From the NCBI RefSeq assembly GCF_002119405.1, contig NZ_MTBG01000008.1, forward strand, positions 52,263 to 116,262: DNA of 64,000 nt. Direction: 5' to 3'. The stretch is from Pseudoruegeria sp. SK021. GTDB taxonomy: Bacteria > Pseudomonadota > Alphaproteobacteria > Rhodobacterales > Rhodobacteraceae. The stretch's first letter is position 1. Each line of letters begins with the position of its first letter. The notes beneath the pieces were generated by a model. The model was not told the DNA's origin and did no database searches. It worked only from the letters and a program-made list of their open reading frames with translations. Positions 1 to 64,000 of this stretch are shown one piece after another. A program made the position numbers and the translations under genes.

Positions 1-680
1 ACCGAGCGGCGCACCGCGGCGATCCGGGCGGTGTTGTCGCCTGCCGCCATAGCCGGGCCGTCGCGCTCGAGCTGCTCGAAGAATGCCGCGTCGCCAAGCA
101 GGCCGTATTTCGCCACTTCACCATAGCCGGACAGAAAATCCCGGGTCGTCAATGTGGTCAACACACCCGTGTCGGCCAGAACCAACGTCGGCTGGTGAAA
201 GGCACCGATCAGGTTCTTGCCCTGTGGCGCGTTGATGCCGGTTTTGCCGCCAACCGAACTGTCCACCTGCGCCAGCAAACTGGTCGGGATCTGCACGAAC
301 CGGACCCCGCGGCGCAGCACCGCCGCCGCGAATCCCACCAGATCGCCAATCACCCCGCCCCCGAAGGCGACCACAACGTCGCGCCGCTCGATCTTTTGTT
401 CGAGCAGCCATTCGACGGTGCGGGTGAATTGCGGCCAAGCCTTGGTGCTTTCGCCGGGCGGCAGCGTCAGCGCCACCATCTCAACCCCAGCCGCCGCCAA
501 CCCGGCCTGCAACGCCGCCAAATGCAACGCGCCCACCGTTTCGTCGGTGACTACGGCGACCCGCGGTCGGGCCAGAAACGGCGCAATCCGCGCCCCGGCA
601 GAGGCGATCAACCCATGCCCGATGACAACATCATAGGCGCGATCGCCAAGCGGCACATGGACGGTTTCAATCGCGGACAT
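1..680 (-). CDS. aroB: 3-dehydroquinate synthase, N-terminal part (runs off the window)
   Basis: Converts DAHP to 3-dehydroquinate, the second step of the shikimate pathway, in the cytosol. About 226 N-terminal residues are visible, and the C-terminal part lies beyond base 1. The NAD-binding glycine-rich motif GGGVIGDLVGFAA, the following SSVGGKTGIN segment and GYGEVAKYG, whose Glu is a metal ligand in this family, are all present. The ATG at 680 gives an N-terminus (MSAIETVHVPLGDRAYDVVI) typical of the family. Its first 14 bases overlap the end of aroK, so the two genes are read as one operon. Identification is firm; only the C-terminus is unseen. Confidence 0.95.
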   Translation of the reverse strand, partial: MSAIETVHVPLGDRAYDVVIGHGLIASAGARIAPFLARPRVAVVTDETVGALHLAALQAGLAAAGVEMVALTLPPGESTKAWPQFTRTVEWLLEQKIERRDVVVAFGGGVIGDLVGFAAAVLRRGVRFVQIPTSLLAQVDSSVGGKTGINAPQGKNLIGAFHQPTLVLADTGVLTTLTTRDFLSGYGEVAKYGLLGDAAFFEQLERDGPAMAAGDNTARIAAVRRS

Positions 681-1221
681 TCTGGGACACTTTCAAAATT
701 TCTGGGTGTTGAGACAGGGTCTTAACCACTGTTGTCGCCATATCTTCGATTGAATAATTTGAACGCGACATCACATGAAGCTGCGCCCCTGCATAAATCG
801 GACAGCGCAAATCATACAGCGTTTTCAAGGTCTGATACGGGTTGTCGGTTTGCAACAAGGGCCGCGTGTTGCGGTATCGCACCCGCGCCCACAACAAATT
901 CAACTCGGCATTCAGCCAGACCGACACGCCCCGATCCCGGATCAGGTCGCGATTGCGTTCCGACATAAACGCACCGCCCCCGGTCGACAGGATGCAGGGC
1001 GGGCCGTCCAACAGACGCCCCAGTACCTGAGTTTCCTTTTCGCGAAAGAATGCCTCGCCATGATCCCGGAAAATTTCAGCAATGGTCCGATTGGCCGCCG
1101 CCTCAATTTCGTCATCCTGATCCACGAACGGCACGCCAAGATGACGCGCAACCGCAGTCCCAACTGCAGTCTTGCCTGACCCCATCATGCCCACCAGCAC
1201 GACGGTCTTTTTTAACTCCAC
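667..1221 (-). CDS. aroK: Shikimate kinase
   Basis: Phosphorylates shikimate with ATP, two steps after AroB. The P-loop GMMGSGKTAVG lies near the N-terminus. The substrate-binding DQDDEIE, the STGGGA motif and the lid-region arginines of RYRNTRPLL follow in order. The chosen start is the GTG at 1221, giving 184 residues beginning just before the usual LKKTVVLVGMM. In-frame GTG 1257 or TTG 1248 would add up to 12 residues, and no Shine-Dalgarno clearly decides among them. It overlaps aroB by 14 bases, so the pair is probably translationally coupled. Confidence 0.93.
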   Translation of the reverse strand: MELKKTVVLVGMMGSGKTAVGTAVARHLGVPFVDQDDEIEAAANRTIAEIFRDHGEAFFREKETQVLGRLLDGPPCILSTGGGAFMSERNRDLIRDRGVSVWLNAELNLLWARVRYRNTRPLLQTDNPYQTLKTLYDLRCPIYAGAQLHVMSRSNYSIEDMATTVVKTLSQHPEILKVSQNVRD

Positions 1222-1339
1222 ACCCAACCGACTATGTCCTGCCTTCAAAGATTGCACTTCTATGACGTGATCTCTCGGCTTTTCCCATATATAAAAGAAA
1301 AAAACAGGGCTGGCATTCCATCCGAGAGGCAACACAATC

Positions 1340-1471
1340 GTGCGTTTATTCAAGATCATTCTGATTCTCATTCTTCTTGCCGTCGTTGGCATGGTCGGCT
1401 TCGCGTTTCTGGGCGATCTCAGCCCGCAACGGTCAGAGGTCCGCATTCCGGTGCAAATGAATGGCGAATAG
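1340..1471 (+). CDS. Small single-span membrane protein (43 aa)
   Basis: A GTG-started 43-residue protein. A basic N-terminus (VRLFK) is followed by one hydrophobic helix at about residues 5-24 and a polar tail. A moderate purine stretch (GAGAGGC) precedes the start. Its end overlaps the ATG of the next gene by 11 bases, which suggests translational coupling with the 522-residue protein. The helix, the G/C third-position bias and the coupling support a real gene. Function is unknown; it may be a membrane partner of the downstream periplasmic protein. Confidence 0.6.
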   Translation: MRLFKIILILILLAVVGMVGFAFLGDLSPQRSEVRIPVQMNGE

Positions 1472-3029
1472 CGCGACGCGCCTTCTGGCCGCTACTGCAT
1501 GTGCAGCACTGCTCAGCGCCGTGCAGTCCAACGCCCAGACCACGCCGACAGCCAGCGTGCCCTCGCCAACAGCGCCGCTGTCCGCGATTCCGTGGCTGTC
1601 CGAAACACTGGAATATCGCCCCATCCGCCGGCGCGAAGCGCCCCCCGCCCCGGTTCCCGAATCGGACAACATCACCGTCAGCGCCATTGATGCGCCCACC
1701 CCGGCTGCCACCGGCCTGCTGTCACCTGCGGTGACCGGGCTTCCGGCGGATCTTTGGGCCGGATCAGAGGGGGCGGTTCTCACCCGGCTGGTACGCGCCA
1801 TGCCTCTGCTGCCGCAGCCCGCCCTGCAACAGGTGTTTGATGGGCTGCTGTTGCTCGAAGCGACGCCGCCCGCCGCAGATGGCTCTGACTTGTTGCTGGC
1901 CCGGATCGACGCCCTGCTGCTGCGCGGTGCCTTGGACCCGGCGCAAGCCTTGCTAGAGCGCGCGGGCCCTGACACGCCGGCCCTGTTTCGCCGTTGGTTC
2001 GACATTTCCCTGCTCAATGGCACCGAAGATCGCGCCTGCGCGACGTTGGCCAAAAAACCCGAACTGTCCCCCAACTATGAGACCCGGATCTTCTGTCTGG
2101 CCCGGATGGGGCGTTGGCTCACTGCGGCGCTGACCCTTGAGACCGCAACCGCGCTCGATCGGATCACCCCGGACAGCCGGGACCGTCTGGCCCGGTTTCT
2201 CGATCCCGAACTCTTTGAAGGCGACGGCCCCGCGCCGCGCCCCAGCCCGGTCACACCGCTGGACTTTCGCATTCTCGAAGCCGTGGGCGAGCCGGTGCCC
2301 ACCAGCGGCCTCCCCTTGGCGTTCGCGCAAAGCGACCTGCGCCACGTGATCGGTTGGAAAGCCCAACTGGATGCCGCAGAACGGCTGGCACGGGTCGGAT
2401 CGTTGCCGGTGAACACCCTGCTGGGGATCTACACCGCCCGCCGCCCTGCCGCCTCTGGCGGGGTCTGGGATCGGGTGACGCTGTTGCAAGAATTGGACAT
2501 TGAGATCGCTGCAGGTGACGCCACGGCTGCGGCCATGACCTTGCCCTTCGCGTGGAACGCCATGCGCGAGGCCGACCTAGAGGCCGTGTTCGCCCAAATG
2601 ATGGCCCCGCGCCTGTCCCGGCTCAGCTTTCAGGGCGAGGCCGCCCGGATGGTCTATGAGCTTGGTCTGATCTCGAACAGTGCCGCGGCACTGGCGCCGC
2701 CGCCATCCGGGGTCGAACTGTCCCCCGACCTGGCCTTCGCCGCCGCCCTCGCCACCGGCGATCTGAAACGGGCGACACCGGTGGACGACTGGCAATCGAC
2801 GATTCGCGCCGCGCTTCTCAGTCCGGACCTGCCCCCCACCTATGCCCGGATGATCGAGGATGGTCGCACCGGCGAGGCGTTGCTAACCGCGCTGGCGCGC
2901 TTGGTGAATGGCCGCGAAGGCGATCCGATGGACATTGCCGAGGCGTTGCAACTTCTGCGCGCCTTGGGGCAAGAGGCCACCGCCCGGCAAGCTGCGTTGC
3001 AGATCCTGCGCATCGAGCCGCGCCAATGA
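1461..3029 (+). CDS. Predicted periplasmic protein of unknown function (522 aa)
   Basis: The first 25 or so residues form a signal peptide (LLAATACAALLSAVQSNAQ) followed by a Pro/Thr/Ser-rich linker. The rest is Ala/Leu-rich and looks mostly alpha-helical, like TPR or solenoid proteins, but no clear repeat register can be read by eye. It overlaps the preceding 43-residue protein by 11 bases and xerD by 4 (ATGA), so it sits in one transcription unit with them. No enzyme motif was recognised. It is probably exported and acts in the envelope; the precise role is unknown. Confidence 0.75.
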   Translation: MANSATRLLAATACAALLSAVQSNAQTTPTASVPSPTAPLSAIPWLSETLEYRPIRRREAPPAPVPESDNITVSAIDAPTPAATGLLSPAVTGLPADLWAGSEGAVLTRLVRAMPLLPQPALQQVFDGLLLLEATPPAADGSDLLLARIDALLLRGALDPAQALLERAGPDTPALFRRWFDISLLNGTEDRACATLAKKPELSPNYETRIFCLARMGRWLTAALTLETATALDRITPDSRDRLARFLDPELFEGDGPAPRPSPVTPLDFRILEAVGEPVPTSGLPLAFAQSDLRHVIGWKAQLDAAERLARVGSLPVNTLLGIYTARRPAASGGVWDRVTLLQELDIEIAAGDATAAAMTLPFAWNAMREADLEAVFAQMMAPRLSRLSFQGEAARMVYELGLISNSAAALAPPPSGVELSPDLAFAAALATGDLKRATPVDDWQSTIRAALLSPDLPPTYARMIEDGRTGEALLTALARLVNGREGDPMDIAEALQLLRALGQEATARQAALQILRIEPRQ

Positions 3030-4027
3030 CACAGCCCGCTCCCGGCAACAGCACGGGGACGGCATGGATCAGCCGCTTTCTGGAAGCCCAAGCCGCCGAA
3101 TTGGATGCCGCGCGCAACACCCAACTTGCTTACGGCCGCGACCTGAAGGACTTTTTGGCATGGTTGGTCCGCCACGACACCGGCTTCGAGACCGCCAGTC
3201 GCGACCAGATCGAAGCCTATCTGGCGTTCTGCAACGATCAAGGCCTGTCCGCCGCCACCCGGGCAAGGCGGCTTGCCTCGATCCGGCAACTCTATCGGTT
3301 TGCGTTCGAAGAAAAGCTGCGCGCTGACAATCCGGCGATCCGCATTCGCGGCCCCCGCAAGGCCAAAAGCCTGCCCCGCACCCTCAGCGAAGCCGAAGTC
3401 AGCGCCCTGCTGACCGCCGCCACCACCCATGGCCGCGCCGCAGCCGACCGCCTGCGCAATACCTGTTTGATGGAAATCCTTTACGCCACCGGCCTGCGGG
3501 TCACAGAGCTGGTGACCTTGCCGGTGGCGGCCACTCGCGGCGATCCGCAGGTGCTGTTGGTGCGCGGCAAAGGCAACAAGGAACGCATGGTGCCGCTGTC
3601 CACCCCGGCCCGCCGCGCGCTGACCGCATGGCTGGCGCATCGCGATGCCGCCGAGGATCTGGCCCGCAAGGAACACGGCACCAAACCCTCACCCTATCTC
3701 TTTCCCAGCCGGGCCGCCGCCGGTCACATGCCCCGACAGAGCTTTTTCCTGATGCTTAAGGATCTGTGCGTCGCCGCAGGCATCTCGCCGCAGAAGGTGA
3801 CCCCGCACACCTTGCGCCACGCCTTCGCCACCCATTTGTTGGAACACGGCGCCGATCTGCGGGCCATCCAACTATTGCTGGGCCATGCGGACCTGTCCAC
3901 CACGGAAATCTATACCCATGTGCTGGAAACCCGCCTGCGAGAGCTTGTACTGACCCACCATCCTCTGGCACAGAACGCGCCTGCGCCAACCCGGGCGCAC
4001 CCTATCCAAGATAAGGCCCAGACATGA
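3026..4027 (+). CDS. xerD: Site-specific tyrosine recombinase XerD
   Basis: One of the two recombinases that resolve chromosome dimers at dif near the terminus, normally acting with XerC under FtsK control. The N-terminal SAM-like DNA-binding domain covers about residues 15-100. The catalytic domain has Arg in [12 protein letters not shown], Lys in [27 protein letters not shown], the second His in [10 protein letters not shown] and the nucleophile Tyr in EIYTHV. At 333 residues it is slightly longer than the usual 300 or so. It starts by ATGA overlap with the upstream gene and overlaps trmFO in the same way. Confidence 0.93.
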
Positions 4028-5376
4028 CAGAGACCCTTCACATTATTGGCGGCGGCATGGCTGGATGCGAGGCGGCTTGGCAGGCTGCGGAACTGGGCGT
4101 GCCCGTAGTTCTGCACGAGATGCGCCCCACTGTTGAGACCTTCGCGCACCGCACCGGCAATCTGGCCGAAATGGTCTGCTCGAACTCATTCCGCTCCGAC
4201 GATGACGAAGCCAACGCGGTCGGGCTGCTGCATTGGGAAATGCGCGCCGCTGGCGGGCTGATCATTCAATCCGCCGATGCCCACGCCTTGCCAGCCGGAT
4301 CGGCTTTGGCGGTGGACCGCGATCCGTTTGCCGAGACCGTAACTGCGCGTATCCACGCCCACCCCCTGATCACGGTAGAAGCCGGCGAAATCACCGCCCT
4401 ACCCACATCTGGCCATTGGATCATCGCCTCCGGACCGCTAACCTCAGGGGCCTTGGCCAATTCCCTCCGGGCCGAGACCGGTGAAGATGCGCTGGCCTTT
4501 TTCGACGCCATCGCCCCCATCGTGTACGCTGACAGCATCGACATGTCGAAAGCGTGGTTCCAATCACGCTATGACAAGGGCGATACCGAAGAAGAACGCA
4601 CCGCCTATCTAAACTGCCCGATGGACAAGGAGACCTATGAGGCGTTCATCGACGCGCTTTTAAGCGCCGAAAAAGCCGAATTCAAAGAGGGTGAGACCGC
4701 CCGTTATTTTGACGGCTGCCTACCAATCGAAGTTATGGCGGAACGCGGACGCGAGACTCTGCGTTTCGGTCCTATGAAACCTGTTGGCCTGACCAATCCG
4801 CACCAACCCCAGATCAAAGCCCATGCCGTGGTGCAGTTGCGCCGCGACAATGCGCTTGGCACCCTGTTCAACATCGTCGGCTTTCAGACCAAGATGAAGT
4901 ACGGTGCGCAGACCGAAGTTCTGCGGATGATCCCCGGGCTGGAAAGCGCCAGCTTCGCCCGTTTGGGCGGCATCCACCGCAACACCTTTCTGAACTCACC
5001 GACCTTGCTGGATGGGCAGATGCGCCTACGCAGCCAGCCGCATATCCGGTTCGCGGGCCAGATCACCGGGGTCGAAGGCTATGTGGAAAGCGCCGCGATG
5101 GGTCTGCTTGCCGGTCGCCTTGCCGCAGCTGAGATCCTTGGCCGCCCGATCACCCACCCGCCTGCGGATACCGCGACCGGCGCGCTGGTGACCCACATCA
5201 CCGGCGGGGCTGACGCCAAGACATTTCAGCCGATGAACGTCAACTTTGGTCTGTTCCCCCCGATCGACGCCAAGGGCGGACGTCGCGGCCGCAAAGACCG
5301 CTACAAAGCCTATACTGACCGGGCCAAAGCCGCGTGGCAGGACTGGCTCGATCTGCCCAAAACCGGGGCGGCCTGA
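4024..5376 (+). CDS. trmFO: Folate/FAD-dependent tRNA (uracil-54-C5)-methyltransferase
   Basis: Makes ribothymidine at position 54 of tRNA using methylene-tetrahydrofolate and FADH2 rather than SAM. The FAD-binding dinucleotide fold is at the N-terminus ([14 protein letters not shown]). Family hallmarks such as [14 protein letters not shown] and the late [17 protein letters not shown] are intact. At 450 residues it matches the family. Its start overlaps the xerD stop (ATGA). TrmFO replaces TrmA in this lineage. Together with gluQ and mnmA it makes three tRNA-modification genes within 10 kb. Confidence 0.96.
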
Positions 5377-5417
5377 GCCCCAGCCCCCCAGACGCCCACC
5401 TGTGACGAGGACATGAC

Positions 5418-5600
5418 ATGAACTATATTCTCGCAATCTTTCTGCCCCCGTTGGCGATCTTGTTCACCGGTCGCTGGATAGTTGCCATCATCACCTTCCT
5501 GATCTGGATCCCCGCCCTGTTCTTCTCGGGCGGGCTGACCCACCCCATGTTCATCCTGCTGGCATGGTTCTTGATTCACCAAAAAAGCGTGGCCCCCTGA
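5418..5600 (+). CDS. Pmp3/YqaE-family small membrane protein
   Basis: A 60-residue protein made almost entirely of two hydrophobic helices (about residues 2-20 and 25-53) with the family-typical LAIFLPPLAI and ILLAWFLIHQ segments. Pmp3/YqaE peptides (UPF0057) are inner-membrane proteins linked to salt and membrane-potential stress. The gene lies 41 bases after trmFO and 34 before gluQ on the same strand, so it is probably co-transcribed. The exact role here is not known. Confidence 0.85.
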   Translation: MNYILAIFLPPLAILFTGRWIVAIITFLIWIPALFFSGGLTHPMFILLAWFLIHQKSVAP

Positions 5601-5634
5601 TCGGCGCCTGCCGGAACCAACTGGCTGCGCAACC

Positions 5635-6531
5635 ATGCCCATGATCACCCGATTTGCCCCTTCGCCCACCGGCCCGCTGCATCTGGGTCACGCCTATTCA
5701 GCGCTGCTTGCCCAAGACATGGCCGGGGCGGCGGGGGGTACGTTCTTGCTTCGCCTGGAAGACATCGACCGCAGCCGCGCCCGTCCCGAATGGGAGGCGC
5801 AGATCTTCGCGGACCTGCACTGGCTTGGCCTGCGCTGGCCAGAGCCGGTGCTTCGGCAATCAGACCGCATGACGGCCTACGAGGCGGCGCTGGACGATCT
5901 GTGGCAACGGGGGCTGCTTTATGCCTGCACCTGTACGCGCCGTGACATTTCGGATGCCCTGTCTGCGCCGCAGGAAGGCGTGCCAACCCACGGCCCCGAC
6001 GGTCCGATCTATCCCGGCACCTGCCGCCCTGCACCGGACGCCGTCGCGCCGACCCAGCCGCGCCCGAAAAGCGGCACCTACCGGCTAAACATCGGCCGGG
6101 CCGTGGCAGTGCTTGCCGGTGAACCCACTGCGCCGGTCCTGCATGTGGTCGAGACTGGGCCCGGCCCAAACCACGGTTCCACCGACGTTCCTCTCGCGCA
6201 TTTGGCCCACACCATCGGCGATGTGGTGCTGGCGCGGGCGGGCATGGGCACGTCCTATCATCTGTCGGTGGTTGTGGACGATGCCGCGCAGCAAATCACC
6301 CATGTGGTGCGCGGGGCCGATCTGGCTGAGGCCACGGTCATTCACGTGTTGCTGCAACGGCTTTTAGGGCTACCAACGCCAACCTATCACCATCATCGGC
6401 TGATCCGGGATGCGGCAGGCAAACGGCTGGCCAAACGTGATGACGCCCGCGCGATCCGGCTGTACCGGGACATGGGCGCAACGCCAGCAGACATTCGCGC
6501 CTTGGTCGGGCTTAGTCCTCTGGCGCCATGA
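5635..6531 (+). CDS. gluQ: Glutamyl-Q tRNA(Asp) synthetase
   Basis: A truncated class I synthetase that attaches glutamate to queuosine 34 of tRNA-Asp. The catalytic domain carries the HIGH-type motif HLGHAYSALL after RFAPSPTGPL. The KMSKS equivalent is AGKRLAKRDDARAIR, and the anticodon-binding domain is absent, as expected at 298 residues. Cys residues in YACTCTRRD fit the family zinc site. Met 1 or Met 3 could be the start; neither has a strong ribosome-binding site. The last 20 bases overlap the 3' end of convergent hisI. Confidence 0.93.
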   Translation: MPMITRFAPSPTGPLHLGHAYSALLAQDMAGAAGGTFLLRLEDIDRSRARPEWEAQIFADLHWLGLRWPEPVLRQSDRMTAYEAALDDLWQRGLLYACTCTRRDISDALSAPQEGVPTHGPDGPIYPGTCRPAPDAVAPTQPRPKSGTYRLNIGRAVAVLAGEPTAPVLHVVETGPGPNHGSTDVPLAHLAHTIGDVVLARAGMGTSYHLSVVVDDAAQQITHVVRGADLAEATVIHVLLQRLLGLPTPTYHHHRLIRDAAGKRLAKRDDARAIRLYRDMGATPADIRALVGLSPLAP

Positions 6532-6871
6532 GCTCGTGCTCGCCATCCAAGTCAACGGCAGTGTAAAAGCAAGATTTCCGATTGGTGTGGCACGCCGGAC
6601 CGACCTGCCGGACCCGCACCAGCAGGCAATCTCGGTCGCAATCCACCCGTAACTCTTCCAGATGCTGAACGTGGCCACTGGTTTCACCCTTGACCCAGAA
6701 AGCTTGGCGCGAGCGCGACCAATAGGTCACCCGCTTGCTTTGCAACGTCCGCATGACCGCCTCGGAATTCATCCAGGCCACCATCAAAACTTGGTTGGTG
6801 ACCGCGTCTTGGGCGACGACCGGGATCAAGCCCTGCTCATTATAAACCAGACTGTCGGGATCGAAACTCAT
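6512..6871 (-). CDS. hisI: Phosphoribosyl-AMP cyclohydrolase
   Basis: Opens the purine ring of PR-AMP, the third step of histidine synthesis. Signature segments are VLMVAWMNSEAVMRTL, the TYWSRSRQ substrate motif, and the metal ligands in ELRVDCDRDCLLVRV and GPACHTNRKSCFY. At 119 residues it is the stand-alone form without a HisE domain. It is separate from any other his gene in the window. It runs convergently into gluQ with a 20-base overlap. Confidence 0.95.
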   Translation of the reverse strand: MSFDPDSLVYNEQGLIPVVAQDAVTNQVLMVAWMNSEAVMRTLQSKRVTYWSRSRQAFWVKGETSGHVQHLEELRVDCDRDCLLVRVRQVGPACHTNRKSCFYTAVDLDGEHELMAPED

Positions 6872-6938
6872 GGGTTATCCTTTGCAACAGGGCACAGCAC
6901 CGCTATGTACAATACCTGCTCCAGAAGGAAAAGCCGCC

Positions 6939-7388
6939 GTGGCCGATACTGATCTTATCAAACTCTATTCCAAGCGCATCCTGCGGCTCGCCACTGAGAT
7001 TCCCCTGACCGGGCGCCTTGACGCGCCGATGGGCACCGCGCGCTGCCGGGCGCCGCTGTGCGGATCGTCCGTGGTTGTTGATCTGGATGTGCAAAATGGC
7101 CGCGTTGTGCGTTTTGCACAGGACGTGAAGGCCTGCGCCTTGGGTCAGGCCGCTGCCGCCGTGGTCGGGGCTGACATTCTCGGTCGGAACCGCGCAGAGA
7201 TCGCCGCCGCCCGGGCGCAACTGGCAGCGATGCTGAAATCCGAAGGCCCGGTGCCGGACGCGCCTTTCGCGGAGTTTGAAGTGCTGCTTCCGGCGCGCGA
7301 CTATGCCAACCGCCGCGGCTCCATCCTGCTCAGTCTGGATGCAAGCCTACAGGCCTTTGATGCTGCCGTCGCAACTGACTGCGTCTGA
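6939..7388 (+). CDS. IscU/NifU-like iron-sulfur scaffold protein
   Basis: A 149-residue protein of the IscU_N type. Conserved Cys residues occur in RCRAPLCGSSVVV and VKACALGQAAAAVV, and a final Cys lies in ATDCV next to the C-terminus. The chosen GTG at 6939 is 8 bases after AGAAGGAA, a good Shine-Dalgarno; earlier in-frame starts lack one. It is transcribed away from hisI, with 67 bases between their start codons. Whether it assembles clusters or only resembles the fold cannot be told from sequence. No suf/isc genes lie nearby. Confidence 0.85.
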   Translation: MADTDLIKLYSKRILRLATEIPLTGRLDAPMGTARCRAPLCGSSVVVDLDVQNGRVVRFAQDVKACALGQAAAAVVGADILGRNRAEIAAARAQLAAMLKSEGPVPDAPFAEFEVLLPARDYANRRGSILLSLDASLQAFDAAVATDCV

Positions 7389-7412
7389 CGCCGTCTGATC
7401 CCACCGCCGAAG

Positions 7413-7446
7413 AAAAAGCGCCGCACTCCGGGGCAGGAGGCGGCGC
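7413..7446 (-). terminator. Rho-independent terminator of the small minus-strand gene
   Basis: Read on the minus strand, a GCGCCGC stem arm, a 15-base loop and GCGGCGC are followed by TTTTTC. The plus strand has no T-run after the hairpin, so it terminates transcripts from the right, that is the 43-residue gene at 7545-7676. About 100 untranslated bases lie between that stop codon and this hairpin. Confidence 0.75.
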
Positions 7447-7544
7447 AAGTGGTGCGGGACAGGACAGGCTCTGGACAGGGCAAAGACCAGAGACAGGCGA
7501 GCCATTAGGCGATGGCAGATGTCCGTGGGTCCCGCAGGGGCAGT

Positions 7545-7676
7545 TCAAATAGCGGGCAGAAGTCCCGGCAGATACAGAAACCCAAAGAAGGCGATACAGA
7601 GCGAAATTGCCCCCAGAAGGTCGCGCCACATAGTTGCGGCGGATCGCTCAATGGCCTGTTTGACATCTTCGATCAT
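7545..7676 (-). CDS. SOS-type small inner-membrane protein (43 aa)
   Basis: An ATG at 7676 sits 8 bases after AGGAG and opens a 43-residue protein. Its first 19 residues are polar and amphipathic (MIEDVKQAIERSAATMW). They are followed by one transmembrane helix (about 20-41, LLGAISLCIAFFGFLYLPGL). Two LexA-type boxes lie just upstream and a terminator follows, so it forms its own short transcription unit between recG and the IscU-like gene. By analogy with SidA of Caulobacter, a small LexA-controlled membrane peptide that blocks division, it could be a DNA-damage division inhibitor. No sequence similarity to SidA is claimed. Confidence 0.75.
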   Translation of the reverse strand: MIEDVKQAIERSAATMWRDLLGAISLCIAFFGFLYLPGLLPAI

Positions 7677-7693
7677 CGTCTCGGCTCCTTTGT

Positions 7694-7708
7694 GTTCCTA
7701 TAATGTTC
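7694..7708 (+). promoter_or_regulatory. LexA (SOS) box, promoter-proximal copy
   Basis: GTTC-CTATAAT-GTTC is a perfect match to GTTC-N7-GTTC, the LexA operator established for alphaproteobacteria such as Rhodobacter and Caulobacter. It lies 18 bases upstream of the ATG of the 43-residue gene, where it would overlap the promoter or the transcript start. Confidence 0.75.
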
Positions 7709-7746
7709 TTATGCCGATTCCGTTAACCTTTGTAAAGAAAAATTAA

Positions 7747-7761
7747 GAACACAAGTGGAAC
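7747..7761 (-). promoter_or_regulatory. LexA (SOS) box, distal copy
   Basis: On the minus strand it reads GTTC-CACTTGT-GTTC, again a perfect GTTC-N7-GTTC. Start to start it is 53 bases from the proximal box and has the opposite orientation. Both fall in the 99-base gap between the recG stop and the small gene. Confidence 0.75.
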
Positions 7762-7775
7762 ACCGGGGCGCGAAA

Positions 7776-12028
<4,253 letters not shown>

Positions 12029-12078
12029 TCAGGTCCAGTCCGCCATAGGGTTTCTTTGCCGATGACGGCACGATCCGC

Positions 12079-12795
12079 TCAAACCCCAATCGCCAGATGA
12101 GCAACGCCGCGCTGCTCCGCTTCGGGATCGCGCAGCACATAGCCCCGGCCCCAGACGGTCTCGATATAGCTGTTGCCGCCCGTGGCTTCGCTGAGCTTTT
12201 TGCGCAGCTTGCAGATAAACACATCGATGATCTTGAGTTCCGGCTCGTCCATGCCGCCATAGAGATGGTTCAAAAACATTTCTTTCGTCAGAGTGGTGCC
12301 CTTGCGCAGCGACAAAAGCTCCAGCATCTGGTATTCCTTGCCGGTCAGATGCACCGGTCCGCCGTCCGTCTCGACGGTCTTGGCATCCAAATTGACCGCG
12401 ATCAGGCCGGTGCGGATCACCGACTGGGAATGGCCCTTGGACCGGCGAATGATCGCATGTATCCGCGCCACCAATTCCTCACGGTGGAACGGTTTGGTCA
12501 GGTAATCATCCGCACCGAACCCGAAGCCTTTGATCTTGTTTTCAGTATCCGCTTCGCCAGACAGGATCAGGATCGGCGTTTCGACCCGCGCCAGACGAAG
12601 CTGACGCAGGACATCGTGGCCATTCATATCGGGAAGGTTAAGGTCGAGCAGGATCAGATCGTAATCGTATAGCTTGGCAAGATCGATCCCCTCTTCCCCA
12701 AGATCCGTGCAATAGACGTTGAGATTGGCGTGGGTCAGCATCAATTCGATGCTTTTCGAAATGGTCGGGTCGTCCTCAACTAGCAACACGCGCAT
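12079..12795 (-). CDS. ctrA: Cell-cycle response regulator CtrA
   Basis: An OmpR-type response regulator. The receiver domain (residues 1-120) has the acidic pocket VEDD, the phospho-acceptor Asp51 in [15 protein letters not shown] and the switch Lys in YLTKPF. The winged-helix domain carries [16 protein letters not shown] and [14 protein letters not shown], hallmarks of CtrA rather than other OmpR regulators. In Rhodobacterales it typically controls motility, gene transfer agents and division-related genes rather than being essential. A good GGAGG precedes the ATG at 12795. sciP, its known inhibitor, lies directly upstream. Confidence 0.96.
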
Positions 12796-12845
12796 CTCAC
12801 GTCCTCCGTTAAGATTGCAATTAAAGCTAACGTGAACAAAAGAGG

Positions 12846-12860
12846 TTAATCGTAGGTTAC
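12846..12860. promoter_or_regulatory. CtrA-like half-site pair in the ctrA promoter region
   Basis: TTAA-TCGTAGG-TTAC matches the CtrA operator TTAA-N7-TTAA at seven of eight fixed bases. A second near-site with an 8-base spacer (TTAA...TTAA at about 12810-12825) lies nearer the start codon. The layout suggests autoregulation, as in Caulobacter, but this rests only on the motif. Confidence 0.4.
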
Positions 12861-12887
12861 TATGTCACAAACAGGACCTAATACAAC

Positions 12888-13166
12888 TTAAACTTGTCGA
12901 TACCGCTGTAAAGCCGTTGTTTTTAAAGCAGATTCTCCATGCGTATCCACGGCAATCGACCAGCTGTCCAGTTCGTCATCCGACAGCTGATACTTCGATT
13001 TCGCCTCGTCCCGGGTAATCAATCCGTGCTTCACGGCCTTAACCACCACCGCTTTTCTACTGGCCACCCAACGGATTGTGTCCTCAGCGGGCAGGTCCGC
13101 CCGGGTTAGAGTTGTGCCGTCCGGAAGGCTGACCAGTCGTGGGCCGTCGATTTTCTTGATGTACAT
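12888..13166 (-). CDS. sciP: SciP, DUF1153-family inhibitor of CtrA
   Basis: A 92-residue helix-turn-helix protein. RWVASRKAVVVKAV, GLITRDEAKSKYQLSDDELDSW and a C-terminal RYRQV are the conserved DUF1153 signatures. SciP binds CtrA and represses CtrA-activated transcription in Caulobacter. The ATG at 13166 has GAGGGGA just upstream; an earlier in-frame start at 13190 has none. It is separated from ctrA by 92 bases on the same strand, placing regulator and inhibitor together. Confidence 0.92.
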   Translation of the reverse strand: MYIKKIDGPRLVSLPDGTTLTRADLPAEDTIRWVASRKAVVVKAVKHGLITRDEAKSKYQLSDDELDSWSIAVDTHGESALKTTALQRYRQV

Positions 13167-13299
13167 TTTGGTTCCCCTCGTTACCACCACCCTCAGGAAT
13201 GCGCGCAGCTGTTAAACACGCGGTGAAACCAACCCTTGAAAATACCTCAGATTTTCTTATATTCCGATAGGTTAACCCTGTTGCCCGGACCCCTCCCTT

Positions 13300-14433
13300 A
13301 TGACCTACCCGTTGAATTCACTCGGCTTTGCAAAGCCGCCATCCGAGACTCGTGTGGTCGTTGCCATGTCCGGCGGCGTCGACAGTTCCGTGGTTGCGGC
13401 ACAATTGGCCGAGGAAGGCTATGACGTCATCGGGGTCACGCTGCAGCTTTATGACCATGGTGCGGCCCTTGCAAAGAAGGGCGCCTGCTGTGCCGGGCGC
13501 GACATTCATGATGCGCGGCGGGTGGCCGAAGAGATGGGATTCCCGCACTATGTGTTGGACTACGAAAACATCTTCCGCGAAGCCGTGATCGACGAATTTG
13601 CGGACAGTTATTTGGGCGGTGCCACACCAGTTCCCTGCATCCGCTGCAACGAGCGCGTTAAGTTTCGTGACCTGCTGGCGACGGCAAAAGATCTGGATGC
13701 CGACTGTATGGCGACCGGCCATTACATTCAGCGCAAGTCCGGCGCGCTGGGACCAGAGCTGCACGCCGCCGCTGATTCGACCCGGGACCAGAGCTATTTT
13801 CTGTTCTCCACCACCGCTGAACAGCTGTCCTATCTGCGCTTTCCGCTGGGCCACCTGCCGTCGAAAGACGCGACCCGCCAATTGGCGACCCGCTATGGCT
13901 TGGCGATTGCCGACAAGCCGGACAGCCAAGACATCTGCTTCGTGCCCAACGGCGATTATGCCAGCGTGATTGAAAAACTGCGCCCGGGCGCGGCCGATCC
14001 CGGCGATATCGTCGATATGGAAGGCACCGTCCTCGGCACCCATCGCGGGGTGATTCATTACACCGTCGGTCAGCGGCGCGGTCTGGGCATCGGCGGTCTG
14101 GTCGATCCGCTTTACGTCGTGCGGCTTGATCCCGACGCACGGCAGGTTGTAGTCGGCCCGAAAGAGGCGCTGAGCACCCGGATCGTCCCCGTGCGCGAGA
14201 TCAACTGGCTTGGCGATGCACCCCTGACCAGTCAGGCGGTCTGGGAGGTAGAGGTCAAGGTCCGCTCAACCCGCCCGCCCCGGCCCGCATTGATCCGGCC
14301 TCTGTCTGCCACCGAAGCCGAGGTTGAACTGCTGACCCCGGAAGAGGGCGTCAGCGCCGGACAAGCCTGCGTCTTCTATTCCGGCGGCGACAGCCGCGTG
14401 CTGGGCGGCGGCTGGATCTGGCGCGGTCACTAA
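13300..14433 (+). CDS. mnmA: tRNA-specific 2-thiouridylase
   Basis: Puts sulfur on C2 of the wobble uridine of tRNA Glu, Gln and Lys. The PP-loop is [14 protein letters not shown]. The two catalytic Cys are in [10 protein letters not shown] and [12 protein letters not shown], and tRNA-recognition segments such as TGHYIQRK and [13 protein letters not shown] follow. Length (377) is normal. It is transcribed away from sciP and ends in a shared terminator with tsf. Both tRNA-Glu(UUC) genes at 55 kb would be substrates. Confidence 0.96.
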
Positions 14434-14524
14434 CGGGGCCGGAACACGGCACCCCGGCGTCCAGTCGGGACAAGCGCCTTAACGCACGCATGCCCTCTCC
14501 CCATTTCAAGTCATATCTTTAAAC

Positions 14525-14571
14525 AAAAAAAAGGGGCGGTATCAGCACTTTGCCGATACCGCCCCTTTTTT
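14525..14571. terminator. Bidirectional terminator between mnmA and tsf
   Basis: A perfect 11-bp stem (GGGGCGGTATC at 14533-14543 with GATACCGCCCC at 14555-14565) is flanked by eight A on one side and six T on the other. It serves converging mnmA (plus) and rpsB-tsf (minus). Confidence 0.9.
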
Positions 14572-14614
14572 CACAATCTCGCGCCAGCCCGAACCGGGCC
14601 GGCGCGACACCTGA

Positions 14615-15490
14615 TTAGCCCTGTGCGACTTTCGCCACTTCAGCAGCAAAATCTTCTGCCACTTTCTCGATGCCTTCGCCGACTTCAAGACGGACGAAAC
14701 CGGTGACTTCAACGCCAGCTTCTGCCGCAGCAGCCGCGACCGTCAGGTCAGGGTTCACAACGAATGCCTGATTGAGAAGGGTGACTTCCGAGAAGAATTT
14801 CTTCATCCGGCCTTCAATCATCTTCTCGATCACTTGCTCGGGCTTGCCGCTTTCGCGCGCTTGCTCGGTCAGGACGTGCTTTTCACGCTCAACCATGGCC
14901 GGATCGATATCGGCTTCGCTCAGCGAGGCCGGGTTGATCGCAGCCACGTGCATGGCAACCTGACGACCAAATTCGGCATTGTCGCCGGTCAGCGCGACCA
15001 GAACACCGATTTTGCCCATGCCCTCGGTCACCGAGTTGTGGATGTAGGACACAACCGTGCCGCCAGTCAGAACCGCCATCCGGCGCACCGACATGTTTTC
15101 GCCAATGGTGGCGATCTTGGCAGTGATGGTTTCTTCAACGGTTTTGGAACCGATCTTGGCCGCCTTCAGCGCTTCCAGATCGTCAACAGCAACCGCAGCC
15201 GTGGCAATATCTTTCACCATGGCCTGGAACTCAGCGTTCTTGCCGACGAAATCGGTCTCGGAGTTCACTTCAACCACGATGCCCTTACCGTCGGTGACGG
15301 CAACGGCCACAAGGCCCTCAGCCGCGGTGCGGCCGGACTTCTTGGCGGCTTTGGCCAGACCTTTGGTGCGCAGCCAATCGACCGCTGCTTCCATGTCGCC
15401 ATCAGTTTCCGTCAGGGCTTTCTTGGCGTCCATCATGCCCGCGCCAGTGCTGTCGCGGAGTTCTTTGACCAGTGCAGCTGTAATTGCCAT
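14615..15490 (-). CDS. tsf: Translation elongation factor Ts
   Basis: The GDP/GTP exchange factor for EF-Tu. The UBA-like start ([20 protein letters not shown]), the ETDFVGKN motif and two core subdomains are intact. The total is 291 residues from the ATG at 15490, which has AGGAG 9 bases upstream. It follows rpsB by 82 bases, with a hairpin between, the standard bacterial arrangement. Confidence 0.97.
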
Positions 15491-15520
15491 TTTCGGCTCT
15501 CCTGAATTCTCACGTATGAT

Positions 15521-15546
15521 CACGCCGTGGTGGTAGCCACGGCGTG
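15521..15546 (-). promoter_or_regulatory. Intercistronic hairpin between rpsB and tsf
   Basis: CACGCCGTGG and CCACGGCGTG form a perfect 10-bp stem with a six-base loop, with no T-run on either strand. It sits just before the tsf ribosome-binding site, so attenuation or an mRNA processing or stability role is more likely than full termination. Confidence 0.55.
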
Positions 15547-15572
15547 TGTCAAAAATGTAATGGCGGGGGCGA

Positions 15573-16370
15573 TCAGCCCTCGACGGTCTCGGCAGCGGCG
15601 GCTTCGACAACTTCGGTCGCGTCGTCCAGCGCTTCTTCGACCGGGCCATCTTCGAACTCGCCCAGGTCGATGCCAGCGGCACCCATCTGTGCGGTCATGC
15701 CCGACAGCGCCGCGCGTGCAACCAGATCACAGTACAGCGCAATGGCGCGTGCCGCATCGTCGTTGCCCGGGATGATGTATTCCACACCATCGGGCGAGCA
15801 GTTCGAATCAACCACAGCCACAACCGGGATGCCCAGCTTCTTGGCTTCCATGATCGCCAAGTCTTCTTTCTTGACGTCGATGACGAACAGCAGGTCAGGA
15901 ACGCCGCCCATGTCCCGGATACCGCCCAGCGAGGCTTGCAGTTTGGTCTGCTCGCGCTCCATGCCCAGACGCTCTTTTTTGGTCAGGCCGCTGACGCCGT
16001 TTTCCATTTGCTCGTCGATCGCCTTGAGGCGGTTGATCGAGTTGGAAACGGTTTTCCAGTTGGTCAGCGTGCCACCGAGCCAGCGGTGGTTCATGTAGTA
16101 CTGGGCGCATTTTTCAGCAGCTTCAGCCACCGGGTTCTGTGCCTGACGCTTGGTGCCAACGAACAGCACGCGGCCGCCACGAGCAACCGTGTCGCGCACA
16201 GCGTTCAGCGCAGCGTCCAGCATCGGGACAGTCTGCGTCAGGTCGAGAATGTGAATCCCGTTACGGTCGCCGTAGATATACGGCGCCATGCGTGGGTTCC
16301 AACGTTGGGTCTGGTGACCAAAGTGAACGCCAGCTTCAAGAAGCTGACGCATTGAGAAATCGGGCGTCAT
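15573..16370 (-). CDS. rpsB: 30S ribosomal protein S2
   Basis: Family signatures are intact: [18 protein letters not shown] near the N-terminus, [30 protein letters not shown] and [17 protein letters not shown]. The ATG at 16370 follows a GGAAAAGG stretch and gives 265 residues with the acidic, Ala-rich C-terminal tail typical of alphaproteobacteria. Upstream in-frame sequence does not resemble S2. It heads the rpsB-tsf operon and is divergent from psuK, 227 bases away. Confidence 0.97.
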
Positions 16371-16597
16371 AGCCTTTTCCTTTTCCGGTTTGCGCCACGG
16401 CGGGGTGTGAGGGGCGGATGCCCCAACCGGCGGACCTTTGAGGATGTCTCCCCCAATGGCCCAAGTCCCGCCTGCGAAGTGAAGCCGCCCCATAGGCCAG
16501 TTCCAACCTGATTGCAAGTCCGAAGCGCCCACATTGGCGCAGCGACCCACCCCAAGCAGGGCTTGCCTTTGCTGCGCCAAGTCGCCAGACATTTGCT

Positions 16598-17494
16598 ATG
16601 ACGAGTGGCAAACCCTGTATCCCCTGTATCGGCTCGGTGTTGTGGGACATCATCGGACGGCATGGCCATGCCATGGGCCTTGGCGCCGACCGGCCCGGCA
16701 CAATCACCCGCCTGCCCGGAGGCGTAGCCCTGAACGTGGCGATGACACTGGTCCGCTTCGGAATGCAGCCGACCGTGCTGACCGCCATCGGCACCGACGC
16801 GGATGGCCACCACCTGATCGACGAATGTGCCCGGCTCGGGATCGACACCCGCCACGCCTTGCGCCGCAGCGATCTGCCCACCGACCGCTATATGGCCATC
16901 GAAGGGCTGAACGGCCTGATCGCGGCCATTGCCGATGCGCAGTCTCTGGAAGCTGCCGGCAATGCCATCCTCGCGCCGCTGGCAGATGGCCGTCTGGGCA
17001 CTGCCGACGCGCCATTTTCCGGGGCGATGGTGCTGGATGGCAATCTGTCCGAAGACGTCCTGACCGAAATCGCCGACAGCCCGCTTTTTGCCAAGGCGTC
17101 GTTGCGCATCGTGCCTGCCTCGCCCGGCAAGGCGACGCGCCTGCGGCCACTGCTGACCATGGCCAACGCAACGCTGTACCTTAATCTGGAAGAGGCCGAA
17201 ATTCTGGCTGAAACCAGCTTCCGCAGCAGCGCCGAGGCCGCCTCGGCCCTCGTCAAGGCGGGCAGCGCCCGGGTGCTGGTCACCCATGGCGCACAGGCTG
17301 CCACTGACGCCTGCCCCGAGGAAGTCCATACCGCCCATCCGCCCCAGATCGAACCCCGCCGCATCACCGGCGCGGGCGACACCTTTGTCGCGGCCCATAT
17401 TGCCGCCGAATCCGCCGGTCACCAACGCCCCTTCGCGCTTGGGGCCGCGATTCACGCCGCCGCCACCTATGTTTCAGGAACTGACAGCCCATGA
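16598..17494 (+). CDS. psuK: Pseudouridine kinase (PfkB family)
   Basis: Phosphorylates pseudouridine released from RNA turnover. The PfkB signatures are LPGGVALNVAMTLVRFG near residue 40 and the C-terminal RRITGAGDTFVAAH with the catalytic Asp. The 4-base overlap with psuG (ATGA) identifies the PfkB member as the pseudouridine-specific one. Confidence 0.9.
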   Translation: MTSGKPCIPCIGSVLWDIIGRHGHAMGLGADRPGTITRLPGGVALNVAMTLVRFGMQPTVLTAIGTDADGHHLIDECARLGIDTRHALRRSDLPTDRYMAIEGLNGLIAAIADAQSLEAAGNAILAPLADGRLGTADAPFSGAMVLDGNLSEDVLTEIADSPLFAKASLRIVPASPGKATRLRPLLTMANATLYLNLEEAEILAETSFRSSAEAASALVKAGSARVLVTHGAQAATDACPEEVHTAHPPQIEPRRITGAGDTFVAAHIAAESAGHQRPFALGAAIHAAATYVSGTDSP

Positions 17495-18411
17495 CCTCCC
17501 TGCCCCTTCACTTTTCCGCCGAAGTTGCCAGCGCCCGTGACCGTGGCGCGCCAATCGTGGCGCTGGAAAGCACCATCATCACCCATGGGATGCCCTACCC
17601 CCGCAACGTCGAAACCGCCCGTGCGGTCGAGGCTGTGATCCGCGCAGAGGGGGCTGTGCCCGCCACCATCGCCGTGCTGGACGGCACCCTGCATATCGGC
17701 CTCGACCCCGACCAACTGACGGCGCTGGCCCAAGCCAAGAATGTCGCCAAACTGTCCCGTGCCGATCTGGCGGTCTGCATCGCCACTGGCGGCACCGGGG
17801 CCACCACCGTCGCCGCGACGATGATTGCCGCCGCCCAAGCCGGCATCGATGTGTTCGCCACTGGCGGTATCGGCGGCGTTCATGCCGGCGCCGAACTGAG
17901 CTTTGACATCTCCGCCGATCTTCAGGAACTGGCGCGCACGCCGGTGACCGTGATCTGCGCCGGGGCCAAAGCGATTCTCGATCTGCCGAAGACGCTTGAG
18001 GTTCTGGAAACCCTTGGCGTGCCTGTCATCGTCAACGGGCAGGACGAATTGCCCGCCTTCTGGTCGCGCGCCTCGGGCCTTGCCGCCCCCTTGCGTCTGG
18101 ACAGCCCCCAGCAGATCGCCCGCGCCGCCCTGACCCGCGCCGCCCTCGGGCTGTCTGGTGGCCAATTGGTCGCCAACCCGATCCCCGAAGCCGACGAGAT
18201 CCCCGCCGAGGTGCTGGCCCCGCTGATCGCACAGGCCCAAGCCGAAGCCCAAGCTGACGGAATCACCGCGAAAGCCGTAACCCCCTATTTGCTGGCCCGC
18301 TTGTTTGAGCTGACCGAGGGGCGGTCGCTTGAGGCGAATATTGCCCTCGTTTTGAACAATGCCCGGTTGGCCGCCCAAATCGCCCAGCAATTCACCGCAC
18401 TTCGTGGTTAA
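17491..18411 (+). CDS. psuG: Pseudouridine-5'-phosphate glycosidase
   Basis: Splits pseudouridine phosphate reversibly into uracil and ribose 5-phosphate, breaking an unusual C-C glycosidic bond. Hallmarks are VALESTIITHGMPYPRN, VATGGTGATTVAAT-type glycine runs and FATGGIGGVHAGAE. At 306 residues it is full length. It is the second gene of a psuKG operon, completing pseudouridine salvage. Confidence 0.95.
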   Translation: MTSLPLHFSAEVASARDRGAPIVALESTIITHGMPYPRNVETARAVEAVIRAEGAVPATIAVLDGTLHIGLDPDQLTALAQAKNVAKLSRADLAVCIATGGTGATTVAATMIAAAQAGIDVFATGGIGGVHAGAELSFDISADLQELARTPVTVICAGAKAILDLPKTLEVLETLGVPVIVNGQDELPAFWSRASGLAAPLRLDSPQQIARAALTRAALGLSGGQLVANPIPEADEIPAEVLAPLIAQAQAEAQADGITAKAVTPYLLARLFELTEGRSLEANIALVLNNARLAAQIAQQFTALRG

Positions 18412-18501
18412 TTCAAGTTCCGGCTGCCGCGCTCTGGCCTGCCCCATTGTAGAGCCCGGCGCGACCTTCTACATTCAAGCCGTTCCAGCGACCGCCATAG
18501 A

Positions 18502-19239
18502 GTGCAAAGCCCCCTGATGCTTGAAACCCCTGACCTTCCCCCGATCGAACGGCGCAAGCCGGGTCTGATCGGCAAGCTGCGCGCGAATTTCCTGACCGGG
18601 TTAATCGTGATCGCGCCGATCAGCCTGACCCTGTACCTGATCTGGACTGTGATCGGATTGGTCGACGGGTTCGTGTTGCCGCTGGTGCCCGGCCCGTGGC
18701 GCCCTGAGCACTATATCGGGATCAATCTGCGCGGCGTCGGCGTGATCATCTTCTTGATCTTTACCGTGTTGGTCGGCTGGATCGCCAAGGGCCTGATTGG
18801 CCGGTCCTTGATCGGCTGGGCCGAAGGCTTGGTCGAGCAGATGCCAGTGGTTCGCTCCATCTATAACGGCCTCAAGCAAATTGCGGAAACCGTGTTTGCC
18901 CAACAAGAGACCAGCTTCGAGAAGGCCTGCCTGATCGAATACCCGCGCAAGGGCATCTATGCGATTGGCTTCATCTCGACCGTCACCAAGGGCGAGGTCA
19001 ACCGCATTGCCGGCACCAATGAACCGCTGCTCAGCGTCTTCGTGCCGACCACGCCAAACCCGACCTCGGGCTTCTTGCTGTTCCTGCCGAAAAGCGAAGT
19101 GACTGAACTGAAAATGACCATCGAAGACGCGGCAAAAATGGTCATTTCCGCGGGCTTGGTCCACCCCGTCGAAAAACTTCCTCAAGAGGTGCCACTGATG
19201 CCAACCCCGGACCAAACTGCCCGGGAAAGCTGGCGCTGA
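18502..19239 (+). CDS. DUF502-family inner-membrane protein
   Basis: Two hydrophobic helices (about residues 31-53 and 75-96) are followed by a cytosolic domain with the family signatures QMPVVRSIYNGLKQI and VFVPTTPNPTSGF. Length (245) fits. The biochemical role of DUF502 proteins is not established. It lies 90 bases after psuG and 51 before the exporter gene on the same strand. Confidence 0.88.
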   Translation: MQSPLMLETPDLPPIERRKPGLIGKLRANFLTGLIVIAPISLTLYLIWTVIGLVDGFVLPLVPGPWRPEHYIGINLRGVGVIIFLIFTVLVGWIAKGLIGRSLIGWAEGLVEQMPVVRSIYNGLKQIAETVFAQQETSFEKACLIEYPRKGIYAIGFISTVTKGEVNRIAGTNEPLLSVFVPTTPNPTSGFLLFLPKSEVTELKMTIEDAAKMVISAGLVHPVEKLPQEVPLMPTPDQTARESWR

Positions 19240-19290
19240 ACGCCTGCCATCCATGACCTCTGATCTACGTCTATCCTGCGGGGCCGCCCG

Positions 19291-19905
19291 ATGAATGCGG
19301 CCCTCGTCACCGGTTTCGCCACGGGCTTGTCGTTGATCTTGGCCATCGGGGCGCAAAACGCCTTTGTGCTGCGTCAGGGCCTGCTGCGAACCCATGTCCT
19401 GCCGCTGTGCCTGTTCTGTGCCGCCTCTGACGCGATCCTGATTGGCTTGGGCATCCTTGGCTTCGGCGCAGTCAGCGCGGCATGGCCTCTGGTGCCGCGC
19501 CTGTTGATGCTGGGCGGGGCCGCTTTCCTGATCGCCTATGGTGCCATGCGCCTGCACGCCGCATGGCGCGGCGATTACAGCCTGCAACTGTCGGGGCAGT
19601 CGCCAAGCCTGTGGAAGACCCTCGCCATCGCCGCAGCGCTGACATGGGGCAATCCGCATGTGTATCTGGATATGCTGGGGCTGATCGGCGCGATCTCGAC
19701 CCAGTTCCCGGACGTGGCAACCAAAGCTGCATTCGGCCTCGGGGCTGCGACGGCGTCGTTCGTGTTCTTTTTCAGTCTGGGCTATGGCGCGCGCTTTTTG
19801 GCCCCGGTGCTGCGCACCGCCACCGGATGGCGCATCCTTGATCTGATCATCGCATTGGTGATGTGGGGACTGGCCGCCGCGTTGCTTCACGACGGCCTCG
19901 CCTGA
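19291..19905 (+). CDS. argO: LysE/ArgO-family amino-acid exporter
   Basis: A 204-residue protein with six probable helices. The N-terminal signature (LILAIGAQNAFVLRQGL) and WGNPHVYLDML are typical of the LysE/ArgO branch, which exports lysine and arginine, rather than RhtB. No LysR-type regulator lies next to it. Its TGA directly abuts the stop codon of the convergent entericidin-like gene. Confidence 0.88.
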   Translation: MNAALVTGFATGLSLILAIGAQNAFVLRQGLLRTHVLPLCLFCAASDAILIGLGILGFGAVSAAWPLVPRLLMLGGAAFLIAYGAMRLHAAWRGDYSLQLSGQSPSLWKTLAIAAALTWGNPHVYLDMLGLIGAISTQFPDVATKAAFGLGAATASFVFFFSLGYGARFLAPVLRTATGWRILDLIIALVMWGLAAALLHDGLA

Positions 19906-20034
19906 TTACTGCGCGGATTTCGCAGCCCCTTCGATGGTCTGACCGCCGGACTGGATGTCTTTCCCCATCCCTTCGACCGTGTTGCATCCCGCCAGCGCCA
20001 CCAGCAGCGCCCCGATCACAATGCTCAACCTCAT
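19906..20034 (-). CDS. Entericidin-like small lipoprotein (42 aa)
   Basis: A 42-residue protein with a signal helix and a lipobox ending at Cys17 (LLVALAGCNTVEG), then GMGKDIQSGGQTIEGAAKSA, the pattern of entericidin A/B lipoproteins. AAGGAAGACGGA precedes the ATG at 20034. In Escherichia coli entericidins form a toxin/antidote pair, but alphaproteobacteria usually have single copies of unclear role. Only one copy is seen here. Confidence 0.85.
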   Translation of the reverse strand: MRLSIVIGALLVALAGCNTVEGMGKDIQSGGQTIEGAAKSAQ

Positions 20035-20090
20035 TCCGTCTTCCTTTATTTATGTGGGCACCGGCCAAGCAACCGACGCTAAAGCGAATT

Positions 20091-21140
20091 CTAGCCGAAC
20101 ATTGTTGGAAGATCGACTGTGCTCTTGACCCCCAGATCGGCTTTATGCGCGTCAAGAAACTTGGCCGCCGCGTCATAGCCTGCGATTTTCAACTGCCCCA
20201 GAACCGTGGGCAGCGGCACCATCTTTGTGGCCACCGACAGCGCATTCATCAACACGTCATCCGAGATCATATGGATGTTCAGATCGCGCATGGTGCCGGG
20301 GGTCAACGCACCCGTTGTCAGCATCCGCTGCACAAAGGCGATGGCCCGCAATTCCCGCAGCAAGGACGAGTTGAAGCTGATCTCATTGATCCGGTTCTGG
20401 ATCTCCATCGGCGTGCGCGGCAGGGTCTCGGTTTCCAGCGGATTGACGTTGATGATCACCACATCCCGGGAAAACGCCGGGTCGAATAGCGGAAACAGCG
20501 CCGGATTGCCGGTATAGCCGCCATCCCAAAACGCCTCGATCCGGTCGGTTTCGGTGTCGTAAATCTCAACCGCCTGAAACACCGACGGCAGACAGGCCGA
20601 AGCCAGAATGACATCCGTGCACATCTCGTCTTGGGTAAACACCCGGATCTTGCCGTTGCTCACCCGGGTGGTGTTCACGAAAAACGCGGGGCCCGCATGG
20701 GAACAGACCCGGTCAAACCGAAACCGATCCACGATTCGGCGCAGCGGGTTTTGATAAGCTGCGCCCAAAGCATAGGGGCTGATCGCCCGCGTATAGGCAT
20801 CGATCATCGCCACCGGCAGTGAATATTCCAGCGCCCGGGACATCAGCGCCGCCGGCGGCGAAATCGCGTCCAGCCAGGCTTGCAGCCCCGGATCGTTGAC
20901 CGCCCCCATCTGCGCCCAAAGCCAGTCCAGATTGTCCAGCGCGGCCTGCCGCCCCGCGTCCCCCGGCGCGCTGGTCAAGCCTGCCTTCAGGGCGGCTCCG
21001 TTCAAGGCCCCGGCCGATGTTCCCGAAATCGCGGCAATCTCGATCTCGGGGTCTTCAAGAATTCGGGTCAAGGCGCCCCACGTGAACGCGCCATGCGCCC
21101 CGCCGCCCTGTAGCGCCAGATTGATCGACAGCGGGGTCAT
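20091..21140 (-). CDS. Patatin-like phospholipase
   Basis: A Ser-Asp dyad lipid acyl hydrolase. The oxyanion loop is LALQGGGAHGAF at the N-terminus, the nucleophile elbow is ISGTSAGALNG, and the catalytic Asp is in FWDGGYTGNP. The chosen ATG at 21140 places the glycine-rich loop at residue 9, as usual, giving 349 residues. It follows the hydroxybutyrate dehydrogenase gene by 26 bases, so the two are likely co-transcribed. A role in polyhydroxybutyrate or lipid turnover is plausible but inferred only from the neighbour. Confidence 0.9.
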   Translation of the reverse strand: MTPLSINLALQGGGAHGAFTWGALTRILEDPEIEIAAISGTSAGALNGAALKAGLTSAPGDAGRQAALDNLDWLWAQMGAVNDPGLQAWLDAISPPAALMSRALEYSLPVAMIDAYTRAISPYALGAAYQNPLRRIVDRFRFDRVCSHAGPAFFVNTTRVSNGKIRVFTQDEMCTDVILASACLPSVFQAVEIYDTETDRIEAFWDGGYTGNPALFPLFDPAFSRDVVIINVNPLETETLPRTPMEIQNRINEISFNSSLLRELRAIAFVQRMLTTGALTPGTMRDLNIHMISDDVLMNALSVATKMVPLPTVLGQLKIAGYDAAAKFLDAHKADLGVKSTVDLPTMFG

Positions 21141-21166
21141 GACGGCACGCCCGGCACCGCCCCGAC

Positions 21167-21940
21167 CTACATCGCCGTCCAGCCCCCATCGACGCTGATC
21201 GTGGTGCCGGTGATCTGATCCGCCGCAGACGAGCATAAGAACTGAACCACGCCGCCCAACTGTTCAGTGGTCGCAAATTCCTTGGACGGCTGCCGCTCGA
21301 GCAGCACGTCGCGGATCACCGTCTCCCGGTCCATGTCGTACTTTTTCATCGTGTCAGGAATTTGCGCCTCCACCAGCGGGGTCAGCACATAGCCGGGACA
21401 GATCGCATTGGCGGTGATCGGATCGCGCGCGGTCTCCAGCGCGACCACTTTGGTCATGCCCACCAGCCCGTGCTTTGCCGCCACATAGGCCGACTTGAAC
21501 GGCGAGGCCCGCAGCCCATGCGCCGAAGCGATGTTGATCACCCGGCCCCAGCCCGCCTTACGCATGATCGGCAGCGCGGCAGCGGTGGTGTGGAACGCCG
21601 AATTCATGTTAATCGCGATAATGGCGTCCCATTTTTCAACCGGAAATTCGTCAATCGCGGCCACATGCTGAATACCGGCATTATTAACCAGAATATCGCA
21701 ACGCCCGGCCTGTTCAATCAGCGCCCGGCATTGATCGCCTTTCGACATGTCCGCCTGAATATAGCGGACCTCGACCCCATGCTCTTTTGCCAGCTTTTCA
21801 GCCAAATCATGATCTTCCTGACTGTCGGAAAAGGAATTCAAAATAATATTGGCACCGGCAATGGCCATTTCTGTGGCGATGCCCAAACCGATTCCCGAAT
21901 TCGACCCGGTAATGACTGCGGTCTTGCCTTTGAGAGTCAT
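21167..21940 (-). CDS. bdhA: D-3-hydroxybutyrate dehydrogenase
   Basis: A short-chain dehydrogenase converting 3-hydroxybutyrate to acetoacetate with NAD. TGSNSGIGLGIA binds NAD, NNAGIQHV follows, and the active site is Ser in NIASAHGLRASPFKSAYVAAKHG with Tyr-X3-Lys. The QHVAAIDEFP segment and C-terminal SVDGGWTAM are typical of PHB-degrading BdhA. The ATG at 21940 gives 257 residues. It is probably the first gene of a two-gene unit with the patatin. Confidence 0.92.
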   Translation of the reverse strand: MTLKGKTAVITGSNSGIGLGIATEMAIAGANIILNSFSDSQEDHDLAEKLAKEHGVEVRYIQADMSKGDQCRALIEQAGRCDILVNNAGIQHVAAIDEFPVEKWDAIIAINMNSAFHTTAAALPIMRKAGWGRVINIASAHGLRASPFKSAYVAAKHGLVGMTKVVALETARDPITANAICPGYVLTPLVEAQIPDTMKKYDMDRETVIRDVLLERQPSKEFATTEQLGGVVQFLCSSAADQITGTTISVDGGWTAM

Positions 21941-22092
21941 GGAAGTCCCTTCCGATTGAATGTCGCCGAAAGGATATCCAGTCCGCCTGCAATGAACAGG
22001 GGCAACTGCGGAATTGTCCTGTTTCCCCACGCCTTTGCGACATTGCGTCCGCCAACCGGCAAACACCATGGAAACCCGCAGACCCAAACGCC

Positions 22093-22120
22093 AAAAAAAA
22101 ACGCCCGCACAAGGCGGGCG
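22093..22120 (-). terminator. Orphan rho-independent terminator of the candidate sRNA
   Basis: CGCCCGC (22102-22108) pairs with GCGGGCG (22114-22120) across a five-base loop. On the minus strand it is followed by nine T. The nearest upstream minus-strand gene lies beyond 26 kb, so the terminator is not explained by a coding transcript. Confidence 0.85.
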
Positions 22121-22169
22121 CTAAGTTATTGAGGCAGGTTTCATACAGGCAAGAAACCTATCGAGCAGT
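22093..22169 (-). ncRNA. Candidate small RNA, about 77 nt
   Basis: A TATATT/TTGGAG promoter with a 17-base spacer would start transcription near 22169. The predicted RNA has a first hairpin with 7-bp stem AGGTTTC/GAAACCT and a ten-base loop carrying CTTGCCTG. A linker with CCTGCCTCA follows, then a GC-rich terminator with a nine-T tail, a shape typical of Hfq-type sRNAs. Both CTTGCCTG and CCTGCCTCA are complementary to sequence just upstream of the binding-protein start at 28183, and seven-base parts also match upstream of 22274. No known sRNA family is claimed. Confidence 0.6.
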
Positions 22170-22175
22170 GATTTC

Positions 22176-22204
22176 AATATAAGCAATAGATGCACGACCT
22201 CCAA
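22176..22204 (-). promoter_or_regulatory. Sigma-70-type promoter for the candidate sRNA
   Basis: Read on the minus strand, TTGGAG (22204-22199) and TATATT (22181-22176) are 17 bases apart, four of six and five of six matches to the consensus hexamers. A start about 7 bases downstream gives a compact RNA ending at the terminator. Confidence 0.5.
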
Positions 22205-22273
22205 CCCAAAAGTTTGAGAAACCATAAAACTTTCGATAAGCTCTGAGCCAACACCACGACAGGCAGGACCCCG

Positions 22274-24091
22274 ATGACCCCCCATAAATCCGTCACCAAG
22301 GCGCTTTGCACCCTTATTGCGTTAATAGTTCTTAATGTTTCGCCGCCCGTCGCGGCCGAGCCCAGTCATGGCATAGCTATGTATGGCGACCCGGCCCTTC
22401 CACCGGATTTTGTGTCCTTACCCTATGCGAATCCCGACGCCCCCAAGGGCGGACGAATCGTTTTTGGCGAACGGGGGGGATTCGATTCGCTCAATTCGCA
22501 CATCCTGAAAGGCAACGCGCCATGGGGAATGCGCCTGCATGTGTTTGAATCGCTGCTCGGGCGAAACTGGGATGAACCCTTCACGCTTTACGGTCTTTTG
22601 GCAGAATCAGTCGAAACCGGACCGAATCGTGACTGGGTAGACTTCACCCTGCGCCCCGAGGCCCAGTTTTCCGATGGCAGCCCTGTCACCGTCGACGATG
22701 TGATCTGGTCAATCGACACTCTGGGCACCGAGGGCCACCCGCGATTCGCTTCGTCCTATGCCAAGATTGCCGAGATGACCCAGACCGGGCCACGGTCGCT
22801 GCGGATCACCTTCAACACCGCCGACCGGGAATTGCCGCTGATCATGGGCCTGCGCCCGATCTTTCAGAAGGCGCAGTGGGAGGGGCTGGATTTCGCGGCC
22901 AGTTCTATGCTGCCGCCCATCGGATCCGGGGCCTATACTGTGACCGAAGCCATCCCCGGACGCAGCCTGACTTTCACCCGCAACCCGGATTATTGGGGGC
23001 GCGATCTGAACTTCAATCGCGGCCAGCATAATCTGGACGAGATTCGTTATGACTTCTTCGCCGATGCGGGGGTGATTTTCGAAGCCTTCAAGGCTGGCGA
23101 GATCACGTCCTATCGCGAAGGCAACGCCGCCCGCTGGACCGACAGCTATGATTTCGACGCGGTGCATGACGGCAGGATCACCAAATCCGAAATCGCGCAT
23201 CGCCGCCCCACCGGCATGACCGGGCTGGTTTTCAACACCCGCCGGGACATCTTTGCTGACTGGCGGGTGCGCGACGCCCTGCTGCACGCCTTCAATTATG
23301 AATTCATCGCCCAAACCCAGACCGGCGGCGTTGACCCGCGCATCCCGTCCTATTTCGGCAACTCGGTACTGGCCATGCAAGACGGGCCTGCCTCCGACGG
23401 CGTGCGGGCCTTGCTGGAGCCTTTTGCCGATGACCTGCTGCCCGGCGCGCTGGAGGGCTATTCCCTGCCGGTCTCGGACGGATCGGAACGCAACCGCGCC
23501 AACATCGTCATCGCCACCAATCTGCTGCGCGAGGCGGGCTGGACCCCGGTCAATGGCGTGCTGACCAATGCCGCCGGGCAACCGTTCACCTTCGACATCT
23601 TGCTGCGGCAGGGCTCGGCCGAATATCAGGCCATCGTCAATATTTACGTGCAGGCGCTGAACCGTCTCGGCATCAGTACCACGGTGACGACCGTGGATAG
23701 CGCCCAGTACAACCAACGCACCAGCGCGTATGATTTCGACATGACCTTCTACAATATCGCCCTGTCGCTCTCGCCGGGCAATGAACAAACACTATACTGG
23801 GGCAGCGAAGGGGTGACCGCTCCGGGCACCCGCAACTGGATGGGCGTCAACAGCCCCGCCGCTGAGGCCATGGTCGACACGATGCTGACCGCCACCACCA
23901 ATGAAGACTTCACCGATGCCGCCCGGGCCTTGGACCGCATCCTGACCACCGGGCGCTATGTCATTCCGCTGTGGTTCTCGAATGTCTCGCGCATCGCCCA
24001 TTCCAGCAGCTTGCATTACCCCGACGCACTGCCCGTCTACGGCGACTGGACCGGGTTCCAGCCCGATGTCTGGTGGTTTGAGGCCGAGTAA
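22274..24091 (+). CDS. Periplasmic oligopeptide-type ABC substrate-binding protein (YejA-like)
   Basis: A 605-residue SBP_bac_5 protein with a signal peptide ending near VSPPVAA-EP. HGIAMYGDPALPPDF and PYANPDAPKGG are typical of the YejA branch, which binds peptides or microcin C-like compounds. FTLRPEAQFSDGSPVTVDDV is the family core. Start is the ATG at 22274, after GGCAGGA. No permease or ATPase genes follow, so its transporter partners must lie elsewhere. The candidate sRNA is divergent about 100 bases upstream. Confidence 0.9.
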   Translation: MTPHKSVTKALCTLIALIVLNVSPPVAAEPSHGIAMYGDPALPPDFVSLPYANPDAPKGGRIVFGERGGFDSLNSHILKGNAPWGMRLHVFESLLGRNWDEPFTLYGLLAESVETGPNRDWVDFTLRPEAQFSDGSPVTVDDVIWSIDTLGTEGHPRFASSYAKIAEMTQTGPRSLRITFNTADRELPLIMGLRPIFQKAQWEGLDFAASSMLPPIGSGAYTVTEAIPGRSLTFTRNPDYWGRDLNFNRGQHNLDEIRYDFFADAGVIFEAFKAGEITSYREGNAARWTDSYDFDAVHDGRITKSEIAHRRPTGMTGLVFNTRRDIFADWRVRDALLHAFNYEFIAQTQTGGVDPRIPSYFGNSVLAMQDGPASDGVRALLEPFADDLLPGALEGYSLPVSDGSERNRANIVIATNLLREAGWTPVNGVLTNAAGQPFTFDILLRQGSAEYQAIVNIYVQALNRLGISTTVTTVDSAQYNQRTSAYDFDMTFYNIALSLSPGNEQTLYWGSEGVTAPGTRNWMGVNSPAAEAMVDTMLTATTNEDFTDAARALDRILTTGRYVIPLWFSNVSRIAHSSSLHYPDALPVYGDWTGFQPDVWWFEAE

Positions 24092-24274
24092 CCCCCGCCG
24101 TCCCAGCGCGGCCTTGGCCCCGCACATCGCGGAGGCAGGCACATTTGCCTCCGCACGCTTGCCGCGCTACAAGTGCTGCAAGTTCTATCACTATTCCCCG
24201 GCTCTGCCATGCAGGGCCCCTGACATGATCCTGCGCCACCCCCCCGCGCCGGAGCTTCGAGGCATACACGACAC

Positions 24275-24913
24275 ATGGTCAAACTTGATATCTTCTCCGA
24301 TCCGATCTGCCCGTGGTGTTATATCGGCAAAACCAATCTCGACCGGGCCTTGGCCCAGCAAACCGATCAGCCTTTCGAGATCGAATGGCACCCGTTCCAG
24401 TTGAACCCGGACATGCCCCGTGAGGGAATGGATCGCCGCGATTATCTGGAAACCAAATTTGGCGGCAAACAAAACGCGGTCCGGGTCTATGCCCAGATCG
24501 CCGAAGCCGCCGAGGCCATCAATCTGCCCATTGATTTTGGCGCGATCAAACGCACGCCGAACACGCTGAACGCGCATCGCCTGATTCACTGGTCCTATAT
24601 CGAGCAATGCCAAGATACCGTGGTGGACGCCCTCTTTGAGGCCTATTTCCAGCAGGGTCTCGATATTGGCGATACCGATATTCTGGCCGATATCGCCGAC
24701 ACCGCCGGCATCGATGCGGCGGCAGTGCGGCGGTTGCTGGCCACCGACGAAGACATCGACGAAGTGCTGAAACGCGATGCCCACGCCCGCGAGATGGGGA
24801 TCAACTCGGTGCCGACCTTCATCGTTGACCGGCAACACGCGGTTCCCGGCGCACAGCCAACCGACCTATGGCGTCAGGTCATGGCACAGGTGATCCAAGC
24901 GCAAGCCGGCTGA
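24275..24913 (+). CDS. DsbA-family oxidoreductase, FrnE-like
   Basis: A thioredoxin-fold protein without a signal peptide, so probably cytosolic. The active-site motif CPWC lies in FSDPICPWCYIGKTNL near the N-terminus, and the cis-Pro loop is in GINSVPTFIVD. A helical insert covers about residues 60-150. At 212 residues it fits the FrnE / 2-hydroxychromene-carboxylate-isomerase-like subgroup of DsbA proteins. Substrate unknown. It stands alone between two intergenic gaps of about 170-180 bases. Confidence 0.9.
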   Translation: MVKLDIFSDPICPWCYIGKTNLDRALAQQTDQPFEIEWHPFQLNPDMPREGMDRRDYLETKFGGKQNAVRVYAQIAEAAEAINLPIDFGAIKRTPNTLNAHRLIHWSYIEQCQDTVVDALFEAYFQQGLDIGDTDILADIADTAGIDAAAVRRLLATDEDIDEVLKRDAHAREMGINSVPTFIVDRQHAVPGAQPTDLWRQVMAQVIQAQAG

Positions 24914-25083
24914 CCCAAACCAGCCCCAGACTGGCGCTTATGTCATTGAAGTAACAAGTAATAGTAAATAGCGACCTCCGAGACTTGAAGCCACGCACAG
25001 GCCCCCCTGCGCTGACGCAGGGCAGTTAAGGCTGGCATGGCCTCCGCGCCTGTCCTATCGCGGAGGCCAGACCGGAGTTGCAA

Positions 25084-26307
25084 ATGTTCACACCCCCCCA
25101 GCCGTCCAAACCCGAATTCATCGGCATCATGGCCATGCTCATGGCGACGCTGGCGCTGTCCATCGACGCCATGCTGCCCGCCCTGCCCCAGATCGCGGCG
25201 GAACTGACGCCAGACTTCCCCAACAAGGCGCAATTGGTGGTGACCAGCTTCGTTCTGGGCATGGGCCTCGGCACCCTTGTGATGGGGCCGCTGTCAGACA
25301 GTTTCGGACGCCGCTCGGTGCTGCTTGGCGGCGCGGTGGTGTTCTGCCTTGGCGCTATCCTTGCCTCGCAGGCGCAATCGTTAGAGATGTTGCTGGCCGC
25401 CCGCGTCCTTCAGGGCTTTGGCGCCTCGGCCTCACGGGTGATCGCCATCGCCATCGTGCGCGATCTCTATGCCGGACGGCAAATGGCGCAGATGGTGTCC
25501 TTCGTCATCATCGTGTTTACCCTCGTCCCGGCCATCGCCCCAAGTCTGGGGGCCGCGATCCTGCTGGTGACCAGTTGGCGCGGAATTTTCGTCGCTTTCC
25601 TGATCTTCTCTGCGGTGTCGGTCAGCTGGCTGATGTTGCGCCAACCCGAAACCCTGCCGCCCGAGCGTCGCCGCCCGCTGCGGTTCGGCCCAGTGATGTC
25701 CGCCGCCCGCGAGGTCATCGCCCACCCGCTGGTCCGCCGGTCCATCCTGGTGCAGACCTTCGTACTTGGCACCATGTTCAGCACGATTTCGTCGGTGCAG
25801 ATGATCTTCGACCAGAGCTTCGGCAAAGCCGACAGCTTCCCGCTGTGGTTCGCCCTGATCGCGCTCTGCGGCTCGTTCGGCGGCTTTCTGAATTCGCAAT
25901 TGGTGATGCGGATCGGAATGCGCGACGTGATCATGCGCACCCTGATCGTTCAGGTCGCGCTTGGCGTGGTCTATGTCGGGATGAGCGAATTGCATCTCTG
26001 GCCCGAAGCCCTGCTGTTCCCGGCCTTCATGGTCTGGGGCATCAGCGTCTTTGCCGCCGTCAGCCTGATCCTTGGCAATCTCAACGCCATGGCGTTGGAG
26101 CCGATGGGCCATATTGCGGGCACCGCCTCTTCCATCATCAGCGCCGTCAGCACCGTTGGCGCGGTCCTCATCGCGGTGCCGGTCGGGTTGATGTTTGACG
26201 GCACGCCGTTGCCGGTTGCGGTCGGCGTGCTGGTCTGCAGCGTCCTTGCCCTGCTGTTGATGCGGACCATCCGGCCTGTGGCGGAAAGCCGGGCGCGGTC
26301 GGCCTAA
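25084..26307 (+). CDS. Bcr/CflA-family MFS multidrug exporter
   Basis: Twelve predicted helices in 407 residues. The N-terminal LSIDAMLPALPQIAAEL and the loop 2-3 motif GPLSDSFGRRSVLLGG identify the drug:H+ antiporter-1 type, Bcr/CflA branch. The ATG at 25084 is preceded by GGAG with six bases between; an in-frame TTG two codons earlier is too close to it. It converges on the aminotransferase gene with only four bases between stop codons. Confidence 0.9.
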   Translation: MFTPPQPSKPEFIGIMAMLMATLALSIDAMLPALPQIAAELTPDFPNKAQLVVTSFVLGMGLGTLVMGPLSDSFGRRSVLLGGAVVFCLGAILASQAQSLEMLLAARVLQGFGASASRVIAIAIVRDLYAGRQMAQMVSFVIIVFTLVPAIAPSLGAAILLVTSWRGIFVAFLIFSAVSVSWLMLRQPETLPPERRRPLRFGPVMSAAREVIAHPLVRRSILVQTFVLGTMFSTISSVQMIFDQSFGKADSFPLWFALIALCGSFGGFLNSQLVMRIGMRDVIMRTLIVQVALGVVYVGMSELHLWPEALLFPAFMVWGISVFAAVSLILGNLNAMALEPMGHIAGTASSIISAVSTVGAVLIAVPVGLMFDGTPLPVAVGVLVCSVLALLLMRTIRPVAESRARSA

Positions 26308-26311
26308 GCGC

Positions 26312-27712
26312 TTAGGCCGCCGCCACCATCAGCCCATCAGCCAGCGCCGCCTGCAACGTCTGGTCCAGCGCCCGCCGCGCCCGGTCCACCAGTTGATCGA
26401 TCTCGTCTTCGGTGATCACCAAAGGCGGCGCGATGATCATCCGGTCGCCCACATGGCGCATGACCAGACCATTGGCAAAACACTGCTCGCGACAGCGCAG
26501 GCCGATGGTGCCTGCATCGGCGGCGAACCGGGCCCGCCGGGCCTTGTCCGGGGTCAAGGCCAGCGATCCCATCATGCCGACGGTGCGGGCCTCGCCCACC
26601 AGCGGATGCGCGGCCAACCTCGCCCATGCCGCCGCCAGATAGGGGACCACGACACCGGCCACCCGGTCGACGATCTGTTCCTCTTCCATGATGCGCAGGG
26701 TTTCCAGTGCCACCGCCGCCGCCACCGGATGCCCGGAATAGGTGTAACCGTGGTTGAAATCCCCCGCCGATCCCACCACTTGCGCAATCTCGTCACTGAC
26801 GATCGAGCCGCCAATCGGCAGATAGCCCGACGACAGCCCCTTGGCGATGGTCATGATGTCAGGCCGCGCCCCCACGGTCTGCGCGCCAAACCACTGCCCG
26901 GTCCGGCCAAAGCCGCAGATCACCTCATCCGAGATCAACAAGATCTCATGCGCATCACAGATCCGCTGAATCTCGGGCCAATACGTCTCAGGCGGGATGA
27001 TGACGCCGCCAGCCCCTTGGATCGGCTCGGCGATAAAGGCGGCCACCCGGTCCTCGCCCAATTCCGCGATCTTCGCTTCAAGCTGACGGGCACGGGCCAG
27101 ACCAAAGGCCTCTGGGGTGGCGGCGCCGCCTTCGCCATACCAATCGGGCTGGTCGATATGAACGATGCCGGGAATCGGCAAGCCGCCCTGCGCATGCATC
27201 CCCGCCATGCCGCCCAACGACGCCCCGGCCATGGTCGAGCCATGATAGCCGTTTTTGCGGCCAATCACGATCTGCTTCGACGGCTTGCCCTTCACGTCCC
27301 AATACCGCCGTACCAAGCGCAGATTGGTGTCGTTCGCTTCCGACCCGGACCCGGCAAAGAACACATGGTTCAAATGACCCGGTGCCAGTTCGGCCAGCTT
27401 CGCCGCCAAGGCAATGGCAGGCACATGGGTGGTCTGGAAAAACGTGTTGTAATAGGCCAGCTGGCGCATCTGGCGCGCCGCCACATCGGCCAGTTCTTCG
27501 CGGCCATAGCCCAAGTTGACACACCAAAGCCCGGACATTGCGTCCAGAATGCGATTGCCGTCGCTGTCGGTCAGAAACACCCCGTCGCCCCGGGTAATCA
27601 CCCGCGCGCCCTTGGCCGCAAGGGCCTCGGCGTCGGTGAAGGGATGCATGTGGTGCGCTACATCCAACGCTTGCAGGGCTGCGGTCGGCAGGTGGTTGGT
27701 GATCTCGCTCAT
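26312..27712 (-). CDS. Class III aminotransferase, probable putrescine/omega-amino acid:pyruvate type
   Basis: A PLP enzyme of 466 residues from the ATG at 27712. HHMHPFTD near the start, the phosphate-binding GSGSEANDT, the PLP Asp in LLISDEVICGFGRTG and the Schiff-base Lys in TIAKGLSSGYLPIG are intact. The N-terminal pattern suits SpuC-like putrescine or taurine/beta-alanine:pyruvate aminotransferases; the substrate cannot be fixed by eye. It is divergent from the RAM-domain gene by about 206 bases. The PuuD-like hydrolase at 33.2 kb hints at polyamine use, but the genes are not linked. Confidence 0.88.
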   Translation of the reverse strand: MSEITNHLPTAALQALDVAHHMHPFTDAEALAAKGARVITRGDGVFLTDSDGNRILDAMSGLWCVNLGYGREELADVAARQMRQLAYYNTFFQTTHVPAIALAAKLAELAPGHLNHVFFAGSGSEANDTNLRLVRRYWDVKGKPSKQIVIGRKNGYHGSTMAGASLGGMAGMHAQGGLPIPGIVHIDQPDWYGEGGAATPEAFGLARARQLEAKIAELGEDRVAAFIAEPIQGAGGVIIPPETYWPEIQRICDAHEILLISDEVICGFGRTGQWFGAQTVGARPDIMTIAKGLSSGYLPIGGSIVSDEIAQVVGSAGDFNHGYTYSGHPVAAAVALETLRIMEEEQIVDRVAGVVVPYLAAAWARLAAHPLVGEARTVGMMGSLALTPDKARRARFAADAGTIGLRCREQCFANGLVMRHVGDRMIIAPPLVITEDEIDQLVDRARRALDQTLQAALADGLMVAAA

Positions 27713-27918
27713 CTCGGCGGCTCTTCTCTTAAGGACAGGCGCCGCACTGATCTGCCGCGCAAGCCAGAGCTCTATCACGTTCACATCTTCAAACCATCGG
27801 GGTTTCTGCCCCAACAGTGATGGACGATTGGTCCGGCTTGCTCTAACACATGCGGAAATTCGCAGTGTCGGCGGAAATCCCCCCGGGCTCTTGCGCCCCG
27901 AAAAGAAGGTTGGCAATC

Positions 27919-28155
27919 GTGAACTGTGTCTTTGTGCAAATCCGATGCGTGCCCGGAACCACCTATAAAGTGGCCGACGAGATTACCTTGCGCGAACTGC
28001 ATTCCGAACTTTACTCGACCAGTGGAAATTTCGACCTGCTCCTGAAGCTATATGTGCCAGATGGCGTGGACATCGGAAAATTCATCAATGACAATCTGCT
28101 TGACATCAAAGGAATCGAGCGGACGCTGACAACGCTGACCTTCAAGGCGTTCTGA
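27919..28155 (+). CDS. Stand-alone RAM-domain (Lrp/AsnC ligand-binding) protein
   Basis: A 78-residue protein with only the effector-binding domain of Lrp/AsnC regulators (FVQIRCVPGTTYKVADEI, ending IERTLTTLTFKAF) and no helix-turn-helix. GTG at 27919 follows GAAGG by ten bases. Such proteins can bind amino acids or mix with full-length Lrp proteins. It lies 27 bases upstream of a binding-protein gene on the same strand, so it may be part of that operon and sense its ligand. The function is inferred. Confidence 0.8.
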   Translation: MNCVFVQIRCVPGTTYKVADEITLRELHSELYSTSGNFDLLLKLYVPDGVDIGKFINDNLLDIKGIERTLTTLTFKAF

Positions 28156-28182
28156 GGCAGGCAAGAACAAAGGGACAGACGA

Positions 28183-29322
28183 ATGAAACTTCTTCACATG
28201 CTAGGTGCCGCGACCACGGTCATGTCGCTGGCCGGACTGGCCGTGGCCGAGCCGGTGAAAGTCGGGATGATCACAACCCTGTCCGGGGGCGGCGCAAGTC
28301 TGGGCATCGATGTCCGGGATGGCTTCCTTCTGGCGCTGGAGATGGCCGACGCCCCCGATATCGAACTGGTCATTGCCGACGATCAGCAAAAGCCTGAAAT
28401 CGCAGTGCAACTGGCCGATGAAATGATCCAGAGCACCAAGGTCGACGTCATGACCGGAATCATCTGGTCCAACCTCGCCATGGCGGTGGTGCCGGCGGCG
28501 GTGGCACAGGGCAAATTCTATCTGTCGCCCAATGCTGGCCCCTCGGCTTTGGCGGGCGCGGGATGCAGCCCCTATTACTTCAACGTCGCATGGCAGAACG
28601 ACAACCTGCACGAAGCGGCCGGCGCCTATGCCAATTCGGCCGGGTTGAAAAATTCGTTCCTGCTGGCCCCGAACTATCCGGCCGGTCAGGACGCGCTGAC
28701 AGGCTTCAAGCGGTTCTACGAAGGTCAGTTGGCGGGTGAGCTGTTCACCACCCTCGGTCAGACCGATTACGCCGCCGAGATCGCTCAGATCCGGGCGTCG
28801 GGTGCCGACAGCGTCTATTTCTTCCTGCCCGGCGGCATGGGGATCTCGTTCCTCAAGCAATATGCCGATAGCGGCGTGGAAATTCCGTTGATCGGACCGG
28901 CCTTCAGCTTTGACCAAGGCATCCTGCAAGCCGTCGGCGATGCAGCGCTTGGGGTGAAAAACACCTCGCAATGGGGCAAGGATCTGGACAACGCGGCCAA
29001 CATCGCCTTCGTCGACGCCTTCGTCGCCACCTATGGCCGCCTGCCGTCGCTCTATGCCAGCCAAGGCTATGACACCGCCAACCTGCTGCTCAGCGCCATG
29101 GACAAGGCCGACGTCCACGATGCCGCCGCGTTTCAGGCGGCGTTGGAAGAGGCCGATTTCGCCTCGGTGCGCGGCGATTTCGAATTCGCCCCCAACCACC
29201 ACCCGGTTCAGGACTTCTATGTCCGCGAGGTGATCAAGGAAGGCGACGTCTACACCAACCGCATCCTCGGCGTCGCACTGGCCGACCGGGCCGACGCCTA
29301 TGTCGCCGAGTGCAAGATGTAA
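28183..29322 (+). CDS. Branched-chain-amino-acid-type ABC substrate-binding protein
   Basis: A 379-residue Peripla_BP_6 protein with a signal peptide cleaved near GLAVA-EPVKVG. VGMITTLSGGGASLGIDVRD and DDQQKPEIAVQLADEMI are family-typical. The ligand may be an amino acid or an aromatic compound. No LIV permease or ATPase genes follow. AAAGGGA provides the ribosome-binding site. The 15 bases starting at the stop codon of the preceding gene (28153-28167) match complementary segments of the candidate sRNA. Confidence 0.9.
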   Translation: MKLLHMLGAATTVMSLAGLAVAEPVKVGMITTLSGGGASLGIDVRDGFLLALEMADAPDIELVIADDQQKPEIAVQLADEMIQSTKVDVMTGIIWSNLAMAVVPAAVAQGKFYLSPNAGPSALAGAGCSPYYFNVAWQNDNLHEAAGAYANSAGLKNSFLLAPNYPAGQDALTGFKRFYEGQLAGELFTTLGQTDYAAEIAQIRASGADSVYFFLPGGMGISFLKQYADSGVEIPLIGPAFSFDQGILQAVGDAALGVKNTSQWGKDLDNAANIAFVDAFVATYGRLPSLYASQGYDTANLLLSAMDKADVHDAAAFQAALEEADFASVRGDFEFAPNHHPVQDFYVREVIKEGDVYTNRILGVALADRADAYVAECKM

Positions 29323-29332
29323 CACCCGCTAT

Positions 29333-29366
29333 CCCCCCGGACCGGACCCAGCCTCGGTCCGGGGGG
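29333..29366 (+). terminator. Hairpin terminator after the binding-protein gene
   Basis: A perfect 12-bp stem (CCCCCCGGACCG with CGGTCCGGGGGG) and a ten-base loop lie 10 bases after the stop codon, followed by a weak CTTT. It is strong as a hairpin but the T-run is poor. Confidence 0.6.
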
Positions 29367-29434
29367 CTTTGGCCGCCTTCCCTTAGGTCAAGCTTTTAGT
29401 CGACAATGCCGCGTTCCCGTGCCACCGTTCAGGG

Positions 29435-31975
29435 ATGTGGAAAACGCCGCTCCTCATACTTACCACCTTGGTTGTCGCCGCCATTGCGGTGCTCGCCGCC
29501 GCCTTCGCCCTTCCCTATCTGGCCGAAGCGACCCAAACCATCCGCACCGCTTTGACCCGCCCCGCCACCACCGCCGGTCTGGTCTTCGTCGAAAGCCCCG
29601 AGGTTTATACCCGGCAACGGCTGGTCAACGACCGCTATGGGCAGGATGCGTGGCTGCGGGCCAAGCTGGCGGAAATCGACGACCCTGACACCAGCTTCAT
29701 CGACATCTACAGCGTGCAGCAGCAGTTTCGCGATGCCGGCATCACCCTCAGCCTTGGCCCTGCCGCCGCCGCCTCCCCCCAAGCCACCGATACGACCCCC
29801 GGCCAACCGGTGATCCCGGACAGTGCCGATCTGTCGTTCCGCACCCGCTTTGATCTGCAATCCGCCGCCCGCGACGAGATCCGCCAGCGCATCCTCGAAA
29901 ACGCCCTCGACGATCGCCACGACCTCAGCGGCAACACCGTGTTCGGGCTGAAGTTCGACACCGCCGTCCTGCCGGGGGCCAATACCGTCCTCAGCCCCGC
30001 CGTCATCGTCAAGATGACCTCGAACCCCCTCGATGCCCTGCATCGCAGCCTCGAAGACCTCGCGCCGCTCTATGGCCGCTGGTCCAGCCCGATCAGCCTG
30101 CACAGCGATCTGGACCCCGACGGCACCGACATCACCACGGTTCAAACCCTCGACCGGCATTTCGACAAATGGCGCAGCAGCATCGAACAGCGGCTGAACG
30201 ATCACAAGAATGTCGCGCGCGGCGATCTCTGCGCGGTAAACCGCGGCCTTGTCATGGCCGACCGCACGCTTTGCACCGGCACCGTCCTCGCCCCATCAGC
30301 CCGGGATTTCCTTGCCAAGGTCTTTGCAGAAACCCACGCCGTGGACGACGCGCTGTCCTATGTGCTGCGCCTGCCGCCCGAAAAAATCTCAATCGGCACC
30401 GATTTTCTGAACCGGGTCTATGACGAGGCCGGGCGCGATTGCGCCACAGGCGATGCCGACATCACCATCGAACACTTTCTGGCCAAACGGCCCAAGGCCC
30501 AACCGTTCCAGCTGCCACTGCCATGGGGCCAGCTCTTCCAACTCAAGCTGCGCCACCTGCAAGCCGAGGACGAGCTGTTCTGCAAGGTCGCGATCAATCT
30601 GACCCTCGACGGGCTGGAGGTGCCGCTGGCCTTCGTCACCAGTGACCCCGCCCCGGCCAGCCCCGGCACCCGCAAGACCGGACCAGACGATCCGTCCCAA
30701 GCCGGGTGGCTTCAGGTCGACTGCGATGCCGACGCCTGCGCCGACCGCTCCAAGTCGATCTGGGTCGAACCCCGGTCGCAATCCCTCGCCGCCTCCACCA
30801 AAGAGGCGGTGGACAGCGTCCTGACCCGGCCCGCCCTTGAGGCGCTTTTGACCAAGGCCACCGGATCGCAACTGTGCTTCGGGCGCGCCTCTGAATACGA
30901 TCCGTGGTTTTACTTCGGGGCCACCGCGCCCGCCGAAAGCAGCGGCTATGCCTCCAGCTGTTTTCCCGGCGACAGCATTCAACTGCGCCTTGGTGCCTAT
31001 TACTTCCTGCGCCGCATGACCGAGGTGGAAAGCTACACCTACGCCGCTTTTCCGCGCGGCGATGTCACCGGCGTCGTCACCGAAACCCTGTCGACCTCGT
31101 CGGTGGCCGGGCGGCTGGACGGGGTGCCCGGCTTGTCGGCCCGGGCCACCGTCGGCGATGCCGCACGGGCCCGCCAGGCCGAGGCCCAGCCCAGCATGAT
31201 CAACTTCGCCTCCGGCCGGGGCGGACACGACAACAAGGGCGATCTCGACAAGCTGTTTGATTTCGGATGGGCCATCGTCAAGGACGGCCCGAAACAGCCG
31301 ATGATGGCCTCGCAATTGGTCATCGTCTCGGTCCCGGCCTATCTCGACAGTCTGGAGCTGGATGTCTGGCAAGGGTTTCTCGACATCGACAACGCGCCTT
31401 ACGACCGTAGCGCCTTTAACGACCTCGTGCTTGATGACCGCATTCCGGCGCTGATGCCCAGCTTTGAAAAGCGCCACTTCCGCCTCAACCTGCCGCCCGA
31501 CTACTCGGCGCTGGATGGGCTGGTGATTGGCAGTAATCTGGTGACCGGCCCGCGGATCAACCAAAATGCCCTACGCGACCGGTATCGGCTTCCGGCTTGC
31601 GGCGACCTGTCCCTCGTCATTCCCGGCGAACGGCTGTGGCGCTCGACCGTGGTGACGCTGGACGATGTGAAAGCCGACAAGATTGAGGTGATGCCCGACA
31701 TGCTGGGCATTCTGGCCACCTTCCGCACCGACACCATCGCGGGCCTACGCCCGGACCCACGCTTTATCGAAACCGTCGCCGCTGCTGCACCGCCGCCCCC
31801 CGCCGCATCCGCCGACCCGCAGGCCGCCCAGACCACACGCCTGACACCGGCGTTAGAACTCAGCGGGCGCTTGGCGGTCTGGACCAGTGAAGGCGATGAT
31901 CACACCGATCTCACCTTCTCATTCCGGGCCGCCGATTGCGCCCTCACAGATGCGGCCCTCGACGGTCGCAACTGA
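29435..31975 (+). CDS. Large membrane-anchored protein of unknown function (846 aa)
   Basis: One N-terminal helix (about residues 5-28, uncleaved anchor or signal) is followed by some 815 residues predicted to lie outside the cytosol. About eleven Cys (for example VDCDADACADR, SSCFPGD, LPACGDL) fit periplasmic disulfides. A Pro/Ala-rich linker near residues 785-800 precedes a C-terminal segment. No enzyme or adhesion motif was recognised. Codon use matches its neighbours, so it does not look recently acquired. It stands alone and converges on a small Cys-containing protein gene 41 bases away. Confidence 0.8.
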   Translation: MWKTPLLILTTLVVAAIAVLAAAFALPYLAEATQTIRTALTRPATTAGLVFVESPEVYTRQRLVNDRYGQDAWLRAKLAEIDDPDTSFIDIYSVQQQFRDAGITLSLGPAAAASPQATDTTPGQPVIPDSADLSFRTRFDLQSAARDEIRQRILENALDDRHDLSGNTVFGLKFDTAVLPGANTVLSPAVIVKMTSNPLDALHRSLEDLAPLYGRWSSPISLHSDLDPDGTDITTVQTLDRHFDKWRSSIEQRLNDHKNVARGDLCAVNRGLVMADRTLCTGTVLAPSARDFLAKVFAETHAVDDALSYVLRLPPEKISIGTDFLNRVYDEAGRDCATGDADITIEHFLAKRPKAQPFQLPLPWGQLFQLKLRHLQAEDELFCKVAINLTLDGLEVPLAFVTSDPAPASPGTRKTGPDDPSQAGWLQVDCDADACADRSKSIWVEPRSQSLAASTKEAVDSVLTRPALEALLTKATGSQLCFGRASEYDPWFYFGATAPAESSGYASSCFPGDSIQLRLGAYYFLRRMTEVESYTYAAFPRGDVTGVVTETLSTSSVAGRLDGVPGLSARATVGDAARARQAEAQPSMINFASGRGGHDNKGDLDKLFDFGWAIVKDGPKQPMMASQLVIVSVPAYLDSLELDVWQGFLDIDNAPYDRSAFNDLVLDDRIPALMPSFEKRHFRLNLPPDYSALDGLVIGSNLVTGPRINQNALRDRYRLPACGDLSLVIPGERLWRSTVVTLDDVKADKIEVMPDMLGILATFRTDTIAGLRPDPRFIETVAAAAPPPPAASADPQAAQTTRLTPALELSGRLAVWTSEGDDHTDLTFSFRAADCALTDAALDGRN

Positions 31976-32016
31976 TCTAACCCGCGCGGCAGATGGCAGG
32001 TCGAGGACAGGGGTGG

Positions 32017-32349
32017 TCAGCGGGTGATCCGACCCGGTGTCTCGCCGCAATAACATCCCGAATTGATCGGCTGCGGGCCGACGGTACATTCCCCGCGCGG
32101 CGTCTCGCACACCGCCATAAACCCGTCGCCCTGTGCCGGCTCCATGATCCGGCTCAAGCTGGCCTTGGCCGCCACCCGGGCCACTTGTTGCGGCGAATAC
32201 ACTGGCGCCGCCACTGGCGCAGGGCTGACCGCAACAGGAAGCGGCAGCGGCAGCGGCAGCGGCACGGGCGTCGCGGTCAGTTCAGACACGCCATAGCCCA
32301 ACGCCGCCGATGCCAACGCAACTCCGCCAAACAGAAAATATTTCACCAT
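32017..32349 (-). CDS. Small anchored protein with C-terminal Cys cluster (110 aa)
   Basis: An N-terminal helix (FLFGGVALASAALGYGV) is followed by a Pro-Leu repeat (VPLPLPLPLPV) encoded by a GGCAGC-type microsatellite, a helical stretch, and a Cys-rich end (AVCETPRGECTVGP, SGCYCGETPG). It is probably periplasmic and membrane-anchored. It converges on the 846-residue protein gene. Function unknown. The short tandem repeat could vary in copy number by slippage. Confidence 0.65.
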   Translation of the reverse strand: MVKYFLFGGVALASAALGYGVSELTATPVPLPLPLPLPVAVSPAPVAAPVYSPQQVARVAAKASLSRIMEPAQGDGFMAVCETPRGECTVGPQPINSGCYCGETPGRITR

Positions 32350-32771
32350 AGTGTCCTGCTCCAGATTGCCGTCTCAAGCGATCTTTTTTGGGCTCGGTCT
32401 TTTAGGCGCGCAGTCGAGTTTGATCTGGATCGCACCCGGCGGTCGCCGCGCCAATCCGAAATGTCAGTGCCCGAGCCAATTTTGCCAACCATGATACCCC
32501 GAATGGGCCGCAACGGCAACGTGACGCCGCCAATCACGGTTAACGCTTTGCAAAAATCCCACGCTCGGCGGGCGCGCGGCCTGATACCAGTCCGACAAAA
32601 GTCCGACGAAAGTCCGATAAAAGTCCGACGCTGGATTTCAGGGGAAGTTTCGCTCATGCTGGCGATGAAATCCGCGTCCCGTTCCCGGCCGCTCCAGAGG
32701 TTCGATGTGCCAAACGTCCTGCTTTTTGATCTGCACGCCGTCACCAAATCTCCGCGCAAGGACCCGAGATT
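32350..32771. other. 422-bp stretch without a supported gene
   Basis: It lies between the divergent 110-residue protein gene (minus) and the GNAT gene (plus). Open frames here lack usual codon bias and recognisable domains. The notable content is four 11-bp phased repeats at 32589-32629. No terminator or RNA fold was recognised. Confidence 0.6.
32589..32629. repeat. Four direct repeats of AGTCCGAY at exact 11-bp period
   Basis: AGTCCGAC begins at 32589, 32600 and 32622, and AGTCCGAT at 32611, each separated by A-rich triplets. An 11-bp period is about one helical turn and is not a multiple of three, so it is not a coding repeat. It resembles an iteron-like array for a DNA-binding protein in a divergent promoter region. 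Confidence 0.75.
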
Positions 32772-33293
32772 ATGATCCGAATTCGGCCATTTGAACCGGC
32801 AGATGCGCCGGAACTTTTGCTTGTTTTTCAAAGGTCTGTACAGGAAGGCGCGGCCAGCGCCTATGACGCGGCACAGCGGCATGCGTGGGCCTCAGCCGTC
32901 ACCGCCTCACCGGTCTGGACCCGGCGTCTGGGCGATCAGATCACCGTGGTCGCCCAGCATCCGGACGGCCTGATCGGCTTTATGACCTTGGGTTACGACG
33001 GCCATCTCGATCTGGCCTATGTCCGACCAGATTGGATGGGAAAAGGCATCGCTGCCCGCCTGCATGACCGCCTGCTTGCCCGTGCCGAAGATCACAACAT
33101 GACCCGCCTAACCACCGAAGCCAGCCTCCTCGCCCGGCGCTTTTTTCTGCGTCAGGGCTGGCGGGAACTGGCCCGGCAAGAGGTGCAAAGGGGCGCCGTG
33201 TCATTGACGAATTTTCGCATGGACAAGCGTCTTGCAGGCCAGATCACGCCGTCGACAACGTCCGAGCAACCCGCCCCGCTGCGAAAGTTTTGA
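32772..33293 (+). CDS. GNAT-family N-acetyltransferase
   Basis: A 173-residue acetyltransferase. IRIRPFEPADAPELL opens the fold, VRPDWMGKGIAARLHDRLL is the acetyl-CoA-binding motif A, and RRFFLRQGW is motif B. The substrate is unknown. The last 50 bases overlap the end of the convergent amidotransferase gene, so the C-terminal 16 residues are antisense to it. Confidence 0.88.
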   Translation: MIRIRPFEPADAPELLLVFQRSVQEGAASAYDAAQRHAWASAVTASPVWTRRLGDQITVVAQHPDGLIGFMTLGYDGHLDLAYVRPDWMGKGIAARLHDRLLARAEDHNMTRLTTEASLLARRFFLRQGWRELARQEVQRGAVSLTNFRMDKRLAGQITPSTTSEQPAPLRKF

Positions 33294-34020
33294 CTGCCGC
33301 GCCAAAGGCTTGGAACAACGGACGCGATACTGGATCGTTCGCGGCGTTCCATTCAGGATGCCATTGGACTGCAAGGGTAAATCCCGGCGCATCTTGCACA
33401 TACAGGGCTTCGGGCGTGCCATCGGGCGCATAGCCGTCGATCACGATCCGCTTGCCCGGCGCCTTCACGCCCTGACCGTGCAGCGTGTTGGTCATCACTT
33501 CTTGCGCACCGGTTAAACGGTGAAACACCCCGCCTTGCGTGAACTTGACCATATGGCGCAGCTCGAACTTTTCTTCCTGCGTCCCGTCCGGTGGCATCCG
33601 GTGGTTCATCCGGCCCGGCAAATCCCGGATCTCTGGATAGAGCGAGCCGCCCAATGCGACATTCACCTCTTGAAACCCACGGCAGATGCCCAAAAATGGC
33701 TGGCCGCGCTGAATGCAGGCTCGGATCAGCGGCAAGGTGATCGCATCCCGCGCCCGGTCGAACACGCCATGGGCGGCGGTTTCACATTCACCATACTCTT
33801 CCGGGTGAACGTTCGGACGCCCACCGGTGAACAGAAAGCCGGTGCAGGCCTCAAGCAGGTCTTCGACCGCTACCACACGGGGGTCGGCGGGGATCAACAA
33901 TGGCAACCCACCTGCCACCTCGGCCACCGCCTGCGAATTCATCAATCCGCCCGCGTGGACCGCGTATTGGTCGTTCAATTGGTGACTGTTGCTGATAATG
34001 CCGATGACTGGCCGGTCCAT
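33244..34020 (-). CDS. Class I glutamine amidotransferase-like hydrolase (PuuD-like)
   Basis: A 258-residue peptidase C26 protein. The nucleophile Cys is in FLGICRGFQEVNVALGG, and the catalytic His-Pro-Glu is in AVQWHPEWN. The family includes gamma-glutamyl-GABA hydrolase PuuD of putrescine breakdown; the HPE spacing and length fit. The ATG at 34020 has GAGGG just upstream. An alternative 9 codons earlier has no ribosome-binding site. It overlaps the GNAT gene 3' to 3' by 50 bases and is divergent from pepN. Confidence 0.87.
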   Translation of the reverse strand: MDRPVIGIISNSHQLNDQYAVHAGGLMNSQAVAEVAGGLPLLIPADPRVVAVEDLLEACTGFLFTGGRPNVHPEEYGECETAAHGVFDRARDAITLPLIRACIQRGQPFLGICRGFQEVNVALGGSLYPEIRDLPGRMNHRMPPDGTQEEKFELRHMVKFTQGGVFHRLTGAQEVMTNTLHGQGVKAPGKRIVIDGYAPDGTPEALYVQDAPGFTLAVQWHPEWNAANDPVSRPLFQAFGAAVKTFAAGRVARTLSTA

Positions 34021-34252
34021 GTATCCCTCGTTGAATTTATCGTGCACCTGTTAGTCCCATTTGCGCCCGAGGTCGAGATGCACCAGCACAGTCTCAGGTG
34101 TGCAATCCTGCGAAATGCTGTTTTTTTGGGCAGGTATTCTGCAGGAAGGCCAGCATCGGTCACCGCACGCAGCGGCGCAATCGGCGCTTCACCCTTGCAC
34201 ACCGCCCGCTGCCGGTTACATCTGGACCAACCCACTGAAACAGGAGACCGCG

Positions 34253-36802
34253 ATGCGCGATGCCGCCCCCCAGACAATCTATCTGGCCGATTATACCGCT
34301 CCGGCTTTTTGGGTGGACGAAGTTCATCTGACCTTCCGGCTTGCGCCAACCGCCACCCGGGTCCTCAGCCGGATCCGGTTCCGGCCCAACCCTGATGCCC
34401 CGGGGCCGTTTACCCTGCATGGTGAGGGCCTGACCCTGATTTCAGCCGCCATCGACGGCACGCCGATCACACCTGACCTGACGGACGCGGGGCTGACTTG
34501 CGCAGCGCCAGATGCGCCGTTTGTCTGGGAATCCGAAGTCGAAATCAGCCCGCAAACCAACACCGCGCTGGAAGGCCTCTATATGTCCAACGGCATGTAC
34601 TGCACCCAGTGCGAGGCCGAAGGCTTTCGCAAAATCACCTATTACCCCGACCGGCCCGATGTGATGGCCCCGTTCACGGTGCGGATCGAAGGCGCACTTC
34701 CTGTGCTGTTGTCTAACGGCAATCCCGGCGCAAGCGGCCCGGGCTGGGCTGAATGGCACGATCCTTGGGCGAAACCGGCCTATCTGTTTGCCTTGGTCGC
34801 CGGGGAACTGATCGCTCATCCCGGAAAGTTCACCACCAGATCGGGCAAGGCTGTTGATCTCAATATCTGGGTCCGACCCGGCGACGAAGGCAAATGTGCC
34901 TTTGGGATGGACGCGTTGATCCGGTCCATGGATTGGGATGAACGGGTCTATGGGCGCGAATATGATCTCGATGTGTTCAACATCGTCGCGGTCGATGACT
35001 TCAACATGGGCGCGATGGAGAACAAAGGACTGAACGTGTTCAATTCGTCCTGCGTCCTTGCCTCGCCGGAAACATCCACCGATGCCAATTTCGAACGCAT
35101 CGAATCCATCATCGCCCATGAGTATTTTCACAACTGGACCGGCAACCGGATCACCTGCCGTGATTGGTTTCAATTGTGCCTGAAAGAAGGGCTGACCGTT
35201 TTCCGCGACCAGCAATTCACTGCCGACATGCGCAGCCCGGCGGTCAAGCGGATTGATGATGTCCTGTCCCTGCGCGGGCGGCAGTTCCGCGAAGACAATG
35301 GCCCCCTCGCCCATCCGGTTCGGCCCGAAAGCTTTGTCGAGATCAATAATTTCTACACCGCGACGGTTTACGACAAGGGCGCCGAAGTCATCGGCATGCT
35401 GAAAAGGTTGGTGGGCGACGACGCCTATGCCACGGCCCTAGACCTGTATTTCGACCGCCATGACGGCCAAGCCTGCACGATCGAAGATTGGCTGGCGGTG
35501 TTTGAGGATACCACCGATCGGGACCTGTCTCAGTTCAAACGCTGGTACTCGCAAGCGGGCACACCGCGCCTCAGCGTGTCGGACGCCTTCAGCGACGGCA
35601 CCTATTCATTGTCGTTCCGGCAGACCGTGCAACCGACCCCGGGGCAGACCGACAAGCAGCCATTGGTGATCCCCATTGCGGTTGGCCTGCTCAGCGCCAA
35701 TGGCGACGAAGTTGTGCAGACCACCATCCTTGAAATGACTGAAGCCGAGCAGACATTCCAGTTCCACGGGCTTGCCGGGCGTCCCGTTCCGTCGATCTTG
35801 CGCGGCTTTTCTGCGCCGGTCATTCTGGCGCGCGAGTCTGATCCGGCAGAGCGCGCGTTTTTGCTGGCCCATGACACCGATCCTTTCAACCGCTGGGAAG
35901 CGGGACGCAGCCTCGCCCGGGCTAACCTTGTCGCCATGCTGGACACCGGCGCGGCACCGGACCCGCACTACCTGTCGGCGCTTGGTAGTGTTCTGGACGA
36001 CTCCAGTCTCGACCCTGCCTTTCAAGCGTTGGTTCTCAGCCAGCCGGGGCAAGAAGATATCGCTCAAGCCCTGATGACGGCGGGCAAAACGCCCGATCCG
36101 ATTGCGATCGATCAGGCGCAAGAAACGCTAGCCGATGCCATGTCCGCACAACTTGGCAGCACCTTGGAGCGCCTCTATGACGCGATGCAGGTGCCCGGAC
36201 CCTACAGCCCCGATGCCGAACCCGCTGGCAAGCGCGCCTTGGCCAATACCGTCTTGCGATTGTTGACGCGGCGCGACGGCGGCGACCGGGCGACCGCGCA
36301 ATACGATGCTGCCGATAACATGACCCAGCAGTTGGCGGCGTTGGCAGCGCTTTTGGACACCGGGCGCGGCGCGGCCCAATGCGCGGCATTTTATGACCAA
36401 TGGCATCAGGACCGTCTCGTCATCGATAAATGGTTCGGTCTGCAAGCCGGCCTCGCCCGGGCAGACGCCGCGGTTGAGACCGCCCAAAAGCTGACGGAGC
36501 ATGCGGACTTCGATTGGAAGAATCCCAACCGGTTCCGGGCGTTGATTGGCGGGTTTGCGGCCAATCCGGCCGGATTCCATGATCCGTCTGGTGACGGCTA
36601 TGCGCTGGTCGCGGACTGGCTGATCCGGCTTGATCCAATCAACCCACAAACAACCGCCCGGATGATCACCGTGTTCGACACTTGGAAACGGTTCGCGCCA
36701 GCCAGACAGGCGCAGATGCGCGCGGCCCTAGACAGAATCGGGCGCACGGAGGGTCTGTCACGTGACACCCAAGAAATGGTGAGCCGGATTCTGGCAGGAT
36801 GA
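34253..36802 (+). CDS. pepN: Aminopeptidase N (M1 family)
   Basis: A zinc exopeptidase of 849 residues. GAMENKG is the exopeptidase motif. Zinc ligands are HEYFHNW and the Glu of LKEGLTVFRDQQF, and YMSNGMYCTQCEAEGFR is typical of the proteobacterial PepN type with four domains. The ATG at 34253 is 8 bases after AGGAG; upstream in-frame sequence is not conserved-looking. It is probably cytosolic, completing peptide degradation. Confidence 0.95.
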   Translation: MRDAAPQTIYLADYTAPAFWVDEVHLTFRLAPTATRVLSRIRFRPNPDAPGPFTLHGEGLTLISAAIDGTPITPDLTDAGLTCAAPDAPFVWESEVEISPQTNTALEGLYMSNGMYCTQCEAEGFRKITYYPDRPDVMAPFTVRIEGALPVLLSNGNPGASGPGWAEWHDPWAKPAYLFALVAGELIAHPGKFTTRSGKAVDLNIWVRPGDEGKCAFGMDALIRSMDWDERVYGREYDLDVFNIVAVDDFNMGAMENKGLNVFNSSCVLASPETSTDANFERIESIIAHEYFHNWTGNRITCRDWFQLCLKEGLTVFRDQQFTADMRSPAVKRIDDVLSLRGRQFREDNGPLAHPVRPESFVEINNFYTATVYDKGAEVIGMLKRLVGDDAYATALDLYFDRHDGQACTIEDWLAVFEDTTDRDLSQFKRWYSQAGTPRLSVSDAFSDGTYSLSFRQTVQPTPGQTDKQPLVIPIAVGLLSANGDEVVQTTILEMTEAEQTFQFHGLAGRPVPSILRGFSAPVILARESDPAERAFLLAHDTDPFNRWEAGRSLARANLVAMLDTGAAPDPHYLSALGSVLDDSSLDPAFQALVLSQPGQEDIAQALMTAGKTPDPIAIDQAQETLADAMSAQLGSTLERLYDAMQVPGPYSPDAEPAGKRALANTVLRLLTRRDGGDRATAQYDAADNMTQQLAALAALLDTGRGAAQCAAFYDQWHQDRLVIDKWFGLQAGLARADAAVETAQKLTEHADFDWKNPNRFRALIGGFAANPAGFHDPSGDGYALVADWLIRLDPINPQTTARMITVFDTWKRFAPARQAQMRAALDRIGRTEGLSRDTQEMVSRILAG

Positions 36803-36912
36803 CCGGAGGGACACACTCTTCCGCCGATCAACGGTGGTGTGTTTGCCATGCCTCTAATTTATGCGTAATGTCATGTCATACTGGCTTCGCATGAGCGTGA
36901 TTGAGTGTGCGG

Positions 36913-37788
36913 ATGAAAGATCGAATAGACCCGCTGATTTCTGAACGCGCCCCCTGGCTTTTTGCCGGACACCCGTGGTCTGCCCCGTCTCGTACGGTGC
37001 TGACCGGGATGCTGGGGTATAACAGAACCATACGTCTGGCCGAATTCCTGCGGGAGCGGCCAGCGGGTGAAATCATGCAGGTTATGGCCGGGCTTTTGGC
37101 AAGGGACCTTGAAGTCTCTGGCCTGACGAACATTCCCAGCAGCGGACCCGCCCTGATCGTGGCCAACCATCCTACCGGGATTGCCGATGGCATCTTGCTG
37201 AATGCGGTCATTGCCAAAGTACGCAGCGATGCCTTTTTCTATGCCAACAGCGATATCCTCCGGGTCCTGCCGCAAATGAACGAGGTGATTGTGCCGGTCG
37301 AATGGCGCCTGGAAAAGCGGTCGCATGCCAAAACCCGGGAAACCATGGCCAATACCCGCAAGGCTGTCGATGACGGGCGGCTTGGAGTGATTTTCCCGGC
37401 TGGACGTCTGGCCAAGCGCCGGGGGCTAAAATTGTATGAACGTCCTTGGATGGCGTCGGCGGCGATGATCGCGCGGAAGTTCGACTTGGATGTCATTCCG
37501 GTCAACATCCGGGCGCGCAATTCAGTGCTGTTCTATCTGTTCGACCTGATCCACCCGACCTTGCGCGACATCACCCTGTTTCACGAGACCCTGAACAAGC
37601 ATAAGCAACCGTTTCGAATCACGGTCGGCGATCCGATCCCGGCATCCGCCTTGCCAAGCCGGTCGGATGAAGGGATCGACATGTTGCGCAAAGCGACATT
37701 GGCCCTTGGTGGCCGCTATGCCCCTTCGGTGTCTTTGGTGCAGAACTCGCGCCTGCCCTCTTGGGCCCGTCCGGCCATCGGCTTATAG
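36913..37788 (+). CDS. PlsC-like lysophospholipid acyltransferase
   Basis: A 291-residue glycerolipid acyltransferase. The active site is NHPTGIADG, with His and Asp five residues apart (HX5D) rather than the classic HX4D, a spacing also known from hemolysin-type acyltransferases. The phosphate-binding motif is VIFPAGRLAKRRG. Start options are TTG 36901, GTG 36907 or ATG 36913; none has a clear ribosome-binding site. Substrate is not fixed; ornithine-lipid or phospholipid synthesis is possible. Confidence 0.8.
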   Translation: MKDRIDPLISERAPWLFAGHPWSAPSRTVLTGMLGYNRTIRLAEFLRERPAGEIMQVMAGLLARDLEVSGLTNIPSSGPALIVANHPTGIADGILLNAVIAKVRSDAFFYANSDILRVLPQMNEVIVPVEWRLEKRSHAKTRETMANTRKAVDDGRLGVIFPAGRLAKRRGLKLYERPWMASAAMIARKFDLDVIPVNIRARNSVLFYLFDLIHPTLRDITLFHETLNKHKQPFRITVGDPIPASALPSRSDEGIDMLRKATLALGGRYAPSVSLVQNSRLPSWARPAIGL

Positions 37789-37811
37789 GCCGCTGACCGG
37801 ACCCGGTTCGG

Positions 37812-38573
37812 TTATTGCCGGATGCGATACCCCGTGCGGAACATCCACGCTATCACGCCGATGCAAAGCGCAGTAAAAGCCGCAATGGCCAGCAAACTGA
37901 CGCCGATACTGACATCAGCCTGCCCAAAGAACGACCAGCGAAACCCGGAAATCAGATAGACCACCGGATTGAACATCGACACCGACTGCCAGAACGGCGG
38001 CAACATGGTGATCGAATAGAAACTGCCCCCCAGGAAGACCAGCGGCGTGATGATCAGAAGAGGGATCAATTGCAATTGCTCAAAATTGTCAGCCCAAATT
38101 CCGATGATAAAGCCCAGCAGACTGAAGGAGAGGCACGTCAGCAATAGAAACGCGATCATCGCCAACGGGTGCGCAATGTGCAAATCCACAAAGAAAAACG
38201 ACGTCATCAAGATGATCAGCCCGATCAGGAACGACTTGGTGGCCGCCGCACCCACAAAGCCCAGCACGATTTCAAGAAAGTTGATCGGCGCGGACAACAA
38301 CTCGTAAACCGTGCCGATGAATTTCGGGAAGTAGATTCCGAAGGACGCATTCGAGATCGACTGGGTCATCACACTGAGCATGATCAACCCCGGAACGATG
38401 AAGGCGCCATAGGATACTCCCTCAACTTCTTGGATCCGGCTGCCAATAGCCGCACCAAAGACGACAAAATACAATGACGTCGACAGGACCGGCGAAAACA
38501 GGCTTTGCGACAGGGTTCTCAGAAACCTGTGCATCTCGGATTTATAGATGGTCAGAACGGCCCGATTGTTCAT
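37812..38573 (-). CDS. yadH: ABC-2 type transporter permease (YadH-like)
   Basis: Six hydrophobic helices in 253 residues with the ABC-2 loop signature ([17 protein letters not shown]) and the late [20 protein letters not shown]. Length and partner match YadH. It overlaps the ATPase gene by 4 bases, so the two form an exporter. The substrate is unknown; such pairs often export drugs, polysaccharide or lipid. Confidence 0.9.
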
Positions 38574-39496
38574 GATGCCTCACTCAACAGCCCGACGAAA
38601 ATGTCCTCGAGCGTACTTTCTTGGGTTTGGAGGTCGCGCAGCACCAGCCCTGCGGCGCTGAGATCGGCCAGCAATCGGGTGATCCCCGTTCGCGCGCCTC
38701 GGGTGTCGTACGAAAATACCAGCGTCGCGCCATTGTCGACCCGTTGCAGATCATAGCCCGACAGAGCCTCGGGAATCGTTTCCACCGGAACTTGCAGGTC
38801 CAGCCGCAACTGCTTCTTGCCAAAGCGCTTCATCAGACTGGCTTTGTCTTCGACCAACAGGATACGCCCGCGATTGATGACGGCGACCCGGTCGGCGATG
38901 GCCTCTGCCTCTTCGATGTAATGGGTCGTTAGAATGATCGTCACGCCGCGCGCCTTCAGGCCTGCCACCACATTCCACATGTCCCGGCGCAGTTCGACAT
39001 CGACCCCGGCCGACGGTTCATCAAGGAACAGCACGCGGGGTTCATGCGCCAGCGCCTTGGCAATCAGGACCCGCCGCCGCATCCCGCCGGACAATTCGCG
39101 CGTTTTGGCACTGCGTTTGTCCCACAGCGACAACTGCCGCAACAGTTGCTCTATATAGGCCGGGTCTGGCGCTTTGCCGAACAGGCCACGCGAAAACGCC
39201 ACCGTTGCCTCGACGGTTGTGAAGGGCTCCAGTGCGATTTCTTGCGGCACCAGACCGATCATCGAACGCGCCGGGCGGAACGCCGTCACCACGTCATGGC
39301 CACCCACGACGATCTGGCCCGAGGTTGGCATAGCAATGCCGCAAATCGTCGAAATCAACGTCGTTTTGCCAGCGCCGTTCGGCCCAAGAAGGGCCAAAAT
39401 CTCGCCCTCTTCAATCTCCAGATTGACGTCATTCAGAGCGTGGACGCCGCTGGCATAAGCCTTTGTCAAATTCACGACAGATACAATTGCGCTCAA
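38570..39496 (-). CDS. yadG: ABC transporter ATP-binding protein (YadG-like)
   Basis: Walker [11 protein letters not shown]-loop VPQEI, signature LSGGMRRRV and Walker [13 protein letters not shown] are all intact. The C-terminal extension is of the DrrA/YadG type. The TTG at 39496 is chosen because GGAG lies seven bases upstream and the resulting 308 residues equal the length of Escherichia coli YadG. Earlier in-frame codons lack a ribosome-binding site. Confidence 0.9.
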
Positions 39497-39633
39497 GATA
39501 CTCTCCAAATCATCTGCCGGCACGGGGGTCAAACCCTGCGGCCACACCGTAGGGGCGACCCGGCACGGAGGTGCCGACGCATATTTCTCAGGTTACAGAC
39601 TTATGGCCCAAGAAGATTTGCGCAATGCATATC

Positions 39634-40782
39634 TCAGCCAGTGGGGCTGTGCGCACACGCACCTTCCCCGGACAGCGACGCGCGCCTCCAGCGATGCATG
39701 ACGTCGCCGCCGATGCACGCAGTCTCGGCCAGCACAAAGCGCGGCGCATCGGCCAAAGCAGAAATTCCCATCGCGCCTAGACTGGGGCGGCCCTCGGCCC
39801 CGATTGCCAGCCCAGCGGTGTAGCCCACCAGTTCATCCACCAAATCACAGGACAAAAGCGCAGCCGCCAGACTGCCGCCACCTTCGCAAAAGACGCGTGT
39901 CAGGCCCGCCGCGCCCAACGCTTGCAGGCAAGACAACGGATCAAGTTGCCGGTCCGGGCCAAACCGCACAGACCGGCATTGCGCCCCTCGGGCTCGCCAG
40001 CGGGCGACGCGGTCAGCATCCGCATCAGCACCATGCAGTAGCCACAGCGGAATGTCCTTGGCAGTTCTGGCCAAGGCCCCGGTTTCGGGCAGGTCCAATC
40101 TGCGCGAGGCCACAACCCGCACTGGTTGTGGCACGATTCCAAGCCCCCGAACCGTCAATGACGGATCATCATCACGCGCCGTCCCCGCCCCCACCAGAAC
40201 GGCATCGTGACGCGCCCGATCGGCATGGACCTGCCGCCGCGCCTCGGGTCCCGTGATCCATTGGCTGTCGCCAGCCCCGGTCGCAATCCGGCCATCGAAA
40301 CTGCTGGCAAGCTTGAGCGTCAGCCAAGGGCGCCCCTCGGTCACCCGCAGCAGAAATCCGCCATGCTGGTACTGGGCTTCGCGGCCCATCACGCCTTCCT
40401 CAACCGTAATCCCAGCCTCCCGCAACCGCGCAATGCCGCCACCATCGACACGCGGATCGGGATCACGCAGGGCCACAACCACCCGCGCCACTCCCGCGGC
40501 AATCAGGGCATCGGCGCAGGGCGGCGTTCGGCCTTGATGCGCGCAAGGTTCAAGAGTGACATAGGCAGTAGCGCCCCGGGCAGCAGCACCGGCCCGGGCT
40601 AACGCTTGGGTCTCGGCATGTGGCCGTCCGCCGGGCTGGGTCCAGCCGCGCCCGACCACGCGCCCGCCCTGTACCAGCACACACCCAACTGCTGGATTGG
40701 GCCAACACCGCCCCTGCCCGCGCGCCCCAAGCGATAGGGCGACGGCCATGAAGCGCCGATCAATCGCGGCATCTAAAGTCAC
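39634..40782 (-). CDS. ribD: Bifunctional riboflavin deaminase/reductase
   Basis: Second and third steps of riboflavin synthesis from GTP. The N-terminal deaminase zinc site is [12 protein letters not shown] with [15 protein letters not shown]. The reductase domain ([20 protein letters not shown], then [13 protein letters not shown]) uses NADPH. At 382 residues it is full length. It starts by ATGA overlap with nrdR, the common alphaproteobacterial arrangement. No FMN riboswitch is visible upstream. Confidence 0.96.
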
Positions 40783-41246
40783 GGCTCTGGCGGAACGTCC
40801 GGGCGCAGTTCCGACACAAACTTGTCGAAATCGTCTGCGGCTTGGAAATTCTTGTAAACGCTTGCGAAGCGCACATAGGCAACGGTGTCGATCCGCGCCA
40901 GCGTTTCCATGACGATCTCACCAATCGTTTTGGAGGGGATATCCTGCTCGCCAAGGGATTCTAGCCGCCGCACGATCCCGGAAATCATCTTTTCCATCCG
41001 TTCCGGATCAACGGGCCGCTTTTGCAACGCGATGCGGATGGACCGTTCCAACTTGTCGCGATCAAAATCCTCACGACGCCCGTTTGTCTTGATCACAACG
41101 AGATCGCGCAACTGCACCCGCTCATAGGTCGTAAACCTGCCACCGCATTCGGGGCAAAATCTCCGCCGCCGGATCGCCACGTGATCTTCCGCCGGGCGAG
41201 AGTCCTTAACCTGGGTATCGACGTTTCCGCAGAACGGACAGCGCAT
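40779..41246 (-). CDS. nrdR: Transcriptional repressor NrdR
   Basis: Represses ribonucleotide reductase genes when dATP is high. The zinc ribbon is MRCPFCGN...[10 protein letters not shown], and an ATP-cone follows ([20 protein letters not shown]). The ATG at 41246 gives 155 residues. It precedes and overlaps ribD. No NrdR box pair was seen in the gap upstream. Confidence 0.96.
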
Positions 41247-41367
41247 CGGGTCATCCTTGTCGCATATGTCTGGGGGCAAACCCCGAACCATCCGCGATCA
41301 GTATAGGGATACCGCCACTGCTTGGGTAGGGGGGAAATTGACCTACCAGATGAAGTTTCCGCGCCGA

Positions 41368-41823
41368 TCAGCTGAGATGCAGGACCACGTGTCTACGATG
41401 TGGGGCGCGGCGGTGTTCAAGCAGGAAGATACCTTGCCATGTTCCCAGAACCAACTTCCCATCACAGACCGGAATCGACAAACTGACAGGAAGCAACGCC
41501 GACTTGATATGTGCAGGCATGTCATCCGGACCTTCCAACGTATGCCGCATCCAAGACATGGATGGATCTGTCGCAGGAGGCGCAAGCCGGTCCAGATAGG
41601 TCAGCAAATCGTGCTGCACATCGGGATCGGCATTTTCTTGAATGATCAGCGACGCAGAGGTGTGGCGCAGGAACAGCGTCAGAAGGCCTGTGGCGGCCTT
41701 TTGCCCTGCCACCCATGCGGTGACCCGGTCCGTCAGCGGATAAAAGCCGATGCCGCAGGTTGCGACCTCGAAGCAGGTCTGGGACGGCAACCCGGTGCGC
41801 GGTTGATCCGACGTCAGCCCCAC
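41368..41823 (-). CDS. yjbQ: YjbQ / UPF0047 family protein
   Basis: A 151-residue single-domain protein with the family signatures TLFLRHTSASLIIQENADP, DPSMSWMRHTLEGPDDMPAH and LGTWQGIFLLEHRRAPH. Several His suggest a metal site. The family has weak thiamine-phosphate synthase activity in vitro; its true role is unsettled. Its start overlaps the end of the lipoprotein gene by 10 bases, suggesting coupling. Confidence 0.92.
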   Translation of the reverse strand: MGLTSDQPRTGLPSQTCFEVATCGIGFYPLTDRVTAWVAGQKAATGLLTLFLRHTSASLIIQENADPDVQHDLLTYLDRLAPPATDPSMSWMRHTLEGPDDMPAHIKSALLPVSLSIPVCDGKLVLGTWQGIFLLEHRRAPHRRHVVLHLS

Positions 41824-42254
41824 GTGCTGCCAAATAGGTTGCCTAAGATCGGCGGACAGAACGCAAGCGCATGGGTCACGCTGAAATTCTCTCCGGCGCG
41901 GCGCATATTGATGGTAAAGCCGTCCGTTTCAGGAACGCTGCCTTGCGGCACGACATCAAAAAACGCACTGCGGCCACCCGGGTTGGCCACACTCGGACCG
42001 ACCGGAGCGCGCAGAACGACCCGCGCATTATTGGCTGCATTCAGACGGTAATAGGCATAATCTGCTGCGGCACAGAAGAAATTCGGCCCTCCGGACCCGG
42101 CGTTGGACAGCACTTCGAAACTGGCCGGATCAGCAGAAGGAACGACCCGCATATTGTTCGATGTCATGTAAACGCTTTGCATCCTGACTTCGGCGGAATC
42201 AGGCGCACAGGCACCAAGGGCCAGAACTGCTGCAAGGATCAACGGGCGGCGCAT
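41814..42254 (-). CDS. Predicted lipoprotein of unknown function (146 aa)
   Basis: A lipobox (VLALGAC) ends at about residue 16. The mature part has two further Cys (NFFCAAADYAYYRL, ALAFCPPI) that could form a disulfide. The ATG at 42254 is preferred; an in-frame TTG four codons earlier has no better ribosome-binding site. It overlaps yjbQ by 10 bases. No function recognised. Confidence 0.75.
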   Translation of the reverse strand: MRRPLILAAVLALGACAPDSAEVRMQSVYMTSNNMRVVPSADPASFEVLSNAGSGGPNFFCAAADYAYYRLNAANNARVVLRAPVGPSVANPGGRSAFFDVVPQGSVPETDGFTINMRRAGENFSVTHALAFCPPILGNLFGSTWG

Positions 42255-42429
42255 GGGAGTATCCAATCCGGAACGAAGGCCTAATGCCGGAAAATGGCAA
42301 TTCTACAGCCGAACCGCAACCCCAAGCACCGAACCGTGAAAAAATTTGTGGGTCACACTGCTTGATCGGCAGGGGTTTTCGCGACTTACTGCTGTGGCGA
42401 GCCCCCACAGCATTTCGGAAGGACCGAGC

Positions 42430-43317
42430 ATGACACGGATGACTGCCAAGGACTTTGACCAAGACCTCTTGGACCTTTACGATTTCTATGCGCATGGGAA
42501 AATTTCAAAGCGCGAATTTCTAGATAAGGCCGGGCGCTTCGCTGTTGGCGGACTGACCGCAGTTACATTGCTGAAAATGCTCAGTCCGAATTACGCTTTG
42601 GCCGAGCAAGTGTCGTTCAACGATCCCGACATCCTTGCGGAATACATCACCTATCCGTCGCCGAACGGGCATGGCGAGGTGCGCGGTTATCTGGTGCGAC
42701 CGGCGAATACCGACGCCCCCCTGCCCGCAGTACTGGTGATCCACGAGAATCGCGGCCTCAATCCCTATATTGAAGATGTGGCACGACGGGCCGCCAAGGC
42801 CGGTTTTATGGCATTGGCGCCAGACGGGCTAAGCTCGGTCGGGGGATATCCCGGCAATGATGTCGAAGGGCGCGAATTGCAGCAAACCGTCGATTCCACC
42901 AAGTTGATGAACGACTTCTTCGCCGGGTTTGAGCACCTGATGGACCGCGAAGATAGCACAGGAAAGGTCGGTTGTGTCGGCTTCTGTTATGGCGGCGGCG
43001 TCTGTAACGCCTTGGCCGTGGCCTATCCAGAACTTGCCGCGTCCGTCCCGTTTTATGGGCGGCAGCCGGCAGCGGAGGACGTGCCAAAGATCCAAGCGCC
43101 GTTGCTGCTGCAATACGCTGGGCTAGACGAACGGATTAACGAAGGCTGGCCTGCATATGAGGCCGCGCTTTTGGCGAATGACAAAACCTTCGAAGCTTAT
43201 ATCTATGAGGGCGCGAACCACGGTTTTCACAATGACAGCACGCCGCGCTATGATGCAACGATGGCCGACCTCGCATGGCAACGGACCATCGATTGGTTCA
43301 ATCAGTATTTGTCCTAA
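42430..43317 (+). CDS. yghX: Dienelactone-hydrolase family protein, YghX-like
   Basis: An alpha/beta hydrolase of 295 residues. [20 protein letters not shown] is a YghX-type opening, followed by a hydrophobic stretch resembling a Tat-like signal without the twin Arg. The nucleophile is Cys in GFCYGGGV, with Asp in [10 protein letters not shown] and His in [18 protein letters not shown] precedes the ATG at 42430. Substrate is not known. It overlaps the convergent reductase gene by 4 bases. Confidence 0.9.
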
Positions 43318-43910
43318 GAACCCGCCGCTTCGGCAGGAAGCCAAACCTGATGGCGCGTGCCGAGGCGGTTCAATATCCGGCCTGAATGCTGGCCAAAGCC
43401 TGCGCTGATCAGGATCGCCTCTGGATCGGCCCCAACCTGATTGGAAAACAACGGCACGCCGGTGCCAAATGTCAGCGGCTCAATGGTAAGATGCACACGG
43501 TCAATGCATCGCGCGGCCAAAAACCAATCATGCACCCGCGTGCCGCCAAGGATCAACCCGTTCTGCATCGGGTGCCGATGGGCGACATGGGCACGCAGAT
43601 CAGCCGGGCCGATCCCAGCCGGGTCCAACCAAAGCTGTGTTGGCCGCTTCCAGCCACCGCCCGCGCTCGATAGCACAATGCGGCGTCGATCAGGGCGATC
43701 AGCCACCTGATGGGTATGCCGGCCCATGATCGCCCAGTCTGCCGCGTCTACATCGCTAAAAAACAGAGCCTGCTCTTCCGGGGAGGCCCAGATCGCCGGG
43801 TTATCAGACGGATCGCGGGCGATGAACCCGTCCGACGTCACCATCACCGTCAAGGTAAAGACTGGACGCGCGGCGGTGTCAGAGACCGCCGCGCCCGAGG
43901 GCACCGTCAT
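43314..43910 (-). CDS. RibD C-terminal/dihydrofolate-reductase-like protein
   Basis: A 198-residue reductase-fold protein: [19 protein letters not shown] near the start, [16 protein letters not shown] in the middle, [14 protein letters not shown] and [15 protein letters not shown] later. It belongs to the deaminase-reductase superfamily but has no deaminase domain; the role is probably NADPH-dependent reduction of an unknown pterin- or pyrimidine-like compound. Its start lies 6 bases after the rpoD stop, and a 10-bp hairpin (43869-43895) falls in its first codons. Confidence 0.8.
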
Positions 43911-43916
43911 TTTGGA

Positions 43917-45926
43917 TTACTGATCCAAGAAGGACCGCAATTTCCGGCTCCGGCTCGGATGCTTCAGCTTGCGCAGGGCTTTGGCTTCGATTTGCCGAAT
44001 CCGTTCGCGCGTGACGCTGAACTGCTGGCCGACCTCTTCCAATGTGTGATCCGTGTTCATGCCGATACCAAACCGCATCCGCAACACCCGCTCTTCGCGC
44101 GGCGTGAGCGACGCCAGTACCCGGGTTGTAGTCTCTTTCAAATTGTCCTGAATTGCCGAATCCAGTGGCAGGATCGCATTCTTGTCTTCGATGAAGTCGC
44201 CAAGTTGGCTGTCTTCTTCGTCGCCAATCGGGGTCTCCAGCGAAATCGGCTCTTTGGCGATTTTCATCACCTTGCGAACCTTTTCCAGCGGCATTTGCAG
44301 CTTTTCGGCCAATTCTTCCGGGGTCGGCTCGCGGCCGATTTCGTGCAACATCTGGCGGCTGGTGCGGACCAATTTGTTAATCGTCTCGATCATATGCACC
44401 GGGATGCGGATGGTCCGGGCCTGATCCGCGATTGACCGGGTGATCGCTTGGCGGATCCACCAGGTCGCATAGGTCGAGAACTTATACCCGCGACGGTATT
44501 CGAATTTGTCCACAGCCTTCATCAGGCCGATATTGCCTTCCTGAATCAGGTCCAGGAATTGCAGGCCACGGTTGGTGTATTTCTTAGCAATCGAGATCAC
44601 CAGACGCAGGTTCGCTTCGACCATTTCCTTCTTGGCCTGCCGGGCTTCTTTTTCGCCCTTCTGAACCTGTTGGACGATGCGGCGGAATTCAGAAATATCC
44701 AGGCCGACATACTGACCGACCTGAACCATTTCCGCCCGCAGTTCTTCAACCTTGGGCAGCGACCGTTCGATCAAAGCTTGCCAGCCGCGACCGGGCTTTT
44801 CGGACATCCGTTCGACCCAGGACGGGTCCAGTTCGCAGCCCCGATAGGCGTCGATGAAGTCACGGCGGTTGATCCGGGCCTGATCCGCCAGCTTCACCAT
44901 TGCGCCGTCAATCGACATGATCCGCTTGTTGATGCCATAAAGCTGGTCAATCAACGCTTCGATCCGGTTGTTGTGCAAGTGAAGCTCATTCACCAGCTTA
45001 ACGATTTCGGACCGCAACTTCTGATATCCGGCTTCGTCGCCATCACCAAAGCTTTTGTCTTCGTTCAGGGTTGCCGAGATCCGCTGATCCTGCAACGCCG
45101 CCAAATCCACATAGTCATTGGCGATACGGTCTAGGGTTTCCAAGACCCGAGGCTTCAGCGCGGCTTCCATCGCGGCCAGCGACATGTTCGCCTGTTCGTC
45201 TTCATCGTCGTCGTCATCGACCTGAATAGGGTTGCCGTCGGCGTCCAACGCTGCGGCAGGCTCGGCAGATTTTCCGTCAGAACTGCTGGGCGCAGCGTCA
45301 AGCCCGGCCGCCAGTCCGGCCACCACAGGAACCGCTGCCCCTTCGCCGTCTTCTTCCAAGGAATTGCCGAAGGTGGTTTCCAAGTCAATCACATCGCGCA
45401 GCAGGATGTCTTCGCTCAAAAGCTCGTCGCGCCAGATCGTGATCGCCTGAAAAGTCAGCGGGCTTTCACACAAGCCCGCGATCATGGTGTTCCGACCGGC
45501 CTCAATCCGCTTGGCGATCGCAATCTCGCCTTCCCGGCTTAGAAGCTCGACCGACCCCATTTCGCGCAGATACATCCGCACCGGATCATCGGTCCGGTCC
45601 AGCTTTTCAGTCTCGGATGCCGCTAGCGTCACTTCACGCGAACCGGCGGTGGTCACGATGTCAGTGGATTTGGAAGAATCGCCGTCTTCGTTCTCTTCTT
45701 CCTCGATGATATTGATGCCCATCTCAGACAGCATCGACATCACGTCTTCGATTTGCTCGGACGAAACTTGATCGGGCGGCAGAACCTGATTCAGCTGCTC
45801 ATAAGTGATAAAGCCACGTTCGCGCGCATCGCCAATCATTTTCTTGACCGCGGCTTGGCTCATGTCCAGCATCGGTTCCGCCTCGGAATTGTCTTGTTTG
45901 CGCTCGTCTGTGTCTTTGGCGGCCAT
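43917..45926 (-). CDS. rpoD: Primary sigma factor RpoD
   Basis: Region 1.1 is at the N-terminus, and region 1.2 ([11 protein letters not shown]) is followed by a long acidic non-conserved region with an Asp/Glu run near residues 230-240. Region 2 holds [20 protein letters not shown], with the -10-recognising [14 protein letters not shown]. Region 3 and region 4 ([20 protein letters not shown]) complete it. At 669 residues it is full length. It follows dnaG on the same strand by 129 bases. Confidence 0.97.
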
Positions 45927-46055
45927 TTGGGGCTCCTAGTTTGGGACTGGCGGGGCGGGGCCGGTCAATACGAATCATATAATCAGCGTCACGGTGATTC
46001 GCGACTCACCTATCGGGAATCTACGAATGTTTCCTCACTAAAATGCCGAAAACAC

Positions 46056-48002
46056 TCAGTTCGGCCCCGATTTCGAGTAGCTAATATCGCGAATCAGTCG
46101 ATCCAGCGCGCTTCGTTCGTCTTTGTTCAGGTCGGCCCCGTTGGGACCGGTCTCGTAATCTGTCTTGTCGTCACCGGTTCCCAGATCCGCCTGATGGCGC
46201 GCAAGATTGGCCTGCGCGATGCGCCATTTCATTGCGGCCCCATCGTCGGCAAACCCAGCGAAATCTTCCGCTTGTTCTGCGATCTCTTCTGCCACCCCCC
46301 GGCGCGACGCCAGCTTGGCAAGCTCAAGAGACGCGCAAAGATAAGCAATTTCGGCATCCCCGGGCTTCCGCACGACCGGAGACACTTGCACATGGGCGTG
46401 GGAAAACACGGTGTCAACGGGGCCTCTGCCTATTTTTTCCACGACATGGTCCCGGGCAATGCCAGCCGGGCGCCGATGCCAGTCCAGCAAAGCGTTCAGA
46501 ATGCGCTGATGATCGACAGAAGACATCGGGACCTCAGAAAGTTGCTCAGCGAGACGGTCCAGAATTTGCGGCGCGCTCAAAACCGATGCAAGGATGACGG
46601 CTTCGCGTAAGGCGTCCCCGGCAGCGCGGGCCGATTGGGAAGCCAGAAGCGAGGTGCGCGTCGAGAGGCTGGGCACCCGTTCCGCAGGCTTACCGCTGCG
46701 TCGCGTATTGGTCCGCCGAGGGTTAAAAAACTCCCACTGCATCCGCCGCAGGTCTTCACGGTAATGATGCCGCAAACCCTGATCCTGAATTCGGCCGGTC
46801 AACTCAAACAGGATCTTGTCCAACCCGGCTTTACGTTCGGGGCTGTCGAAGGTGACCCCTTCCGTTTCGCGCTGCCATAACAGCCGAACCATAGGCTGGG
46901 CGGCATCCAGAACGGCCTGCATCCCAGCGGCCCCTTGTGCACGGATCAGGTCATCCGGGTCTTGCCCCTCAGGCATCAGGCAAAAGCGCAAGCTCTTGCC
47001 CGCCTCCAGAAGCGGCAGCGCCAGATCGATCAGTCGTTGCGCGGCGCGCAACCCGGCCCGGTCACCGTCCAACGCGATGATCGGCTCTGGCGACAGCCGC
47101 CACAGCAATTGAAGCTGATCTTCGGTGATTGCAGTCCCCAGCGGCGCCACAGCCCCGCCGAACCCAGCTTCGACCAAGGCGATCACATCCATATAACCTT
47201 CGGAGACGATCAAAGGCGCGCCCTTGCCCACCGCCTCGCGCGCCGGACCTTGGTTGTAAAGGCTTCGTCCCTTGTCAAAAAGCTCGGTCTCGGGCGAGTT
47301 CAGATATTTCGCCTTGGCGTCGGCAGCCATCGCCCGCCCGCCAAGGCCGATACACCGGCCCTGTAGGTCTCGGATCGGATAGATGATGCGGCCGCGAAAC
47401 CGATCATACGGCGCCCCTCCTCCATCCGGCAGCGCCGCCAGACCTGCGTCGATCACCATTTGCGGCGCGATGCCTTTTGCAGTCAGGTGGCGGAACACCC
47501 CCTGCCGTGTATCCGGCGCATACCCGATCCAGAATCGATTGAGCGCCTCAGCCCGCAAGCCCCGCTTGTCCAAATAGGCCCGTGCCTCAACCGCTGCCGC
47601 CGAGGACAGTTGCAAGCGATAGAACTGCACCGCTGCTTCCATGACATCGGACAGTTCGGTCCGGCGATCCGCCTTCTGTTGCGCCTGTGGATCGCGGGCG
47701 GGCATTGGCATGCCGACCTCGCGGGCCAGCAATTCAACCGCTTCCATGAAACCCATATTTTCGGTTTCGCGCAGAAAGGAAATGGCATCGCCCTTGGCGT
47801 GACAGCCAAAGCAGTAATAAAAACCTTTGCGATCATCGACATGAAAGCTGGCGGATTTTTCTTGATGGAACGGACATGGCGCCCACATGTCGCCCTTGCC
47901 CTGATTGGACTTCCGCGCATCCCAAATCACCTTGCGACCAACAACTTGGGCAAGGCTCGACCGGCCACGCAATTCTTCAAGGAAACCGGGAGGGAGACTC
48001 AT
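46056..48002 (-). CDS. dnaG: DNA primase
   Basis: Makes RNA primers for replication. The CHC2 zinc finger (APCPFHQEK with YYCFGCHAKGD) is at the N-terminus, and the TOPRIM core has the acidic EGYMDVIAL and LDGDRAGLRAA. The C-terminal part is the helicase-binding domain. At 648 residues it is normal. The dnaG-rpoD order is a remnant of the rpsU-dnaG-rpoD macromolecular synthesis operon; rpsU is absent here. Confidence 0.97.
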   Translation of the reverse strand: MSLPPGFLEELRGRSSLAQVVGRKVIWDARKSNQGKGDMWAPCPFHQEKSASFHVDDRKGFYYCFGCHAKGDAISFLRETENMGFMEAVELLAREVGMPMPARDPQAQQKADRRTELSDVMEAAVQFYRLQLSSAAAVEARAYLDKRGLRAEALNRFWIGYAPDTRQGVFRHLTAKGIAPQMVIDAGLAALPDGGGAPYDRFRGRIIYPIRDLQGRCIGLGGRAMAADAKAKYLNSPETELFDKGRSLYNQGPAREAVGKGAPLIVSEGYMDVIALVEAGFGGAVAPLGTAITEDQLQLLWRLSPEPIIALDGDRAGLRAAQRLIDLALPLLEAGKSLRFCLMPEGQDPDDLIRAQGAAGMQAVLDAAQPMVRLLWQRETEGVTFDSPERKAGLDKILFELTGRIQDQGLRHHYREDLRRMQWEFFNPRRTNTRRSGKPAERVPSLSTRTSLLASQSARAAGDALREAVILASVLSAPQILDRLAEQLSEVPMSSVDHQRILNALLDWHRRPAGIARDHVVEKIGRGPVDTVFSHAHVQVSPVVRKPGDAEIAYLCASLELAKLASRRGVAEEIAEQAEDFAGFADDGAAMKWRIAQANLARHQADLGTGDDKTDYETGPNGADLNKDERSALDRLIRDISYSKSGPN

Positions 48003-48137
48003 GCACCTAATATCGGCCCGCCGGGCAGCGGTGTAAAGCCGCCATGACCATGCCGAGACGGCCGAGAGGTCAAAAATCTCTCAGTGCTGGCGCGCGAATG
48101 CTGTCCCGCGCCAGACCAAGAATGATAAGCTACCGCG

Positions 48138-49586
48138 TCACAGCCCCTTGGCGCGGTAGCTTTGTTCAATCCGGGAAATCGCCACCAGATAAGCTGCCAC
48201 CCGCAAATCCGTCACGTCATCCCGGCCATGCCAAATCTCACGCATGGATTGATAGGCCGCGCGCATGGTATCGTCGAGCCCAGAGCGGACCAATTCCAAC
48301 TCATCAGCACCACGCAGATACTTGGCTTTGAAATCGGGCGAGATCGACCACGCATCGCCGATATTCCGGTTCAACCGCTCCAGTTCATCCACCACAAGTT
48401 GATGGCGCGATTCCTCTTGCCGGCGCTGCATCCGGCCGAACCGGATATGGCTGAGGTTCTTGACCCATTCGAAATAGCTGACCGTGACCCCGCCCGCATT
48501 GGCGTACATGTCCGGAATGATCACCACACCCTTGTTGCGCAGATACTCGTCAGCCCCAGCCGTCACCGGACCGTTGGCCGCCTCGATGATCAGGGTAGCC
48601 TGAATTCGGGTGACGTTGTTCAGGTTGATCGTACCTTCCAATGCAGCTGGAATCAGGATGTCACATTCTTCTTCCAGAACACTGGCGCCATCGGCGACGA
48701 AGGTCGCATCAGGATATCCTGTCACGCCACCATGCTTGGCAATCCAGCCATGCACCGATTCGACATTCAGGCCGGCGGCGTTGAACAACCCGCCATCGCG
48801 CTCGGCAATCCCGACAATCAGGGCGCCGTCTTCTTCCTGAAGAAACTTGGCCGCATGATAGCCCACATTTCCCAAGCCTTGGACGACGATCCGCTTGCCA
48901 TCCAGCGTCCCCGATAGCTGTGCCGCAGCCACATCTTCCGGATAGCGGAAAAACTCACGTAGGGCGTACTGCACCCCCCGACCTGTCGCCTCGACCCGTC
49001 CGGCAATACCCCCGGCATGCAAAGGCTTGCCGGTCACGCAGGCTTGCGAATTGATATCGGTGGTGTTCATCCGGTGATACTGATCCGCGATCCACGCCAT
49101 TTCCCGCTCGCCCGTGCCCATGTCTGGCGCAGGCACGTTCTGGCTGGGATTGATCAGGTCGCGCTTGATCAACTCAAAGGCAAACCGGCGCGTGATCCGT
49201 TCCAACTCGTCGTCGTTCCAGTCCCGTGGATCGATACACAGCCCGCCCTTGGAGCCCCCGAAGGGCGCTTCGACCAACGCGCATTTATAGGTCATCAGCG
49301 CCGCCAGCGCCTCAACCTCGTTTTGATTGACGGACAAGGCATAGCGGATGCCGCCCTTGACCGGCTCCATATGTTCCGAATGCACCGACCGGTAGCCGGT
49401 GAAGGTGTGGATTTGCCCCCGCAGGCGCACGCCAAACCGCACGGTATAGGTCGCGTTACACACCCGGATTTTCTCTTCCAGACCGGGTGGCAGGTCCATC
49501 AGCGCAACCGCACGGTTGAACATCAGATCAACGGATTCGCGAAAACTTGGCTCTTTGATTGCGCCCGGGTTCTGCATCGTGGTCAT
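48138..49586 (-). CDS. Glu/Leu/Phe/Val dehydrogenase, probable NAD-glutamate dehydrogenase
   Basis: A 482-residue GdhA-superfamily enzyme. The catalytic Lys is in MTYKCALVEAPFGGSKGGL, the active-site Asp is in PAPDMGTGEREMAW, and the NAD fold is VVQGLGNVGYHAAKFL. The long C-terminal region suits the GluDH group seen in roseobacters. The ATG at 49586 follows GGAGG by eight bases; an earlier in-frame start lacks one. It links glutamate and 2-oxoglutarate. Confidence 0.92.
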   Translation of the reverse strand: MTTMQNPGAIKEPSFRESVDLMFNRAVALMDLPPGLEEKIRVCNATYTVRFGVRLRGQIHTFTGYRSVHSEHMEPVKGGIRYALSVNQNEVEALAALMTYKCALVEAPFGGSKGGLCIDPRDWNDDELERITRRFAFELIKRDLINPSQNVPAPDMGTGEREMAWIADQYHRMNTTDINSQACVTGKPLHAGGIAGRVEATGRGVQYALREFFRYPEDVAAAQLSGTLDGKRIVVQGLGNVGYHAAKFLQEEDGALIVGIAERDGGLFNAAGLNVESVHGWIAKHGGVTGYPDATFVADGASVLEEECDILIPAALEGTINLNNVTRIQATLIIEAANGPVTAGADEYLRNKGVVIIPDMYANAGGVTVSYFEWVKNLSHIRFGRMQRRQEESRHQLVVDELERLNRNIGDAWSISPDFKAKYLRGADELELVRSGLDDTMRAAYQSMREIWHGRDDVTDLRVAAYLVAISRIEQSYRAKGL

Positions 49587-49680
49587 GGGGGTCCTCCGGT
49601 TTACAAACCGCCCTGAAAACAGGCAGTCCATCCGGACACACTACAGAACAAAGATATTAGAGATACCCTAAAACTGGGGT

Positions 49681-50172
49681 TTATTCCGACGCGGCGTTGC
49701 GGCGCTCGGCCAATCGGAACGTCAGGATATCCGCCATCTGTTTCGCCCCCGACTTGGGTGTCACGCCACCGACGCCCATTTTGCGGCCGATCTGCCACCA
49801 CAGTCCCGGTGCCCAGGCATATGCAGACCCGGCATCACGGGTCAGCCGGACGACGAACCCATTCGACGGCTTGAACGCAAAGGCACCGCTGTCCACACCC
49901 GCGATCTGGTCGATCCGGCACAAGCAGCGGCCATCGCTGTCGAAAAGACCATCATCCGTCAAACTGACGCTGCGTTCGGTTGCTTGCCACAATGCCCAGC
50001 CAAGCCACAGCAACAGGCTACCCATGCCCATCAGGAAGGCCAACCACCCCAACGATTCCGGCGGACGGCTGGCTGCCACCCAAAGCATCATCCCGGCCGT
50101 CGCAACCAACACAACGATCGCCGCGACCCTGCGGACCGGGGATGGGGTCAAAGTGGCCAAAATCTGGGTCAT
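49681..50172 (-). CDS. Two-helix inner-membrane protein of unknown function (163 aa)
   Basis: Two transmembrane helices (about residues 16-34 and 41-62) are followed by a soluble domain with FDSDGRCLCRIDQIAGVDSG and WAPGLWWQIGRKMGVGGV, a pattern like PH-domain-type membrane proteins. AAAGGA lies eight bases before the ATG at 50172. No catalytic motif. It stands in a minus-strand unit behind the dehydrogenase gene. Confidence 0.75.
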   Translation of the reverse strand: MTQILATLTPSPVRRVAAIVVLVATAGMMLWVAASRPPESLGWLAFLMGMGSLLLWLGWALWQATERSVSLTDDGLFDSDGRCLCRIDQIAGVDSGAFAFKPSNGFVVRLTRDAGSAYAWAPGLWWQIGRKMGVGGVTPKSGAKQMADILTFRLAERRNAASE

Positions 50173-50305
50173 CAAACATCCTTTAGAAAAGCGTACAAGA
50201 CGGGTGCGCAGCGGCATTCGTTGGCCTGTGCGATCCCCTTCGCTCTAGTCGGTCTCGCGATTATGCACAACGTCCGCGCGCTGTGGACGGCCTCTGCCAA
50301 TCACC

Positions 50306-50530
50306 ATGAACACCAAGACCGGGCCGCCAACCGCCGGGGACGCCGCGCGTAACGGGGCGGGCACCAACCCGGCCGCGGGCCTTGATCCCCATACGGCCCG
50401 CCGCCCCCCTGAAAGCGCCAGCTGCGGAACGACCTGTTCCCAGGCCGCAGGTCCGTGTAAGGATTGCCCAGACCCACAGCGCCATCGGCGCGACCCGGAC
50501 AATTTGGACCACCGGACATGCGCCTATTGA
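50306..50530 (+). CDS. Possible small Cys-containing protein (74 aa)
   Basis: An open frame of 74 residues, Pro/Ala/Asp-rich, with four Cys in SASCGTTCSQAAGPCKDCPD. About three quarters of its codons end in G or C, like real genes here. No ribosome-binding site or homologue was recognised. Its last 13 bases overlap the start of the lipoprotein gene, so translation coupling is possible. It could equally be a random frame in a GC-rich gap. Confidence 0.3.
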   Translation: MNTKTGPPTAGDAARNGAGTNPAAGLDPHTARRPPESASCGTTCSQAAGPCKDCPDPQRHRRDPDNLDHRTCAY

Positions 50531-50760
50531 TACTCTTTGTGATCTTGTGGCTGTCGGCCTGCACACCGGAAGGGTTGCCCGACGACCCCCACTCGAGCAC
50601 GATTGACACGCTTGCCATGCCGGAAATTTTGCCGCTGCACAGTTTGCTTCTACTGGCCGAATCCGATCTGCCTGCCGCCGCGGATCCCGACCCCGATCTA
50701 GCACAGCGCGGCGCCGATCTCCGCGCCCGCGCCGAGGCAATCCGGGCCGCCGCCCCCTAA
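50518..50760 (+). CDS. Small predicted lipoprotein (80 aa)
   Basis: A short hydrophobic signal (LLILFVILWLSAC) ends in a lipobox Cys at residue 16. The mature part is acidic and helical, ending RGADLRARAEAIRAAAP. It lies 81 bases upstream of hom on the same strand. No function recognised; the lipobox and codon bias support it. Confidence 0.7.
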   Translation: MRLLILFVILWLSACTPEGLPDDPHSSTIDTLAMPEILPLHSLLLLAESDLPAAADPDPDLAQRGADLRARAEAIRAAAP

Positions 50761-50841
50761 CCCCGGCCAACCACCGCGTTGCACAGCCACGGCGAAGCGG
50801 GTAACAGGCTGTCGGAACCGGTTTTTTGAAGGAGTTTGCCG

Positions 50842-52128
50842 ATGTCCCCTCCCCTCCGCCTTGGGATCGCTGGACTTGGCACGGTCGGCGCAGGTGTAAT
50901 CCGCATCTTGCAGCAAGACGCCACTTTGCTGACCGCGCGCACCGGGCGCGCCATTGAAATTGTGGCCGTTTCCGCCCGCAACCGGGACAAGGACCGTGGC
51001 GTTGATTTGTCCGCCTATGCTTGGGAAGACGATCCCGTGGCGCTGGCCGGCCGCGACGACATTGATCTGTTCATCGAATTGATGGGCGGATCGGACGGCC
51101 CTGCGAAAGCTGCCACCGAGGCTGCGCTCGCACATGGCAAAGATGTGGTGACGGCCAACAAGGCGATGCTGGCCATCCACGGACAGGCTTTGGCACTTCA
51201 AGCTGAAGATGCCGGATGCGCCCTGCGCTTTGAAGCGGCCGTCGCGGGCGGTATTCCGGTGGTCAAATGCTTGACCGAAGGCCTAGCCGGCAATCGGATG
51301 AGCCGGATCATGGGCGTGATGAACGGCACCTGCAATTACATCCTGACTCGCATGGAAACCGCCGGACTGCCCTATGACACCGTCTTTCAAGAGGCCCGGG
51401 ATCTGGGCTATCTCGAAGCCGACCCTACCTTGGACGTCGGCGGGATCGACGCCGGTCACAAGCTGGCGCTTCTGGCCTCCATCGCGTTCGGAACTCAGGT
51501 GGATTTCGGCAATGTCACGCTGGAAGGGATCGAACGGATCACCATCGAGGACATTCACCGCGCCAAGGATATGGGCTTTCGCGTCAAGTTGCTGGGGGTG
51601 GCTCAGATGACGGGTCGCGGTCTGGAACAACGCATGACTCCCTGCATGGTGCCGTTGAATTCGCCGCTGGGCCGGCTCGAGAACGCGATGAACATGGTGG
51701 TTCTGGAAGGCAGCGCATGCGGCCAGATCGTACTGCGCGGTGCCGGTGCCGGCGAAGGGCCGACCGCCTCTGCGGTGCTGTCCGACGTGATCGACATTGC
51801 CCGGGGGCTGCGCCTTCCGACCTTTGGCCAACCCGCAGCCAGCCTGACCATCGCGACGCCTGCCGTCGCGCCGACGCCCGCGCGCTACTATCTGCGCCTG
51901 CATCTTCACGACAAACCCGGCGCGCTGGCGCGGATTGCGACCATCTTGGGCAATCAAGGTATCTCGATCGACCGGATGCGTCAGTATGGCCACGAGGAAC
52001 AGTCCGTCCCTGTCCTTATCGTCACCCACAAGACGAATCGTGAGGCGTTGAACATCGCGATTGATGAATTTGCCGGAACCGGAGTGCTTTCCGACAATCC
52101 GGTCGCAATTCGAATCGAGAATGTCTGA
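50842..52128 (+). CDS. hom: Homoserine dehydrogenase
   Basis: Reduces aspartate semialdehyde to homoserine on the way to threonine and methionine. The NAD(P) fold is IAGLGTVGAGVIRIL, VVTANKAMLA and AGGIPVVKCL line the active site, and GVMNGTCNYILT is the family signature. A C-terminal ACT domain (KPGALARIATILGNQGISI) implies threonine feedback. The ATG at 50842 is seven bases after AAGGAG. Length 428. Confidence 0.96.
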   Translation: MSPPLRLGIAGLGTVGAGVIRILQQDATLLTARTGRAIEIVAVSARNRDKDRGVDLSAYAWEDDPVALAGRDDIDLFIELMGGSDGPAKAATEAALAHGKDVVTANKAMLAIHGQALALQAEDAGCALRFEAAVAGGIPVVKCLTEGLAGNRMSRIMGVMNGTCNYILTRMETAGLPYDTVFQEARDLGYLEADPTLDVGGIDAGHKLALLASIAFGTQVDFGNVTLEGIERITIEDIHRAKDMGFRVKLLGVAQMTGRGLEQRMTPCMVPLNSPLGRLENAMNMVVLEGSACGQIVLRGAGAGEGPTASAVLSDVIDIARGLRLPTFGQPAASLTIATPAVAPTPARYYLRLHLHDKPGALARIATILGNQGISIDRMRQYGHEEQSVPVLIVTHKTNREALNIAIDEFAGTGVLSDNPVAIRIENV

Positions 52129-52199
52129 CGCCGGGCTTTGTCTGGTATATTTCGTAAACGTCACACCTAGCCGTTGCCCTAGCCCGCTTGGAGAAGCCG

Positions 52200-53165
52200 A
52201 TGACCACACCTAAAGATTTCAACGACCGTATGTTGTCTCTCGGGCTTGCCCGAGTTTCGGAAGCCGCAGCCCTTGCCTCGGCACGTCTGATCGGTCGCGG
52301 CGACGAGAAGGCCGCTGATCAGGCCGCTGTTAACGCCATGCGCACCCAGTTGAACATGCTCGATATTGCCGGTGTCGTGGTTATCGGCGAAGGCGAGCGG
52401 GACGAAGCACCGATGCTCTATATCGGCGAAGAGGTCGGCACCGGCAACGGCCCGGCTGTGGATATCGCGCTGGATCCACTGGAAGGCACCACGCTGACCG
52501 CCAAAGACTGGCCCAACGCCCTGACCGTGATCGCCATGGGGCCGCGCGGCTCGATGCTGCATGCGCCTGACGTTTACATGGACAAGCTGGCGATTGGACC
52601 GGGCTATGATGACGGCGTCGTCACGCTGGACATGACCCCGACCCAGCGGGTCGAGGCACTGGCCAAGGCAAAAGGCTGCAAGCCCTCCGACATCACCTTG
52701 TGCGTGCTGGAACGGCCGCGCCACGACGAAATGGTGGCCGAACTTCGTGGCACCGGCGCCGCGATCCGGCTGATCCCTGATGGCGATGTCGCAGGCATCA
52801 TTCACTGCGCTGAAGCTGCAGTGACCGGCATCGATATGTACATGGGCAGCGGCGGCGCGCCCGAAGGCGTGTTGGCAGCAGCAGCCCTGAAATGCATGGG
52901 CGGCCAGATGTTCACCAAACTGCTGTTCCGCAACGATGACGAACGCGGCCGCGCCGAAAAGGCCGGCATCACCGATCTGGACCGGATCTATTCCCGCGAT
53001 GATCTGGTCACCGATGACGTGATCTTTGCCGCGACCGGGGTGACCCAAGGGTCGCTGGTGGCCGGGATCAAGCGTGAGGTCGGCTTCGTGACGACCGAGA
53101 CGATCTTGATGCGGTCCAAGACCGGATCGGTTCGGCGCATGACTTATCGCAACCCGACCGCTTAA
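52200..53165 (+). CDS. glpX: Class II fructose-1,6-bisphosphatase
   Basis: A gluconeogenic phosphatase of the lithium-sensitive GlpX family. The metal and substrate site is GEGERDEAPML and DIALDPLEGTTL, and GSGGAPEGVLAAAAL is typical. The ATG at 52200 follows GGAGAAG; 321 residues. It lies 71 bases after hom and 3 bases before recJ, so hom-glpX-recJ look like one unit, a common roseobacter order. Confidence 0.96.
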   Translation: MTTPKDFNDRMLSLGLARVSEAAALASARLIGRGDEKAADQAAVNAMRTQLNMLDIAGVVVIGEGERDEAPMLYIGEEVGTGNGPAVDIALDPLEGTTLTAKDWPNALTVIAMGPRGSMLHAPDVYMDKLAIGPGYDDGVVTLDMTPTQRVEALAKAKGCKPSDITLCVLERPRHDEMVAELRGTGAAIRLIPDGDVAGIIHCAEAAVTGIDMYMGSGGAPEGVLAAAALKCMGGQMFTKLLFRNDDERGRAEKAGITDLDRIYSRDDLVTDDVIFAATGVTQGSLVAGIKREVGFVTTETILMRSKTGSVRRMTYRNPTA

Positions 53166-53168
53166 TTC

Positions 53169-54920
53169 GTGACTGGTACAGAGGGATTTCTAGGGGTCGC
53201 CCGGTCACTATCCGGGCGCCGCTGGGTTGGACCGTCCGTGGAAACAGACCGGGCTGCCGAAGCAATGGCGCAGCTCACCGGACACGGGCGTCCGCTTTGC
53301 TCTGTACTGGCGCGGCTGGGCGTGCCGTCTGACGGTGTGGCGGCATTTCTGGCGCCGCGCCTCAAGGATCTGCTGCCCGACCCACGCAGTCTGAAAGACA
53401 TGGAAGCGGCCGCGCGTCGCTTCCTCATGGCCGTCGATCGCGCGCAACGGATCGCCATTTTTGCCGATTATGACGTCGATGGCGGCGCGTCGGCTGCACT
53501 GCTGATCCGGTGGCTGCGCGATCTTGGCCAAACCGCAACGCTATACATTCCCGACCGCATCGACGAAGGCTATGGCCCCAATGTTCCGGCCATGACCGCC
53601 CTTGCACGCGATCACGACCTGATCATCTGCGTTGACTGTGGCACCCTGTCTCACGAGCCGCTGGCAGCTGCGGCCCCGACAGATGTCATTGTGCTGGATC
53701 ACCATCTTGGCGGCGAAACCCTGCCCCCCGCAGTGGCGGTGGTCAATCCGAACCGGCAAGACGAATCCGGCGATCTGGCCCATCTCTGCGCCGCGGGCGT
53801 GGTGTTCTTGATGCTGGTCGAAGCCAATCGCCAACGACGCGAGGCCGGACAAAGCGGCCCGGACCTGATTGCCCTGCTGGATCTGGTGGCACTGGCCACC
53901 GTGGCCGATGTCGCCCCCCTGATTGGAGTCAATCGCGCGTTTGTCCGGCAAGGGTTGGCCGTCATGGCCCGGCGTCAACACGTTGGCCTGACCGCCCTTT
54001 CCGACAGCGCGCGACTGGACACAGCGCCATCATCGTACCATCTGGGCTTTGTTCTCGGACCGCGGATCAATGCCGGAGGCCGGGTCGGCAAAGCAGACCT
54101 TGGGGCGCGCCTGCTGGCCACCGACGATCCAGAAGTGGCAGCAGGCCTTGCCGCCCGACTGGAAGAGCTGAATACTGATCGTCGCGACATCGAAGCCAAG
54201 GTGCGCGCCGACGCCCTTGAGCAGGTCGAGCAACGGAGCAGCGATGGACCGCTGGTCTGGGCCGCAGGCGAAGGCTGGCACCCCGGCGTGGTCGGTATCG
54301 TCGCCGCCCGCCTGAAAGAAGCCACCAATCGCCCGGCCGTCGTCATCGGCTTTGACGGCACCACAGGCAAAGGCTCGGGCCGGTCCGTTGCTGGAATTGA
54401 TCTTGGCGCAGCCATTCACCGCCTCGCCGCCAATGGCTTGATTGAGCGCGGCGGCGGTCACAAGATGGCGGCAGGGCTAAGCCTGCACCGCGATCAGCTT
54501 GAGACCGCCATGGCGCATCTGTCCGAATTGCTGGCACGGCAAGGGGCAGGCGATCTTGGCCCCCGTGACTTGACCTTAGATGGGATGCTGATGGCCGGTG
54601 CAGCGACACCCGAACTGGTCCAGAACCTTGAAGCCGCAGGGCCGTTTGGCGCCGGGGCCTCCACCCCGCGATTCGCCTTTCCCGACGCGCTGCTGCACGA
54701 CACCCGGCGCGTCGGCGAAACCCATCTCAAACTGACAGTCAGCGATGGCAGTGGCCCCCGTTTGGATGGCATCTGTTTTGGCGCATTCGATGGCCCACTT
54801 GGCCCGGAACTGGAACGGATGCGGGGCGGACGGGTGCATTTGGCAGGCAGATTAGAGCTGAATACATGGGGCGGGCGCCAACGCGTGCAGATCCGATTGG
54901 AAGACGCGGCGACACCGTGA
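53169..54920 (+). CDS. recJ: Single-strand DNA exonuclease RecJ
   Basis: A 5'-3' ssDNA exonuclease of the DHH family used in recombination and mismatch repair. The DHH domain has ADYDVDGGASAALLIRWL, the CVDCG region and VLDHHLGGE; the DHHA1 domain has ERGGGHKMAAGLSL; a C-terminal OB fold follows. GTG at 53169 starts three bases after the glpX stop. Length 583 is normal. Confidence 0.95.
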   Translation: MTGTEGFLGVARSLSGRRWVGPSVETDRAAEAMAQLTGHGRPLCSVLARLGVPSDGVAAFLAPRLKDLLPDPRSLKDMEAAARRFLMAVDRAQRIAIFADYDVDGGASAALLIRWLRDLGQTATLYIPDRIDEGYGPNVPAMTALARDHDLIICVDCGTLSHEPLAAAAPTDVIVLDHHLGGETLPPAVAVVNPNRQDESGDLAHLCAAGVVFLMLVEANRQRREAGQSGPDLIALLDLVALATVADVAPLIGVNRAFVRQGLAVMARRQHVGLTALSDSARLDTAPSSYHLGFVLGPRINAGGRVGKADLGARLLATDDPEVAAGLAARLEELNTDRRDIEAKVRADALEQVEQRSSDGPLVWAAGEGWHPGVVGIVAARLKEATNRPAVVIGFDGTTGKGSGRSVAGIDLGAAIHRLAANGLIERGGGHKMAAGLSLHRDQLETAMAHLSELLARQGAGDLGPRDLTLDGMLMAGAATPELVQNLEAAGPFGAGASTPRFAFPDALLHDTRRVGETHLKLTVSDGSGPRLDGICFGAFDGPLGPELERMRGGRVHLAGRLELNTWGGRQRVQIRLEDAATP

Positions 54921-54997
54921 ATTTTTTCGCGCAAGGGCCAGAAAATCCTCTTGCGCCTCCGGCGCAGTTTCCCTAAACCGCCCACACGCCATGTGAT

Positions 54998-55072
54998 GGC
55001 CCGTTCGTCTATCGGTTAGGACGCCAGGTTTTCAACCTGGAAAGAGGGGTTCAACTCCCCTACGGGCTACCA
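54998..55072 (+). tRNA. tRNA-Glu (anticodon UUC), copy 1
   Basis: A 75-base cloverleaf including an encoded CCA. The acceptor stem is GGCCCGT/ACGGGCT with a G-U first pair, the anticodon stem is CCAGG/CCTGG, the anticodon TTC is at 55031-55033, and the T-loop is GTTCAAC. The gene is bracketed by a perfect 10-bp inverted repeat ACACGCCATG/CATGGCGTGT, which could extend the acceptor stem in the precursor. Confidence 0.95.
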
Positions 55073-55246
55073 TGGCGTGTTTTTCCCCACAGAATGACAG
55101 CGCCCTAGAAACCGATATCGGTGACCTAAGACGCGCCGTACGTATGGGTCTTGTCGATAAATTTCTAAGAGCGAATGCCATTGGTTGCATCAAACCCCCT
55201 TGCACCTCGCAGCGAGTTTGCCTAAACGTCCAACACGCCATGTGAT

Positions 55247-55321
55247 GGCCCGTTCGTCTATCGGTTAGGACGCCAGGTTTTCAACCTGGAAAGAGGGGTT
55301 CAACTCCCCTACGGGCTACCA
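55247..55321 (+). tRNA. tRNA-Glu (anticodon UUC), copy 2
   Basis: Identical in all 75 bases to the copy 249 bases upstream. About 45 bases of upstream flank are also similar (CTAAAC-AACACGCCATGTGATG pattern), showing a tandem duplication of gene plus promoter region. The downstream flank has diverged, keeping CATGGCGT only. Confidence 0.95.
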
Positions 55322-55421
55322 TGGCGTACTTCCCCATCTCACAATCAAATCAGTCCCAGCGCCAGCCGTCGCAACCGCAGCTGTGAGAGCGATTCTTGCG
55401 CTGCGAGGCTGCATCGTGATC

Positions 55422-55449
55422 TGGCGGCGCTGCTGTCACATCGCCGCCA
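55422..55449. other. Hairpin downstream of the tRNA-Glu pair and the ALDH16 gene
   Basis: TGGCGGCG and CGCCGCCA form an 8-bp stem with a 12-base loop, extended by flanking GATC-type bases. It lies between converging tRNA and aldehyde dehydrogenase units but has no T-run, so it may be an RNA stability structure or a poor terminator. Confidence 0.35.
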
Positions 55450-55479
55450 GTGATCTATTGCGGTGACGCAATCCAAAGA

Positions 55480-57864
55480 TCACGCCCCATAGGGCAACCA
55501 AATGGTTTTCACTTGCGTGGCCCGGCACAGGAAGTCCCGGCCCTGCCCCTGCACTGGATCGCGCCAATCCCGCATCATGCCACCGTCGGTCCAAACGGTT
55601 TTCAAGTTGCCCACCGATGCCTCTTCGACCATCGCCGTCCCCTTGGCATCGCCGCAATACCACAGAGCCGCGACCTCGGTGTGATCGGCCAAGGTCCGGG
55701 CCAACGTGTCCCGTGCGCCGGTGATCAGGTTGATGACGCCCGCAGGCACGTCCGAGGTTTCCAGCACCTGATACAGCCGCGCCGCAATCAGCGGGTGACT
55801 TTGCGCCGCGATGACCACCACCCGATTGCCCATGGCCACCGCCGGAAGCACCAGAGACATCATTGATAGCAAAGGCATTTCATCCGGGCAGACCAGCCCC
55901 ATCACGCCGAACGCCTCATGCAAGGCCAAGGTCACATGGCGCGATTTTGTGGCATGCACCGCGCCGTCGAACTTGTCAGCTTGGGCCGCATACCAGAACG
56001 CCCGGCGAATGGTCGCCTCGACCTCTTCGGTGGCGGCTTTCAACGAAACGCCCGTGCAGTCGGTCAGAAGCGTCTCAAATTCCGCCCGGCGCTGACTCAG
56101 ATTCTCGGCGAAGAAATACAGCACCTGCGCCCGATTATGGGCGGTGACACCGGACCAGCCGGACGCCTTGGCCGCCGCCTCGACCGCATTGCGGATGTCC
56201 TTGCGATTGCCCAAAGCGGCCTGACCCACCGCGCCGGACTTTCCCATCACCGTGTAGCTCTGCCCACCATCGGCACGGACTTGTTTGCCGCCAATGTACA
56301 GCTTTGCGGTAATGTCGATTTCTGGCGCGGTCGAGGTGCCGCCAAAAGGCGTCACATCTGGGGTCAGAACCGGTGCGGGGCGGGATTTGCCCTGTTTGAA
56401 CCCGGTTGGCACCAGATATTCTAACAGGCCCTCCCGCGCGCCTTCACGGCCAAAACCGCTTTCGCGATAGCCACCAAAAGCCGCGCCGGCATCGAACAGA
56501 TTGGTGGCATTGATCCAAACCACCCCGGCCTTAACCGAGGCCGCCAGATCGATGGCCCGGTCAATGTTTTGGCTCCAGATCGACGCCGCAAGGCCATACC
56601 GCGTGTCATTGGCCAAAATCGCCGCCTCGGCTGGGGTGCGGAAGGTCGTGGTGGTGGCGACAGGACCGAAAATCTCGACCTGACTGACGGTGTGGGCAGG
56701 CGCAGTCCCAGTAAAGAAGCCGGGCGCGCAATAACTGCCCGTGCCGGGAAGCTGCGCCGAAGATTGATGCAGCACAGCCCCCTCAGCCGCACCCTGCGCC
56801 AGCAGATCATTGATCCGCGACAGTTGCTTCTGCGAGACGATCGCGCCCACGTCCACGCATTTGTCCAATGGGTCGCCAATCCGCAGGGTCTCTAGTCGCG
56901 CGCGCAGTTTGGCAAAAAACGTCTCAGCCACGCCCTCTTGAACCAATATGCGCGAACCGGCGCAGCAAACCTCGCCCTGATTGAACCAGATCGCATCCAC
57001 AACCCCTTCAACCGCGTCATCCAGATTGGCATCCTCAAACACCACGAACGGGGATTTGCCGCCCAATTCTAGCGACAGCTTCTTGCCAGACCCGGCAATC
57101 TGCTTGCGGATGGCCCGGCCCACGTCGGTCGATCCGGTAAAGGCGACCTTGTCCACATCTTTGTGGCCGGTGATCAACGCGCCGGTCTCGCCATCGCCCT
57201 GCACAATATTGACCACACCGGGCGGCAGGCCGATTTCGGCGCAAATTTCAGCGAAGGCAAAGGCGGTCAACGGCGTCAGGTCAGCCGGTTTCAGAACGAC
57301 CGTATTGCCCGCTGCCAGCGCCGGAGCAATTTTCCACGCCAACATCAGCAACGGAAAATTCCACGGGATCACCTGACCGCAGACCCCAACGGGCCCGTGA
57401 TCCGGAAATTCAGACTCCAGCAACTCAGCCCAACCGGCATGGTGATAGAAATGACGGGCGACCAACGGGATATCCAGATCGCGACTTTCGCGAATGGTTT
57501 TGCCGTTATCCATCGTTTCCAGCACCGCCAGAAACCGCTCGCGCTTTTGCACGTGGCGGGCGATGGCATAAAGGTACTTGGCACGGGCATGCCCCGGCAG
57601 CGCCGCCCATTTTGGACCAGCCGCGCGGGCCGCTTTCACCGCCGCGTCCACCTCTGCCGGTCCCGCGATGGCCAGTTTGGCCAGAACCGTGTCATGGGCC
57701 GGATCGATCACATCGACCATCGGCCCATCCGGAACCACAAATTTTCCGTCGATGAAATGACCAATCCCCGCGGCATGGCGGCTGAGCCAATCCTTGACCT
57801 CGGTGTTGCTTTCGGGTGCGGGGCCATAATCCATGGTCTGCATGATGTCCTTGATCGACGGCAT
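55480..57864 (-). CDS. ALDH16-type aldehyde dehydrogenase (two-domain)
   Basis: A 794-residue protein. Residues 1-480 are a complete aldehyde dehydrogenase: IPWNFPLLMLAWK, FTGSTDVGR, the general-base Glu in LELGGKSPFV and the nucleophile Cys in GEVCCAGSR. A Pro-rich linker leads to a second, shortened ALDH-like domain (about 510-794) without the catalytic motifs. This layout is the bacterial ALDH16 family, in which the second domain is structural. It follows deoC by nine bases, so it probably oxidises acetaldehyde or a related product of deoxyribose breakdown. Confidence 0.9.
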   Translation of the reverse strand: MPSIKDIMQTMDYGPAPESNTEVKDWLSRHAAGIGHFIDGKFVVPDGPMVDVIDPAHDTVLAKLAIAGPAEVDAAVKAARAAGPKWAALPGHARAKYLYAIARHVQKRERFLAVLETMDNGKTIRESRDLDIPLVARHFYHHAGWAELLESEFPDHGPVGVCGQVIPWNFPLLMLAWKIAPALAAGNTVVLKPADLTPLTAFAFAEICAEIGLPPGVVNIVQGDGETGALITGHKDVDKVAFTGSTDVGRAIRKQIAGSGKKLSLELGGKSPFVVFEDANLDDAVEGVVDAIWFNQGEVCCAGSRILVQEGVAETFFAKLRARLETLRIGDPLDKCVDVGAIVSQKQLSRINDLLAQGAAEGAVLHQSSAQLPGTGSYCAPGFFTGTAPAHTVSQVEIFGPVATTTTFRTPAEAAILANDTRYGLAASIWSQNIDRAIDLAASVKAGVVWINATNLFDAGAAFGGYRESGFGREGAREGLLEYLVPTGFKQGKSRPAPVLTPDVTPFGGTSTAPEIDITAKLYIGGKQVRADGGQSYTVMGKSGAVGQAALGNRKDIRNAVEAAAKASGWSGVTAHNRAQVLYFFAENLSQRRAEFETLLTDCTGVSLKAATEEVEATIRRAFWYAAQADKFDGAVHATKSRHVTLALHEAFGVMGLVCPDEMPLLSMMSLVLPAVAMGNRVVVIAAQSHPLIAARLYQVLETSDVPAGVINLITGARDTLARTLADHTEVAALWYCGDAKGTAMVEEASVGNLKTVWTDGGMMRDWRDPVQGQGRDFLCRATQVKTIWLPYGA

Positions 57865-57873
57865 CGGGGATCC

Positions 57874-58827
57874 TCAGGCCAGCGCGTGGCGGTTGGAGGC
57901 CGAGTACCGGCCAGTGACAAAGTGCTCCAACTGACGTTCGATATCGCCCAGCAGAGATGAGGCGCCGATGCGGAAAAGATCATTTTCCAACCAGCGCGAG
58001 CCCAGTTCTTCTTTCATCAAAAATTGCCACGCCATCGCGTGTTTGGCCGTCGACAGACCGCCCGCAGGCTTGAAGCCAACAATCTGGCCAGTGCGGTCCC
58101 GAAAATCCCGAAGCGCCCGCACCATGGTTAACGAGACCGGCAACGTCGCGTTTGCTGCCTCTTTCCCGGTCGAAGTTTTGATGAAATCGGCCCCGGCCTG
58201 CATCGCCACCATGGACGCCTTATACACATTGGTCAGGGTCGACAAATCGCCGGTGGCAAGGATTGCCTTCATATGCGCATCGCCGCAGGCCTCACGCATT
58301 GCCGCGATCTCGTCATACAGCGCGGACCACTGGCCGGTCAGCGCATACTCCCGGGTGATGACGATATCGATCTCTTGCGCCCCCTGCTCCCGGGCATAGG
58401 TGATCTCGGCAAGCCGGATCGGCAACGGCGTCAGACCGGCGGGAAACCCGGTCGCGACCGAGGCCACGGGAATGCCTGTCCCCGCCAGCGCCTTGACCGC
58501 ATGCGGCACCATCGTTGGATAGACACAGACCGCCCCCGTGGTAATCGGGCCGACCCCCATCGCCTCCAGCAGATCGGCGCGCACCGGATTGCGGGCCTTG
58601 GCGCATAAACGCTGCACCCGGCCGGGCGTGTCGTCGCCCGCCAGCGTGGTCAGATCGATGCAGGTGATCGCTTTCAATAGCCATGCCGCCTGCCATTCTT
58701 TTTTGACGCTACGGCGGGTGGTCAGGGTCGCGGCGCGGCGCTCGGCCGCAGAGCGATTGACGTTGATGCCGTCGAACCAATCCGGGGTGAACGCCGTGCC
58801 GACCATGCGGGGGAAGTCATGTTTCAT
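57874..58827 (-). CDS. deoC: Deoxyribose-phosphate aldolase
   Basis: Splits 2-deoxyribose 5-phosphate into glyceraldehyde 3-phosphate and acetaldehyde. The Schiff-base Lys is in ADFIKTSTGKEAANATL, and IDLTTLAGDD, the VCVYP turn and GFKPAGGLST follow the class I DeoC pattern. The ATG at 58827 gives 317 residues, the longer form. It is the first gene of a two-gene unit with ALDH16; other deo genes are not in the window. Confidence 0.95.
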   Translation of the reverse strand: MKHDFPRMVGTAFTPDWFDGINVNRSAAERRAATLTTRRSVKKEWQAAWLLKAITCIDLTTLAGDDTPGRVQRLCAKARNPVRADLLEAMGVGPITTGAVCVYPTMVPHAVKALAGTGIPVASVATGFPAGLTPLPIRLAEITYAREQGAQEIDIVITREYALTGQWSALYDEIAAMREACGDAHMKAILATGDLSTLTNVYKASMVAMQAGADFIKTSTGKEAANATLPVSLTMVRALRDFRDRTGQIVGFKPAGGLSTAKHAMAWQFLMKEELGSRWLENDLFRIGASSLLGDIERQLEHFVTGRYSASNRHALA

Positions 58828-59097
58828 ATCACGCGCGGTCCTGTCCGGGTCGGGCCCGCCAACGACCAATGTCGACCGGGCAGATCAAAGGTAGCAGAAA
58901 CCTCGATTGAAGCAGGCTTGCAGGCGCGACACAACATGGCAGCGAAAAAACCAGCAATAAAGCCCCCCTCTCATCGTCTGGCGCCCCAAAAACGGGCGCA
59001 GCCCGGCTCGTCGCGATGGCCCCCGCATCAGAACCTGTCTCAAAATCGCAAACAGGTGTTGAAACGCCCCGAGAACGGCGTCATAAGCCGTCTCGGC

Positions 59098-59171
59098 GGC
59101 GAGTTGGCGGAGTGGTTACGCAGCGGATTGCAAATCCGTGCACATGAGTTCGATTCTCATACTCGCCTCCA
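59098..59171 (+). tRNA. tRNA-Cys (anticodon GCA)
   Basis: A 74-base cloverleaf with encoded CCA: acceptor GGCGAGT/ACTCGCC, anticodon GCA at 59130-59132 in a seven-base loop, T-loop GTTCGATT. Its 3' end marks the junction with lower-GC accessory DNA and an integrase gene 68 bases away, so it is the likely attachment site. A second copy of its 3' end was not found in the window. Confidence 0.95.
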
Positions 59172-59239
59172 ATATTTTCAATGGGTTGCGTCATATTTAG
59201 CCTCATCGGTTGGAGTTTTTGAAACACCTGTTGAAACAT

Positions 59240-60268
59240 TCACGTTCTGGTCTTGTTCTGTTCAAATAGGTTTCGCGCCACCTGCGCCTGCTTGGCCAGT
59301 TCGATCTGTCGAACCCTTCCGCCGTATTTTTTCAGCATTTCTACGCCTGAGTGACCGGTGACGGCCTTCACCATCTCGTCACTACAACCCGCCTCGTAGA
59401 GTTCTATAGTCGCGTTCTTCCGCAGGCCGTGCGTCACGTACTTCATGGCATCAGGGTGGCCCATGCTGCCTTTGACCTTGCGCATCTCATCCGCGACTGA
59501 ACGGTAGCTGGCAGGGCCGCCGTATGCGCCGGTTACTATCGTCAGTCCCGTCTTTCTGAGATTCGCAAGGTGGCCAGCAAGTCAGTCTGTCATTGGAAGC
59601 AGCAACGGCTTATCGGTCTTGCCTTGGGTAACGGAAATCTCGTCGCCTGTGACATGGTCCCAGCGCATTTTGAGTATGTCTCCGATACGCTGGCCTGTGC
59701 CAATGCAGAGTTCATAGATAAGCCGGGCACGAGACGACGCCATCGCCTCAAATTCTTCACGCACGTCATCAGGCCATGGCTCCCAGCCGTCGCCCTGTTG
59801 CTTCAAAAGCGGAATGCCCTTCGCCGGGTTACCATGCTCTTTCTTTAGGAACCCGATCAACCGGGCATGGTTCAACAGAATCACCAGTACCTGAACCAGA
59901 TAATTCGCCTGCCGCCAGTGGCCTTTGTTGGCTTGCAAAAGAGAGAAAATGTGTTTTGTTTCAATCTTCTGAGGGTCTTTGGTGCCCCAAATTTTGCGAA
60001 TGTGCTCGATGTATTTTCGGTAGTCCGACTTTGTGCGTGGCTTCAACTTGGTGAATGCGTCGCTCTCGAAGTAGCTTAAGGCCAGTGCTTCAAAGTTGCG
60101 CTTTGCTGCGACTGGCATGCGCCCCTTAAGCAATCGATTGTAGTGGTCCCAAAATTCAGGCGTTCCAGGATCCTCGTTCATCATCACCGATTGACTGCGC
60201 GCTCGCCGAATGAACCGAATATAGCCTCGATCATGATACACGTATTTAGGCAAGATATTCTTAGTCAT
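59240..60268 (-). pseudogene. Tyrosine integrase with an in-frame TGA
   Basis: Reading from 60268, an integrase runs through an N-terminal DNA-binding part (FEALALSYFESDAFTKLKPR) and the catalytic Arg (IGTGQRIGDILKMRWDHV), then meets TGA at 59584-59582. The same frame continues without shift (LAGHLANLRKTGLTIVTGAY) to HGLRKNATIELYEAG, TGHSGVEMLKKYGG and stops at 59240, about 342 codons. The truncated product would lack the His-X2-Arg and nucleophile Tyr. A CGA-to-TGA change is the simplest cause. It sits beside tRNA-Cys, so it belongs to an integrated element. Readthrough is not excluded. Confidence 0.85.
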
Positions 60269-60456
60269 TTGCCCATCCTTAGATCGCGACTCATGAAGTC
60301 ATCATCGCCGTTCAGGTCCGTCATCCCGGCGTCGACAGTCACACTTCCATCAGGCCTGACCTCAAGTTTTGCCCTCGCCCACCCTGCTGCCCGTGCTTCG
60401 CGGAGCAGAGTCATTGCCAGGTTTTTGGCTGAGGCTTGAGAGCTAGGCGTCGCCAT
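60265..60456 (-). CDS. Small element protein upstream of the integrase (63 aa)
   Basis: An Ala/Arg-rich helical N-terminus (ATPSSQASAKNLAMTLLREA) precedes KLEVRPDGSVTVDAGM, a short beta pattern common in small proteins next to phage-type integrases of this lineage. The ATG at 60456 has GGGGGTG just upstream. It overlaps the integrase start by 4 bases and the previous gene by 14. A role in excision or integration is possible but unproven. Confidence 0.6.
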   Translation of the reverse strand: MATPSSQASAKNLAMTLLREARAAGWARAKLEVRPDGSVTVDAGMTDLNGDDDFMSRDLRMGK

Positions 60457-60925
60457 CGGCACCCCCATTGAAAACTGACCCAAAATTATTCAGATCACCC
60501 CCCGTAGCAACATCCGCCCTTAGAGGAGTCGCCCGACAAGAAATGGCATCGTCCAAATCCACAGACGTTCCCACGAAGTTATGTCGGATGACCTTATAGG
60601 CGACGTGAAAATCGGCGGCGTTCCGTTCGGTTTGGTCATCTTCCCATAATTTCGAACCACTCCGCGAAGCAAAGAAGTGAAAGTAGCTCCTGCCGCTCGC
60701 CAACTTGGGCCGCACACAGTTGGCCCGCTTAGTTAACACTTCGCGTCGCAGCAACCATTTACCCATCGAAAAAGCCGTAGCATGCGTGCCATCGTCATTC
60801 CCTTGAAAAGTCGAATATGAGCGATCAAGGTTTGCTTTAAGGCAGCCTGAAAGAAAGGCTTCGTCGTTGAGTGTCTTTGCAAGAGAAGTCAAGTCTTCAG
60901 GAATAAGCGGATTAGGACGCGGCAT
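60443..60925 (-). CDS. Element protein of unknown function (160 aa)
   Basis: A 160-residue soluble protein with no membrane segment or recognised domain; notable stretches are GKWLLRREVLTKRANCVRPK and RSYFHFFASRSGSKLWEDDQ. It overlaps its neighbours by 14 bases on both sides, which argues for a real gene in a four-gene unit ending in the integrase. Codon use is less G/C-biased than the chromosome, consistent with transfer. Confidence 0.6.
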   Translation of the reverse strand: MPRPNPLIPEDLTSLAKTLNDEAFLSGCLKANLDRSYSTFQGNDDGTHATAFSMGKWLLRREVLTKRANCVRPKLASGRSYFHFFASRSGSKLWEDDQTERNAADFHVAYKVIRHNFVGTSVDLDDAISCRATPLRADVATGGDLNNFGSVFNGGADGDA

Positions 60926-61598
60926 TGTCGCCCGCCATTTTAGCCAGTGCGAGCAAAGCTACGCCATCGAGTTTGGTCCAGACCTCGCGGCCTGTTTGAT
61001 TGGAATGTTTTTCGTATGGCTCAAACCTCAGAGTCCAAGCATAGGTTTGTGATTCTGCATTCGGCTTTACGTACTTCCAACTGGACCAAGACGGGTTGCA
61101 AATCTGCATCACTACCTGCTTTGACGGTTCGGTTCGCAGAACGATCTCGTCATATGGTGACACTCCATCTGAGGAGTGTTCTATGAAATGCTCCGCCCAC
61201 ATTTCCAGCGCCCCCCCAAGGGTGAGCGGAAACGTGGGCAGCTCTGGGGGCCGCTCGTTATCTCTGAAAAAATCGACATCATGAGAACCAAGCACTTGGT
61301 CACAATGATCATGACCGACAAAGCCTTCGCCATCGCAGTAGTCTATGGCTATCCCGGCTCTCTTCAGGCCAAGGATAGTCTGAACCTCAGCGGCCGCTTT
61401 CGTAGGTACAGCGGTCGTCAGAGAACACGCGATTGCAGTTGCAAAGTCAGACGGGCGCATTAAAGGAGCATTTCGCCCGCGCCCGCCTGAGGAAAAGAGA
61501 CCTTCGCCGCGCACAAGCTTGACGAGTGAATTTACCCTAGGCGCATCACCACCCAAAGTGTTCTCGATCCAGCCAGAAAGGTCACGCAATGTTGTCAT
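60912..61598 (-). CDS. First gene of the element operon, possible DNA-binding protein (228 aa)
   Basis: The N-terminal 60 residues (TLRDLSGWIENTLGGDAPRV, then a basic GRGRNAP turn) look like a small winged-helix-type domain of the kind seen in alphaproteobacterial prophages; the rest has no recognised fold. ATG at 61598 is chosen over the in-frame TTG at 61634, which has its Shine-Dalgarno-like bases directly against it. A palindromic operator lies just upstream. It may be the element's regulator; this is an inference from position and the N-terminus. Confidence 0.55.
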   Translation of the reverse strand: MTTLRDLSGWIENTLGGDAPRVNSLVKLVRGEGLFSSGGRGRNAPLMRPSDFATAIACSLTTAVPTKAAAEVQTILGLKRAGIAIDYCDGEGFVGHDHCDQVLGSHDVDFFRDNERPPELPTFPLTLGGALEMWAEHFIEHSSDGVSPYDEIVLRTEPSKQVVMQICNPSWSSWKYVKPNAESQTYAWTLRFEPYEKHSNQTGREVWTKLDGVALLALAKMAGDNAAS

Positions 61599-61605
61599 GG
61601 CGATA

Positions 61606-61653
61606 GGAATACCATTCCGATTGACTTTCGTCAATCCTTTGGAATGACATTCC
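61606..61653. promoter_or_regulatory. Operator cluster with two GGAAT-N3-ATTCC palindromes
   Basis: GGAAT-ACC-ATTCC (61606-61618) and GGAAT-GAC-ATTCC (61641-61653) are perfect dyads 35 bases apart. Between them lies a 7-bp inverted repeat, GATTGAC/GTCAATC. On the minus strand TTGACG and TATTCC are 17 bases apart and would place the start of transcription at or next to the ATG at 61598. The first dyad covers the -10 and the second lies just upstream of the -35, a typical repressor layout. Confidence 0.6.
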
Positions 61654-61770
61654 CTAGAAAATCGTCGAGATAGGGTGGAGTGTCAGCGGATGTTGCAAGC
61701 GGCAGCTCGCCGTCCCCGTGTTCGCGATGTGCTGATAGGACACAGAAAAGCCCCTAATATCAGAGATCGC

Positions 61771-61799
61771 CGGTTCATTCCCGCGTGTGCGGGGAACAG
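61771..61799 (-). CRISPR. Solitary type I-E CRISPR-like repeat (29 bp)
   Basis: Read on the minus strand it starts CTGTTCCCCGCACACGCGGG and ends AATGAACCG, 29 bases, closely matching the type I-E pattern GTGTTCCCCGC...GCGGGGATGAACCG. The CCCGC/GCGGG hairpin core is kept. No second repeat is found on either side. Only 20 bases separate it from the IS66 end at 61820. It is best read as the terminal repeat of an array broken by the insertion; a chance match is unlikely at this length. Confidence 0.65.
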
Positions 61800-61843
61800 T
61801 AGTCCCTTGAGCGTCGGACGTAAGCATCCGCCGAGGACGGAGG

Positions 61844-63520
61844 TTAGGCAGCCTTGACCTGATGCGTTGCTGCGTTCCATTCCCACGGCAGCAACTCGTG
61901 CAGGCGTGAGACCGGTGTGTCAGAGATGCGCGCGATGACATCGGCAAGCCATGCTTGCGGATCTATGCCGTTCAGCTTTGCCGTGCCGATTAGGGAATAC
62001 ATGGCGGCGGCGCGCTGTCCGCCACGCTCGGACCCGGCGAAGAGCCATGATTTTCTGCCGAGGGCCACACCGCGCAGCGATCTTTCGGCGGCATTGTTGG
62101 TCAGGCAGATGCGGCCATCTTCGAGGAACGCGGTGAATCCTGACCAGTGCTTCGGCGACAGCAGGTAGTCGATCGCCTTGGCGACCTTGGCGTGCTTCGA
62201 GAGCAGCGCCCGTTCTTCGCGCAGCCAACGCTCCAGATCGGCGACCAACGAGACCGACTGGCGTTGTCGCGCTTCGAGCCGCTCGTCGGGGGATTTGCCG
62301 TTGATGTCGCGCTCGATCTCGAACAGGGCGTCGATGCGCTTCACCGCCTCGAACGCGATCGGCGAGATCTCCTTGGGCGACTTGCCCTTCCGGATGTTGC
62401 TTTCGACATCCGCGAGTTCGAAGAACTTGCGGCGTGCATGGCTCCAGCAGAGCGCGGATGTCACCGGTCCGGGCGAGCGCTTTTGATCATAAAGCTGGTT
62501 GTATCCGGCATAGGCGTCAGCTTGCAGGATGCCCTGCCAGCCCATCAGATGCCCGGTCGGATGTTCCCCGCCGCGATCGCGGGAGAAGCGGAAGACCACC
62601 GCCGGCGGCGCGGTGCCGCCTAAGGGCCGATCATCGCGCACATATGTCCAGAGCCGCGCGGTCTTCGTGCCACCCCGGGCCAGCAGCGGCACGGTGGTAT
62701 CGTCCCCATGCAATCGGTCGGCCGCCATGACATGGTTTTCGATCAGCGCATGCAGCGGCGTCAGCAACTCGGTCACCGCGCCGACCTGGTCGGCGAGCGT
62801 GGACAGGCTGAGGTCGACGCCCTCGCGGGCATAGCGGTCGGCCTGGCGGTTCAGGGGCTGGTGCTGGCCGAACTTCTCGAACACGATCATCGCGAGTAGG
62901 CTGGGACCAGCCCAGCCGCGCGGGATCGGGTGGAACGGGGCGGGAGGTTGGCTGATCTTCTCGCAATCGCGACACGTGAACTTCTCGCGGACGGTCTGGA
63001 TCACCTTCCACTGCCGTGGAAGTTCGCACCGGTCCGCAAGGCGGCAAACCGTCCGGGGGACGGTTTGAGGTAAGAACGGGCGGAGCCCCTCCAGCGTGTC
63101 GGTGATGTCCTCGCCCATCTTCACGATCCGGTCTGACCCGCAGCACGCGCAGTTTGAGGGGGCCTCGACCACGACCCGTTCGCGCGGCAGATGCTCGGGG
63201 AACGGCTTCTTCACCGGCTTGCGCCACTCGAAGCTTGCAACCTTCGTCTTCTCCGCCGCCTGCTCGGCGCGGATGGCATCCTCCGCCGCAGCGGTTTCCA
63301 GTTCCTCGAGCTGCAACTCGAGCTGGTCGATCAGCCGGGCGGTGCGTTCGGCGCTGCGGCCATACTTGTCGCGCTTGAGCATGGCGATCTCGAGCTTGAG
63401 GCCCGCGATCAGCGCCTCGGACGCCGACACCACGGCGTTCGAGCGGGCCAGTTCGGACCTCAAAGCGGCCAGTTCGGCGCGCAGTTGCTCGAGCTCGGAG
63501 GCGGCATCTGACAGGGTCAA
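61844..63520 (-). CDS. tnpC: IS66-family transposase TnpC (with an internal insertion)
   Basis: A 558-residue transposase. It has a coiled-coil start (LEQLRAELAALRSELARSN) and a zinc-binding region (NCACCGSDRI, KFTCRDCEKIS). The core is RLHGDDTTVPLLA, LQADAYAGYNQLY, CWSHARRKFFELA and LTNNAAERSLRG, with catalytic acidic residues. About 23 residues (145-167) between DTLE and PRQWKVIQ are absent from typical TnpC and coincide with a palindromic DNA insert. The start appears to be TTG at 63520. Confidence 0.9.
   Translation of the reverse strand: MTLSDAASELEQLRAELAALRSELARSNAVVSASEALIAGLKLEIAMLKRDKYGRSAERTARLIDQLELQLEELETAAAEDAIRAEQAAEKTKVASFEWRKPVKKPFPEHLPRERVVVEAPSNCACCGSDRIVKMGEDITDTLEGLRPFLPQTVPRTVCRLADRCELPRQWKVIQTVREKFTCRDCEKISQPPAPFHPIPRGWAGPSLLAMIVFEKFGQHQPLNRQADRYAREGVDLSLSTLADQVGAVTELLTPLHALIENHVMAADRLHGDDTTVPLLARGGTKTARLWTYVRDDRPLGGTAPPAVVFRFSRDRGGEHPTGHLMGWQGILQADAYAGYNQLYDQKRSPGPVTSALCWSHARRKFFELADVESNIRKGKSPKEISPIAFEAVKRIDALFEIERDINGKSPDERLEARQRQSVSLVADLERWLREERALLSKHAKVAKAIDYLLSPKHWSGFTAFLEDGRICLTNNAAERSLRGVALGRKSWLFAGSERGGQRAAAMYSLIGTAKLNGIDPQAWLADVIARISDTPVSRLHELLPWEWNAATHQVKAA
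63020..63088. repeat. Palindromic insertion inside tnpC
   Basis: The 69 bases encode the extra 23 residues of TnpC. They contain a perfect 10-bp inverted repeat, CAAACCGTCC (63045-63054) and GGACGGTTTG (63058-63067), with a three-base loop. The frame stays open. It resembles protein-coding palindromic elements described in Rickettsia, or a REP-type repeat. Boundaries are estimated from the protein comparison, not from a known element. Confidence 0.6.
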
Positions 63521-63574
63521 AATCTACCATGCCGGTTTACGAATGCCCATGCAACACCGGGTCATAAGCGCGAT

Positions 63575-63860
63575 TTACCCAACCTTTGCAGGGTGTTGTG
63601 TCCAACGCGGATTGCGCCAGTCAATTCCTTCCAGAAGATAACCGAGCTGGGCTGCGGATATCTGAACCGCGTCGCCCGTGCGACTGACTGGCCAGATAAA
63701 CTTGAGCTGCCTCGAGGCGTTTCAAATAGAGAGATGTGCCGACCCCATCGTGCCATAAAATCTTGACCAGGTCGCCCTTGCGCCCACGGAAGCAGAATAT
63801 CTCCCCGGCATGAGGATCGCGCCCGAGGCCTTGCTGGACCTGCAATGCAAGGGTGTTCAT
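63575..63860 (-). pseudogene. IS66 TnpB remnant, frameshifted and 5'-truncated
   Basis: From 63860 the frame reads MNTLALQVQQGLGRDPHAGE and continues to WHDGVGTSLYLKRLEA. At about 63705-63712 it shifts by one base: the family end WPVSRTGDAVQISAAQLGYL and GIDWRNPRWTQHPAKVG is in another frame, ending at 63575. The usual 20 or so N-terminal residues before MNTLALQ are missing, where IS110-like DNA begins. It is unlikely to be functional. Confidence 0.8.
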
Positions 63861-64000
63861 GGTCGCCAGGGGTTGCGCCATTGATGGGGTGGATGGCACC
63901 CGCTTCCGGCATCTCAATGTGCCACATTGGGTGCTATAAACAGTCACCAACGAAGGGAGCCATCCATGAACGAGATTACCACAATTGGGGTCGATTTGGC
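63861..64000 (+). mobile_element. Left end of an IS110-family element (runs off the window)
   Basis: DNA to the right of the tnpB remnant does not resemble IS66 and contains a transposase start of IS110 type at 63966. The boundary near 63861 is inferred from where TnpB similarity stops; IS110 elements often lack inverted repeats, so the exact end cannot be read. Confidence 0.55.
63966..64000 (+). CDS. IS110-family transposase, first 11 residues
   Basis: The ATG at 63966 follows AAGGGAG by 7 bases and opens MNEITTIGVDLA, the characteristic N-terminus of IS110-type (DEDD) transposases, whose first catalytic Asp is in GVDLA. The rest of the gene lies outside the window. The short visible part limits certainty. 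Confidence 0.7.
   Translation, partial: MNEITTIGVDL

Follow-up and report, generated by a model that had tools for sequence, protein, structure and literature searches.

In the small RNAs (sRNAs) GcvB and AbcR, as in the predicted sRNA that we analyze here, ribosome-binding sites could be masked by an exposed segment. Our sRNA lies in a 64,000-nt stretch of the genome of Pseudoruegeria sp. SK021 (hereafter, the window), and it differs from GcvB and AbcR in that it has no Rfam match at the gathering score and in that its conserved predicted target is a cell-wall enzyme rather than transporters. Among the Rfam families, the nearest in plan is suhB/MmgR (RF00519), an alphaproteobacterial sRNA with the same 77-nt layout of a 5′ hairpin, an exposed C-rich linker, and a terminator with a U tail. 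However, our sRNA scores 22.3 of the 41 bits required for this family, and the letters of the hairpin, loop, and linker differ. SorY (RF02651), which reportedly targets the transporter gene takP, was rejected at 12.3 of 111 bits, below gathering. SorY is a Rhodobacter sRNA with its own promoter (available text of PMC6238624). Within the window, only a tRNA reached a gathering score, and both the sRNA and the ddl leaders that we scanned were below every cut-off.

The target that we propose is ddl, which encodes D-Ala-D-Ala ligase (P0001, identified with Pfam), lies outside the window, and is counted as a dcw gene. The dcw cluster is also the target of StsR (Rhodobacter sphaeroides, with UpsM), through a different leader: in the available text of the reports, StsR acts via the leader before mraZ and not on ddl (PMC8307010, PMC8625941). 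StsR is 72 nt in the text available, versus about 77 nt for our RNA, and the complement of the published probe GGACAGTGAAGGTAGAACGG (PMC11354728) is not in our locus when compared by eye. Two Paracoccus denitrificans sRNAs of 80 nt ("intergenic 60") and 84 nt ("intergenic 134") are described as widely conserved in the Rhodobacteraceae, and by size and distribution one of them may be the same RNA, but the main text of that report gives other predicted targets and contains no terms for ddl or D-alanine (PMC5107571). In a study of sRNAs from Ruegeria pomeroyi, the predicted target of trans83 is D-alanyl-D-alanine carboxypeptidase, and ddl goes unmentioned in the main text (PMC4809877). In the open-licence papers that we searched, we found none that combines an sRNA, ddl, peptidoglycan, and Rhodobacter, and none that contains the letters of the sRNA's hairpin.

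The features of the locus and its neighbors are:

22093..22169, minus strand: predicted sRNA gene of about 77 nt, with its start placed at the edge of conservation and its end at the T run
22199..22204, minus strand: −35-like TTGGAG (CTTGG or TTGGA in 33 of the 35 loci L001-L035)
22176..22181, minus strand: −10-like TATATT (many other genera have a TATAAA type)
22205..22216, minus strand: possible activator site, a CAAACTTTTGGG box that adjoins the −35 on its upstream side
22160..22169, minus strand: 5′ segment ACUGCUCGAU, the predicted seed for codons 2-4 of ddl
22135..22160, minus strand: hairpin UAGGUUUC-UUGCCUGUAU-GAAACCUG
22129..22138, minus strand: linker CCUGCCUCAA, the predicted partner of the ddl ribosome-binding site; its CCUG lies within the hairpin arm
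22093..22122, minus strand: intrinsic terminator with nine T, from the terminator scan and from pairs that changed on both sides
22274..24091, plus strand: divergent gene for an extracellular solute-binding protein (SBP_bac_5)
21170..21940, minus strand: SDR (bdhA-like) gene, downstream of the sRNA and on the same strand

Read from 5′ to 3′, the minus strand has TTGGAG (22204-22199), 17 nt, TATATT (22181-22176), ACTGCTCGAT, the hairpin, the linker, and the terminator. The hairpin letters are TAGGTTTC-TTGCCTGTAT-GAAACCTG, followed by the linker CCTCAATAACTTA. The arms UAGGUUUC (22160-22153) and GAAACCUG (22142-22135) form seven Watson-Crick pairs and one U·G around the 10-nt loop UUGCCUGUAU, and the terminator has a nine-pair stem and then a run of nine T, the last of them at 22093. 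A first-pass annotation of this DNA had placed the promoter-like boxes, the hairpin, the linker, and the terminator at these coordinates, and all of them check. Going by conservation, the first letter of the transcript is probably the A in ACTGCTCG (22169), which gives a length of about 77 nt, and the predicted RNA begins ACUGCUCG. The fold has a free energy of −25.0 kcal/mol (z = −3.24 versus shuffles). The terminator was the first match in a terminator scan of the window; a promoter scan that asked for 9 of 12 consensus letters did not have the sRNA promoter among its matches.

The 5′ segment and most of the linker are predicted to be unpaired, except that G8, U10, and the first linker bases are predicted to be paired. 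The most informative part of the sRNA is its exposed 5′ end (ACUGCUCGAU), of which the first-pass annotation made no use. The U tail is the sole feature that is consistent with dependence on Hfq. Directly 5′ of the −35, CAAACTTTT is present in 33 of the 35 loci L001-L035 and absent from the most diverged sRNA loci; this box suggests a regulator of the sRNA. Overall, the locus is probably an intergenic, trans-acting sRNA with an intrinsic terminator. The first-pass annotation is supported on this point, but not as to its target, the binding-protein gene at 28183 (discussed below).

With the locus as the query, a search of whole genomes turned up homologs in all 7 genomes of the genus and in 385 of 394 Rhodobacteraceae genomes, mostly with one copy each. 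In a sample of 385 genomes from the class, the only strong matches were in its 5 members of the family. (Eight weak matches outside the Rhodobacteraceae, at 29-36 bits, look like shared terminators and were rejected.) The 9 family genomes without a match are 70-92% complete and so cannot be used as natural deletions. Among the 7 of these that have a ddl match, the complement of the sRNA's 5′ end (TCGAGCAG, see below) is present exactly in 3 and in similar form in 3, with nothing alike in 1. We read 58 sRNA loci in full (L001-L058): the 35 best matches and 23 that were picked as weak, double, or odd, with genomes G155 and G266 appearing twice each. A 39-nt block (ACTGCTCGATAGGTTTCTTGCCTGTATGAAACCTGCCTC) is identical in 53 of the 58, and outside it the promoter spacer and the terminator vary. 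The first-pass annotation had suggested an alignment across relatives as a check on its proposal, and we found that the promoter boxes, the hairpin, and the sRNA's segments are kept across the Rhodobacteraceae.

To count covariation, we used one locus per genome (56 rows, in an alignment fitted to the model) and left out 14 weak and probably unrelated rows. Each of the 8 terminator pairs tallied shows compensatory changes in which both partners differ, 99.6% of cells are paired across the 56 genomes, and none of 500 shuffles reached any of five measures of covariation. In the first helix, 7 of 9 pairs are invariant in the 56 genomes. Judging from the alignment, the terminator is conserved as a structure and the 5′ part is conserved as letters. 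The 5′ block hardly varies.

The divergent SBP_bac_5 gene adjoins the sRNA in 56 of the 58 loci, the two without it being L044 and L056. In many loci, exactly 154 nt separate its start from the linker of the sRNA, and a leader around AACAAGGGCAGAGCAGGATTGTTGCCAAAATG recurs in L010-L045.

Counts of seed matches alone show little: the linker complement TTGAGGCAGG occurs at 50 sites in the 7 genomes of the genus, versus 35 for the reversed control, and six of the 50 are the sRNA gene itself. (TGAGGCAGG, the match proposed in the first-pass annotation, has 35 sites in the host genome versus 11 for its reversed control.) However, four of the TTGAGGCAGG sites lie directly before ddl (L142, L150, L163, and L166), and the same leaders also contain TCGAGCAG. 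We then considered ddl from named relatives, using the best 80 of at least 583 loci, so that close relatives are over-represented; this sample was found without using the 5′ segment. In 58 of these best 80, TCGAGCAG stands at the start codon or right behind it, and another 10 of the best 80 have TCGGGCAG, which keeps a G·U pair. TCGAGCAG encodes Ser-Ser-Arg, and the residue before it varies. For the Arg of the site (its third codon), 70 of the best 80 use AGG or AGA, although AGG and AGA make up just 4.1% of the 1423 Arg codons in the bodies of these genes. This bias favors selection on the letters of the RNA over selection on the protein.

The linker also has a match. Its GCCUCAA is complementary to the TTGAGGC or GAGGC at the ribosome-binding site of ddl; in 70 of 84 ddl leaders, GAGGC falls in the last 35 nt ahead of the start, and where we measured it, it lies 12-24 nt before TCGAGCAG. 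Along ddl, the ribosome-binding site, the start codon, and TCGAGCAG therefore come in an order antiparallel to that of the linker and the 5′ end in the sRNA. For duplexes with the 5′ segment, the ddl leaders had a mean z of −3.49, with 76 of the best 80 (of at least 583) below −2. In the controls, the mean was +0.41 for the next gene (2 of 79 below −2), +0.24 for the interior of ddl (2 of 80), and +0.18 for bdhA (2 of 46). The linker gave a milder signal in the same best 80 (mean z of −1.26, 15 below −2), at a site that overlaps the ribosome-binding site, where G-rich letters are expected anyway. The loop gave no signal (z of 0.01), so ddl does not account for the near constancy of the hairpin and the loop. 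The sRNA does have what is expected of a trans-acting RNA, namely conserved complementarity to the start of a distant mRNA, ddl. In many of L187-L266, a short GC hairpin-like repeat (of the type GGGCC..GGCCC, with varying letters) precedes the start of ddl by about 20-40 nt; this repeat before the ribosome-binding site is perhaps a structured leader.

Within the host genome, ddl ranked first among 701 starts (about 860 kb, with crude start prediction), with −15.3 kcal/mol for the 5′ segment and −20.8 kcal/mol for the linker. The sum of −36.1 kcal/mol compares to −28.5 for the next-best start. When the whole RNA was compared to whole leaders, ddl ranked 51st of 701, as long weak duplexes compete. 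A two-site pattern, GAGGCN{4,14}TGTCGAGCAG, matched 202 of the 394 family genomes versus 22 for the reversed control, and the 30 family loci that were listed include 22 in which the pattern is found at the start of ddl. By itself the pattern is neither rare nor specific, since it also occurs somewhere in 95 of the 385 class genomes. Outside the family, none of the 30 loci listed is ddl. In L294 (genome G203), the motif precedes a frame starting with MSSRAAVKVVV that was not recognized as ddl and that is perhaps a degraded or duplicated ddl start.

The window's own genus departs from the usual arrangement. In 6 of its 7 genomes, the ddl leader contains CGAGCAG and GAGGCAGG, separated by what looks like a hairpin; the remaining genome (G006) has just GAGCAG and a weaker CAGGCGG. 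Here the site for the 5′ end is upstream of a short leader hairpin and outside the coding region, and the match to the linker is extended to GAGGCAGG, which requires the CCUG of the hairpin arm, which is predicted to be paired. Because the two sites are in crossed order, one RNA cannot fill both in a simple nested duplex; filling them would take two RNA molecules or an unusual fold.

Among the genomes with a diverged RNA, 11 have a readable ddl start, and in 6 of these (G393, G200, G060, G372, G023, and G065; loci L280, L282, L283, L284, L286, and L287) TCGAGCAG is absent at ddl. In those six, the 39-nt block is unchanged or has one to three changes. Other diverged loci do have a site: G320 and G324 have TCGGGCAG at ddl, and G089 and G108 have the exact site. 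In G035, the RNA begins AAUGCUCGAA and ddl has TTCGAGCA before CTGAGGCAGG, which is a rearranged site that fits one changed base of the RNA but not another. G242, whose RNA match is marginal (and is not found with the model), has no ddl site. As the RNA is kept without a ddl site in some deep branches, it must have other partners, and the link to ddl may have been gained or lost in the course of the family's history.

Could the sRNA instead control transporters? The first-pass annotation proposed that it acts like GcvB or AbcR on binding-protein genes, based on these features:

28153..28167, plus strand: complementary site TGAGGCAGGCAAGAA, which is not conserved
28183..29322, plus strand: Peripla_BP_6 binding protein, the proposed target

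The positions given for TGAGGCAGG (28153-28161), CAGGCAAGAA (28158-28167), and the ATG (28183) are right, and these perfect matches of 9 and 10 nt are real and rare in the host genome: the leader of 28183 ranked 2nd of 701 host starts for the linker and 2nd for the loop. However, it ranked 319th for the 5′ segment and 13th combined. More importantly, none of 33 orthologs (29 from other genera and 4 from the same genus) has TGAGGCAGG between 150 nt before and 60 nt after the start; absence from relatives is what the first-pass annotation had said would count against its target. (Two genomes of the genus lack the gene at the cut-off we used.) The reading frame that precedes 28183 has the TGA in TGAGGCAGGCAAGAA as its stop codon, and many relatives of 28183 have GGGAGA- or GGAGG-like sites nearer the start. 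Across 28183 and its orthologs, duplexes with the 5′ segment had a mean z of +0.61 (n = 34), and GAGGC falls in the last 35 nt ahead of the start in 2 of 34 leaders. A species-specific effect on 28183 is possible but cannot be why the sRNA is conserved, and the case illustrates how a locally impressive match can mislead when conservation goes unchecked. As for the other proposed target, 22274 has in its favor that it is the sRNA's usual neighbor and that leaders of this type have a weak 5′-segment signal (mean z of −1.01, 13 of 53 below −2, after dropping L048 and rows without a clear ATG or GTG start). But the loop (mean z of −0.48) and the linker (−0.57, n = 53) do little better than with shuffled leaders, and 22274 ranked 361st of 701 for the 5′ segment, 34th for the linker, 7th for the loop, and 99th combined. 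With the full RNA, 57 leaders of 22274 orthologs averaged −0.55, including one artefact at −12. 22274 may be a weak second target. With conserved pairing absent for 28183 and weak at best for 22274, regulation of these two binding-protein genes in the manner of GcvB or AbcR seems improbable.

The match at ddl could also be a coincidence, if TCGAGCAG and GAGGC serve translation initiation or the protein. Indeed, TCGAGCAG encodes part of the protein, GAGGC is where a ribosome-binding site belongs, and some lineages have the RNA and no ddl site. This explanation is unlikely because the Ser-to-Gly replacements (10 of the best 80 of at least 583 loci) arise by an A-to-G change that keeps a G·U pair, because the Arg is written with rare codons, because the residue before the site varies, because the motif is outside the coding region in the window's genus, and because none of the 30 motif loci listed from outside the family is ddl. 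That the terminator is instead a cis-acting attenuator in the 5′ leader of bdhA is suggested by the shared strand, by the distance in the window (about 150 nt from the T run to the bdhA start), and by the presence of bdhA within the sRNA's flank in 45 of 58 loci. But it is absent from the flank in the other 13 and more than 1 kb away in L003 and L009, whereas the divergent binding-protein gene is nearly always kept, and the leaders of bdhA have no complementarity to the sRNA, so we view attenuation as very unlikely. Finally, the window's sRNA does contain an ATG-to-stop frame of 7 codons (ATGAAACCTGCCTCAATAACTTAG), but indels break the frame and its stop in relatives such as L002 and L004, and we see no ribosome-binding site before it. 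It is hard to credit that this tiny peptide is what the locus is for.

Because two segments of the sRNA are complementary to the start of ddl in most of the relatives that we examined, we propose that it likely holds back ddl, and not 28183. Specifically, we estimate a probability of roughly three in four that this Rhodobacteraceae-wide sRNA represses ddl by two-site pairing with the start of its message. With somewhat less confidence, we favor the view that this ancient and near-invariant RNA is a dedicated brake on ddl that clamps both sides of the start codon, with sites that moved in the window's genus while the pairing was kept.

sRNAs that pair at the ribosome-binding site or the first codons block ribosome loading and may speed decay of the message. 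In the mechanism that we propose, the sRNA would be transcribed from its own promoter and would be helped by Hfq. Its 5′ end (CUGCUCGA) would pair with TCGAGCAG directly after the start codon of ddl, while the linker would pair with the ribosome-binding site, so that the sRNA would cover that site and the first codons. This two-site clamp would block translation, so that less Ddl is made, and pairing may also speed the decay of the ddl message. Lowered Ddl would then slow the supply of cell-wall precursors.

The Rhodobacteraceae include abundant marine bacteria as well as model phototrophs, and we have described in them a highly conserved, predicted sRNA that has no Rfam match at the cut-off and has a strongly predicted target that is an essential cell-wall gene. 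If our proposal is correct, then the enzyme that joins D-Ala to D-Ala would be under direct RNA control, and the growth or stress state of these bacteria would be tied to their supply of cell-wall precursors.
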